Assembly (NCBI GenBank): GCA_037576195.1
Contig: CM075102.1
Coordinates: 33,786,745 to 33,850,744, forward strand
DNA from: Phytoseiulus persimilis
Lineage: Eukaryota; Arthropoda; Arachnida; Mesostigmata; Phytoseiidae
DNA: 64,000 nucleotides
Direction: 5' to 3'
In this document: positions 1 through 64,000 of the stretch, one piece after another
How positions within the stretch are numbered: position 1 is the first letter of the stretch
Layout: each line of letters opens with the position of its first letter
Notes under the pieces: generated by a model
What the model saw: the letters and a program-made list of their open reading frames with translations, nothing else
Told to the model about the DNA's origin: nothing
The model's database searches: none
Program-made: the position numbers and the translations under genes

Positions 1-62
1 CGCAGGAACATATCTATCTTGGCTGTCTATCACGGAATCCGGATCGTAATCGGGAACATCAG

Positions 63-3000
63 ATGTCCCAGCGATCGCTTCAGTCACTTTCCCGCTCGGT
101 CAAAGTTAAGATCGGAACAACCTCAATGAGGATGAGTCTCACGAAGGATTCGACATATTCTTCCACAAGGAGTCTGTTCGGTGAATCTACAAACTCGCGG
201 AAGTCTTGCTACGAAATTCTATTCACTCCTTGCAACACGAGCTTCTCCATGAAAATTTTAGGGTCCAAAACCGCGATGAAAGAAGAGCACAACCGTCAAA
301 TGTCACTCGACTACTTTGTGATTCACCCATGCAGCTTGTTCAAGTGAGTGTTTCACCAGCTTTCTCCCCCCAGCTGGTATCAGTGTAGTTGAGAGGACGA
401 GTCTCCAGAAGTTTTGAGATTCACGAACAAAGAGTCTTTTCTGTAACGGTTTGTGCGCCCCTTCGAGGTTCATTTGGAATATCATCATCGTTTTCACACT
501 TCTCCTGAATCTGATCGTGATTCCAATCGAGTTGGCATTTTTCTACGGAGGACATACTGTTTTTTGGATCGGTTTCAATTCATCTTCGTCGGTGATTTTC
601 GCCTTCGATATCTTTGTGAACTTCTTGTCAGGTTGGTTTCCTAAAAAGCTAGCCGGTGCAGTGCTATCATGTTTCCGGAGTGCAATCATTAGAAAATCGC
701 TTGTTCGTTCGAATGAACTTCAGGAATTGTGATCAGGGATCGCATTCGGCTCGACCGTGGATTCGTTGGGATGAGGTATCTGAGGACCTGGTTCGCGATC
801 GATTTACTAGGAACCATCCCGTTCGATCTGCTCCTGAGCCCCTGCGACGTCAGTCGGAATGACGGCGTATCTCCTGGGAGCTGTGCCGTTGTGCGGATTC
901 TCGGTTGCTTCAAACTATTCAGGATCATCTGTATGGGCAAGCAAATCGGTGAATGGCAGTCGCTTTACGTGAGTATCCTGGATGGTCAGACTAGCAGGCA
1001 CGTTCCCTCCTGAAATTCGTTGTGCGAAAACTCGGTTTGGGGTTTCGATCGAATCAGTTTTCGGAGCAAACCTTGGCTAGCGCTCAGAGACTGGACATTC
1101 CATCCATGCTTTCGTTGACACCGGAGCAGAGTTGGGCATGATCATAATCAATATATGATTATCCAAATAATCGTATGCCGATTAGAATCATTAATCATGG
1201 TTATAATCAAGTTCTGATCAGTAAACATAATGAAAGTCAAGAATCTGGTTTCTGAGGGTGAGTCTGACCATACTTTTCAGAGTCTTAGGAGGTGATTCCG
1301 AGATCTATCTGACCATACATTCTGGAATTTAAGCAAGTGTTTCCGAGATCGATCTGACCATAGTTTCTCATATGGTCAGTGAAAGTACAATAGCGTTACC
1401 GGAATCACGTCTCTGGACTCCGGTCCCCGACAAACCTCGTAAGCGTGTCATCATTCCACCGGGTTCTTGACTATACCAGAAATTTTTATAATCATGAAAA
1501 CAGTTATGAATGTGACTTGATTATGATTGATAAACATAACTTGACTATTATTCATGATCAAGTTCTCATAATCATGAGGTAACGTAAGGTATCATAATCA
1601 CGATTATGATTCTGCCCAACTCTGCGCCGTACCCCTCCGTGGCGCAGGTGAATATATCCGCGGCAATCCTATTCTCCCAAAGAGATCGATAAGCCCAGCT
1701 CGATTACAGATGAAATCAACACATCGGGTCTATATGAAAATCGTCAACGTTATTCTGTCGATTCTGCTGATGTGCCACTTCAATGGCTGTCTCCTATTCT
1801 TCGTTTCAATGATCCAAGGCTTTCCCGAAACAAGCTGGGTCGTTGTCACCGAAATAAAAGTAAAGTTCCGACAAGTTTCTGTGGGATAGTCGAACAGTCT
1901 CAGGGGTCCGCGGTACTGGTCGCAAAACCGTGTGAACATTGTCCCGAGCGGGATCGCCCGCGTATCGCACTGCCCTATCCACTCCTAGCACCACGAGTTT
2001 GAACTTATGTACTTTCTATGTTTCCTGTTTCAGGGTGCTCCCTGGCACGAGCAATACGTGTGGTCGCTTTTCAGCGCGTGGTCTATCATGGTCGCCATTT
2101 CGTTCGTGAAAGCCGAAGTTCAAACGATGGACGAAGTCCTGACTTGTTTCTTCGTACTGGCTTCGGGTGCGATTGGCTATGGAGTTCTCCTAGCCAATGG
2201 AACGGCCTTAGTCCAAACGCTGGACTACTCCAGGAATGCTCATGAGCAAACGGTCTGGAACTTGGAGCCCAGTGCAGTCTGATTAAGTGGAGACACTCGA
2301 TAGGAAATTTCCGAGAGAATATCGAAAGTATCTTCGAGCTTTCTCCGATTCCAGATGTCTGAGGTGCGCCAATTCATACAATACAAACGCCTACCTCGAG
2401 CTTTGGCCCATCGCATTTGTGATTATTTCGAAAACAGATACAAGGGACTGTATTTCGATGGCGGCAAGATCATGACGGAAATGTCCGACGTTCTTCGAGA
2501 CAAACTCCTCCAGTTCGAATGCAAGTCGCTGATCAGAAACGTGACATTCCTGCGAGACGCTGACCCATTCTTCGTGGGTGAGTTCGTTGACTGATCACCG
2601 GTAGGAAAATCCGGGTAGAATATTGCGTCATGCCTGTTCGGTGATCGCGCACTGCTAATTATACCGCTAACGGCATTATTATGTATGTATGTATCATTAT
2701 TATGTCTGTATTATGTTGGATTTATGTTTTCCCAGCGGACATCGTGAAGCGCCTTCGAAGCGAGTTCTTCCAGCCTGGCGATGAAATTCTCTCGGTCGGG
2801 AACCTGGGTTCTAAGATGTACTTTCTAGAGACCGGCAGCGTTGACGTGGTCCTGGCGAACGGATGTCAGGTGGCCACACTCCAGGACGGAGCTTACTTCG
2901 GAGGTGAGCGTCGGGCAATCTACTCTCGACCATACCCCGGGATTCCTGTTTCGTGATATCCGCGAACCTGAGAATGAATTAATTTGTCGAGAAAGACGCC

Positions 3001-3251
3001 TCTCAGTGAACACAATGATTCCAGAGATGTGTCTTCTCCTCCGCGAATCGAGGAGCGCCTCTGTTATCGCCAAATCGTACTGTACGCTGTACTCCTTGAG
3101 TCGCGATGATTTTGAGGACGTGCTGCAAACGTATCCCAACGTGAGAGAAGACATGGAGAAAGAAGTTCTGAGTCGTCAACACGTGAACGAGTCTCATAGC
3201 AGGAATAACAGCGAGGTGTCTCTTGAAGACACCGTCATGGTCCACTTATGA
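63..3251 (+). CDS. HCN/CNG-like cyclic-nucleotide-gated channel with altered pore
   Basis: Eight exons fit HCN channels in order and phase: 63-343, 468-631, 724-968, 1710-1859, 2034-2252, 2355-2577, 2736-2903, 3025-3251, totalling 558 residues plus stop. Visible parts are the pre-S1 HCN motif with VIHPCS (about residue 85), S1 (about 95-119), S2 (126-148), S3 (166-186), S4 (203-222), S5 (238-258), pore loop (285-309), S6 (314-341), C-linker, and a cyclic-nucleotide-binding domain (about 428-530) with the phosphate-cassette YFGE and Arg493 of SRSAS. Oddities: the position of CIGYG reads AISFV (301-305), and S4 has only four basic residues. The tail after the CNBD is short. The frame stays open to the left edge, so the true start may lie upstream of the ATG at 63 or the first exon may be partial. 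The exon 5 donor (GTCTGG) is weak but gives exactly the HCN spacing. An HCN paralogue is the best reading; ion selectivity cannot be inferred. Confidence 0.87.
1127..1624. repeat. MITE-like inverted-repeat element in channel intron 3
   Basis: The block starts CAGAGTTGGGCA and ends with its reverse complement; both ends continue into ATCATAATCA, giving an imperfect terminal inverted repeat of about 24 bp. The interior is AT-rich and full of ATAATCATG words. The CAGAG tip and possible degraded 8-bp flanks (CACCGGAG left, CGCCGTAC right, 5 of 8 matching) suggest a hAT-type non-autonomous element. It has no coding capacity. The hAT assignment is inference. Confidence 0.65.
1264..1380. repeat. 45-bp tandem repeat inside the MITE-like element
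   Basis: The word CTGACCATA recurs at 1264, 1309 and 1354, an exact 45-bp period, with a shared TTCCGAGAT word late in the first two units. The third copy is cut short. This gives about two and a half diverged copies inside the inverted-repeat element. Confidence 0.6.
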
Positions 3252-3599
3252 TCCTTCGTCTCTTCGGCCACCAGTCACGCTCATCCTTTCAAACACAATG
3301 CCCGCGATACAGGAGCGGTCCCACTCTGGAACTCTGGTAAAACTCTTTCTCGAACCGCACCTACGACTTGGAACATCGGGGCAACCTCTCTGAAAGTTCT
3401 GTCCCAATCTTTTTCTCCTGTTCGATTCCTGTCAAACCGACGAGCACAAATTTTTCCGGGAAGGGTATCGGCAGGAACATTGTGTAAACTGCTGCATGAT
3501 CTCCGATGAATGATCGTAAGGGTACTCTGGCAGAGAGCTTTTCCAGGTAGCACTTCCTCGCTACTCGCGCCAAAGAATATTCTGAGTGAGAAACTTGAC

Positions 3600-3875
3600 T
3601 AGCAATTAGGCAGTCTTTAGCCCATATCGGTATTTTCAACTCTCTTGGTCTCTGGTACCCAAACGCGATGTAGAGTTTATGCAGGAAGTTCATTCCAAAA
3701 CATATCCCTGAGGATACATATTCCGGAATACCGAGAGGAATTGCAGTTTCCTAACGTCGATTGCTGTCCCACGGTACAGGCAGCACACTGTTAAACCTCC
3801 GGCAGGCTCTAAAAATAATTTCGCAATCTCCGCATTATCGAAACACGATCTTGGAAAATGCATGTCAACCATACG
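3600..3875 (-). mobile_element. Fossil Ty3/gypsy-like fragment, protease region
   Basis: The minus strand encodes a stretch ending in LGMNFLHKLYIAF, which resembles the ILGMDFL motif near the end of Ty3/gypsy aspartic proteases, preceded by material compatible with the rest of a protease. No long terminal repeats and no clear reverse transcriptase were found next to it. It looks old, short and broken at several points. The family call rests on this one motif and is tentative. Confidence 0.3.
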
Positions 3876-4909
3876 ATCTCATTAAAATAGCTGTGCGTCG
3901 CCTGTCTCCGGGAAGAGTCTCGCTTTTCTGGTTCGGGAACACTGGTCTGAACTCTCCGGTTGGAGGCAGGCTGATTCCCGCTTCGTTGATGGGCGTTCAC
4001 TCGTTTTGAGTGCCGGAGGTCTTGTGATGCGTGGTGGAGCGCAAGCTCCGAAATCGTCTTCGGAGGCTTCTCCCTGCCCATCTAGAGCGGGTCTTCTGCG
4101 TGGTGGAGTGCTCTCCGGCAAGTAGACATCCTCACGTCACATAATCGACGTTTGGAGTAAGTTGAATGCACTCCTTCCTTGGTGAAAAGGAATTCCGTGA
4201 GTTTTGATGGCCTCATCACCGGATCCACAGCACGTCAATCGTGCTCTAATTTTTTCTACCTCTGCTGGACGATGAGACACCATTTTTTTCAGTCTTTGTA
4301 AATAATCACTCCAGAGATCCCATCGGCAAGCAGAAAGCATCTGCTCCTCCAACCAAGAAATCCGCGTCGACCAAGTTCCCCAAGTGGTCGAGTCTTGGTT
4401 CGAGTCGTGCCCTCATCTAGGGTCAGGTTGAGACCATCAGAGGCGCCGAATCACGGCGAAACTTTGCGGAGATAGGGCCCCTCTGACAGTTAGAATCGAC
4501 TGCCTCGTATCACTGAACGACGCATTCGCGAGAGTTCTGACGAAACTTCACAACCTTAAATCTCAGGTTCCAGTAATCCTGGGGTCTTTCAAATTCGAGG
4601 GTCTATTATGAAAACTGTATTTAGCGCAGAGGACACGCCGAGGCTGCGGCGTCCCGGCTACCGAGGAAAAGCTCGATACCGCGAAAGAAAGCCTTGCCCG
4701 ATCATAAACTACATCAGGATTCGATCCACAGCAATTCCATGGAACTGATGGTGGACGCTATCTGAGGCCAGATTTGTTGATGAGAATTGGCAACCTATTC
4801 CTCTTTAGAAGTTACAGATAAAGATTCTGAAATTGCCTCTTTCAGCTACAAGTAGGGCTTGTGTGTATGACAATACACATATGTTTTTCAAGAATGACTC
4901 GATAGTATC

Positions 4910-5182
4910 TTGGGCCCTCGTTTCCAGTTCCACGCGAGCGTCTTCGAGCATCTACAATCGTCTCGGCTGAGCTGGGGACAACTACAGTGCGATCCTTGTC
5001 CCTCCAAGGAAGAGGTCAGAGCGCTCGCAAAGGAAGACTCAGCAGAGACGCCTGCTATAGTGAACGCGGAAAAACCCGTAACGCTCGCAGACCTTTTACA
5101 TATGAAGCACCTTAGTGTGGAAAACATCGCCACGAAATCCACAATGTGGATAGAGTATTCGGAGTGCGATAGTTTGTGTTGA
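4910..5182 (+). CDS. Unrecognised 90-codon ORF, doubtful
   Basis: The ORF opens with TTG rather than ATG, so it could only be an internal exon. The C-terminal half (SKEEVRALAKEDSAET, later VTLADLLHMKHLSVEN) is charged and helix-like and reads more like protein than most shadow frames nearby. I recognise no domain. It lies 1.7 kb downstream of the channel gene and no splice partners were identified. ORFs this long are expected by chance. Confidence 0.15.
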   Translation: MGPRFQFHASVFEHLQSSRLSWGQLQCDPCPSKEEVRALAKEDSAETPAIVNAEKPVTLADLLHMKHLSVENIATKSTMWIEYSECDSLC

Positions 5183-6139
5183 TGCGGAGGGGGGAAGGAA
5201 GCGTCATCTTGAACCCACTTGGATCCTTGAAAATCGCGTTGTTAGACGATTTTCTGACACGTGGTCCGTCGACTTCCAGAGCCTCTCGACCTCGATTCTT
5301 CGGATCGTATTTCTAGAGAGTTTTCATCATCACACCTCAGTCATCTTTCTCCGCGGGATTACGTGCGGAGAGTCCGTTAGGGGATGACTTTTTTCCGGTT
5401 TCTCTCAGCCGTCCGTCCGTATCTGCGAACCACTCCTGAAGTATGATCATAAAGAGTAGCCGTCTTAACTGTGGTTGATTCCTCGCAGATCGACATCAGC
5501 GTCATCATCGATCGATGCTTCGTCCTCACATTACTTGAAGTACGCTCCTCCCGAAGTTCAACGGTTCTTGCTGAAACCACTCCAGAAAGACGTGCTGATT
5601 ACAATTCTGAGTTTCATGGATACTGATGCTGAACTGACAGAAACCTGACACAGAACTTGTCAGGGTCATTCTGGAAATTCTCAGTTTTCTTTCATCAGAG
5701 AAGAGATTGAGCGGAATGGTTGAGCATCCAAGCAGGGGTGCATCCGATACCTCATTCGTCGATTCGTGCGCGATTTCTTTCCCACACCTCCCTGAACTCA
5801 GTCTGAATCAGGTGAGCCCGCTGTGATCATTCTGCGAAAGTCTGTCCGAGATTTGCGGAGGTAGCCAGAGCTGCTAGTGCTCCATCCCGATTCGCGATGA
5901 ATCTTTCATGCCTATCGAAAGTTTTACCGTGCATATATACTTCGGGCTTACAGCATCTTGCAAACATAGACCGCCTCCCGTTGACTGCTTGAACATTCGA
6001 GCTCCAGCATTGGAACAGACTGACGCGATCCGTGCAATTGATGCCTTCGCCGCTTCTGATGCTCGGTACTCTGCAGAGCACCGCTCATTTCCCTTGAAAA
6101 AATCTTCCTGATCGTCGGAGATGGGGAGCCGAGTCCGGT

Positions 6140-6720
6140 GGCCTGATGAGTCTCGAATCTAGAGGAGTGGTCGAATCCGAACACGATCTCGAATGTGGGC
6201 GGTACTCAAACATGGATACGCATTTGAGTCCAGTCTCAGGTCTGGATTTGACTTCGGATGCGGGTATCTATGCGGAGTCGAACACGGGTCCGAATCCAAA
6301 TCCTGGCTGGATTCGGTTTCGAGTTTGGATTCGAACTACATTTGAATGCACATGCGTCTCCGGCAGCGACAGATTCACCGAGAGGCGCTGCGGTGCCTCG
6401 TTTCAGTGTATCGACTCTCGGGGCGCCACGGAATCCATTGACCCTTACCATATCACCGGCTCCTGGAACTGTGGTTTCGAATGTGCTCAGGAAGACCAAG
6501 AAGATTCCTCTGAAAGCTGTGTTCACTGGGTCATCACTTGAATGGTTTTGCAGACTTGGCCCGCGATCGAATCTGTACGTTGAATCCGAATTCGCCTCCA
6601 ACTCCAGATCCGACACGGATCCGGATTAATCGAGAAGATTCCAGACCGGATTGGGAGTTGTAAACGAAACCAGGTTCAGATTAATGGGTCGTCGGGTCCG
6701 AATCATGACAATCTCTGCTG
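6140..6720. repeat. Degenerate CCGAATCC-rich block
   Basis: Variants of TCCGAATCC, GGATTCG and GGGTCCGAATC recur on both strands over about 580 bp, including ATCCGGATTAATC-like short palindromes near 6620-6640. There is no clean period and no clear terminal repeats. It could be a decayed satellite or the ends of a non-autonomous transposon. The boundaries are approximate. Confidence 0.3.
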
Positions 6721-7812
6721 AGCATTACGCGCTTCCTGAAGGCGCGTCCGAGGAAGTTGGCCACGATCTGCGATGGACGGCTGGCAGGACAAGAGGAGTA
6801 CAGGATATCAAGCAGTGTGTTCTTGACCCAGCGCATAGGAGTTTTCTTCGAATCAGAGGAAAAGCGAACGCGCACGTTGAGAAGCAACATGAGCCGCGGA
6901 TGCCAACCTTATTGAAGATGCTACCTTTCCTTCCGTTTTGGAGAAGCCCTAAGAAATTCCGTGGTCCGAGTTGACGAGATGCTGGCTGTAATAAATCAAC
7001 TGATTTCTCGTTCCAGCGTACCGATAAGCCATCATGTAACAAGTCGCGCCTATTATTCGTCTTCCAACTCCGATGCTCGCCGTTTGTAACCATTTATCCA
7101 CTCATTATCTGATTCCCCGTTGATCTGGAAACGGTGAACGCGTCCAGTGAATAAAACCATCGAAACTCTTAACGATCTCAGAAGCGAATCATTCACAAAA
7201 ATGAAGAAGCGCCCCGCTGCTTTCAGGATATGCTCAGATTTCGAACGCGGTCGGCGGATGTAGTTCAGTATTACTTCCTGAGAGGTTTCCGACTGAAGAT
7301 AACACGAGGGCAGCAGCAACGGAATCGGACACAAATTGAAGTCGACCATTTAACTAAGTTTTCGGCTTGCATCTTACAGGCATCACTTTCTTGTTCCGTT
7401 CTCCAAAACGCCTCACAATTTTCTCTGATCAGATCCTTCAAGACGTCTTACCGTCCTTCCGCGGCGTGTGCCAAATTGGATCAAATTTCGTTTAACGCAA
7501 AAAACCGCTCCTCGCCCGGATCCCTAAGCGGCTAGACAGGGCGATGGTTCTTTCATTTTGCTCAGAGCTCCAGTCCGAAATCAGGAACATTACGAGGTGT
7601 GATGGGCTGAAACATTATCAGAACTGTTCTTCGTTGTCGGATTTTCGTTCTTCCTCTTTGATGCCGATGTGGGCATCTCGCAGCGCATCCCGTCCAGCTG
7701 AGCGGCCAACGGCCACAGACTTCTCTGGAGCAAAAATTTGTTGGTATTTTTTGTAGGAATTCATACACTCATTCAGTCTACCAGCCTGCCAATCTATCTG
7801 CCTGTCTGTGGA

Positions 7813-8553
7813 TTATTCAAGCTGATAAACTCGCTCAGGTGTTCTTGGGTCCCGTTTTCTATAGGGGAAACCCCGTCGGAAACTGAGTCGACAAGCTAGA
7901 GTGCTGGCTGATGGAAAAATTCCCACATTCTCTTCTAGGTTATAGATCCGCATAGATGCGGCAGATATGGGGAGAGTCCTCCTAACAGGTCGGAGCATGC
8001 ACAATCGATCCACTGGTTCGAATTTGGACGACGTTTCGCAGCGACACATGTATCTGGACTTGTTTCCAGCGGGTTTCATCTCATCAGTTGAAATCTCCAG
8101 AAGTCGAGCAAACGTCGAGATCCGGAGAGCCATGAGAGACTCTACTGTGATAATCCATGAGGCTGGCCTTGTTTGGATTGAGAACCGCATCGTAGCTATC
8201 TTATTGTGAGGAAAGAAATGGACTCTCCTCGGGATCGCATCATCAGGAAGGAATATCCCCGAAAGAATCGTGTTCGCGATTCTCGATGCCGGGGACTGAT
8301 GCGGCCGCCGAGACCTATCGTGCGGCGGAGCAGTGTACAGGTCGTCCTCCGTACAGGCAGATTTCGAGCCCTTGAGCTGATGACCTAGTTTACGGCCCAG
8401 GGAGAAAACTCGGAATCGTGAGACCCGCCTCTCTTCGAGTAAATGGAGAACATGAATGGGAAACATGAGACCTGCAAGAGGATGAACCTGGACCTGGGAG
8501 CCGACTCGGGTGCTTGGTATGGCAATAAAGTGGTCGAGGAGCTTCCCTCCCAT
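7813..8553 (-). CDS. Unrecognised 246-codon ORF, doubtful
   Basis: This is one of the longest uninterrupted frames outside the recognised genes. Its product is basic, has no clear signal peptide, membrane segment or repeat, and matches no family I know. A frame this long is uncommon but not excluded by chance in 64 kb of roughly half-GC DNA read in six frames. No splice partners were seen. Confidence 0.17.
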   Translation of the reverse strand: MGGKLLDHFIAIPSTRVGSQVQVHPLAGLMFPIHVLHLLEERRVSRFRVFSLGRKLGHQLKGSKSACTEDDLYTAPPHDRSRRPHQSPASRIANTILSGIFLPDDAIPRRVHFFPHNKIATMRFSIQTRPASWIITVESLMALRISTFARLLEISTDEMKPAGNKSRYMCRCETSSKFEPVDRLCMLRPVRRTLPISAASMRIYNLEENVGIFPSASTLACRLSFRRGFPYRKRDPRTPERVYQLE

Positions 8554-11500
8554 TGATTGTTCTCCATCGCCCGCGGATACTCGATTGACTTCATAGAATC
8601 GAGTTTTATTGCCCTCCCCACGAGTGCCCCTGATCTTTGGAGCTCGTAGTTCCGTCTCATAGCTGCTATTTCGACCCTCATCATTTAACGCAGATAGTAG
8701 ACTTGTCTTCCTTCCAAGCGTGTTTCCGTGGTTGCCAAATCCATACTTTTTTAAGTTCCATTTAGTCCTTTGATGCTCTTCTGACTTCCGGTGCGGAGCG
8801 CCGATGAGCTTGATGTTAGGCAGCAGCTGAGGTCGGCTTCAAGAGAATATGCATTATTTCCATCGGCTCTTCGGAGTAAAAGAATCCACGCCATGGTACC
8901 CCGTGAGTATTTTCAGAAGGCCATCGGAAGGGACTCTTCTCGATGGGAGCACTCTCTCTTCGAATTTCGGTCTTTGGTAACTTGTGAATGTCAGATCACG
9001 TGATCTCCCACGCATTCCAGTTTCGGATATGACCGCACAACAAGAACGGTTCGCCCTGTTCCGTGGAAGAGGGTTTCATTGCAACACTTCCTCCCACCGC
9101 ATTCCATCTCGAGGAATGCCTGCTTTGACTCAGCTTCTTCCACAAATGTTGTGAGATCGTTGAACAAGCGAGCCTGACACAGGTGATGGAGCATTTCTCG
9201 TCGTTTTCTCTTGCGTGAAAACAGTAGGTTTGAAAAGTAGCAAGCAACAATGATAAGGTTTGGGGGGACAGGCGGCCAGTCGGCACAGTCGAACTATTCG
9301 ATACATGATCCTCGAACGCCGCTTCTCAATCGGAACTCAACAAAATCGCTTGAGTGCTTGCGGCACTTGGCGTCCCGTCGCGGTTCCTTGGTTGTGGAAT
9401 CGTAAATGATCACCGTATCCAGTAGAACGCACCGCTCTGGAGTTGCGCGACCCTATCTGATCAGAGATTTCGTTCCGGGGCGGAAACATCCCTAAAAGAG
9501 CGGAACATCTGAGTGAAACTTGAGGAAAAACGAATTCTGGAGGAAGAATAGGTTGCAAGAACGGTTAAACCACTATATCGTCGAATCAGAAACTTCGTCT
9601 GTCGAGCTGAACTATCTACAGCCCCCGCAGGCTCCGGCCCCGTTTTCGGTCGAGAGTTTGCGTATTCTGGGTATTGGTGTTGACTATCTGCGATAACTTG
9701 TTGGCAAAAACGACATGAACTTCACGGGGGATCTTTTCATCAAGCTGTTGAAGTTCTCATCGTCTGGCACTAGAAGCCGTCTTATAATGTGAAAGCTCCC
9801 ACCCGGTTCCTGATTTGATTCGGCAACAGTATAAACTTGGGAAAACTGTGAAGATTGATGAAGCTTCAAACGGTTCTCGAGAAAAAGTTCTGAGTCCAGA
9901 ATCGGATTTCCACAACGCATATTCCGAGAACCTTGAAACCAATGAAGATTCCGAGCATTCTGAACTTGGCAAAATTCGGCCAAGATCTTCAAATAAGTAA
10001 TATTCGTTCGACGACATTCATTCAGGCTCCTGTTATTTTCCAACACCTTGTTGTCCCCTCGAATCTTGTTTCTCCGGTAGTAGGAGCTTCACGCTGTGAT
10101 ACAGCTTTGAAACAGCGAATCTTCCTTCGCTTCAATCAAGATGAAGCTCTCTCAAGCGACTGAATGAATTCAAACAAGAAAGTCCGCTCTTAGGGAATCC
10201 ACATGTGGCTCATGATTGAAGTGATCAACAGAGCTGAGTTCCCCGATCACTGAAATATTTTTCGACGGCTCAGGAAAGCACGCTAGCAGTTCTCCCCAGA
10301 TTTATTTGGAATTCAATTTATTGTGCTTCATTCGCAAGGATGTCTTGCAAGGAAACTTTCCGTCTACTTCCAGCCTGCCAGACAGCCACTCCAAGGAATT
10401 ACTTCGAAGTTTCATAAATGATTGATGCCTCTGAAGATTTCTCTCTCACATGGATACGATATCAACACTTATTCCCCAGTCACATGACTCTCTTGCGAGA
10501 ATGGTTTTCCAAGTATGGCTCGACCCTCGATCGTTTGGCGATGCTCGGTCCATCGCGTGGACTATGAAAAATTCAACCTCAGACGTCGTTCAGACGTGTA
10601 TTGGGGCGCATGACCGCCCCCGAATGGAGCCCCTGTGATTCCCCCAGGATCGTGATTGGAAATTCCTCGAAGTATCGTCATAATCTGCTCTCGGAATGCA
10701 AGTAACGAGGCTCGGCATATTGCGGTTCCATAGATGGGAATCAGAAAGTCGGCGGAGGAGTAATTGCGGATTCTCCACTCGCAAATACATCCTCGAGTGT
10801 TTTCCATCTCGAGAGGGTTTCATCCGTTCTGCTCCAAGAATGGTTTGTTGGAAGGTCTAGAAGTTGCATCTGCCATGCGAACTAGGGCTATCATGCTTCT
10901 TCGAAAAATTAAAAAGCTGATCAATTTCACTCTCAGTCGATGTTGTTGATTCAGGTGCATCTTCGCAAGTTCGTTATATTCCGAGAATATCGTTTAATTG
11001 GTCGTACTGCTGTCCCTGGACGGCTGTCTGGATGGCGTATCATAATGGAACCAGTTTGGCCTTGTCTTCCAGTTGACACGGTATTTGACGTGTTCCAAGT
11101 AGGAGAACCACTATTCTTCAACTTGGCGGTGTAGATACAATTTCGGACTCAAATGAACGAGCTTGGGTGGAACTCTCGCAGTCTGTTCGATCTCGGGGCT
11201 TGTATCGTCACTCGTATAATGTTCTTCTGAAGTTCCTCGATCGGGAACAACGAACTTGAAGACGCCGCTCAACGCGCGAGGAGACCGTCGCGCTGATCGG
11301 CTCCGTCTGCCATCGATTGATTCCCGGTCCTCCAGGCTACTTTTGTCAGCTGAACCTGCTTTGAGATTGGCGGACTGGCGGGGAGTTTTTCAATCTGCGT
11401 CCCATAGCCCACATTATTTTTAGATGCGACTTCAACTCGGTTCTCCAACCGGGAGAAACGAGATATTACTTCCCGCATGTAACGGAAAATTCTAGTGATT

Positions 11501-12017
11501 TTTCATTCTGCCTGCCTCACTCTGCCACTGCCCAAAACAGAATATTCTCGAGTTCTTGCTCTCTTACTTCTGAATCGGTTCATCCAGTCCGACATGAACT
11601 CAGGGCGAAAGCTGGGGGAGTAACCATAAACCTGGTATCGGAAGTGACGGATCGTGATCACTGCTGCGTTATTTTCAGGAAATCTGATAGCCTCGCGGAA
11701 TTTGAAACTCAGCAAGCTGGAGCTCTTGGAAGCAGAGCTCTTCCTTGTCATCGTGGAATCGAGCGTTTCCGGCTGAAGACGACACCAGCCAGAATCAAAA
11801 ACGAGGAAGTATCACGAGGAATGTTCTGTAACCTGTTCCGTGAGCAGTATCTCTTGAAGGATCTCTATCCTCTTAGTAATTTCGACTCTCATCTGTTTGA
11901 TCAATGCTCGGTAGATGTTCGCAATCGGATTGGGGCGCGAAGCCGCTCTTACGTCCGCCGCGGCTGGCGACCCGAGCGGCGAGTCTCGCATCGGACGCGA
12001 CGCCGGCAGCGGCATGG

Positions 12018-12090
12018 GTAGGAGCTGATAACGCACTTGCCCGTCTGGCAAAAGAGAGTTCGAACCCTCTTTCCAGCTGCGGTGGCTATT
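12018..12090 (+). repeat. tRNA-like fragment, possible SINE head
   Basis: The segment has a B-box-like GAGTTCGAACCC, a TTGC/GCAA hairpin like an anticodon stem with loop CCGTCTG, and an A-box-like stretch upstream. The acceptor stem does not pair, so it is not a functional tRNA gene. It lies about 120 bp before the start codon of the CBM14 gene. tRNA-derived SINE remnant is inference. Confidence 0.25.
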
Positions 12091-12209
12091 TGAACCGTTG
12101 GCGTGGGTGAGTTTCTCCAAGAAGCTTAGTTTGGTGCAACACAAGTGAAGTTGACGTGAAGCTTCCTCACAAAGCGAGTCGCTAGTTGAAGTTAGTGAGC
12201 GCCCTTGAG

Positions 12210-15200
12210 ATGATGGGTCGCTGCAGCTCGTGGATTATCCTCTATCTGTGTTTCTTCGGTGAGCCCCAACACCCTCGGATATCCCTACTGCGTTTTCCCA
12301 ATGAAACGAGCCCCTCGGCGTCTCCCAAGTTCTGAAATTCAGCGCTTTTCCCGAGTGCCAATGCGCTTCTCCATCTTAGCCCACCTGCGTAGAACCTCGG
12401 GACTCGAACTCTGTGCCCTCAGAGCCCTCTTAGAAACCGTGATCTGGAATCCATCGAATCAGAATGTCTCTCGCTAACATTTCAGAAGAGTAGTCTTGAT
12501 TTCATTTTTCGGAGACTGCTAGTTCAAGCTCCCGCAAGTCTCTCCCCGTCGAGTCCGATCGATGCATGCTTCCGAATTTCTCTGTGCGGCCTTCCACCCT
12601 AACGTTCGCGTCTCAAACATTTTAGGACCAGAGATTCAGATCAAGCCTGTTGAGAGTCAAATTCTTAAGCTCCCACAACTACCGCGTCTCCGATGGCCGA
12701 GCTTCAACCGACCCAAAAAGGATATGCCTGTTGAATTGAAGCCCTCGTCAACGAACCAAGATCCCACTGTTACACACATCTACGCCGGAGGACCGCCTCA
12801 CAGCCACGGTCCTCAAGGAGCCCAAATGCTCCCCCCTCCCCCGATGCCCCACGCACCTCCCATGTACCCGCACTTAGGTTATGCCAATCCTTTCGCACCG
12901 TTCGCGAGGCCACCGAATCCTTTCGTGTTCCCCAATATCGTAGCTCACCAACCGCCTTCTCCATCATCCACGAGCTACTTTTCCTCTCCCTCCTCGTCGT
13001 CGAGCATGCGCAAAACGCGTCGACGACGACCAGTATACGATAACGACTCTCTGGAAGACGCTTCAACCGAGGATGAGCCCGTCTACATCAAAGTGAAGTC
13101 GCGAAAGAGGAGGCCCATCGTCATCGATGAAGAGGAGTTCCTGGGTCGCGGCCAAGAGCATGGATCCAGCGAAGAGTCCGCAGACCCACCGAAGATCTCC
13201 TACAAGTCGAGGACGAAACCTCAGGTCGTTTACCTGGATTCATCGAGAGAGTACCCGTCCGCCAACGAAAGGCGGATGTTGCTCAAAAATGAAGAGATCG
13301 TCCAGGACGCGCCCTCGTACCATTCGCCGTCGATAAGCGCACTGCACGCGTCCATCGGATCGGGAGGCTATCAGATCAATTCGCGGCACCCCTCAAGAAG
13401 CTCCGCACAACCCGAACTGGTTTTCGTCAACAATTTGGAGAATTCCGCCGGACCTGGATACAGCTTCGAAGGAGCTTCGAGTCAGAAATTTCGCTCCAAC
13501 CAAGGAGAATACCCGGGCCACTTCGTTCTTCAGAACATCCGCCCAGTAGATCACCAAGAAGTAAGACTTTTAGTTGCTGAAAAGGCCTTATTCTCGCGAC
13601 CTAGATTCTATCAAACTAATTTCCCATTGAATTCTCCTGGTCTTCCATCCACAGTCCAACGGGAAACCCTCATATCTTTCGGAAAGCAGCACGAACCCGC
13701 CGACGATTCGTATCGTGCTGAACTCAATGAACCAAGAGCACAAACTTCAAGGTCCTCCCACAACCCCGAACCCCACTCAGCACAGCCAGGCTCAGATTCC
13801 CTCACCTCAGCCGCAATCTTCGATGAATCATTTCCAAATGTTTGAACCGACGCAAACCGTTTTCCACGACAAGGGTTTCCAGTTCGGAGCCAGCTCTCAC
13901 AGCCCATGGTCACCGCCCCCAGCATCGCCGTCGCATCAGCACACTCAGAAAGTTTCTGAATCAGTCAAAGTGGCTCGAAGATCTTTTCCCACCGGAAACT
14001 TCCCGCTAGCGGGGCCATCGCCGCTCCCACCCCTGATGGAGCCGTTCATTGCTGGCCCACCTCTACCGCCGCCTCCACCTCCGACAAGCGCATCGACGAC
14101 TGTCTTCATGGAGAAAACGACTCGCAAGAGGAGTCCGGCTCTCCAGGACCAGGCTTCCTACGCTCAGAAAAACCAGCAGATCATCGAGTTCTCGTGTGCC
14201 GGTAGACGATCAGGATACTACGCCAACCGACAGTACAAGTGTCAGGTGAGAATGAAGGGGATCGTTGCTGATGTTTAGCTCGATTGAGTTTGATCCGTTG
14301 TTGCCACGGTGGTCGAACGGTCTTCGTCAGCCGGATGGCCCCAACCCAGTTCATCTTATTCCCATTCAGCGCGTGTCCGTGATCTTTTCCTAGTCGGCTC
14401 CTCGGCATTGATTTTAGAGAAAAAAAAATCACCGCCTGTGTCGGTTGGCGGGGTGGCTACCGTGGAATCAGAACGCAGAGCTTTAATCACTCAGAGCCGC
14501 AACAGATTCGCTTTGTTTTTTTGCGTGGTATCGACCAAGAAAAAAGAGACAACGAGACAGAAGGAGCGGAACGAACGCCGTCGAACTTAACCGTGCTGGA
14601 AGCTCAGCGTCGATTAAAGCGGCACAGCCATCAGGAGGAAATCTTTGACTTTCACTTGTTCAGGTGCAGCGGAGCACATGGCCCCACGAAAAGATCCGAA
14701 TGCGTGATTAACATCTTCTCCTCTGCTGCTGCGCGTCTCGCGCGCCGGAAAATGATATTGTTTGTTTTTGCTGTCGCCGCTGATCCAGATCTGCTAAGGG
14801 TGACTTCCTCCCCCAGATCTATCACCAGTGTTCCAAGAGGACTTTGACGCAGACTTTCATGTGCCCCAACGGAACGGCTTTCAATGAGAAACAAAAACTC
14901 TGCGAGCGTGCGCAAAAAGTCGCCTGTGTGCCGGAAGACAATCGGCAGAAAAATCGGCCGATGCTCGCCACCACAGAAGTGCCCCAGGTAGGTTCCAGCA
15001 GGAATCCAGTATTTCCTATCGAGCTCTCTCGGGAAGCTCAGCCCCCTGACTGAAAGATCAATCTCATCCGTTCGCGGTCGCTCCTTCCAGATCTCCTCTA
15101 GGATGGACGAAGGAAGCGCTGAGCTCGTCGACACGAAGATCAGCACCCCACCCACAAGCCCGGCAACGGCAGTGACCACCACACCGGCCCCAGTTCAGGC

Positions 15201-15294
15201 GAAGTACAGCACATCGATTTCGTATTCGCATCGAGTTTCATCGTCATCTTCGTCATCCAAAACAACCGCGGCATCGGCGACGGCCAAACATTAA
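12210..15294 (+). CDS. Secreted CPAP1-like protein with one CBM14 chitin-binding domain
   Basis: Five exons (12210-12258, 12626-13560, 13655-14245, 14817-14987, 15091-15294) give 649 residues with consistent phases. Exon 1 encodes a signal peptide (ATG ATG start, core WIILYLCFFG). About 490 residues of low-complexity Pro/Ser/His-rich sequence follow, with a basic RKTRRRRP cluster that could be a furin-type site and acidic stretches after it. Residues 507-562 form a peritrophin-A (CBM14) domain with all six cysteines (509, 524, 530, 541, 554, 562) and the aromatic GYYAN; an intron splits it after residue 525. The tail is Ser/Thr-rich. One CBM14 in a long protein matches the CPAP1 cuticle class, which binds chitin extracellularly. 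The exon 2 acceptor has a weak pyrimidine tract but is the one that joins the signal peptide in frame. Confidence 0.85.
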
Positions 15295-15344
15295 GCGTTG
15301 AGTGCAGTGCTGTTGTTGTTTTTTTGTCGTCGTTGCTCAGGAGT

Positions 15345-15540
15345 GGTGCTGCAGCACTCCTCCATCCGGCAGAGGCTCCATTCATCGCAAAGCCACGTGT
15401 TCGACGCTCCCAGTGCTGCTGCTTCTATTGCCGCAGCTGCTACCAGCAGAATAAATTGTGCCACAACTCTAATCACCACTCCAACATCGCTGGAGCAGCA
15501 GCATCACCATCAGCAGTTGCTCGAGCAGCAGTGTCAGGCA
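15345..15540. repeat. CAG/CTG-rich stretch downstream of CBM14 gene
   Basis: Interrupted GCTGCT and CAGCAG runs are scattered through the sequence just after the stop codon, probably in the 3' untranslated region. There is no long pure array. Confidence 0.5.
15450..15455 (+). terminator. Candidate poly(A) signal AATAAA
   Basis: AATAAA lies about 155 bp after the CBM14 gene stop codon on the same strand and is the nearest perfect hexamer. Confidence 0.35.
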
Positions 15541-17167
15541 TCCGCTCATCCAAAAATCAAGACGGAGCCTCAACCGCTCGGAAAACGATGAGGTGCTGCT
15601 GCTGCTCCGAAAGAAACCATCCGTAGTCGTAGAGCTGGCTGCCATCGGTCGGTTCGTTCGTCCGTCTGTCTGTCGATCGGTCCAGCCGTCAGCACGGCGT
15701 AGTAAGAACAGCTTCTGCCACTTCCTCCAACGCAACTTCTTCCGACGGATGGATTGAACTTCGCTTTTTGGAACCCTGCTGAGCAACACGATTCGAAACG
15801 AGAAAGGAAGGCAAAATGAGAGCGAATTTAAAGGAGGAACAACGCAAAACCCATTCGCGAGCCGGCCAATCGTTCTGTGGCTTGGTTATAGTTATGTGCA
15901 ATATTTATTTGTGTCATGTTAATGAAAATCACCAGCTTCCCGTAGTTCTATCGGATAACTCCTCTTGTGATCTGTATCATGGTACTCTGGCTCACATTCC
16001 TACTTTTTCATCTCACTCCCTCTCTCTCTCCCTCTTACCTTTCGGAACAGCTCCATCGAGGAGGGCTCCTCTCGCTTCTCGAAAAAAACGCATCCAGACT
16101 TCCTCAACTCTTTGACCTGTCGTCGCTCCTGATCTCAGATCGAGTGATCGCGTCGGTTGCCTTTTCTAACTTTCAAGATTCTCAAGTTCCCTCTTAACTC
16201 AACAACAACAAGCGCCGCAGTCGATGCAGGAGTTTCGTGGCTTCGACCTCCACCGTGACTCGACTTCGCTCTACCCGCACAAAGTCTTTGTCGAACGAAA
16301 TCTAAGGCACAATGACGGAGACGAGGAGAGAATACTTGTTTTTATTCTTGACAAATGATTGATTCCGAAGAGCTTGATACAGAAGGTCGGGTTGGAAACG
16401 GTCTCGCTCACAATGAGTCCTCGTGAGAATCATTCGCACGATCAATCGTTAATAGGAGCTTTACCAGGAATAGCTAGCCGGTGACGTGAAGTCAGCTTCA
16501 AGGAGATTATTGTTCCGCAAAAGCAGGAGTGACTTCCCTGAGCTCAGAAATATCCGTTATTGCTCAAGTATGTCCCGCTGGAATTTCAAATATTTGGCGC
16601 GGTTCGAGCGTCGTTCACGAAATCCTCTGTCAATCGATCGAAATAAACTCAAGAGCGTATCCCTCTACCAATATACTTCTGTCTTCCGTCACGAGAAATA
16701 ATCAGCCGAGCTTGAAGAAGCGGATTTGAGTGGCGCAAACGAAATCGTTCTTTGGAGACTTTCTCTTCTGCTCCGAAAACGCCGGACCGCTCGGTGGTAA
16801 AGACAGAAAGAAAGTAGGGGCCTACCTATGGCGAGAAAAAATTGAAGATGCTCATTTGGTTTGAGGAATAACGTTGGCGTTTTTGTTTCAACGGCCAAAG
16901 CTCTGGTTTGAGCCGACAGAGCGAATCGACGCTTCTCCATTGACGAAGGCGGAAGACAGAATTTCGCCACTCCTGGAGAAGTTTGAACGAAAGGGGGGAT
17001 AAGACGAAGAGCTCCGGCTCTGAGACAAATCTTCCAGTTTCTCCCTTCGGATTACTTCATCGCGCGTGCGTCTAAGTGCTAGACGTTAATTCCGCAGTCA
17101 TTTATTCTTCCTAACGGTTTAAACGTAAAGAAGTGTGACGAGCAATCAGAACGTTCTATTTGAGCTT

Positions 17168-17240
17168 CAAGGGGTGGCTTAATTGGTTAAGTACTCCCAA
17201 CTGTAAAAGCAACGGACCGAGTTCGAGTCAATTTGAGATT
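17168..17240 (+). repeat. tRNA-like fragment, possible SINE head
   Basis: GTGGCTTAATTGGTTAAG matches an A box, and GAGTTCGAGTC a B box at normal tRNA spacing, with a threonine-like CTGTAAA loop between. Stems are poorly paired and the 3' acceptor strand is missing. This looks like a decayed tRNA gene or the head of a tRNA-derived SINE. Confidence 0.4.
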
Positions 17241-19004
17241 CACATCAGCTACCCAGGATCGATGCACCGAAACGCTAATCTTCTTCCGTGGTTCCTGAGG
17301 GGAGAACGAAAGCGCCCGGAAGCAAACGTCCGAACTTCGTCGAGAAAGGTGCAGGACCTGGCACTTTCACTAAAGTTCAGCGGATTCCCGGCCGGGTAAT
17401 TCCGCAACCTCTCGTGATTTACTGGCCCAGGATCTCGATAGTACATTCCCCATTCGGGGCATATAGAGGTAGGAGGTGGCTATCGACACGTTTTCCGAAT
17501 CGCATGTTTTTCACATTGAGACCGCTCTCACCAAAAGTCGAAGCTTGTGGTGACCAGCTGCGTGAACTTGTCGAGGATGACCCAAGATCACAGTCCGCGA
17601 CCATAAAACTATCGAACAATGGCTGAAATTTCGATTTCTCTCGAGGGCGGTCGGATATCCATCACGAAACCATTCTCCCACCGAGCACATCTCCCGGTTC
17701 CGTTATCGACTGCACCAGGCTCTTGACACCTCTGCAGAGTATCACGTGCAGTTTGCCAGCGCTCCGCCCGTGACCGTCAGAAATCATGGTGGGGTCTCTC
17801 CGAAACAAACCGATTCCAAGAGCAATACAGATGAAACCGCGAGAGAGTTTTACAGAACCGGTACGTTCGGCTTCAGTCCGACGTCGAATGTTCTACCATT
17901 TCTTGATCGAAGATGCTATATGAGTCGCATCCTAACGGCAAAGATGCAGCAGCAGACGAGGGAGTCTCCTCGTCTGATAGAGGGACGCTGGTGCACACCG
18001 TTCGAGGATCTCCCCGGTGTTTCCATCTAGGCCGAGGGGAAGGAGATGCAGGTTCTGTGTGCACATGAACTCCATCATTCGGGCGCGCTGATCGATAGGG
18101 GAATTAAATGGCTCCGAGGATCGATGGCAATTCCGATGGAAGGGTCAATTAGTCAACAGCTCAGGTAACGAGCTCAAGTGCAGAGTTGGAGCAAGAGCTC
18201 ATCTGCGAGTGTTTGCAGAAATATCTAGTCCCACCACACAGGTGCGTCTCGCTGATCCACAAGCAGCACTACGGGCTGGTCATGTGAGAACATCGTCATG
18301 GGACTGGCAGCGACGGCGCCGTCGACTGTCTGAAACTGATCAGAAAAATTCCTAGTCAAAGTAGACACTCACTCCGGAACGGCTTCTAGATGTATTGGTC
18401 GCCATCGGAAATGTTCTGTTGAGTGTTCAGCCGGGGAGGAAAGACGAACACGGCCGACGAGGTGGTTGCTGAGAAAGAAAGGTGTCGAGTTCGCTCATAG
18501 TGTTTCACCGGTCCAGTGCTCTGATATTGAACATCACGATCCGGGATGACCGTTCCGACGGATATGAACGGTTCGATGTGAGTAGATCACCAGCGCAACA
18601 GAAGTCGAGGTTACTCACTAAGAGAGGGTTACTCTCAAAGCAAGATACCGGAGCTCGAGGGCGGTACATTGAACGCTCCGATCTCGATGGCACTCGAGAA
18701 AGCTTCAGGTATGGAGGCAAAACGAAGAGACGAGAACAGAAGCGGACGTTGGAGCTGGCATTGTTATTCTACAACATGGGGATATGGAGATGGAATGGAA
18801 GCGAGTTTCGCGTGGAAACCAGCAGAGCCCCTAAGCCATGGAAGGAGGTCATCAGCGACGCGCATAATGTGCTTTGCCTCCACATCACTTTCGTGGCGTT
18901 CTTGGAGAGCTCGATTTGTGGTTGCTATAACAAGGGAACGCTTCACTGAAGCTTGTTCTACAGAAGAACGAGCGAATGACAACCGCCTAACTGATTTACT
19001 GGTA

Positions 19005-19276
19005 TTGAGGAGAGGCTATGTTGTTCGACAACCTCATCATCTGACGATGAGACGCTCAGTGAGTCACGTATCGTCCGCACCCGACCCGGACCTGATGACA
19101 ATGAGTGGTTTCGGCCTATTGCCCACGATACATGTCGATTGGTCGTTGATAATCCGAGTTCAGACAACGATACAGAGAATTTCTGTAGAATTGATGAACC
19201 GTTTTTTGAAAGACGAGCGAGTCGTCGTCCACTTGCTCACAGGAACCGCCCTACACCCACGCTCGACCTCAATATA
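19005..19276 (+). CDS. Candidate upstream exon of the MFS transporter
   Basis: One frame is open from about 19005 to 19303 and reads as an acidic hydrophilic protein (SSSDDETLSES, then DDNEWFRPIAHDTCRL, then DNPSSDNDTENF), which suits a cytoplasmic N-terminus. It lies in the same frame as the recognised first transporter exon but a stop codon separates them, so an intron is needed; the donors available (GTCTGT at 19277, GTTCTC at 19291) are weak and only the second matches phase with the good acceptor before 19336. The upstream start was not found. Confidence 0.35.
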
Positions 19277-19335
19277 GTCTGTCGAAAATCGTTCTCCTCC
19301 TGAGGCCGCAGTAACTGGGGATCTCTCCCATTCAG

Positions 19336-22300
19336 AAAGGACGAGTATCGACCGCCATCCTGGAATGGCCATCGCACGTTCCTCTCGATCGACGAAGAGG
19401 AAGCCTCACACAGAATTGGGACCTTCACCTTGTCGGACGGCAACGAGCTGGCTCCTCCTGAGGCGCGATTTCACGCATGGATTCTGCCGTTACTGTGGTG
19501 TGCCGTTTTCAGCGCCGGATGCCAATCCCTTATGGGTCCTTACATTCCATACTTGGTACGCGAGATAGCTATGGAACTGCAAATGGTTTGCACAGGCTGT
19601 TCAGGCCGAGGATTCGTGATTATCACAGGTCATTGTAATCAGTTTCGATTTCTCATAATCTAGGCATACGAGAAGTTCTCTATCGAGCTGTCCGAGGTGT
19701 CAATTATCTTCGCCATCAATCGAGGCGCTACTGCTATCGGAGCTCTTCTTGCCTATAGCGTGGTGAGTTGTCACCACATGGGAAGCTCGAAGACAAGAAG
19801 CTGACTATTGATGTGCTGGAAACATTATTTATGCTCGTGTTCTGACTCCATCCTTGTGCCACATAACAGCTCCGTCTCGTTCCTGATGAGGTTTTTTTTT
19901 GTGTTTTCCGTTTCCCCGCTTCCACTTATCGACCGCAGCTCTAACAGGAACACTTGCAGATAAACGCTTCGAACGGAGCTGCCATGCTCAAGTCGGCCAC
20001 CTTTCTCGCGGGGGTTTCATTCGCCGCATATGGGTAATTATCGTCAATCCCGATCTGGAAAGCCGTCAGCATTGATTTCCGGCTTAACTGGAATTTTTTT
20101 TTTCCAGAGGGCTCTTCTACCTTCATGATACCCACGCCACGCAATACATGGGCGCCGCGAGCGCGTTGTACGGAATGGCGGGATTCAGTTATTCGTTCTT
20201 CTTGGTTTTCACAATGACGATTTTATTCTACCACTACGCCAAAAAGTTCCGCTTATACATAGTGAGTTAACAGTTCCCCGAAGACCCAAGACTTTCGAGT
20301 TTTTTCCTTTCCGGGAGATGATCGGAAGTTGCGAAACATAGCAAAACGCTTTGATAGCTACCTTTGTGGTGGCACCCGACTGATATTCGACTATAATTGA
20401 GTGAATCCGTGCCACGCTGAGCTCAGCCGGATGGCGAGTTGGATCGTCTCGTCACGAGATCAGCAGCTCTGGGCCTTGATGCCACCCAACCGCCAGGAAC
20501 TCGTTTTGAAAAACAACGACGAAAATCACCATCGGGATTCGGTGGGGGTGAGCTGATTACAGCAACGCCTGGACGATTCGGTGATCGGTGATTAGGGTGG
20601 AGGTGATGATGTTTGTTATCGTTGTGGCGGGAGGCTCCATCACGGCTCGCCACGGATCACCCTAGATCGCTTCTGATTCGAAACTTCACTGTCAGCGACT
20701 TCGATCAACCAAGTGTGGAGGTGCAAAGACGGGTCCGTCCACGGCTGCTCTACGAATCGATGATAAACGATGCTACCGGTCAGACGCTCAGGAAGGAGGG
20801 AATTAGCAGCCGGAATTGGTGAAAACTTCGCGCAATGGGACCATACCGGGAACTCAGGGGGGCCAGAAAGCTAGTCGACCAGTGGGGCTATCGCTTGGTC
20901 AATTGCTGAGCATCCAAGGAAAACTTCGATGCAAGAGGCAAGCAGCGATGGCCGAGCCACTGGTTATGAAACAGCGGACAGCAGGTCGAGCAAGGCGGAA
21001 GGGGCGCTCCATGGATTTCTGCTCCGGCGGCATCTCCACCTGGCCCGCACGACCACCGAACCGAAGCTGCAAATTGATTCGACTGATATGTTGGCCCTTA
21101 TGCTTTCTGACGAGAGCCCTTATTTCCAGATCTCATAGTTCCCATAATCAGGCGCTAACCGTTCCTCCCCCACGAAGACTTACATCTCGTTCCGAACACC
21201 AGAGGGAGCCTACTCGAGGGCGCTATTTGAGTTCGCGCAATTTCCCACCACTGAGAATCTCGGGGAAGGCTTCTCCGAATGGCTGGAACTGCCAAACATT
21301 CTTCCTTCGTTTCAGTGTCTTTTCGAGTTCATGACCGGGCTGGGAGGAACCTATGGCCTGATAGCGGCATCCTACGTATTCGAGGTAAATCCGAACTTCC
21401 AGAAGCGATGATAAGGGACGAATATTTCAAGATTCCCGAGACTTTCGGGTGGAATTGGGCACAGAACGTGCTTCGGAATTTTGCAGCAAATGGAAGCCTT
21501 GCCGTTCTACATTATGGGCGGATGTCTCGCTTTTGGCTCACTTTTCGCCTGCACCGTGAGTCCGGATAGGGGTAATTGGAACTCATTCCTTCTAGAACGA
21601 GATTAAATCACCCTCCCCCTCTGAGGAACATGAAAAATGAATCGTGTGCCCTCAATATAGGCGTTCCGGATAAGCGTAGCACGGTGACTTCCCGTAACGG
21701 CTTCCGCCTGTTGTGTGACATCCCGTTGCTGATTGACGTCTTAACCATGGCTTGCGCCTGGATAAGTTTCGCATATCTTGAAGTTATCCTGTACCGAAAC
21801 GTTCGCAAGGTCAGCATGTACCTTCGAAGAGCATTGAACGGAAGATTTCGGGAGCGATTCTCCGTGCGCGCATATCTCAAACAAATATTTCATACTTTGA
21901 CTTCCAATATCAGACTCGATCTTACGCGAGAATCGAACTCTTTCTCAGCTTGAGGGGGGTCCGGACGTTTCTAACACGAGTTATCTGTTCGCATCGTTTT
22001 ACGGTTTCTACGCCGTGGGTATTCTTGTCTTCGGCACGATTGGACTGATGTGGGTGAGTACGCCCTGTTCTGGTGGTCCCCGGGCCATCGGAGTCTGATC
22101 AGCGAAGAACAGTGGAACAGTTAAAACGCTCATCTGCCCGTTCCAGCGTACGGAGTCCTTCAGCGCGATTGTGGCGCAGCTCTCGGCGACCACAGGATTC
22201 ATTCTTGGGACTCCTATCTTTGAAGAAATATCGGACCATCCGATAACGGACCTCAATGAGTGAGTTCATCAGACTATGAGGACAGGGGCATGGGGGGTGG

Positions 22301-22876
22301 GAGAATTTGATTATGATCATCATTATCGCGAGCTGAATCTTAACACTAAATCTTTGCGGAACAATTTCGTCCATCGAAGTCGAACTCAATCCACCCTTTC
22401 CACTATCTTCGAAGAGTTCTTGGGGGGGGGGGGGGCATGGGCTCTTTTTATCCTCTCACCATTCAATCTCGCAACGAGTCCTGGATGAACAAAGGAGTTC
22501 TGCACTGTGGGTGAAATCGAATGACTCTCACTCTTCGAACAGATCACGGAGGTGATTATTCAAAGTGTCGACATTGCTCTATTTTGCAGAGCTCGTATGC
22601 TGAAGGTGACAGCTGTGGGGCTCATAGGTTTCGCAGCCGCCGGCCAAATTATACCAATGATGCGGAAGCTTCTGAGAGACATCATGTAAGCTTATGCGAT
22701 TTCGGTGGAAATTCCGGAGATTCCTTCCCGCTTCTTTTTGCAGCAGCCGGTTTATCGGACGAAATCCGAAAGTTTTCTGGTATGAAATGGGGGACGCTGG
22801 ATCGAGGTCTTCGCACTTCGACGAATATTCTCTTTTCTCAGGGAAAGGGGCTTCGCAAGGACCATCTGGACGATGA
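19336..22876 (+). CDS. Major facilitator transporter, SLC18B1-like
   Basis: Exons: 19336-19555, 19664-19762, 19960-20033, 20108-20261, 21316-21384, 21487-21555, 21675-21809, 21949-22053, 22147-22259, 22590-22685, 22744-22876. Their products alternate hydrophobic segments and short loops as in a 12-TM MFS protein: TM1 ends GPYIPYL, a GLGGTYGLI segment sits where SLC18B1 has GLG in TM5, and the last helix is VTAVGLIGFAAAG. A hydrophilic Ser-rich tail follows. The order and spacing resemble SLC18B1, a vesicular polyamine carrier in vertebrates; the substrate here is unknown. Doubts: the N-terminus is incomplete, the exon 5 acceptor could be upstream (frame open from about 21155), and the exon 7 acceptor at 21673-21674 is weak and chosen for phase. 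The remaining exon phases agree. Confidence 0.7.
22422..22435 (+). repeat. 14-base G run in MFS intron
   Basis: An uninterrupted run of 14 G lies in the intron between 22259 and 22590. Assembly or sequencing error in its length is possible. Confidence 0.8.
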
Positions 22877-24879
22877 GCACGTTATCGACTACGATTGTCT
22901 TTCTCTGTTCAGCTCTGTGAGATTCTGGCACCCATATTCTTGAGAGCTTTCTCACGCTTCACGTGGTGACAGCTAGAATGCGATCATGTTTCCGAATTTT
23001 TCCACAACATGAGAAAAACATCGTAACCATGAGTTCTACGACTCCGCGTTCCAGCCGCTAGTTAGCCCTCGCTCTATTCTATGATTCCTCTTTCGAAGAA
23101 CGCTGTTCTGATTGAGAGAAAGAAAGAAGAAATGGAATCCAACGCCTGCGAGTCACGGGGACGAATTTTTAGTCTCTCTCCCTTCTCATCCCGTAACTTA
23201 CTCTTCTAGGGCTTGCGGAGCGTGTCTGATGACAGGGTTCGTTCACAGCATCTACGGCGAAAAATCGCTAGCCCACTGCATGGTTGGCATCCATGGTTCA
23301 TGGGTGAGCGCTTCGACCGATCGATGGAAAACGAGCTGCTGTTTTGATCCGTTGTCACATTTCTTCGCTGCTTCCCTTGTGTTCTCTCGGACTCGGTCAA
23401 TCTTCTGACTCGACGTCATCCGGTCTGATCTAGCTCAGAGATTCAACTCATACCCTTCTGATTTCCAGCTCATCGTCAGGATACTAAGTTTCCTCATCTC
23501 GTGCTTCTGCTGTCAGCATCACGATGAAAACTCCGACGAGGTTGAAGACTGAAGAAGTTCTCAGAGGGGCTCCGATGAGTTCAGGGAAAATTGTGGCGAG
23601 GTGTTTGTTACAAATGTATATTTCAGCGGAAACTCTTCGAATTCAAATAAAACCCAATGAGGGCGTATTTGTAGCTCGCTTCCTCCGGCGTCACGTCGGC
23701 GTCGGGCGTCACCTCACAAGTCGTCACGTTCTACTCCAATGTTGTGTCCTAATAGCTCGATGCTCTTTTTGCACGAAACGCTCTTCACGATTCCTGCACC
23801 CTCCGTTTTCCTGGAACTCGTTTTGCACCCTGGGCTGCGGAATACTTGCCCACAGACCTGTGGGCGCGATGGTACCCTTCTCATGGTTAGTATGAAGTTG
23901 GGGCGCCCAAGAGACTGCTTCCGTGGGTCGAGCAAACTCTAGCCAGAGCACAATCAGAAGCGCGAACGACAAAGTTTGCATGAATCGACTGGGAGTCCAC
24001 TGAACAACGGCGTTTCGATCACGACTTCAGGAGACTCGGATCGGGTACCGAAACGAGACCGTTTCCAGCTTTAGGTCCGGACATTGGCATTGGAGCGAGG
24101 GAGAGCATTATGAGTCTGAAGCTTGAGAAGAAAATCCAACTCCGTCACGGAGCCACGGAGCCCGCCAGCGAAGCTTCTCTGCGCGCTTCTATGCCAGCCC
24201 CGGTATCAGCGGCTGTTTCAAAAACAAATAATCGACACCAGCACAGACTGGGAGTGACAAAGAAGGAACAGCGGCAGTGTGTCCCGTTGTATCATGTGAT
24301 GTTGAATCCAAACTGATAAGGTTTGACAGCACACCTGTTCATTCCCGATCGACACGTTCCTCCAATCCGGAGAAGAAGGTGAGCAAGTTGAAGGTTCCTG
24401 GACGCTGCTGTCAGAGCCAAGTTCGAATCTGTCGGTTTGGATCTCAATCATACTCCTTATCTTTTGAGGAGTGATCCCGTGGGGACCCTCCCCTCCCGCG
24501 CGTCCGTTGGCTTCTCTCCTCCCCAGGGGCTCCGGGCATGAAAGCAGAGTTATGATACGGGAGACGTGGGCACGATGGTTTCTGATAACTGAGTCATCTC
24601 TTCCTGTCCTGATCGCGTATTCGAACGACCGTCGAGGAAAGCACTGTGTGCAGTTCAATGACTTCTTGGAGCGTCTAGAAATTTTCAATTCCCAGTGATC
24701 AAGCTTTTTGTGTGAGATCAAACCTCGAGTATTCGCATGGTCAGGGGGCGTGGTCGGTTTCCCCGTGTGAATCGAAATCCATTTAATATAAGTTTCGATC
24801 TCATGGTGTTCGCAGGAATCAATCGGAGAAGTCCCCATAGACTCTGCTCTCGAAGCTCATCGCGGCTCCTTTGTTACAG
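22877..24879. other. Interval between MFS gene and WASHC5
   Basis: About 2 kb. It contains the putative minus-strand secreted ORF at 23.72-23.98 kb, an AATAAA on the + strand at 23646-23651 that may be too far to serve the transporter, and a 206-codon minus-strand ORF (24218-24838) without recognisable features. The WASHC5 start codon directly follows a good splice acceptor (TTGTTACAG), so a 5' leader intron of that gene probably ends here. Confidence 0.5.
23724..23981 (-). CDS. Putative small secreted protein, 85 residues
   Basis: The ORF begins with a convincing signal peptide (core LSFALLIVLWLEFA, then RPTEA before the likely cleavage) and continues with a hydrophilic segment containing two cysteine-poor, charged stretches. 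No domain or dibasic peptide pattern is recognised. The minus-strand orientation puts it antiparallel to both neighbours. It could be a complete small protein or the first exon of a larger one. A chance hydrophobic start is possible. Confidence 0.33.
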   Translation of the reverse strand: MQTLSFALLIVLWLEFARPTEAVSWAPQLHTNHEKGTIAPTGLWASIPQPRVQNEFQENGGCRNREERFVQKEHRAIRTQHWSRT

Positions 24880-27800
24880 ATGGATTTCCTCGCTGAAAAT
24901 AACTCTTGCGGGCAGACACTGCTTCAGATTGTCTCCCAGGGAAATACTATTTTGGCCGAGCTTACGAGACTCTCTTCAATGATTCCTCCGCAGCTGAGTC
25001 ATGACCGATATTCGGAAATCGTTCTGGACTTCAGCTACTTCAAGACGATCGAGGCTTTCGAGAAAAAACTTGACAACGACACCCGACTCCAAGACATGGA
25101 CGAAGTTTTTAAGGAAACCCATCTTAACCTGTTGTCGAAGTTTTACCTTGTCTTCGAGTGTGTCCATCAATTCACGGTGGAGCTGAACCATTTTCTCGCA
25201 GAACTCGAAGAAGGTGTCTTCATCCAACAGTCTCTTGAGACAGTGTTGAACAATGTCGACGGAAAGCAGCTCCTGGCAGAAGCTCTGTACATTTGCGGAA
25301 TAATGCTCCTGTATATCGACGAGAAATTCGAAGGATCTTTACGAGAGAAGATTCTGGTTCTCTACTACCGGTATTCTGCGCAACGGTCGAATCTGGTGTC
25401 GAATGTCGACGACGTTTGCACACTCTTCCGATCAACGGGTTACGTGGCTAAGAAAACTCGACCTCCCAACTATCCCGAAGAGTATTTCAAGCGAGTCGGC
25501 GTGAACTCGGATTTCGTCACGATACTGCTTGGTCGTCTGAGATCGGACGATATCTACAATCAGGTCCCCCTGTATCCACAGCCGGTTCATCGCAGTGTAG
25601 CGCTCGCCAACCAGGCTGCCCTGCTCTACGTTGCTCTTTTTTTTGACGCCCGAGTCCTCCACCAGGAAACCGCTGTGATGCGCGAAGTCGTCGACAAATA
25701 TTTCGCTGACAACTGGGTGATCGCGACGTACATGGGCAACGTTGTCAACCTCATCGACGCCTGGGAGCCTTACCGAGCGGCCCGCTCGGCCCTCCAGAAC
25801 GTGCAGGATCCGAAAACCGTACAAACGCGATGCGAGGAAATGCACGAAAAAGTAGCAAAGCTCATACCTCAGGTGGACAACGTTCTCAAAGAAGGCGTTC
25901 TCACCGAAAACATGGTGCTTGAGAAGCTGCAAAAACTTCTCTCATTCGCTCGAGACTGTAACGTCACGCTGCGGTGGTTGATGCTGCACACGGCCAAGAC
26001 GCCAGAATTGTTTTCCAAAAGAGCCAAGCAGATGCGAGACATTGTTCTGCAAAAGCACAACCCGTTGGCTCTCTTCAGTTTGTTACTTCACACTGCCGAA
26101 TTCGAGCACAAATTCAAGGAAGTCCTCCAGCAGCTTCTCAGGCATAGAGAAGGAAAGTGGAATTATCTGAAGAAAGAAGGCTCTGAGCGCTTGCGCGAGC
26201 TCTCGGAGGCGTACTCCGGAGAGCGGCCGTTGTATCGAGTCGAAAAGATCGAACGACTCCAGAAGTGGTTCGAAGATATATCGAAACAGGTGGACTCGCT
26301 GTCGCAGGAAGATCCGGTTGCTGTTGGGCGGCGGATCGTGCAGCTCATCAACGCACTGGAACAAGTTCAAGGATTCCATCAAATCGAGGGTTGGTTTCCG
26401 AGCTGCGAGACTTGTCGAAACTGTCTGATATCGCTGTGATGTCCTTTCAGAACCCATTGACTCATATTTGATCCTCACCTCTTACTCTCTACTCAGGGCA
26501 TGCTCATATTCGACAATGCGTCCAGGAGAGCCGGCAGCAGCTGCACAAAATGTTAAGATTGCTATCCATAAAGGATGAGCTGCTGGCCCATCTCGACGTG
26601 ATCGCCGATGTGTCCTATGCTTGGCTGCTGGTCGATGCTTACACGGCGCAGATGCAAGGAGGTATCAAACAAAATCCAAAAATGGTGGTCAAACTCCGTG
26701 CAACGTTCTTAAAACTTGCGTCCGCCCTGGATCTCCCTTTGCTCCGAATCATTCAAGCGTCTTCGAAAGGTACGAAATTTCGATATCTTCAATCGTCGAC
26801 CCCTGACCCGAGACGGCGCCTTCGTCCCATTGGGAATTTTCGGGGGTGTAGAATGAATCAGCTCCGAAAACTCCCATGATGAGCACTCTCTTAGCAGATC
26901 CTGTAACAAATGTCCGGCATGACAACAACCACCAGGTTCACTGCCGTTGAATCAGCTCCTACAAATTTAATAACGTCGAGCATGTATTGACGCTGTGACT
27001 TACGCCTTGCAGACATGGAAGCAGTTTCCGCCTTCTACTCAAATGAGCTCATCGGCTACATCCGACGAGTTCTCCACATCATTCCAGAAACCATGTTCAC
27101 CCTCCTCGCGAGAATCATCCATCTGCAAACCAACTGCATCAAACAGCTGCCAACTCGCTTGATGAAAGATCAGCTGAAAGAATACGCACAGCTGGACGAG
27201 CGCGCGGAAGTTGCCAAGCTCACTCACGATATCAGTGTTTTTACTGACGGAGTGCTAGAAATGAAGACGACACTCGTCGGTATCGTCGAGATCGATCCGC
27301 GTCAACTCCTCGAGGACGGCATTCGGAAGGAGCTCGTCAACCAGCTCAGTCTTTCTTTGCACAACGGACTCATATTTGCGGCGAAGCCGAAACAGGGTGA
27401 AATGCTAGAGAAGCTGACCAAACTCACTCAAGTGGTCAGTGGTTACCATAGATCTTTCGAGTACGTCCAAGACTACATTGGCATCAGAGGACTGAAAATG
27501 TTCCAGGAAGAGTTTTCTCGGATCGTCAACTACAATGTTGAACAAGAGTGCAATGCGTATTTAAGGCAACAAATCCACGATTGGGAGTCGGAATACCAAT
27601 CGAAGAAAGTTCCCATTCCTAAGTATGCGCCTCTGGACACATCGGCAGTGAACTTCATCGGGAGACTGTTGAACGAGCTGCTGCGATTGACCGACCCCAC
27701 TCTGACTGTATACTTGGATTCATTGTGCACGTGGTATGATCGTGTCCTGCATACGAAGGTCTTGATTTTGTCGGACTTCGCAACCATGCTCAAAGGCTTG

Positions 27801-28661
27801 GGAGCGGTTGGGATGGTTGGCTTGGACCGTTTGCTGTCTTTTCGCATTCGGAAAAAGCTCCAGGATCTCTCTAACTCCTTGAACAGAACCCTTGATGACC
27901 AATATTGGTCTCAGGCCCTGGCTGCCCTGGCCCAGAGCTTGAAGAGAACGACCGTGGACGGATATGTGAAACTGGTAACACCGTTCGTTGCAAAAGTCTC
28001 CAAGCTGTACCCTAGCCTGGCCCAAACTCTGATGACGATCGGTCAGATGACGCTTCTCCGCCGTCACATCAGTCACGAACTGAAGAAGAACGCCAAATTC
28101 AACGGGAAAAACCTATCAGCCGCCCTCAGAGCACTTAACGATGCTACGATGCTGCATATGCCGGAAAGAACTTCCCAAGCCGAGAACGAATATCTTGAGC
28201 GTTTGGCTACCCATCTGAAAATGTGCGGTATTTATGATCCGCTGAAGCAAATTTATATCCAAAACTCGTCTTCTCAAAATCTACCGTTGTTCCTTGCGCT
28301 CTCAATGGTATCGAGCATGCCGAAGTTCACGTATTCACGTTCTGTGGGCTGTTTGGTGGCCAAGAGCAAACAAACCGTCGATTGCGTGCCATTCACCTAC
28401 GGAGTGTTCGTGTTTCTGTCGCAGTTCCACATGGACTACACTGAAGATTTCATCGAAAACCTCTGTACATACATAAAGTCAGCTTCATTCCCAGTGGCTC
28501 AGTCTGGAAGGGTCGACGCAGACCTCGCAAATCTACTAACGTTCTTGGACTTTGCCAGCTTGGAACTCGAATGCGTCGACAGGGAAACACTCGTTAGAAA
28601 CCTGCCGGAATTCATACTCACCCAGTATAAAGATTTGTTGACACTGGGAGCCGAGAAATGA
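24880..28661 (+). CDS. WASHC5: WASH complex subunit 5 (strumpellin)
   Basis: Three exons (24880-26389, 26497-26769, 27013-28661) give 1143 residues, close to the 1159 of human strumpellin. Similarity runs end to end: the start MDFLAENN, then IIFDFSYFK-like, YNQVPLYPQP, WVIATYMGNVVNLIDAWEPY, DCNVTLRWLMLHTA, LRATFLKLASALDLPLLRI, RRVLHIIPETMF, QLLEDGIRKELV and RSFEYVQDYI blocks. The family (Pfam Strumpellin) is a helical scaffold of the WASH complex, which activates Arp2/3 on endosomes for cargo sorting. I chose ATG 24880 because homology begins there; the bases before it form a splice acceptor, so the 5' UTR is probably spliced. All exon phases agree (1, 1). No defect was seen. Confidence 0.97.
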
Positions 28662-30676
28662 GGCACTTCATAGTTTTAAGAGTTTATGAATGGTCAACAC
28701 ACAACCCAGATGTGAGTTGATTTTTGGAAGCTTGTTGATCGCTAGTCACGAGTCAGGGTAGGAATATGAAATCACACAACATTCCATAGAAATATTTTCG
28801 TTTATTGTTGAACGTTTCCGTGATAAAGTCAAGTAACTTACGCAATGGGACCTTTGCGAAATATCTTCGAGAAGCTCATCGGTTCCTCATGGGGGTGGAA
28901 TGCTTGAGAGTGGGAGATGGAGAAAGAGCGCGCGGATTGGAACAACTGTGGCCTTGGAATTCTCTCCCAATTCACTGATAGTCAACGGAAACAAGCAGGA
29001 ACATCCAGATTGGCCACCGGGGCGTGGCGATTTCCATTCCTCATCCGATTTTCGACGGCGGCCCCGGGCCTACCGAAAGAGCTTAGAAGAAATCCTCATC
29101 ATTCAGATTCGGATCCATTTCATACTGGAAGCATCAACGCGTTGCCGACTGTCCCAGCGATATACCGTTGGAACGTTTGCCTGCATGAAGAAAAGTTCAT
29201 TTGGCATCAGTATACAAAGATCTTACTCCGCAAGTCATGGAACCGAAACAAACACACCCGGGCTGAGGTTCCTGAACGGTGGGAAATTCGTTGATCTAGA
29301 GACCCCTGCCATGAGTAGTGGTTCTTGCACTCACCAGTGCTGGAACTATCAAACAGGTGAAAAGTGAAGGATTATTTTCTACATTCTGTGAGAACTCCGG
29401 GGTCGTACTGATGCTCCTAATCGCTTGTACACGCAGATCGTCTTGATTGACTTAACGGGCTCTCGACGAGTTCCACCTGGCCCTCAGAGCTGGTTGTTCA
29501 ACGAAGTTTCCAGAATCCAAAAGACGGAGATACGCCCCGGGTCTCGTCAGCCAAAGACACCTTGAGTGTCTTTTCAGGAGTCTGTTGGAACGACAAACGT
29601 CCGCCTCAACATCCTGACTGGCCACTACCGTGGGATCTGGGTCACGCACTGAGTTGACGATGGGAAAAACGACTCGTATTATGGACATTCTTGCGCGGCA
29701 GAAATCAATCCGCTCCTGTAAAACCATACTGCGAACCGAACAGAGATACTCCGTTCATACTCTGGGCGAGCTGTCGATAGCAGGTTCCCTGATATCTGGA
29801 ATCGAGCTAGAACGATCGTGAGGTACCTAAGATGCCGGATCACGCGGTCTTCTTGAAGATGAGACGGGCATTTTGGGTCAAGCAACAAGGGGATCATTTG
29901 ATGCGTCGGATCTGAGCCTCTGCTCGTCCACCGGCGTGCCATTGCAGCACGTGAACAACGGGGAACACCGTGCCCAGTATGACTGCATTTTGAGGGACAT
30001 TCGTTGATGAGCCGATATTTTTTTCGTCCACGAAAGCGATGGCATTGCGAGGGCGAAGAGGCGAGTTCCGCACAGCCCGTGGTTTAGAGGATTGTTAATC
30101 GATCGTCCCATTGGCTGATTGGGCTCATCAGAGGCCGTTCCGGAATTTTCCGAACGAGCTCCTTGGGCGAATTCTGTGTGTCGATACGAATATGCTGCGG
30201 TGTGGGAATCTTGCTCGAGGCTCCATGACCGATGACCCGCCAAACTCATTCCAAGGTCCAGAGGCCGTTGATCCTACTTCAAGGAGATTTCTCTCAAACA
30301 TCCGGGGGGAAACGTCTCAGGAATCTAGGAGTCGTTGCAGCATCGTGTTTCTGATTGAAGGTCTCGGTCCTGGTCCTGTTCCCTAGGGCTCGATCCCTAT
30401 CTGACAGTCACTGTCAATTCAAAAGTTGGCGGGCGTGTCTCGGGTGGCATCCGCTTCGCGAAAGAAGGGGAGTGTGGAAGCATCGTTTCGCCGTTACGTT
30501 CACCGAATAAGTTTATTCGTCGACAGGACCTAACTTCAGAAGCTAAGGCATGATCAGAGTCTCAGAAATCCATCTCATACGCTGCGTGAAGCGAATTTTT
30601 GCGAAATATCATTGAAGCGAGAGTGCTGGCCCCTAGCGGTGGGCGCCGGGTCTAGCGGAACCATGGCGTCAACGAT
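28662..30676. other. Intergenic interval between WASHC5 and RpL5
   Basis: About 2 kb with no recognisable gene or repeat. A perfect AATAAA was not seen in the first few hundred bases after WASHC5. The right part should contain the RpL5 promoter. Confidence 0.5.
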
Positions 30677-30788
30677 TCTTTTCTCGACGAGGCCTGATCG
30701 ACGCGGTCAGGCGGTAAGTTGAAGCCGCGTGGAAACACGAAGTGCTGATTACCCCACGTCTCCGACGAGTTGTTGAAAGACACTCAGA
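30677..30788 (+). promoter_or_regulatory. RpL5 5' leader: TOP-like tract and leader intron
   Basis: A pyrimidine tract (TTCTTTTCTCG at about 30676-30686) resembles the TOP start site of ribosomal protein mRNAs. A strong donor (GCG/GTAAGT, exon end 30713) and an acceptor (ACTCAG, ending 30787) define a 74-nt leader intron that stops one base before the start codon. Transcription start and TOP control are inferred. Confidence 0.5.
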
Positions 30789-32844
30789 ATGGCGTTCGTC
30801 AAAGTTGTGAAGAACAAGGCCTACTTCAAAAGATTCCAGGTGAGTAATGAGTTCTATCGGCGGTGGTAGCTGCCGGCCACGTGTGGCCGCATGGCACCGC
30901 TCCTTGCGATTCTTCGTGGAGGAATGTCTCAGACATCCCAAACCTGTGGCGTGGATCCGTTTGAAAAAGTGTCGGGCGCGTCGTACGTTAGGCGCCCGCC
31001 GTCCATGTCGCGTTGCACTCGCAGAATTTGTGTGAAGCTACCCATGCGAGGCGTTAGAGGGAAAGCTCCAGCTGTTCTTCCCAGTGAATGCCTCTCAGGA
31101 AATCTCCTGCTGGAGTGAGAGATCTGGAACTGAACCGAGCTTCCTCTGCAGGTCAAGTTCAAGAGGAGGCGTGAGGGTAAGACCGACTACTACGCCCGGA
31201 AGCGTTTGGTCGTCCAAGCGAAGAACAAGTACAACACCCCCAAGTACCGCATGATCGTTCGCATAACGAACCGCGACATCATCACCCAGATTGCCTACGC
31301 TCGTTTGGAAGGTTCGTAACGCTGTACCAACTCTTTCCTTCAGAATTTTCTCCGACGTTCATATATCCCCTGAGTTGGCGAAACCAGTTTCGAATTCACT
31401 CCCATCGGATCCGCGACCCATAGCAGTGTTTGTGTTGAAACTTTGCAACGTTTGTCGTAGGTGACGTGATCATCTGCGCGGCCTACTCTTCTGAACTTCC
31501 CCGGTATGGAATCAAGCTCGGTCTCACCAACTATGCCGCTGCTTACTGCACTGGTCTACTGCTGGCCCGTCGTCTGCTCCAGAAGTTCAAGCTCGACTCC
31601 ATCTACAAGGGTCTTGAGGAGGCCACTGGCGAAGACTACGAGGTCGAAGATGTTGATGACAAGCCCGGAGCATTCCGTTGCTACCTCGATGTTGGTTTGG
31701 CGAGAACCTCGACTGGTGAGTGGTCTGCCTTAGAGCATGCTCATGAATCTTTCGTTCACCGTCGACTCGTATGGACGCTTTTTGTGAACGAGTAGCTTTG
31801 AGGACTGGGGGAGCGTATCGTGAATGTCGTTCAGCGCCCCCTCCCTCCCTGCAATCGCCTTGTAACATAGCAGAGATTCCGGTGATCAGCCGTTTCCCCG
31901 CTACTGCCAAGGCGAATAGAAAGGTCTTCTTTGCAACAGGTAGTGGGGCCATTCATGGGTCATTGCCTTACTTGAGCGGACGACAATTCGCGAGGCACAC
32001 CTCCCAGCGAAATTCTGTCGAACCAGCTCCTTTATATCAGTTACTGGTCAAATACCAGTGTCTTGTGAGAGGAGCTCATATCAATGTTCTTTCGTTTCAT
32101 CCTAAGCAACCGCTGACTGGCGTGCTAGGCTCACCGAATTGATACACTCGGAACCACCGAATGATTATATCACACCTCTAGATTCTCACCTTGATTAACC
32201 CCTTGCTGGCATCGAAATCTCGTTTCTCTCATGGAATGCGATGTGGCGCTAACGAGGGCATAAAAAAACTCTTCGAAATCTGTGCCCAGCCCTATGGCTT
32301 CGCACACTCCATAGTCGAGAACACTCAAATGAATTTTACGATCCCGACACTCCCATCTAGATGTTCGTCTCATCTCGATATCTCTCTCGTCTCACGTCTC
32401 CCCTGTCTGTCCCATACAGGTGCTCGTATCTTCGGGGCCATGAAGGGAGCCGTCGATGGAGGGCTCAACATCCCCCACTCCAACAAGCGTTTCCCCGGAT
32501 ACGATCCCGAGAGCAAGGAATTCAACGCTGAAACCCACAAGCAGCACATCTACGGCCAGCACATCGCTGAGTACATGCGTTCGCTGCTCGATGAGAACGA
32601 GGAAGCCTACAAGACCCAGTTTGCTCGCTACATCAAGGCCGGTGTTTCCGCTGACGACATCGAAGGTCTCTACAAGAAGGCTCATCAGGCGATTCGCAAG
32701 GACCCTGTGCACAAGCCCAAGCCGAAGAAGACCGTCGAGAAGAAGATTTGGACCGCGCAGCCCATGACTCGTGCCCAGAGGAAGAGCCGTGTGGCACACA
32801 AGAAGAAGGCCTACATCAAGAAGCTCGAAGGGGGCGATGCCTGA
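30789..32844 (+). CDS. RpL5: 60S ribosomal protein L5 (uL18)
   Basis: Four coding exons (30789-30839, 31152-31311, 31461-31715, 32420-32844) give 296 residues, against 297 in human. Identity is high along the whole length: [92 protein letters not shown] and a lysine-rich tail. The protein binds 5S rRNA in the large subunit and, with L11, forms the 5S RNP. Phases are 0, 1, 1. I looked for C/D-box snoRNA motifs in the introns, because vertebrate RPL5 hosts one, and saw none. Expression is probably high, with codons favouring C or G at third positions. Confidence 0.98.
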
Positions 32845-32875
32845 GGCTCTCGACAACTCAACCGGCTGAAGTTTC

Positions 32876-32881
32876 AATAAA
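32876..32881 (+). terminator. RpL5 poly(A) signal AATAAA
   Basis: AATAAA lies 32 bases after the stop codon and is followed by a GT/T-rich stretch (GGAGGTTTTGTTGG), a good cleavage context giving a very short 3' UTR typical of ribosomal protein genes. Confidence 0.85.
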
Positions 32882-35800
32882 GTCGGAGGTTTTGTTGGAC
32901 TCGAATATCTGTTTTTTCCGCTTTTAAATATATAATTATCAGCTGCAATCGAGAAATTTGCCTCGATACGACCGGTCTGAAGTTTCTATAAGCGAATTGG
33001 AAAAGCACCACACTGAGTGGGATCTGGTCGACCTCCTCTTGCTGATAGCTTCTTCGTTAACTCAGGCTCGCGGATCCGATCGATTCGTCGTGCATCGTTC
33101 AAGCTCAGTCCCAGTCCAGAAAAGCTCATACCTGCTTCCTGCCAGTGGGCCTCTTCGGCCTTCTGTCAGGGTCGGTAGAATTTGAGATATGAAGGCGAAC
33201 CGTTGAGGTGCGAGGTTTTCCCGCGGGATCGACATGCTCAGATTCTTGAGATGTAGCCAACCAGGAGAGGGAGGAGAACAGAAAGAAAAATCAAAAATTA
33301 TTTGATGTTCTCAAGTTGAAGATAACTAAAAATCAGGTGCTCGCCTTCCCGAATTTCTCTCAAGGCTCTCGTCCCTCCTACGGACGCATTCGACTTCGGA
33401 CCCGGGGCTGCGTTGACTCAGGAGGACGAGAGTGACCTAGGTCGCGTCATAGTTCATGACTCGTATACGTTCACGAAGGCCTGAAAGGAGCACAGGAATT
33501 CTGAGAAACAGATGTTCGCTGTTCTCAAAGCAATGGAATATGTACTTCGGGAGTTACTTTGACGGCCCGAAGTTCCTGCTACATACCGATTTAGCGCCTA
33601 GAAAGAAGTTCACGCCTTGGGAGAATCGAGTGGGAGAGCGGCCCATTGGGTCCATGAACTTCCAGGGTTGGATTTCGCTGTCATCCACAAACCCCGGAAG
33701 AGCATCGGTCATGCGGATGCGCTGTCTCGCTTACCAAAAGAGTCAGAAATCGCTTCCTTGGCAACGGCTGCGGGTTTGAGTGAAAAGATTTTCGTGCTCG
33801 CTCGGGGAGAATATCGTGATTCTTCAGATTCGGGCGGTCATGGGTAGTTGGAGTACCTACCGGACAAGAGCTTTCATCGTCGCGATAGATCGGAATACAC
33901 GTTTCGCGGAAAGGCACGAGTACTATCTCCGAATTTCTTGAGCCTTGATCGTTGGTAGCCTCGTATACCCTCGAATTCAGCCGACCCCGGTAAAACGGCT
34001 AAAACAAGCTCATTAGCAGGAAGCGAAGATGAGACCTTTCCAGCCTGGGGCCGGTTGTCACAATGTCAGTTGTTCTTGAATTCCGATCGACTGTGAGCCT
34101 TATCATTCTTTCCGTAATACCGGCAGATCATTTCAAGGGCGGTATGTCCACAATTCACCGATTGTCAGGATGTCATGCCGTGTTCGGTCTTCCTCGGAAC
34201 TCGGAAAAATTTACGGTTCTGCGACCAGTGCGGTCAGACCGGGTTGGAAGTACACACCCGCTGAGGAACACTATCCTAGGAAGCCAAAGCCTGATTAGAT
34301 TCTCAGAGGTAGGGCAAGTGTGTTGTTCCGCCGTGTAGTACCGTTCCAGGGTTGAGATTCAGCCTAGATTGTTCTGAGTTCCGTATAGTGGTGATGCCCG
34401 GCTCGGAACCGTTCCCGCCAGGCAAGAACGCAGCTTCGGCGCAAACAGCCGGAACCCGAGCACAGGTAGATACGGTGGATGTCGCGGGACAGGAGGGTCA
34501 CTGAATGGCCTTGCGCCGATACGCGGCTTTCAACGACTGGAGAATCATCGCTGCACTCCTCGGGTGGAAGCGTCAAACACATGTGCTGTATTGGAGGCCA
34601 GAGAAACAGCTCGGGTCTCAGCTCGGAACGAAGCGACTCCCGGCCCATAGGCTACCGATACCTTGTCTGAAGCGTTAGAGCGAAGCCATTGAGTTAGATA
34701 CTTGTGTTCCCAATTAGCGAGCTCTGTCTCATTCGACTAAAATCGAAGCAACTGGACTTGAGCAGCCAGTCAGCCAACTAGCTAGTCGGCCACTCGAACT
34801 CGCATGCGGCAGAGCGTGAACGGTGTGCTGAGTGAACCAAGAGTCGACCGCAGATGTGGAACTTTTAATAGAGTTCCGTCCGCATACGAGCTCGCTAAGT
34901 GTAATTTTGTGCGGGGTCGGGCGTACTCCACAACCACTACCTGGCTACTTCCTTTCCTGTCCCCCGGACCATGTTCAAACCGTTCTCTGTCGGCGCCGAA
35001 ATAAATGTGTCCACCTTGTGTAAACGACGACAAACTACTAGCCTGTAGGGTCGATGGAGCGAGTGGCACCGAGCCAACAAGTCAGGCGGGGGCCATCGGA
35101 GGAATTCCTCCGTGAATTGTTCGACTTGCGGATATTTCCACCGCGCAGGGAACCCCATAAAGTTCTCTCCTCCGACGATCACAGGCGGTCTCGCGATCGA
35201 AAACTGTGGAGGTCGACGTGCAAAAAGCCAGTGGAAATTGCGATCTTTCCTCCGGTGCTCTTGCTGCTGTCACGCCGTCGTTTACAACCGTCTCTTCGAC
35301 CACGCGTTCGGGGCCGGCGACTCCACGAAGTTCCACGATGACTCCGTTGGCTTTTTCCCAGGGAATGGATCACATCGAGAATCTATCGGAGAACATAACA
35401 GTGATCATTCGCGAGACTGAGTCCAAGAATTTCATGCAATGTTGATTTGAAGGAGTCGTTATTTGCGATACTCTCAGTGTTTGAAAACGTCACAATGCAG
35501 GGGCCGTGCGACTCCGTATTTCGGCTGGAGCTCCACGTAATATTTTCTCTGTCGAACGGAATGGCGGCTCGTTTGGTTGCCCTCGCTGCGCTCCCCAGTA
35601 TGGGACAGGGTCGCGTTCGGCTCCGTTCGTTCGTCGTACGCCCCTATCGCAAAAGTGTCAGCGAATGTAGTCTCCTGCGGATCAGCCAAAGTAGCAAACC
35701 TCTGTGTGGAAAAGGAACCTGAATCGCTCAGGTTATAACCCGAACGCAGGTTGGTAAACGCCAGGATGCAGCGTTGCGAACTAGGCGGCGTTAGAACGAG

Positions 35801-38653
35801 CCCCAGGAAGCCGGACACTCCACTTTGTGGTGAACAGCTAATATCAAACTACAGAGATTGAGGCGCGATGGAGCGCCGGCTGTAAAAATAAAGAGCAGAA
35901 GCAGCAACGACGCCAGCAAAGGTAGGAAGTGTGCTCCAGTGCTATTGCGGGAAACCTCCAGGGACTCTAAAGCTCCTCCTGAACCTGCTCGAAACCCATC
36001 GGTTCAGCTGTCCTCGAAACTTTCTCCGCATCAGCCCAAAGACACATAGTGAGGGCCGAGCCCTTGCTCAACGGAGAACAAAAAGAGACAGGGAAACTCA
36101 GTTTCATCCGCTCTGTGTGTTGAGGCATCGAATCGGTGGCGAACCGGGCGCTGCCCCGAGCGGGCGCCGTTTCACGCCGAACTTTATCCAACTGCTCTCG
36201 CAAGATCCGTTCGAGTTCCGCAGCAGAGAATCTATTCAATGAAAAACATCTGTTGTAGAAAAGCAATGCGTCCTCGGGGCGGAGCTGAGAGCGTCGCCCT
36301 GAACCTGAATTTTCGTCTTTTCAGAACGAAAAACAAAATAACGTCTCCGAACAGCCGAACCGCCGCCATAAGAACTGTGACGCCAGAGAGCTGAAGGGGC
36401 GGTCCTGGTGCCATCTCGGAGCCTGATCATCATCTTCGCGCAATTCGCCCCCGGAATGACTTTCCTCCAACGTGTAATCCCAAACTCTTCAAAACCACTA
36501 TCCGCTCGCATCTTTCAGATAATGTGCCTTGGGGCTTTTCTCAGTGGCGATCGTACTTAAGAGCCCCACTACCGATTGAGTTCACCACTTTCCTGGGTTG
36601 GCGTGGATGCATTTCTCCCTATGGTCCTTCTATCTTCTCCCCATCGTCAACTTTTCTCCTCTTCGCACTAACAGTTCATTTTGTGAACCAGAGGGTCTCC
36701 TCTTTGTGAGTCGCTCCTTTAGAAGAAAAGAATGTGCCTCCAGCGATCTTCGACCACCACTCTGTGGAAATTCCAAGACATGAGTCCTGTTGGAAAGAGG
36801 CCTACCTTCCTGGGGAAATCGGCCCTGCCCAAGGAACATGCGAGTACCCGAGTATCGCACAGGGCGCAACCTAGTCGTGGTACGCCTTTGATTGGGGCGT
36901 TACCACATCGGGCTATTTCCTGTCTTCGAATGATCCTGATGATTTCAAATGCTCGACCCAACCCCCAATACTATTAACCGAGCTGAACGAACTTTTGTCC
37001 GATGCGACGTAAACAAAGGATGCTCCCGCTCGTCGGTCCAGTCCATCGGCTGACACTCGATCGGCTCTACTCGGCTTCGCCCTGTGAGTCCCTCGAGCTC
37101 GGGGTCGAATCCTGTTCCTCGAAAGGTCCCCGTTGTCCAACCTGACGAGTCGAGGGCTCCGGGTTGACGGCTGCCAGCCTCGCCGATTGACTGCTTGGAG
37201 ATCAGGAAGTAAGATCGGAGACTGACGCCCACGCTCGATCACAAGAGCCAGACTGCTTTCCTAATCAATGTTTCCCATCTGTGATCCCGGGAGACCTGCC
37301 TGGCCGCTCCTCGCCGCTCCTTACGAATTCACTGTGGAGCTGGAAGCAAAAAGCTCCGGTCGATCTGGCACAAAAGCACGCGCCCGGACTTGTTCCGTCA
37401 CGTTCCGGAGTCAACTGTGTAATGAAGCAAAAATCTCGGTTGAGATCGCGAACACCGATTTTTGCCTGTCCGGTGTTTCGAATTCTTCTGCGGCTGGAGG
37501 GCAGCCGCGGCCGACGTGGTTCGCTTTGAACCGACTTTCTCTGTGACGGCCGTATCAATGTCCATCTGGGAACATTGAGAACTAGGAGCTCGAAGCGTTC
37601 GTTTCACTCTGATGAATCTTCCTCCGCCCCAGTGGATCACTGTTGGGGAAACTCGACTCCTGAGCGAGTCATGCGTTGTTACGGGCCACTCTGAGTTCCT
37701 GTGGGCAAGGAACCGTGGAGAAATATCCGAGTGAAGTAAAGATCGTATCGGCGCTCATCCTGAACCTCGAAACGAAACAATGCGGACCTCATATTCTCGA
37801 GCTGTTCTGAGAGACGTTGGGATGACGGTGTGTCCCTTCAGCCATGGCGTCCGACCGACATCCCCGTGACGTCAGGGGCCAAATCACCTCTCAGGTTTCT
37901 CCGGGGTTGCGGGCGTCTAATCGTTCCGCATTGATGTCACAATCGGGGGAAGAAGTTTCGCTGAATGAATGTCATTCCGTTCCGGAATCCGTCAGGAGCG
38001 CGAGGTTGCTGAGACATTGAGAGCCAAGGAAGCCTCAGGCAGAGAAGAATCGTCGGTCTGGGAGTTGGCCACAACAACTCAACCTTAGCCCTCTTTGACG
38101 GTGGCCTCCTCTCCGGAATCGAACCCTCCTCTGAACCCTCACCTCGACCGTATCGAATCGGATTAGGAAGGGTAATCAAGCTGAACTTTACTGGAGCCTG
38201 GCCGACGTTGAATCGGTCCTCAGCAGTCATGAGGCGATCCGCTAATTGTTTTCAATTACTTTCCCTTCAGAACTCACTCAAACGCTCTGCGCCCTCTCTG
38301 ACACCCATCTGAGCTGGCCGCGCCATTGATTACTGGCGCCTGCTCACTGAATCAATCATCGCTCCCCGAGTGGCAAATGTGTACAGCAGTACGACTGCTG
38401 CGGGCCTGTTATTAAGTCCGACACAGTCGTATTCTGGATGAGCTCAAGGATTCCTGCCGATCGGCGCCGAGGAGGCTCCCACCTCGAGGCCGAGAGGGAA
38501 GACTTACGCCTAGTTCTTTTGATTAAGGGCGCTGTCGATTTCGTTTCCCCTCTCGCCGCCAAGCTCGGCAGTTTTGTTCCCATTGGGCGCGAGAAGTATC
38601 CCATGTGGGAAACGGAATTACACAGCACGGATGGCTAGGAGTCCAAAGTATCG
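32882..38653. other. Gene-poor interval after RpL5
   Basis: It contains the Ty3/gypsy-like fossil at 33.4-33.85 kb and several unassigned frames. On the + strand, 35206-35445 is Ser/Thr-rich and ends QGMDHIENLSENITV. On the minus strand, 35967-36266 contains a helix-like SAAELERILREQLDKVRRE segment preceded by possible acceptors, and 36236-36511 and 37937-38230 carry further unassigned frames; these could be exons of one minus-strand gene with the 38.65-39.2 kb candidate, but no domain supports that. Confidence 0.4.
33430..33850 (+). mobile_element. Fossil Ty3/gypsy-like fragment, RNase H region
   Basis: The + strand carries recognisable pieces of the Ty3/gypsy RNase H region: an EKQMFAVLKAMEYVLREL-like segment and, further on, GLDFAVIHKPRKSIGHADAL followed by SRLP, the classic end of this domain (ADALSR). 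No terminal repeats or flanking integrase were found. It is clearly degraded, with several breaks, and probably old. Confidence 0.7.
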
Positions 38654-39208
38654 TCAGATTGGGAGTCCGGCCACGTTTCCGTCGAGAGAGATGAAGTTCG
38701 CGGAGACGGATACTGAACGGAGTTCCAAGCTTAAGGCTTGACGAGAAACAGTAGAACTCGAGGAAGCTGCCGTGGTCACATATTTTCGCTCAGAGCTCCC
38801 GATCAAAGATCCATTACCCTCGGCCATCTGCCCTCCCTCGTCCCAGTTGCTTGGAAGGACACGACTCCATGGGGAGATATTGGAATTTCCCTTCGAGGAG
38901 ACTTCGAGATCCTCCCGCGCGGAGTTCGGCGACAGCTCTCCCATGTACGTGAGCACACCCGCGACCGTAGATCCCATGAGAAAGAGAAACAGCAGGGTTT
39001 GACGAGGTAACGTGAGAGACGGAAAGGAGTGAAATGCGATAGAGCGCTCCCTGAGGGTAACAATAGTGACGGAAATCGATCCGCAGGGAGAAATGGTGGA
39101 TTCACGGATAAGATCCCGAGCGACATCAGGAAAACAAGATGAGGACAGGGAGACCGATAACTCATCCAAGAATCTCCCGATACTTCGTGAACAGAAGGAA
39201 TAAACCAC
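38654..39208 (-). CDS. Candidate exon of a type II membrane protein
   Basis: This 184-codon frame has a single hydrophobic segment (TLLFLFLMGSTVAGVLTYM) after a short basic stretch (LPRQ), then a long hydrophilic Ser-rich region with an N-glycosylation sequon (NGS), the layout of a Golgi type II enzyme or similar protein. Third positions look GC-rich, as in the recognised genes. A plausible acceptor (TTACCCTCAG) precedes the RERSIAFHS segment, so the ATG at the right end may not be used. A neighbouring frame (ending near 38510 at AGGC/GTAAGT) has a strong donor and could be the next exon. No catalytic domain was recognised, so the function is unknown. Confidence 0.3.
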   Translation of the reverse strand: MVYSFCSRSIGRFLDELSVSLSSSCFPDVARDLIRESTISPCGSISVTIVTLRERSIAFHSFPSLTLPRQTLLFLFLMGSTVAGVLTYMGELSPNSAREDLEVSSKGNSNISPWSRVLPSNWDEGGQMAEGNGSLIGSSERKYVTTAASSSSTVSRQALSLELRSVSVSANFISLDGNVAGLPI

Positions 39209-39275
39209 GGCGGCCTAGCGGAGAGGAAGCAGTGAAAATGGGGGGTACGAGGATTCAGATCCTCCGTTCCGTGGA
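39196..39275 (+). repeat. tRNA-like fragment, possible SINE head
   Basis: GGCGGCCTAGCGGAGAGGAAGC resembles an A box of a serine/leucine-type tRNA, and GAGGATTCAGATCCTC a B-box-like hairpin at suitable spacing. A related piece, GCCGGCCTAGCGGCGAA, occurs at about 57518, suggesting a dispersed family. No functional tRNA fold was obtained. Confidence 0.3.
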
Positions 39276-40144
39276 TCGGATTCGAGGACTCAGCCAGCGG
39301 TTTGAAATCGCACATATTTTCCGTTTCGCGGCATAGCTAACCGAGGAAGGTTGAGGTATTCGGGATATTCGGAAGTGTGAGCTGAAACTGGGTTATCTCA
39401 TGAAGTTGTTGACGTCCGCCAGTACTCGCCGCCGTCGAATCGGGCCATCCCTGGATGCCGAATCAGAGGTCATCAAGGAATAGATCCTGAGAAGCTGACG
39501 TTTGTTCAATAATCGAATTCCGTCAATATACGAGTGGTTGATTGAATGAAAACTGTAGATGGTCCGCATCGTTTCCCATCTGGGTCCATGAGAAAACACC
39601 TTGTTACTCCGATGATGACGAGACCAAATCCGAATTAAACTCTGCAACCGAATGACCGTTGAATTATTTTTCCTGGCACCATACTAGTACACGTGTATAG
39701 CTAGGAGCCTGATCGCCTCAGAAGCCCAGCTCCGTTGGTATGCTCGACGCTTGGTTGAGATTCAAATACAATACAATCCAACTCGCTTGATAGGCCGGCC
39801 TCGGGACCGCCTCGTTCCGGCCGACTGGTTGGGCTGGTCCGTGGAGTATTGCTCGGATGGGGATCCTTGCGTTTCGTTATTGAGATTTTGTATTGGTTAT
39901 CTCCCAGTGGAGTCACTTCCATGCGGAAACAAGAGAGGAAGCAGGAGCGACAAAACCGTAGTTCAATGAAGATCTTCCATAAACTGTGAATCAGATCCAC
40001 CAGAGTATAGCGATTACTGAATCGTCGCATTCATTCGGAAGCTTTTCGCAGAGAGATTCACCAACATCCCAAGATGGAGAACGCGTCAAGTAATCGTCAG
40101 AACGGCTGATTGTACTTCATGCATCCAGCACCAGGGGCGTCCGA

Positions 40145-40849
40145 GTGAAGGTAATGCGTAGCTCGAGCTTCGCGCGAATGAAAGTTGGCCGCCATCACCC
40201 CCACTCGAGGCAGGGAGAGAATCCTCCGGCTCGTAATTCTCCGAACGACGTCCCCTCTACCCGATTTTCTTCTCCGACAGATCTTATCCGTGGCCCCCGT
40301 CTCTTCCCTCGGAAGCGGAGGAATTCCCCATGCTCTGAAAATTTTCATCTTCGTCTGCGTCGGCTCGAAATCTTGCTCCTGCGCAGAAGCGTTTCCGCGG
40401 GAGCACAGTACTTTGTGACTCAGCGAGAGACTGACAACAGGATGAGGAATCTAATCTCGCAAGTGGCAGGCTCGTCGCCTCTGTGTTTTCAAGTTTATCG
40501 CCTCCACTGTATCCTGCGCAGAGACGAAAACAGAATTCAGAAGTCGGTCACGATAACAACGCCAAGACTTTCAAGTCGCTCCTCTTGGACATTGAACGAC
40601 GTAAAAACGTCCTCCAGCGGCCTGCTGAAAAGTCTCTACGAAGTCACCGTGTGCGCTGTTCCTCCTGCTCCGGGACAAAGGATATATGTTGGAGATGACG
40701 AAAGACTGGATAGCGCCGAAGAGGCAGAGCGCGAGAGAGAGGGTTTAGGAACCGAGCGCTCAAAAGCGAAAGGAGGAGAACAAAATGACACCAGATGTCC
40801 GCCGTTTTCCGGCCCCTCCCGTCGCCGCAAAGTAGCTCGGGACAGTTGA
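40145..40849 (+). CDS. Unrecognised 234-codon ORF
   Basis: A long open frame with a basic N-terminal half and a more protein-like C-terminal half (LNDVKTSSSGLLKSLYEVTV, then a charged EEAEREREGLGTERSKAKG tail). No signal peptide, membrane segment or known domain. No splice partner was identified. It exceeds the length usually expected by chance here but only slightly. Confidence 0.22.
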   Translation: MKVMRSSSFARMKVGRHHPHSRQGENPPARNSPNDVPSTRFSSPTDLIRGPRLFPRKRRNSPCSENFHLRLRRLEILLLRRSVSAGAQYFVTQRETDNRMRNLISQVAGSSPLCFQVYRLHCILRRDENRIQKSVTITTPRLSSRSSWTLNDVKTSSSGLLKSLYEVTVCAVPPAPGQRIYVGDDERLDSAEEAEREREGLGTERSKAKGGEQNDTRCPPFSGPSRRRKVARDS

Positions 40850-42420
40850 AGTCTGCCTAGGATCGGCAGCCGAGTCCTCTGTAATTCAGCACAGAGCGAA
40901 ATTAGTTCCTCTTCGAAAACTGTCGACTGGACGCTTCGAGCTCCATCTACTCATTGGGGATTCCTTTGTTCGCTCGTGGCCCTGTCTTCCCCCGTCACTC
41001 CCGAATAAGCAGATCAACCTCCCTGTTGACCATTTCGGGGTCGATATCCGAATTACGACTCAGCCGGCCTCGATGGCGCCCAGCGGAGCAGTCGACGGCA
41101 GCACCGAATTCGAACGTCCAAAACAGTCGCGCCGATGCTCCTTGGAATTTCTCGTGTCCCGGTAGGTGATATCCGAGAGATATTCGGAATGGGACGGACC
41201 GCGTCTCTCGTTGGCGCTGTTCCTCCGATTCCCCGAACAGACGGGTATGTCTGGAACGAACGGCTCTCCAAACTTTCGGTTGTCTCCGTCGGATCATCTG
41301 TTGTCTCGAGTCAGAAGAAGCGAACCTGACTGACGGGTCTCAAAAGTTCCACGTCGCAAGAGGAGGCGTACTGCTTCCTCGACCCAGCGCTTGGAATCGA
41401 TCGCAGGAAGTGAGTTTGACGCGATCGCTGGGCTCGACGTTTCGAAGCGTTGTAACGAGTCGCAGTAAGGCACCCAAGGTGGCAGACAGACATCGAGGCG
41501 AAGACGCCTGAAAGCGGCGTCGTCCTGTTAGTGCTAAAGCCGGTAATCGGTACACCAACTGCGATTTCGGACCCTGCGCAGAAGCTTTCGTATCATAAGA
41601 GTTTCTCTCCCAGCATGCGGGAGAGATCAGGTTTTCTCGCTGCTCTCGTCGTCATGGAACGTCTGGCTCATCCGCCGAGGCCGAATATCGGGAGGAAGAC
41701 TGAACGGCCCTCCTCGAAACAGACAGGGAGACCGTCTCTCCGATCCGGAGAGTCGACTCTTATTTCGGAGCTCCCGAAAAACCATTCCGTTTCCCTGATC
41801 GGATTCAAGACGCAACCGATCGAGGGCAGAACCTCCGCTGATCGAATCACCCGGAACTCGGTGAAATTGTTCCCCTCAACTCCCGGAGTCGGCAAAATCT
41901 GAGCGCCATGGGAATATCCCTCCTTTCGGGAGAGGGTTCGGATGTTTGGCTAGCTGTAGCTTCTCATCGTCAACGAACAGCGCATTTCGCCTACGTCCTG
42001 GGCGAAGCTCACATTGGTGCGTGCGATTGGTTCCCAGGGTGCGTTGTCCGATGAGGGGAACCCGTTCGGGCAAAGATTCCCGGAGAGAGCGATTTTTCAG
42101 ACGAGAGCTCTGCGGCAGATGTTTTGGCTCGAGGTCAAAAGGCCCGCGAGGACATTCTGAAAGAACGCTTGAGTCTCTGGATTTGCTGAATTCGTGACTC
42201 CGATGAGTTCACCTAAACGGGTATCGTTCGGTGTGCTAGGGAAAAGCGATTCCAGTGAGCCATCCGGGTGCTTTTCTCTTTTGGGATGATGTTTCACAAT
42301 CGGCAAACGAACACCTCAACGTAGACTGTCGCGCGTTCTGAGCCGGGAATTCGAATGCGAGGGAATTCAGGTTCGCATCCGGTGCATGATGAGCGGAATC
42401 ATCTCACGAGAACAGCGCGA

Positions 42421-42740
42421 GCAGACCCGTAATCCCGTAAGACTGATTGCGGAATTACGCGAAATATTTTTCCGTAATAACGGGGAGGGAACTTATTTGA
42501 ATAGACGATGTTTACAGCACGAATTAATACTTCACACAACTTCGCTGAGATATTCGGGCGCCTGATATCCGGTACTCACGGCTGCGCAACGGGACACACA
42601 ATCAATATTGCTACATCAAGGACATCTGGGAATCTGAATCTGGGAGGGATCATTTACCGTAATACGGAATTACGGGATACATTTTCCGTAACGCCGTGAA
42701 ACGGGAATGTTTCTGTTAGCTGTAATACGGGAATACATGT
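42421..42740. repeat. CGTAAT-rich repeat block
   Basis: A roughly 34-bp unit starting CGGAATTACG and ending in TTTTCCGTAA occurs at 42450 and again at 42665 in direct orientation. CCGTAAT/ATTACGG inverted pairs surround the second copy, and CCCGTAATCCCG at the left faces TACGGGAATAC at the right. Likely a small non-autonomous element or decayed satellite; the ends are approximate. Confidence 0.5.
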
Positions 42741-43102
42741 CTGAGCACGAGCTCGAATATTTGAGCACGCGGTGAACTTGTCCACGGGAAGCTTCTTCGG
42801 CATAAAAAAAATTATCCAGCTGCGAGGTATTTGTCTCCTTCGATGCCTCCTCTACCATAGAGCCAGGATTGTTCTTCGGACGGGGGCTTCAGCTCAGAAA
42901 CCGGCATCAGAGAGGAACTTCTCCCACTCAAGCCTCGATTCCCGGTCACTAAATACAGGCGGCGCGCCAGGGATATCCCGTCCCCCTCCGATTGTTCTAT
43001 CAATCATTTGTTGTCATTTTTCAAACTTCCCGCTTCCTACCCAGACTCGATAGGAGAGCAAGACGAGGAAGGAGGGGGATGAGGAGTCAGCGATGGCACT
43101 GA

Positions 43103-43339
43103 CTAAGCAATGATTGACGAACCCGAAGCGGAGAATCTTGACCAGATCCGCCAGCTGCACTGGCTCCGAAAGCAAAATCGTCGGCGTTGAGAAGTTTCCT
43201 CGAACGTCTCGGGTGGAGTATAGTGCTGCTCGGTGAGGACTCTTTGTGAGTTGACACGTTTCACAGCTTTGGGCACGAGCTCGCCGTGACCCGAAAAGAT
43301 GTGGAGAAGAACCGCAACGACAAAACACGAGAAATTCAT
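43103..43339 (-). CDS. Putative small secreted peptide precursor, 78 residues
   Basis: The frame starting at ATG 43339 opens with a good signal peptide (MNFSCFVVAVLLHIFSGHG) and continues with a hydrophilic segment containing basic sites (AVKR and SQRRR) and a C-x4-C pair (FCFRSQC) shortly after the second site. That layout recalls peptide-hormone precursors, but the peptide has no amidation glycine and matches no family I know. The frame also extends 98 codons upstream of this ATG without obvious meaning. It could instead be the first exon of a larger secreted protein. Confidence 0.35.
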   Translation of the reverse strand: MNFSCFVVAVLLHIFSGHGELVPKAVKRVNSQRVLTEQHYTPPETFEETSQRRRFCFRSQCSWRIWSRFSASGSSIIA

Positions 43340-44230
43340 CGGACTTTCCTCAGACGCTTTCCGAGAAGTCCCTCCCAGAACAAGCGAGCTGCTTCCTGTA
43401 GGACTCCGAGTCTCGGGTCGTGATTCATGGGGGAAGACACGATCTCTAACTGAGTCGGGGGGCTGGGGCACTCTGTGTTGAGCCGCGACCAGCAGCAGCG
43501 ATGATTGCGAGGACTTTGTGAGAGGGAAGATGACGTTGGATGACGCGGCTCGACCGTGGCCGATAATAACTTCTAAGACCAGAGACGCGCTGAGCTTATC
43601 GCATCCCCGAGAACAACAGGTACACACCATCAATACAGTGCTCTACGCATGTAGGAGCCGCTTCCGATCGGACACGGATTTTCCGTAGAGGCTCATTGGG
43701 CTATTGAAGCGGACTCAATGAGTTTTGGGGATTCACTGTCCCTGATGGACATGTTCGGTACCCCACAGCGCTTCTTCATCGCTTCTAATACTGCGGAGTT
43801 GATAGGCCAAATAAGCGGTCGAATAACATCGAGGAACTAGAGCGCATACGGTTCTTGTAGAATATTTCAACCTTATCAGTTCAGGGCTCAGATGGGAGTC
43901 GAACCATGAGCAGACATTCGTGGCTGGCCCTCAGTTCTTCATGGCCAGTTTTTGTATTCTCGACAAACCGAATTGGGGGCGTTGAAATTTGACTGCTGTA
44001 GGCCGACTTACGTTCGGCCACATCTGCGGAAGCTTTTCATGGCGCGAGTTTCTCCATGGAAGCCACGTATGTGAGGAGTCTTTGCAAAAGAACTCATTCA
44101 AACTTGAAACTACGGGAAAGAAACGATTGCGGCTGATGTCTCTCCGTCGCGGCTCTCACACGAGCTTCACGCTCCGCCGTAAATCTGGTCTTCACCCGTC
44201 AACGAAGGAATTCAATGGTATTTGGGTCGA

Positions 44231-44737
44231 CTACGCACTTCGACATATCTCCTGGATTCCCACACGCTTTACCTGTAATGCTTTGAATTGTGAGCGTCTC
44301 GGAACGTCCTGAGAGCTAACCTTATCTGCATGATTCTTGAGGACCGCTTTGTTGGATCTTGGCAACAACAGGTTACTGGGGTGTGACTTATACTGGGTTT
44401 TGTAGCTCCGTTTTCCAATCCTATTCCAAATCTCTTGCACTACCACCTGGAATTGCCTGAAAATGGGCCAGAACTGGTTGATCTCCCAAGCTGCTCTCCT
44501 TCGCCGCCAAATAGTTTCACTTTCATCAAGTGCAAGGATGTCACCGACACCGATATCACTGCACGCCAGCGGGCTCCGCTGCTCGAGGGACTCGAACTTT
44601 CTGGGAGCTGCGTGACGGGTGGATTGTTTGGAGAATGGGAGGACTTCGTCCTCATCTCCGTGTTCTAGAATCAGTGCGTGCGTCATAATTTCATCATAGG
44701 CTCTCGTGCCGTCGACCTGTTCAGGGCACAGAGACAT
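44231..44737 (-). CDS. Unrecognised 168-codon ORF
   Basis: An uninterrupted minus-strand frame with an acidic first third and a basic last third. No signal peptide or known domain. A frame of this length is expected by chance about once or twice in a window of this size, and the overlapping + frame is also open. Listed only for completeness. Confidence 0.13.
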   Translation of the reverse strand: MSLCPEQVDGTRAYDEIMTHALILEHGDEDEVLPFSKQSTRHAAPRKFESLEQRSPLACSDIGVGDILALDESETIWRRRRAAWEINQFWPIFRQFQVVVQEIWNRIGKRSYKTQYKSHPSNLLLPRSNKAVLKNHADKVSSQDVPRRSQFKALQVKRVGIQEICRSA

Positions 44738-45624
44738 TCGGTTTGGGCTCTTTTTTCGAGGCGCTCATGGTTCTATCGAAAACGCTGAGGCTCTCTCAGA
44801 AATCGTGCGTCGGGTCGAGTATAGATGGAAAACACTCGCATCTTGATTCGGAGTAAATTTGGATATCAATGAAGCCTACAGGATGATCCTGGAATATATT
44901 CCCCCACTCTCCCTAAAAACGATGCTCTCGTTCGCAAAAACAAGGCCTGCAGCGGCTGAATTCTGGAAAATGCTCAGGCTCCGGGCGGCGTCTTGCCTCC
45001 CCACGCTAGTCAGAGCTATAGCTTTCTCGAGGTGGAAAGATAGGGAGCAGCCTGAACATCAGAGGAACAATGATCAGGACCTCAGGGATCGCGGTCCTTT
45101 TTTATACCGCGCTGACGTCACCCCGGCCGCCAGGTGTTTGAGCCAAGAGCTGCACGCTGAAAAAATTTAACTCCGGTTCCCGCATCCCGAAGGTTGAACG
45201 TTCTGAAGAGAACCGGCGATCGTCGACCGAGCGAGCGAAACCTGATCTTGAACCTATCCTGTTATCGCGACGGCGATGATATTGGAATGGCTCAGTGAAG
45301 GTTTCGGAAGCTGCTCGGTGAGCCAGCAACCAATGCTTGCCTCGACACTACCGAAAATGAGATGAGGGAAAGCGAAGGGATTCTCGGTGTATATAGATGG
45401 TATCAGAAAAAAATGTGCGATTCTCAGCTCTCGTCATCATTGGCTAATTATTGGTGTTGGTTTCCCTCATCTCGAAGCTCGCACGGTGCGAGTGGAACGT
45501 GAGAACCGACTCAGTCTCGTCAGTTTCCGATCCGATTACAACTTCATGAACTGGCTCAGGGAGGATAGCTCGTGCTCCAAATGTTACGGCCCGTGAGGTT
45601 CTTCGCGATTCGGCAGACCACAGG

Positions 45625-45712
45625 CCACGGCTCGTTGGCCGTGTGGCATAAACCAACGCCTTGGGTGCCACGCTAAGCTAGCAATCGCGGGTTCGATCCC
45701 CGGCCGGGACAA
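45625..45712 (+). repeat. tRNA-derived SINE head or tRNA pseudogene
   Basis: TTGGCCGTGTGGCATAAACC matches an A box, and GCGGGTTCGATCCCCGG is a near-perfect T arm with a consensus B box. A CTTGG/CTAAG stem with loop GTGCCACG sits where the anticodon arm belongs. The 3' acceptor strand GCCGGGACA has no partner at the 5' end, so it is not a working tRNA. An A/T-rich tail follows, as in many SINEs. Confidence 0.5.
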
Positions 45713-46429
45713 CAAATTTCTTATGTGGTAAAAAGAGGATTTAATTTATATCAGAATTAAATCTGAACCATCTTAAGACCCAAGCCCACCGCCCGCAATG
45801 GGATTTGCGAGGCGATAGGGAGTGTCACTGAAGCAATACCGAAAGGTGAATCCGGGACACTCCTGAGGGCTGGCTGAGAGGTTCAGCCGAAAACAGAGAC
45901 CACAGGCCCTCTGACCGTCTTCTCTTTTTTGTAGTTTTTCCAGCACTCGTGCTCCGGCTCCCAAATGACGGCTGCTGCCGTTGTCGTCGCTGTCGTTTCT
46001 CAATCAAGTCACCAACTCCAAAAGGCTAAACGATCCGTGAAAGCTCAACAATAGGAAGATTAAAGAGCGCCCTGATGTCGTACAGAGGAACAGCCACAGT
46101 CTCGCTGCCTGCGATCCTCCGCACCGCTTCGTCCCAAGAACACTGTCGGCATCAGTTGGAACACACTTAAAGGAAATTATTAAACTCAAGGCGATCGAGA
46201 CCTTGACTGAGAAAAAGTATGTCGAACGAATCGATTTTTTTCCCAAGTCCGATCCCATTGAAGTAACGCTCCGCTCCCGCTCGGATCGGAGACAATCTGG
46301 AACCTGAGAAAAGAAAGACTCGTTCTCCAGCAACGAGCTCGAGCAGTTGGTCTGCATTCTTGTTTCCCGGAATCAATGTCTTTCGCAGTTGGTCACGGGA
46401 AAACATGTTATGCCTCGGTGTTCGCTTCG

Positions 46430-46850
46430 GTACGAAAGTCTTGGTTCTCGTGCCGAGGGCGCTGAATCGGTTCGTCGTATCTCAGGGATAGGGAGCGACG
46501 GCCTCGTGGGGGTCTGTTGAGTCCAAGTGGTCACACGCTGATATTGGCATTGCGCAGGGCTCGATCTCGAGTCCGCTCATGTTTGCCTTCTTCATTCAGT
46601 GAGACATTATTCAGGAGAGCGCCGGCAAGGCGATAAGTTACGCCGACAATACCTCTGTTGAGCGTTGAGCACACATCGAACTTTCCGATCCGATCTCGAA
46701 AGAAGACACCGCTACCGACACTTTGAAAGTGTTCTCAAATCAGCATGAGATCGAGCCAGTGGTTTTCCGCACTTTTCGTAGTGAGATTCCGATCACTTTT
46801 GTCAGACTTTGGAGCCTCGATACCGAACTACCCCCTCAGTGAGGTGCATC
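46430..46850 (+). mobile_element. LINE reverse-transcriptase remnant
   Basis: One frame reads GIAQGSISSPLMFAFFI and, further on, AISYADNTSV, matching the non-LTR reverse-transcriptase blocks QGS..SPLLF and YADD. The catalytic second Asp is Asn, and stop codons follow the FFIQ and SVER segments. Upstream RALNRFVV and downstream VVFRTF fit the flanking blocks. It is a short, dead 5'- and 3'-truncated copy; the clade is not determinable. Confidence 0.7.
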
Positions 46851-48979
46851 GATGTTAATCTTCACGAGAGCATGAAATTGGGACTCAACGTCTACCTGAG
46901 TGCGACAGAAATGGACCGCGGCTTGAGATCCTTCCGCGATTCCGAATGAGTCAGTGTCCACTGGGAGTGGATGGGAGAAGCTTCGCTGGAAACCTGCAGG
47001 AGAACGGTGGATGGAGTCCGTGCAGATCATGTTTGGGGTAAGAGAGTCGGTAGGAAACATCGGAATCGCGGCATGATCTCTGAACTCTCACTCGGAACGG
47101 AGTCCGTGCAGCCGTAGCTCTACATAACGGTTTGCACGTTTGGCACAGACCACATCGACCGTGCGGCCATCTTCCGTCGGTTCCAACTAGCGGTCGTAGC
47201 GCGACCGCTCGCAATCTATCGTTCCGGTGCCACTGGAGACCCACTGATAGAGCACGCCCGCCCACAGCGGCTTCAGCGAATATGGCTGTCGGTTTTCCTC
47301 ATCGACTGAATGTTTCCGAGCGAAACAATTCAGATAAACTCGAAATTCGATTCCAGATCGCTCGAAACCGCTCCGTCGAGAATAGGGAGAACAGTTCGTT
47401 CCACTAAAGCGGCGTCAGCATAGCGAGCGCTCCGTTCTCCCTCCCGTGGGACCTTACGTGTGCTCTTTGGAAGTTTTGCTGGTTCTGTATCCTGCGCGGT
47501 TCGCGTTCGTGTGATGATGAGAGAATCTCGTTACCTCAACAAGCCCCAGGATACAATTCGCTGGTTGCAAGTAGTCTGCGTTCAAGTCAACGTTGCTCCT
47601 CGGCGTCGCGACCTGCTTCTGGAGGAGTTCCGCTTCTCTTCTCAGTCTGGAAAAGTCAGTTTCCATGACAGAGAGTCCGTTAAGAATTTCCAATGACGGA
47701 TCGCTTGTCTCGCGCAACTGCATAAGGGTGAATGAAAAAATGCTTCCTGTGAGACGTGGGGATTCTCGGAGAATTTCCTACTTTTGGCGGTGCCACCGAC
47801 ACTCGAGCCGCGAGCAGTCGAATAGAAGACCAAACGACGAGCTGCTCCTCGGATTGGCAGCCGCTTGCGCACCCTGCTCTGCAGCGATCTCGGCAGTTCT
47901 TCCCAGGGAAGTCTCGTCCGGCGGTATCGTCCGCCGGGCCGGAATTCGTTTCCAACGCGCGACACACGCCCGAAGACGGCGCGCAACAGCTGTTCCTCGG
48001 TCGTCCGCTTGAAGCAGCACTCTTGGAAAGGAGGAGCGGCCGGCGGGAAAACTATCCTGTCGATTCGACACTATTCCCGAGGTCATTCACGGCCAGTGAC
48101 GGCTGTTCCATTCATATCTACGGAAGGTTCATCAGTGCTCGATCTGTGGAATCGTAATCCCAACCAGTCGCCCGGGCGAACTTGTTGCTCACTCGATCCG
48201 AGAGCCCTTAATATTCGACCGCGGACTCTCGACTGCCCGCTCTTGCTGGTGGAGCCAAATCGAGGCCCACGTTCCGTCTCTCTGTATCAATGGGCTATTT
48301 ATCGGTCTCATAGAATCGGATACAGGTACGCAAGCCAACCGCACCGTCTCTGCAAATCCTCCCCCATCCGTGTTGAGCATTGGCCCCAGGCTACACTTGT
48401 CATTGAGGCCTCTATCGAGTGACTGCATCGGTGGGAAGCCGGCGGGTTGGTTAAAATGAGGGAAACTATTGTGGTCGTCGCTCGGAAATGAGTCGAAAGG
48501 AACGAGAAGCGTCAGGATGGAAATCGAGCCTGAGCTGTTCATGTGCTAACTAGAGCTCTGCATGACTCGCGGAATACTTTCCGATAACCGCGGCTTTGAA
48601 TCTAAACGACAACAATCCGGGCCTCAGGACAGGTACGTTGTCACGGTATCGTTCCAAAGCGCGAAGTGCATGGCGTGCGTTCTCGATCGTCGATTCAACA
48701 CTCTTCTCGTATGTACGTCAATATTCGTGCCCAACGACACCGCTAAACATGAATATTTGCGAAGATGGCGTGACATCGCATCCATAATTTAGGTCGGCCA
48801 AACAGTCTCGTGCGTTGTAACCTGAGAGCACTTTCCGTGACAAGTCGAGCTGCTTATTCTTCGTCTCGATTCCCAGCTCATATGGCACATGACTCTTTTG
48901 CAGGGAGGGATTTCGCGCGAGGCACCACATGCCCCCGAATCAAGACCCGTGGTTTCGAGTGAGTGCACCTCCCTCCTCC

Positions 48980-49033
48980 ACCTCTCTCTCTCTCTCTCAA
49001 TCTCTCCCTCTCCCTTTTCTCTCTCTCTCTCTG
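48980..49033 (+). repeat. CT microsatellite
   Basis: Interrupted CT/CTCC runs over about 54 bases, followed by GAATGAATAAATGAATG, a short tetranucleotide run. Confidence 0.9.
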
Positions 49034-50617
49034 AATGAATAAATGAATGTATCTTGAGTGTCAACATTAACCTCGATCAGAAGGATTTCGGTTCGAACGA
49101 TGATGATAATTTCGAATCATTTAGTGGGCCCGCCAATATTGGAATTCTGACTTCCGCGGCACACCTCGCGGAGCCGATCAATATTGCGACGTGTGCTACA
49201 GATGCTGGTAAATAGAATTGAGCGAGGCGGGCTTTGTGCGGATGCCTGAACAACGCAGCCTAGGCAACTCCCACTTTTCGCAACGGCCACTGCACGTCCG
49301 CGGTTCCTGGTTGTTCCTTCGTTACGGCGATGCGGTTCTCCTGCGAGAGCGAACAGCGCTCGCATACACTTTCCGTCACTCAACTTTATTGTTTCCCTCG
49401 AATTTCGTGCGACCAAGCCTTCGCGAAAGAGGTCACACAGCGCATCTTTTGACTCTGAAGGATGACAACCTGATGATGCTGAACTTGGGAACGTTCTATT
49501 GTTCAGAGGTCACACGAGACCGGAAAACCTTCCCCGTTGAGGTTTTCCCCTTACGCGTCTCAACTGTAACGGCGTTGGCGGCACCGACTACGACGATAAT
49601 AGCAGTTTCAATGGCCCGTCAGGGACTGGAACTCCGGGCGCCGACTTGTCTATCATTCACCGGGCTGCACAGTGGGAGAACGGCAGCTGAGCAGCAGATC
49701 TGACCGAGCCGATAAACAGTTTCATTAGGTGACAGCAGTTGCCGAAAATGAATCATTGATCCCTCCGGTGCTCGCGTGATCAGCGCGCCCAACACAAAGC
49801 AATCGTTTCCCGCTCGGAGAACTCTAGAGTTTCCGGAACAGCGAAAACGAACTGAGAGAGGTAATGGAGAAGCGATTCTGCGAAACGATCCTGGAAGAGG
49901 GAGAGAGAGAGAGAAATTATCAAATCGGAATCATCGAGAAGCGCGTCGACGGCAAGAAGGTGTCAGTTTGCTCAGGAAGGAATCGACAGTCAAAATGCCC
50001 TACAGTGCGCCAGGAACCAACGAATCAACGGGTTCTCGAAGTGATAGCGGGCTCCCATTATCAAACAGAATCTCCTGTTTTAACTTCTAAGAGGGGGGTC
50101 CACCCCAGCATGCGCATCGGGTACTCGACATGCGACGACGATGACTGCATACATCGCATAGAAGCCCGCACTCGTTTCCCCGATTCAGCTCAGGCTTGAG
50201 TTATGGCCGGCCGGCTTTTCCCGGATGGTCCATAAACACGCCGAAATTACCCACATCTTGAAAAGTATGCTATCCCGCGCGTGACGCCGAGTTAGAGCTC
50301 TCCTTATCCGAGCTATCGCTGTGAGAAAGGCCGCGGCTCGGGCTGTTGAGCGTCGCTAGAATATCTGCAGATAACCGGATGGCCTTGAGACAATGAGACT
50401 CAGGAGACCGTCGGAGACAGCCTCCCTGGTTCCCTAACGACGTCATAATGGATGAGCCGAGTCTCAGCAACGTTCACTGTTGAGCTGAACTCACACACGT
50501 TAGCAAGATTCATCAACCGTTCTGGAACCACCTCATCGTATCGATAGATTCGCCGTTCTGGTTTCATACTATACTCGGGAAAGCCCCACGAGCGTCCTAT
50601 CCCAGTAACTCGAATCC

Positions 50618-51292
50618 CAGTTACCCGAATCCAAATCACCCCCTCTCACCGCCGAATCCTCACGCTCTAGAGACTAGAGTCACGACTCACGACGGACCCC
50701 TGGGAGAAGCATAGAAACTGACTGAAAGAGATATCCACTCCACTGACGCAACAAGGGTGGAACCCGTAGGAATATACGAAGTCGTTCTCGTACAGTGAGG
50801 TACAGCGCAGTGTACAGTGTATTTCCACAAATCTCCAGCCTCAGATGTGACGCGCGAAATACAAATATCGCTCGAGAATCATGGCAACCCAGCCTGCCCA
50901 GGCAGCCCAGGAGAACCCACGAGCAAAAACTCGCGGGGATCTGCTAGGTCCTCCGGTATGTGGCCGGATTCCCAGAAAGGCGCGCGCAGCAGAGCAGGCG
51001 ATGGCAGGGTTGACGATTCTTGACCAGTAAATTAATGAGAGAATGTCAAGATTAGAATATTGAGAACGATACTTCACTGTTGGGGATGACTTCCGGAGTC
51101 CCAGTAGAAATATTGAAAACCTCAAGCGAGATGGGAGACTGGAACTCTCGGGTAACGTCATTCTCGAGCTAAAGGTAGTATGGGTTGAGTTGAACTTCCG
51201 AAGTTCTATCGGCGCGCCAATAGCTTAGCACAAGGAGCTCCAACGCATGATGATCTGGCGGTAAGAGAGGGTAATTTCAATTCGGGTAACTG
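50618..51292. repeat. Inverted-repeat-bounded element, about 675 bp
   Basis: CAGTTACCCGAATCCAAATC at 50618 is mirrored at the right end by the reverse complement of GATTTCAATTCGGGTAACTG-like sequence ending at 51292, with about 25 of 30 positions matching through CCCTCTC. Just outside the left end, the 15-base unit CCCAGTAACTCGAAT is a near copy of CCCAGTTACCCGAAT, so the left terminus is duplicated. The interior has no coding capacity I recognise. A non-autonomous DNA transposon is likely. Confidence 0.55.
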
Positions 51293-53040
51293 GTACCCGA
51301 CCCCCACGAGGGGCATCAAGCGATCCAGGGAACTTCTGGGTCCCTGTTTGAAGTTCAACCAAACCCAATGGTAGAGCCGATGGAACCGCCTGAGATAGAG
51401 CGTGGTTTGTGGGATTTCGCTCGGGAACGAGATCGAGGTGTGAGAGAAGACGGCTCAAACATTCGATCCGGATTTGAGACGGCTGCGGGTGGGCGCCCAG
51501 CCAGCGATATGATCTCCGCAGAATATTCGACTGGGAAACAAATCGATTGTTCTCAACCCCCACAGAGCGCTGAAAGTTCATCCAAGAAGCCGCTGCCTTG
51601 CCCACTGATCGTCACATCCCCCGACCCCGTTTGGAGGCTGCGAACTGACACTCGATGAAGTTGAAGTCCTCGGACGGGAACCCCCTGCCTCATCGGATGC
51701 AGAGAGACTCGAATCCCTCCAGCATAGATACCACGGATCGACCCTTGAGACCATGGTACAGCTTCTGTGTGGAACCTTCAGAAATATACGTAGCTCACAG
51801 GTAGACTCCCGATCCGTCACAAGAATAACCGATTCAGGGCAGATAAACAAAGTACGCGAGTTGGTGGAGAGCCCCCGATCGCTGCCACGGAACCGAGGAT
51901 GTCTGTCGAGGTGTTTGGAAGCTCGCATCTTCGCTGAACTCTACTCGCGTCTGCGGAGGCTTGGGGGTATGCGAGGACGAAAAAAAACACGAACGTAAAT
52001 GCGCTCGGAGTACACCAAGCTGCATTGTGTTACGTCCGTCCAACCCCTCGTGGAGGGGGAGGGGGCCAGTCGGCAGGCTCCAGAAAGAGCGCCGGGAGCG
52101 CTCCAGTTGCTTATTCCAGCCTTTCATTCTTGGCAGTTCGAGTCAGCATGATGTCGAAGTTCTGGTTACTTGAGGTTTTTACTGCTCGTACTGTGGAGCG
52201 AGTTTCTGAGGCGCCTGCTCTCCGCCCGCTCCCCCAATGACGGAAGAGCCCTCCCTCATCTCACCTCAGCAGTTCTGATTGATAGCTCGCGTCTGGGAGG
52301 GGGTAAGTGAGGAATAGGCTCGGAGCAGTCAACAAGACTGTGTGCTTTAGCAGTTCCTCGAATCGAATTTATATCCATACAGTCTCCGGGTCGTTTCGTT
52401 TCCGGCGAACGGAGGAAAGAGGGTCGTTGTTATACTCCTCTGTTGGAATGGAGGGAGACAGCATGAGATTGAACCCAATGACCGGAGCAACTCCTTGTTC
52501 GCGTCTGAGGCAGCAGAACGTGCTGCAAGCGCACCGAAGGCATCTCCAATCCGAAAACCCCTCAGCCCAAACCGGTGCCACTTGCCGGTTGTTTCTTCTG
52601 ACGGCAGAAGTTGCTAATTTTAGCGAGTGGGGGGCGCTGCCTTCGTTTTTCCCAGAGCCCTCTCCCAGTCGTAGGATAAAACCCTTCGGAGGAAAGATCC
52701 CAGCAGCAAAGCAGATACTCCCTTCCCGGTGGCCGCATATCTACTGTGCTAACCCGCCCCACACCATGAGTTCAACGACGGGAAGCGTGAACGTCAACAA
52801 AGCCATCTGACGAGGGTTCCCAACGTGCTGACAGCGAGCATTTCGATTCGAAGTGCCGGCGTGGATTTCTCTTATGTGGTGGAAGAGTAGTCGAATTCTG
52901 TTCTAGTGAAGACCGTCTACGGCCTCAAGTCGATTGTGGCGGTTGTTGTGTGTGAGCGACTTGTGTAGATTCCTGCTGACGGAGGACTGCCGAGCTCGAG
53001 CGAGCAGGAGTTGCCTGTCGAAATAACGCTCTCGATAGCG

Positions 53041-53166
53041 ATGTCTCTCGGGATTATGCGTTCGATATTTCTTGTGTCATTTTTTGGATTGGCGTTCGGA
53101 CACTTCAGAACACTGGAAAAAGCTCGACTATCGACGTTGTCCTGCAAATCTAACTGCCTGGAAAAC
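53041..53166 (+). CDS. First coding exon of a secreted protein
   Basis: An ATG frame of 42 codons encodes a strong signal peptide (MRSIFLVSFFGLAFG at an internal Met), then HFRTLEKARLSTLSCKSN and CLEN, and stops exactly at a consensus donor (AAC/GTGAGT, phase 0); the next in-frame codons run into a stop. A C-x3-C-L motif right after the signal peptide recalls the start of anosmin-like cysteine-rich proteins, but that is a guess from six residues. No second exon was identified with confidence, so the gene may span the rest of the window or leave it. Confidence 0.42.
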
Positions 53167-56100
53167 GTGAGTCACTAACGTCGAAACGTACAGCACGTGC
53201 CGTACACGTGCACGGGTAAACATTGCATGACTTTCGATCCCACTTCCTCGACCACAGCGATGAAAATAGAGGACTTAGGCGTTTCGTATGAAATATCGTC
53301 AAGTCCAGGAATCATCTGCCATTGTTTTTGCGCCGTGTTGATTTTCTTGCGCGCAATCCCGTGGAGCCCGTGAACGATGTGGAAGTACGATAGTTGTTGT
53401 AAAACCTGCTTTCCTAAGTCAGGGAGAACTCGCGAAGCAATTAGGAATTTTAATGATATAGCAGAAGAATTCAAAACGGGAGTATGCGAGGAGCGAGCAC
53501 TCTGCCAAGGGCGAGGGCCGCGGCGAGGAATTCGATGACGCACGACGACGCAGGAGAACAAAACACTCGACAAAGAAGCGCGCAGCCGGTTCATGACTGA
53601 AGGGTTGGGAAACCCTGGACGGGAAAGAAGATCAGCTTCCCTGATTCAAGACGGGCGGGAGATTTTCCTCTCGGGAAGAGTCGCGATCAAGGTCAACCAG
53701 TCAGATGCTATGAGAGGCTTCATTTTGTGGCGTACCCCAAGAGACGTTCCCTTTATTTCTGTCTGCATGGTTTTATGAAAAGGATGGAACTGCTATCGAG
53801 AAGAGCTGCGTCGAGGATGAGCTGGAGAATCGAATCGAGATTTTGTCCGGGTCCCGACGAAAGCTCAAAACGACGGATTCATCGAGGGTTTAGCGAGGGA
53901 GATCGCAGCGCGCCTCCAAGCAGAGTGAAAGCGCCTGGGAACGGGTGAGGCCGCAATCCGGAGACGATGATTACGATGCTTTCCGAATGAGGAAGAAAGT
54001 TGATGGCCGGGAACTATAATTAAATATAATAGCAAGGCTAAGCTGCTCGGGGCGCTGCGAGTGTAGGGGCGGGTGATCGCAAACTGCTCGAGTTTTTCGG
54101 GGCTAGCGTGTCGAAGTAGGAAGGAATAAAATATCACAATGTTACATTGGCTCAGTCAGACGATCATTTTACGAGGACGACAGTCGAAAAAGCAGCGCAG
54201 ACGGCCTCTTGCCGTTGACCAGTTTGGGAATAGAGAGAATCTGCGCTCGGTCGCTCAGAGTCTGGCTCCGCTACGAACTTTGCAATGCAGATTTGATTTC
54301 GACAAACATCGGCAAGCATTGCCAATTCGAGATCCTCCAGTTTGCTCTGGCAGAGCAGAAGAGGGAAACTTGAGCAACAGCGGAAAGCAGCAGACGAAGA
54401 GGGGAACTCTCCGTGCTTTACAAAGAGCTTCGGATAGCTCAACGGCAGCGCCCAGGAGAATATTTCGCCACAATAATCAGCTCGAGCTCTCCCTTGGAAC
54501 GGCCGAAGATACCACTCTCGCTCTGGAGAGCAGCCAGAAAAGAATCCAAGCCCCCGGCGAACTCGATTAAGGTTTGGATGTTCTGGGAAAATCCTCGAGT
54601 ACAGTGAAAGGAGCATTACATTAAAACTTGGAAACAAAGGAAACGCAATCCGAAAATGGGAGATCAGGAGGAAGCTCACCGCTGTAGTCCTCTCTGAATT
54701 ATCCGGATGCTCGGGTCCGTCGCGAGCGTATCCGAGAGATGAAAGAGCCTTCGGAGCGAATGAATCACGGGAACAATGAGGAATGTTTGCAAGAAATGTG
54801 CAGAAACAATCAAGGAGCGAACGCTCTTCACCAAAATCGTTTCCCTCAGCACGACGTGCACGCGAACGACCCGGCGAACCCGTCGACCGGTTAGTTGGCC
54901 GGCCGTTTGCCCGCTCGTTCGGGCGCCTGCCGACCTCATTTTCTGAAAGCGTTGATTGCGTGGCTAATGCCAGGAGGCGATCTGGTGGCGCTGGGGCGAG
55001 CGTGTAACGAATCCGTTGGAACTTCGAACGGAACTTGGAATCTACGTCGCGACTGTGTTCGAAACCACCGTTCGTTAAAGTCAACCAATTTATTCGCGTT
55101 CCGCCTTAAACGGCGAACGTTTGCCTCCGACCGAGAGGTAACCCGCGGCCCCCGCCGATTGCCTACGCTTCGGGCTCAGCCCGATCGGCTCTGAAGTTTT
55201 CAACGGAGCTCAAACTGATTCCGGATTCGATGTTCCTACGGCGCTTCGTGACAGGGTTTCATTCCGCGCTCCGTAGGCTCGAAGAGAGCGTTCCGTTAAC
55301 GAGAACAAATCGATTTCATCGAGTTTTTTCCCTCATTCGGTCGGGGTTTCCTCCCTGTTCCCGCCCTTCCCTTGACAGTCTGATCCGTGCAATCCCATTT
55401 GTAACAGGCACGGCGTAGATCTCTGTAAATCCACTTTGAAGCTTGACTAGACTGTGCTTTGCAACAACTCCGGTAGCGTTGGCGCGTGCGAGCGTAACAT
55501 AGTACCACGACGCTTCTATACAACGAAACAGTTCAGATTCGAGCGCTTCGAGCTCTGCCAGGGGGATTCGACGCAAACAAAGACTGCTCCGCGCGGAGCT
55601 GCGTAGTCGGAAGAAGCACTGCGACCGTCTTGTCGAGTGCCATCACACCGTGAGCTCCGCGTCTGATGACTGATGAGCGCGGCTCGCGCAGAATGTGGGC
55701 TGTCTCCGCGAGCAGAGAGCGGAAGTAGTGCCGCAGGTCCGCTCCAAGGACTGCACTGAGGAGCGAAATCGTGAAGGGCAGACAGTGCTCCGAACCCACG
55801 GACCGTCTCTTGTAGGAATCGACTCGAGATCCGGGCTGCCGCTGCTGTTGGCGCCGACCGTCCTCCAGGTGGTCCTCGGCGGTGCGCTACCGTTGGACTG
55901 ACGCGTAATTTCGTTCGTCCAAATCTGTAATTAATCGGAGCGATCCGGGAGCGACGATCGAAATGAGGCCAACCAAAGACCAAAGAACGAACTCGACTGA
56001 CTACGAACAGCGGGAGAATAATTTCCTCTCGAGTCCTTCGACCATCGACTTTGCCAATACCGGGCCGCTTGAGGGCCTCCGTCGCAGTTGGCGCCGCGCA

Positions 56101-58422
56101 CGACGGTTTCGGTCTCCGCGAAAGTTTCGAATGCGCGCTTGAAGCGATCCGAGGTGGAAGAGAGAGAGAGATGCAGAAAACAAGCCACTTTTTTTATCAA
56201 TGATTCTATCGCAGGAGTGGATTGTCTGGGGGACCAATTTGAGTCCTTGCACTGCGCGTGCAACCGCCTCAATCATATCGATGCAGCATCGACGAAACCG
56301 AGCTCTCGCCTGAGGAAGGAGCTCTCGGGTGGTCTCGGAACAAAAGCCTCGGTCGGCGCCAATATGTCGGCGGCTGTGCAACGATGACTCAGGCCGGGAG
56401 GAGGGGGAGGAGCCGCCCATGACCACTTGGGGTGACGGCGCCAACCACGACTACAACGGCATCGACCACGATCATCGCCAACCAACACGACGATCGGGGC
56501 GCCGCTGCAGTCGAGCCGAAAAGAAGCTCGCATGGGGCTCCAAAGGGAAGACAAACTGCGCTATAGAGGAGATTGCTTAGTTTCGGACGATTTGCTTCCC
56601 CCCAGGTCTCTGCTAGTGCAACCGACTCGGCCGACCACCGCGAAGCAAAGTCTGAGTCACGGGGGCAGACGAAACGAGAGAACGCGGAAGAGAGACGACA
56701 AACACATACACGCATTTATATTCTATAAGAGATGCGACAATTCGGGGAAAACCTCCGCGCAGGACGGTTGTTGCATTCCAAGTGAGCGAATCTACGCGGC
56801 GCCGGTGCCCCGCCGCCCGGGTCGACATCGGTCCGACCGTTGGCGCTGTGCCAGTGCGACATTTGGAACTCATCGGTCGGCGGATTAATGGACGCACCGC
56901 GTTTCTGTTTGTGATGGAGAATCGGCTCTTGTGTAGCCCTGCTCGCGCAATTAGATATTTCGGCCGAGAGATCGAGTGGATTGTCGGGTGGGCTATGCAT
57001 GCAGCGTCAAAGGAGAACGTGCTGACTTCATCGCACGCGACAGCCATCCGAGTTGCAGTCGCTAGAAGGACTCGCCTACTCGTATTCTGGGCTCGGTAAT
57101 AGGATCGCTCGTAAAGTTGCCGACGCGCCAATCGATCCTGCCGTCGTTGAAGGCTACGCTCGCGAACACGATGTCGACTCAGCTTCCTGCTCGTCCCTTC
57201 CTGACGACGCTGTCGGTCCTTGGAGGGAGTCCATCTGCGCGGGGGACGGGCCATCGGAGCAGCTACGTGCGGGGCGAATCTTCTTTTCCCTCGGAACGGG
57301 GGACGCAGTCGTTGAGGGAACTTTTGTTTCGTCCCACCTCTCACGGAGCTTTTTACAAAAAGCGGGGTTCTGACCGGGCCTGAAGATTCCACGGTGGCGG
57401 GCGCAGTATTTTATAACCAGCTTCGCGAGCGAGGGTTGTCGCCGGGATAACGCGGAGCTTACGAACAAACTCGGAGGGAGGAAGAAGAGGAGAGAGCTGT
57501 AAGAATAAGGAATAAAGCCGGCCTAGCGGCGAACCGTCGCACACCGAAACAACAGTGGGGAGCCAGCCGGAACAGAGGACCAATGAACCGAGGCCAACGG
57601 ATGTAATGGATTCGTCTGCGTAAGGAAAAACAGAATCAGTCACGGCGCCAGAGAAACATAGCGGACGAGGGAGGAGGAAAAGGCGGAATAAACCAGTCGC
57701 GTTGAAGAGATGAACGCACGTAGGCGTCTTTGTAACACCGGCAGCCACTACGAATGCCGCTCCCCGAACGGCCTGGGAGTGGAGTGAACACTGCGTCCGG
57801 ATGTGACGTCAGGGAGAACGGATTGAGAGCGACACGCGACGAGAGCTCGTGTGTGTTCTCCAGCTCTCGGTTCCTTATTTGATCTCCTTTTCCGAGTTTG
57901 TCTGACCTTCGTCGACCACTACAGTCCACGGAGGGAGGAAATTGGAGCCTCCAATACCAGACGTGCGCTCTCAAACCGCTCCGGAGCAAATCTCCACTTT
58001 CGCGATGAGAGGCGACGGCCGAATCGTCACCGCGCGAGAAGCGAATGAGAATATTGCAGGTGACGGCCACCGAGTCGCTTTGCGGATGGCTCGGTGTGAT
58101 GACAACGAAGAGGTTTGGTCAGGAGACGACGACGGGAGATCATGTTTTGCAACAAGGCGACAAGAGGGAGTTCTCTCAGTTCTTTTTGCTTCCTACTGAT
58201 GGGAGGATATCGGTGAAAGGGACGCGGAGAAAAAGTCACTGCTGAGAGGAAAGCAGGAGTCTATTCCTGGTGGGGAACATAGCATGTGGCAGTGTCTTTG
58301 AGGAGAGGGCGGACAGATATTCTTGGTGAACGGCAATGCATTTCCAGTCAGCATGGAGAGTCAAGTTATTCTGGGTCAGTGGAGGTCAGATGTCCTCGCA
58401 AGACTTGATGGAGCATTTTGGT

Positions 58423-58512
58423 AGAGGGAGAGCGAGACATAGAGAGAGAGAGAGAGAGAGAGCTATAGAGATGGAGAGGGAGAGAGCTAGAGAGAGAGAG
58501 AGAGGAAGGGAG
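58423..58512 (+). repeat. GA microsatellite
   Basis: GAGAGA runs interrupted by CTATAG, TGG and CTAG units over about 90 bases. Confidence 0.9.
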
Positions 58513-60215
58513 GGTGGAAACGTCGTGCACGTAATGAACGCAACGAAAGCGAGCGGAAATTTTGCTGCATCGAAAGCGCTTGCCTCTTTGTTGTCGAGTG
58601 TCGACGTCGCGGCACCACTCGCTCGTCATTGTCCCGAAGAAACAGGCAGGAAACGACGTAGAAGAAGAAAAACGTGAATTCTAGTTCATTGTTTGTGGAT
58701 GAATGGATCCATCGACAGATCGGGCATTCCTCCGCGTTTACTCATTCTGCCATTCGAGCATTTGATGGCCCATGTGGACTCGTGCGGTCGTAGATATTCG
58801 TCGCCACGTACATCTGCCGGTGCGCTCGCCTTTGTTTATTTGTTCCCGCGCCTGGTGGTCTGTACTCGCGCGAATGTTCGTACGTACTTAGTAAGTAATC
58901 CGGCGGCAACTCGTTTTGCCTGTCGCGCAAACACGCACGCTCGTTCGCACTCCACTCGTGAAAGGCTTCGGCGGGTGGTCTGTTCGAGGGAACTTTATCG
59001 CAGTTAGCTACCGTGAGCCAAGCTGCCAGCGTCCCGGCCATGAGCGAGGGAAAACAAACAAGGGAGAAAGCGGCAAAACACCGAAAGACCCTCGGACGAA
59101 CAGACGAGGGAACATAGAGAAGTGTTTACCCGATATCAACCGTGCTTTCGATCGCTTCGCTTTCCCCGGTTGATGATCATTCCTAACAGGGGTCAATGTC
59201 TCTCCCTTGACAGCTGAAGGCACGCTCAGGGGTCTGAGACGAGAAGAAATATCTCGTTTGCTGCTGCTGCTAATGACGATGCCGGATTACCGAACTCTCC
59301 TCCAATCTGCAATCTAACACAAGGCCGGCTCTTCGCCTGTCGAGGCAGCGGTGCAAAGCTCCAACACCAGTTGGTGCGCAAGCGAGATTGCGCAGCTGCG
59401 CCCGTCCGACAGCGTCTCCGCAGCAAGTTCTGAGACAGTCGATACTCCCGGGGATTGTTGCTGCGCATATGCTGCTAAATCCCCTAATTTCGAGAAGGAA
59501 GTCCTTCTGTTCGAAAATGCAGAGTTCGAACATATGTCCAGTTGGAATGTGTATCGAATGAGGAACTGCCGAAGCATCTGATATCGAGTCGACCACTTCA
59601 GATTGGAAAATACTCATCTAAGTCGGGTTTTTCGTGCTTTCGTGGGAAGGAAGCGAATTCGAACACCAAATGCCCCCGGGCCGTTGTTTCACAGCTTTGC
59701 TGCGCCACTCCTAGACTGGCTGCGAGTTGGTAGGCTGATTCGGTCGTTTGTTTGCGCGTTCGTCTGAGTCTGCCGTTCACTGATTCGTCATGGTCCGTTT
59801 GTGGATCGTTCTCGGGTAATCTCTTTTCTCTCGGTTTGTTTATGGGCACGGAGGGGTCTTCCGTCTCGAAGAGGGCGGCGGGGCAGCCTAACGCGGGCTT
59901 TCCCCAGCGACTTCTCGTTCAACGGACAGCTGAAGCGGCAGATAGGCTTCCGTTGCAATGTGGAACCGGGTTGCGTTCCCCTTTTTTCTCGCCAAACTCC
60001 TTCAGGGGGCTACTGGGGAGTCAATAATTAACTGCCTGTCCTTCGGGAAAGGAGTGCAGCGAGTAAACCCGATCGCGGAGCTCGGTCGCAAGGCTGAGTA
60101 CCGTTTACGGTTCTGCTGAAAGAAACGTGCTGACCTCCCATGTGTGGGGTTCCTCCTTTCGAACGCATTCTCCCACTCGACGCAAGAGACATCAGACATG
60201 CGCATATCTCGGGAG

Positions 60216-60385
60216 TTCAGGCATTATTCGTCAATCACATCCATCAGCCCATGGATCCAGTGGTGTATGGATGAATAGATTTACGAATCATGCATTATTG
60301 CCATGGGAACTGATAATCTCAGCCATCAGAGACTCATTCATCCATCTCCCAATATGGATGGGGAATGAAATGATGAATGCCTGAA
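60216..60385. repeat. Small inverted-repeat element, about 170 bp
   Basis: The block begins TTCAGGCATTATTCGTC and ends with GATGAATGCCTGAA, an imperfect terminal inverted repeat of about 16 bp. The interior carries several ATCCAT/ATGGAT words that extend the fold. No target duplication is clear. It is MITE-like, or a hairpin-forming foldback element. Confidence 0.55.
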
Positions 60386-62714
60386 AGCTCTAATCACGGT
60401 GCATCTTCTTTCAACTGTGTTTCAACGGTCGCATGTCTTTCAACTTTTTGGAATCCGCACAGCAAAAACGAGCCGGGTCCGGTAGAGTTCGCAGGTTTCT
60501 CGTGCGCGAATCACAACAAAGCTCCAGAGAACAACGAGGGAGCCCCTGAGGTGAAACTGATCGATTTTGTATCGCTTGCAACATCCTGAAAATCCGACCC
60601 GCTCTGAGCACAATTTGGACGCATCAATTCGAAGTTCCAGCGAGCTGTCTCCCTCTCATAGTGGCTCCTTCTTCCCGAATCGGAATCGGCCACGTCACCG
60701 TGTTCACAAGCGAAGCTGTAGTTTCAACACGGGAACCAAACTTCCTTGGAAGCAGGAAGGAAAAATTTTCGCGTCCCAAAAGCATCACGGTCTCGGAGTG
60801 CCCCCAGCTACGCCTCGAGCCAGCTGTGCGTCCACGCTTCGAAGCTCCTCCTACGTTCCCCTCGTGTCATTCTACATCTGAACATGGAGCTGTCCAGCCG
60901 GAATAATGAACGCGCTCGTTATGAGTTATACCTCCGTCCAGAAACGAAATTGATGGAGAGAGTTTCGTTCGCACGGAGCACATATCCGACGTAACAGACC
61001 ATATCTAACGATTATTCTTCCTCGATATGTGTGTGTAATCCTGTGTGCCTGAGGCAGCTTTCTTCTTCTGGGGCCAGTATCGTATTTAGGTGAATGTTCC
61101 GAGTTGCAGTAATTACCGCGGGGAGATCCGGAAATATATGATGTTCGCGATGAATTTCTCGCGGAACGGTTCGTGAGTGAGGCCTGAGAGAAGGAACTCC
61201 GTAAATGGCTGCCTTTCCATCATAGTCCAAGTTTCTCTTCGACTTAATAAAGACGTGCAATTTCCGGCGTAATTCCCCAGCGCTTCAAAGCTTCCATAAG
61301 AGCGTGGACGTTCTGCGGTGACCTGAGCTGCGGATACCACAGCGATCGGTGAACTCCGAATGGCGGCAGTATGGCTCCGGCTGATGGTCGGCTTTTTCGA
61401 CACTACTGGTTAAATGACTATCTGCTCCGGAAGGTGGAACCCAAGCATCGGACGTCCATCCTTCTGACCCTCCTGTCCTCACATGGTCCATTATCTAAGC
61501 ATTATCCAAGGCACGTGCGATCAAAACCATTGCTGGGTCGACTGCGCCGTAAATTCATTCGACATACTATGCCATTGGCATTATACCCGCCAAAAGCAGC
61601 TCTTCCGAATGATCTCCCCGGAGACGGCTTCCGAACGCTCTCCCGAGCTCCATTCCTCCTCCGCGGGCTGCAGACACGGAAAGAATAGATGCGTTCGTAC
61701 CAGGCAGCGGAAACGGGTTCCGCAGGGAGAATACCGGCGCGAAGGGTGTAATTGAACATGAGACGTTGTGTTTCGTCACCGGCTGAGAAGATGAATGCTG
61801 TTCGCCAACGTCCATTCATCAAACCTAACGAGGCAAACAGGGACAAGGATCCGATGCCCACTATGCTCCGAGAGCCCGCGACTTCGGAGACTTCTTCGGC
61901 GGTCGGGACTCACTTACTCGAGCAGTCGAAGCTTCCAATCTGCCCTTCAGGCGTCCTTGCAAGAACACGAGCACTACCCGTCGAGCACAGTGGAAGGCCT
62001 CGTTCACATGAAGAGTAACCAGTTCCATACAAGTACGTATCCGAAAATGGTTGCCATGACCAACGGAAAGTTATCGAGGTGGAAATTGAGGTGTTGCCTC
62101 GAGAGGGATCGTCGCACGGAGACGTATTCGAAGCGAGCCCTGACGTAGGGAATCTCAATTCTTGTGATAGCGTCAACGGACCTACACAAGAGGCCCGGGA
62201 ACATAGCTGAGATCGTGTCTAAGAAGTTACTCGATTATTGGGTCGGGCCGATCGTCCGCTGGGGGCTCGATAAGCTCGCTTAGCTGAGATGTCTCGGGCA
62301 GCATGTCGGTAGATGGACGTTTTCTGCCACGATATCAAAGCACCTTATTGCACTTGAAGGATTTTCCTCCGCCGGCTCCGCGGAGGCCCGGGGTTGAGGA
62401 CTATCCCAATCTCCCATCACTGCAGCTGCTGTCGCCGCTTTTGTGACCGTGAGTATTATTAGTTTGGCTTGCAGTATCGTTGGAGAGTTTGTTGACGGGA
62501 AAGTCTGGCCGCCGCGATGTGAAGTGGTAACTTTTCCCCTCCTAAATACGGCCGAAGTGGCTGATGGCCTGGCGACCATCGCGGACCGAAAGATCTTTGA
62601 ACGGCTGAGTTGACCGAGAGAGCGGCGGACAGCGAAGGTCAAAGCACTTATCAAGATAGCACCATCCTTGATTCAGCACTGCTTCTTGCCCCCTCCCCCT
62701 CCCCTTGCTTGCAG

Positions 62715-63070
62715 CGAGCGATATCGCCAAAAGCAGCGCGCTCGCAGAATGTTGGGGGCTGACGGCGTGTTCGTTCGCGGCTCGCAGATGTCCCCCAGAT
62801 CATGAGGACTCCTGGGGGCCAGATGAGGGGTGCTCGGGCTGTTGCCCTAGTCGACCGCTCTACCGTTCCAGCTCTCTTGTGCTCGAACGGGCTGTTCGGG
62901 GCGTATCACACAAGCCCAAAGTGTCTTTGCGGAGTTTTTCGGTACGTTGCGTGCTCGTCGTCGAAGGAGACAATGAACGACAGATGTGTCGCATCGTGGA
63001 CGGCTCCCAGCAACCCGTTCCCCATACCATCATCTTCGGGGGCGATGAGCGCAATACTCGAAATCGCTGA
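62715..63070 (+). CDS. Candidate cysteine-rich exon
   Basis: An excellent acceptor (CCCCTCCCCTTGCTTGCAG) is followed, in phase 1, by a frame reading SDIAKSSALAECWGLTACSF, then ARRCPPDHED and GCSGCCPSRPLYR: seven cysteines within about 45 residues, ending in a CC pair. That density suggests an extracellular disulfide-rich module, but I cannot assign a family. After this the frame is ordinary. The end of the exon and its partners are not known; the 53-kb signal exon ends in a different phase, so a direct join is excluded. Confidence 0.28.
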
Positions 63071-64000
63071 TGGTACTTGGAATCGAACTGCTCGATTCGA
63101 AGATATAGCCGCACCAGAGTTCTTGCAGAGCAGCTCGAGGCTCCCGAGCTCGAAACCATCGCTTTAGGAGTGGCTATTGAGGGATGAATATATGGGCCAT
63201 GGAGTAGAATCGAGCGGGAAATATGTGAGTCATGTGCGGGAAGTCAAAGATAATATCATTCTTGGCAGAGGACGCGAAGCGGGAGACTCGAGGAGTTACG
63301 GCGGAGTTCAACAAAGGGGGGAGAAAGGGTGAGAAAGCTCTTGAAGTTCAAGACAAGCATCGAGAGTGTCACCTGTAGTCACATGACGAGATCAAAAGAA
63401 CGACACTAAGAGTATGAATCCCACTGGGAGGGAACAATCCGTCGAAACCCGAGTCGGAGGAATCTGAAAATAGATGGTGTCGAAATGAGGGGAGTAGCAG
63501 AATGAGACAACAGTGTTGGCATCATAAGAACAGGAGATCAGATGACTAAGATTGTATCAGGGACAGGAGAAGGACGCTCGGGAGACTTCGGCAGAAATAT
63601 GAATACTCCGCTGTCGGGCCCCTGAGTTCGCTACGATAGACTCAAAGATTTCGCGACCCGCTATCTCCTTGCTCCTCCTCTCTCCTCGGCCTCCGATCTT
63701 TGCTACCTAAGGATACCGACGAGGTGGCCACGCGTCTAGTTCTCGGAACCGTTCCATCGATTCCTCCGAGAACGTATCCCTACGGAGAATTCCGATGATC
63801 GTGCGCTTGCGAGTGAACGCACGGGAAGCTCCGACAAACTGTCAGACATTCGCGGGAGCAGCGCAAACTAACAGACAGTGGCGCTTTTGACTTGCGGGTG
63901 CAAAGCGCGGGGCGATGTCTCGCGTTGCTAACTCAGCTGCCATAGTTTTTATATCCTCCTCAAAAACTTCCAAGACTTCATTCATCCCGGCCAGCGCGAG
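63071..64000. other. Right-edge interval, purine-rich
   Basis: No gene or repeat recognised. The + strand is rich in GA words from about 63180 to 63600. Confidence 0.5.

Follow-up and report, generated by a model that had tools for sequence, protein, structure and literature searches.

An HCN-family channel gene without the GYG selectivity filter in the mite Phytoseiulus persimilis

The window, a 64-kb stretch of the Phytoseiulus persimilis genome, holds most of an HCN-family gene within its first 3.3 kb. Eight + strand exons (3–3251) join without an internal stop to encode a 578-residue protein, followed by a stop codon. Exon 1 (3–343) encodes the N-terminus and the HCN domain (Ion_trans_N; PF08412, E = 2.6e-11), exon 2 (468–631) S1–S2, exon 3 (724–968) the S2–S3 loop, S3 and S4, exon 4 (1710–1859) the S4–S5 linker and S5, exon 5 (2034–2252) the turret, pore helix, filter and S6, exon 6 (2355–2577) the C-linker, exon 7 (2736–2903) the first part of the cyclic-nucleotide-binding domain (CNBD; PF00027, E = 5.9e-19) and exon 8 (3025–3251) the phosphate-binding cassette (GEMCLLLRESRSASV), a short C-helix and the stop. 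All seven introns have AG/GT ends with matching phases, and the frame stays open through the 578 codons. At its 5′ end the gene is either truncated by the edge of the window or uncertain: the reading frame runs open as far back as base 3 and has a Met at codon 21, and residues are numbered here from the first complete codon of the window. In a codon model trained on the strumpellin gene described below, the coding frame is the best of the three + frames in all eight exons; its scores are positive in exons 4–8 and slightly negative in exons 1–3 (−8.4, −2.1 and −4.3), and in exon 2 one reverse frame (+4.9) scores above it. The donors of exon 5 (ACG/GTCTGG) and exon 2 (CAG/GTTGGT) match the usual consensus poorly, in our judgement.

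Intron 3 of this gene contains a 498-base stretch (1127–1624) that looks like a MITE, perhaps, we presume, a hAT-like one. Its ends are an exact inverted CAGAGTTGGGCA and lie in 28-nt arms (1122–1149 and 1602–1629) that are 89% complementary; with one mismatch allowed, these ends have no copies in the window beyond the two, and 5 of 100 shuffles matched as often. Inside the stretch, a 45-base unit starting TCTGACCATA occupies 1263–1366, in two adjacent copies that are 76% alike and the first 14 bases of a third. Further along the window, a gene for strumpellin (WASH complex subunit 5) at 24841–28658 comprises two long open frames matching PF10266 (654.7 and 577.7 bits), and a 3′ exon of the ribosomal protein L5 (uL18) gene lies at 32182–32841; its best matches are ribosome chains 4v6w and 6xu6, which we take to be from Drosophila. 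These neighbours agree with an animal, perhaps arthropod, origin. Three other regions with long open frames have no Pfam match at E 0.1: 7816–8838 (− strand, 341 residues), 54167–55105 (− strand, 313 residues) and 12523–14275 (+ strand, 440 and 215 residues), the last proline-rich by eye.

Sequence comparison places the eight-exon product in the HCN family by descent. The closest solved structure in the PDB is HCN4 (366.6 bits, E = 2e-108), with other HCN chains next. The best non-HCN scores among the best 60 of 167 PDB sequences are 131.7 bits for a CNG channel, 122 for SthK and 103.1 for KCNH2, so that, by bit score and within these 60, the protein is well closer to HCN than to CNG, SthK or KCNH channels. 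The Ion_trans_N domain precedes S1 (43.4 bits against a cut-off of 27), and the C-linker is followed by a CNBD with the phosphate-binding Glu and Arg in place (GEMCLLLRESRSASV vs GEICLLTRGRRTASV). With canonical HCN channels (HCN1 and HCN4) the protein shares the HCN domain, the six-segment layout, the C-linker, the CNBD and the start of the pore exon; unlike them, it lacks GYG, its S4 is eroded and its S3–S4 region is shortened. Pfam matched Ion_trans_N and cNMP_binding in it, whereas Ion_trans (PF00520) was not reached at E 0.1, a domain that the HCN4 control reaches at 6.5e-27. The NCBIfam search returned only partial matches of CNBD type, all under cut-off. Judged by the features tested, namely the filter, S4 and the Ion_trans domain, the protein would fail as a working HCN channel.

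The clearest departure lies in exon 5, an open exon of 73 codons with AG/GT ends (translation GAPWHEQYVWSLFSAWSIMVAISFVKAEVQTMDEVLTCFFVLASGAIGYGVLLANGTALVQTLDYSRNAHEQT). Here AISFV (2094–2108, + strand; residues 321–325) stands in place of CIGYG, and both glycines of the selectivity filter are substituted, G-Y-G having become S-F-V. The register is clear without gaps: setting AISFV on CIGYG of HCN4 scores 94 in BLOSUM62, and the next best register scores −11. The flanks on both sides fit HCN4 well (WHEQY/WGKQY 22, NGTAL/HATAL 14), in contrast to the outer pore, where VKAEV against GRQAP scores −5. The protein thus carries neither the CIGYG of working HCN channels nor the TIGE of CNG channels; a changed filter is also what the zebrafish relative HCNL1 has, as far as the sequence part of that feature goes. 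An earlier note on this DNA had set AISFV (its residues 301–305, correct if the Met at codon 21 is residue 1) on CIGYG, in an open and correctly spliced exon, and had held that the loss of GYG is no alignment slip; the register, flanks and stop-free join bear out each of these points.

A chance-looking GYG triplet does occur in the same exon, at 2175–2183 in S6. Seven residues separate it from ALVQTLD and it pairs with CYA of HCN4, so that its position rules it out as the filter.

One way to reconcile the gene with a conducting channel would be splicing to another, overlooked pore exon that carries GYG. The weak donor at 2253 would fit such splicing. However, a six-frame search of the 64 kb with filters off, using an HCN profile that combined HCN4, HCN1 and the mite protein itself, found only the eight exons, the next hits having E values of 7.1 and 8.4, and no pore exon lies in either of the introns flanking exon 5 (174 and 102 bases). 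The start of the exon also points to the ordinary pore exon: a donor oligonucleotide printed in PMC11263024 has an intron-like end, CCACAG, directly before the codons for N-N-S-W, and exon 5 begins before G-A-P-W. Read from that oligonucleotide, the pore exon seems to share its start and phase with exon 4 of human HCN4. We regard splicing to another pore exon as close to refuted.

Alternatively, the protein might still form its own pore, one with an altered and wider filter (ISFVKAE) that is perhaps non-selective. The pore helix, the filter isoleucine and an aromatic residue at the Tyr position are retained, and so, by alignment, are T394 and Q398 of HCN1, which we take to be gate residues of S6. 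Metazoan CNG channels with a TIGE filter conduct. A survey of CNBD channels lists this TIGE filter for them (PMC7576140), but TIGE retains the first glycine and the mite filter does not; both glycines are lost and the outer pore is unlike that of HCN4. A wider working filter is thus, in our view, very unlikely.

The voltage sensor has changed as well. S4 (CAVVRILGCFKLFRIICMGK; 882–941, + strand; residues 222–241) keeps four basic residues, and the usual spacing, with every third residue basic around a serine, is broken: four of eight basics are left, the outer three are gone and the serine is a glycine. In the best register, R226, K232, R235 and K241 pair with K261, R267, R270 and R276 of HCN1, and R273 falls on Cys238. 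The outer arginines R252, R255 and R258 of HCN1 face Val, Gly and Ala and have no basic partner, the outer half of the segment being without a basic residue. HMMER and MAFFT disagree on where the gap in S4 falls, HMMER setting R226 on R258; ungapped sliding favours R226 on K261 (37 against 13), and the pairing with R252, R255 and R258 upstream of VVR is less sure. Under any placing, the stretch between R213, in the S3–S4 loop, and R226 contains no basic residue. Counted on the alignment, S3–S4 is shorter by five residues, and contains Pro-Gly, and the S4–S5 linker is shorter by two. Of the acids in S2 and S3, D189 and D225 of HCN1 are retained and the outer S2 acid, D183, is a Ser.

A changed filter together with a changed S4 brings to mind HCNL1 of zebrafish sperm, in which, according to three reports, filter changes leave the central pore dead and the sensor passes protons (PMC10651576, PMC13095418, PMC11700363). 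HCNL1 resembles the mite protein in its HCN architecture, its changed filter and an S4 altered at an outer arginine. Its third S4 arginine is described as a Met, and replacing this Met by Arg abolishes the proton current (PMC10651576, PMC13095418). By analogy, the mite protein could conduct through its voltage-sensor domains, along a gating-pore path opened by the missing outer S4 arginines. The lack of basics in outer S4, with Val, Gly and Ala opposite the three outer arginines of HCN1, and the retained D189 and D225 are consistent with this, whereas the shortened S3–S4 with its Pro-Gly, the further S4 charge replaced by Cys and the Ser at D183 argue against it. The characteristic Met is also absent: the mite protein has Ala at the third arginine in the best register, and three outer arginines are gone. 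Further, Varroa and Ixodes are reported to have two Hv channels each (PMC10377628), so that the mite may already own true proton channels. Conduction through the voltage sensors is the main rival of the reading favoured below, but we consider it unlikely. The more specific proposal that voltage-sensor conductors have arisen from HCN channels a second time, independently, in an invertebrate and in the form of a cAMP-tuned gating-pore channel, perhaps for protons, is more speculative still.

The two proteins differ in their cAMP-binding ends as well. None of the best 60 of 167 PDB matches is named HCNL1, and we set HCNL1 apart by its description. In PMC10651576 it is described as lacking the cAMP-binding Arg, which is present in the mite protein (codon at 3051–3053, + strand). 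By two tested sequence features, then, the protein is not HCNL1-like: its third S4 arginine is not replaced by Met, and its cAMP Arg is present.

Conservation along the protein is uneven. Identity to HCN4 is lowest in the filter and outer pore (2 of 13 residues, 15%) and in S3–S4 and S4 (7 of 36, 19%), and highest in the CNBD (51 of 102, 50%), with 29 of 83 residues identical in the C-linker. The Pfam score of the CNBD, 68.3 bits, compares with 66.9 in HCN4 itself. The Arg codon at 3051–3053 aligns with R549 of HCN1, presumably equivalent to R591 of HCN2, the arginine that we take to contact the cAMP phosphate. Past the position of R632, the C-helix departs from that of HCN2; R635, I636 and K638 of HCN2 are not kept. 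Because of this divergence after R632, the response to cAMP may be weak. When the CNBD alone was used as query against the PDB, proteins with several CNBDs scored highest (127.4 to 107.8 bits, as whole-sequence scores), and HCN4 was the best single-domain match (97.9 bits).

Such losses could reflect decay of the whole gene, and two simulations speak to this. First, HCN4 was mutated without selection, by substitutions and without indels, in 2,000 runs, each ending once no more than 2 of the 13 filter residues remained. By then a median of 21 stops had accumulated (minimum 6), and 0 of the 2,000 runs was stop-free; this end point may overstate the changes needed, since the outer pore of HCN4 may not be that of the true ancestor. 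A second end point, independent of the outer pore, in which GYG and four S4 arginines had all changed, gave a median of 24 stops (minimum 5) and again no stop-free run. Second, the mite gene itself was mutated at random to its first stop in 2,000 runs while seven key codons were followed, each mutation in a key codon being assumed to alter the residue with 75% chance. Reaching the first stop took 19 substitutions at the median, or 0.011 per site, and 86 at the 95th percentile; at least three of the seven key codons had been altered by then in 16 of 2,000 runs and at least five in 0 of 2,000. The absence of stop-free loss from these runs argues that the filter and S4 were not altered by neutral decay of the whole gene, and the results support the view that the gene bears no sign of a long-decayed pseudogene.

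A more recent silencing is a separate matter: a diverged, once-working paralogue might have just lost its function, with stops yet to gather. The second simulation indicates how long an unconstrained gene waits for its first stop, a median of 19 substitutions, and given this wait recent silencing cannot be read from one sequence. The two weak donors, of exons 2 and 5, would also suit it. Against this, the changes in the filter and S4 are too numerous, no run having reached five of seven key changes before a stop; they most likely arose with the rest of the gene under constraint. We therefore consider recent silencing decidedly unlikely.

The locus thus holds an HCN-family gene whose product has lost the filter, carries an eroded S4 and retains the C-linker and the residues of the cAMP pocket. 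The earlier note had read it as an otherwise intact channel, not obviously a pseudogene, whose filter loss suggests a non-potassium, non-conducting or regulatory subunit. The 578-codon open frame, with no stop-free run among the 2,000 simulated filter losses, agrees that it is no obvious pseudogene, and the filter loss, the lack of long decay and the lack of another pore exon in the window all stand. The description as otherwise intact does not, given the missing outer S4 arginines, the Cys at R273, the shortened S3–S4 and S4–S5 linker and the Ion_trans domain that is not reached. A non-conducting or regulatory subunit is still the most likely reading of the sequence.

More fully, we favour, with a probability of roughly 50%, a diverged HCN paralogue that acts as a non-conducting, cAMP-binding and probably regulatory subunit; we infer that it stands beside a canonical HCN gene. 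With the filter glycines gone, the subunit is expected not to conduct, and assembly and cAMP binding would still be possible, judging by the S6 residues, C-linker and cAMP pocket that are retained; together these make a silent regulatory subunit the best reading. The protein would still fold and reach the membrane, its central pore no longer conducting and normal voltage sensing probably gone. It would tetramerise through S5–S6 and the C-linker and still bind cAMP. Joining ordinary HCN subunits, such a silent cAMP-binding subunit would lower or retune their current, an effect that we liken to that of engineered GYG-to-AYA subunits, the change reported to have been used to make a dominant-negative HCN4 (PMC11263024). 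The engineered HCN4 is likewise an HCN subunit without filter glycines, but it is man-made and, as described, altered at its two glycines only, so that it keeps the S4 of HCN4.

Relatives of the pore exon were also sought in microbial and viral contigs. In bacterial and archaeal contigs, 74 stretches fit the search pattern and one passed, with 53% identity over query residues 35–66; we ascribe it to chance, its frame being flanked by stops and running antisense to a 366-residue archaeal frame. Three stretches in viral contigs fit the pattern, with no relative among them. Among animal channels, ciHCNc of Ciona appears to be another HCN duplicate in which the pore has changed: PMC3487815 implies that it has diverged and that its sequence at the narrowest part of the pore is unlike that of vertebrate HCNs. 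Our literature search, with subscription journals mostly outside its scope, found no report of a non-GYG HCN channel in arthropods. Zebrafish HCNL1 is already a known case of an HCN relative whose central pore does not work, and the variant described here seems to be new.

In the 2020 survey of eukaryotic CNBD channels, strong deviations of the filter are rare and concern single channels and not clades, metazoan CNG channels excepted (PMC7576140). Since filter deviations are so rarely clade-wide, the existence of a conserved clade without GYG would be of interest. If the mite gene is transcribed and conserved, it would represent another HCN lineage that gave up the filter while retaining the cAMP sensor, and it would serve as a natural experiment on the role of HCN subunits that lack a pore, whether as silent partners or as conductors through the voltage sensor.
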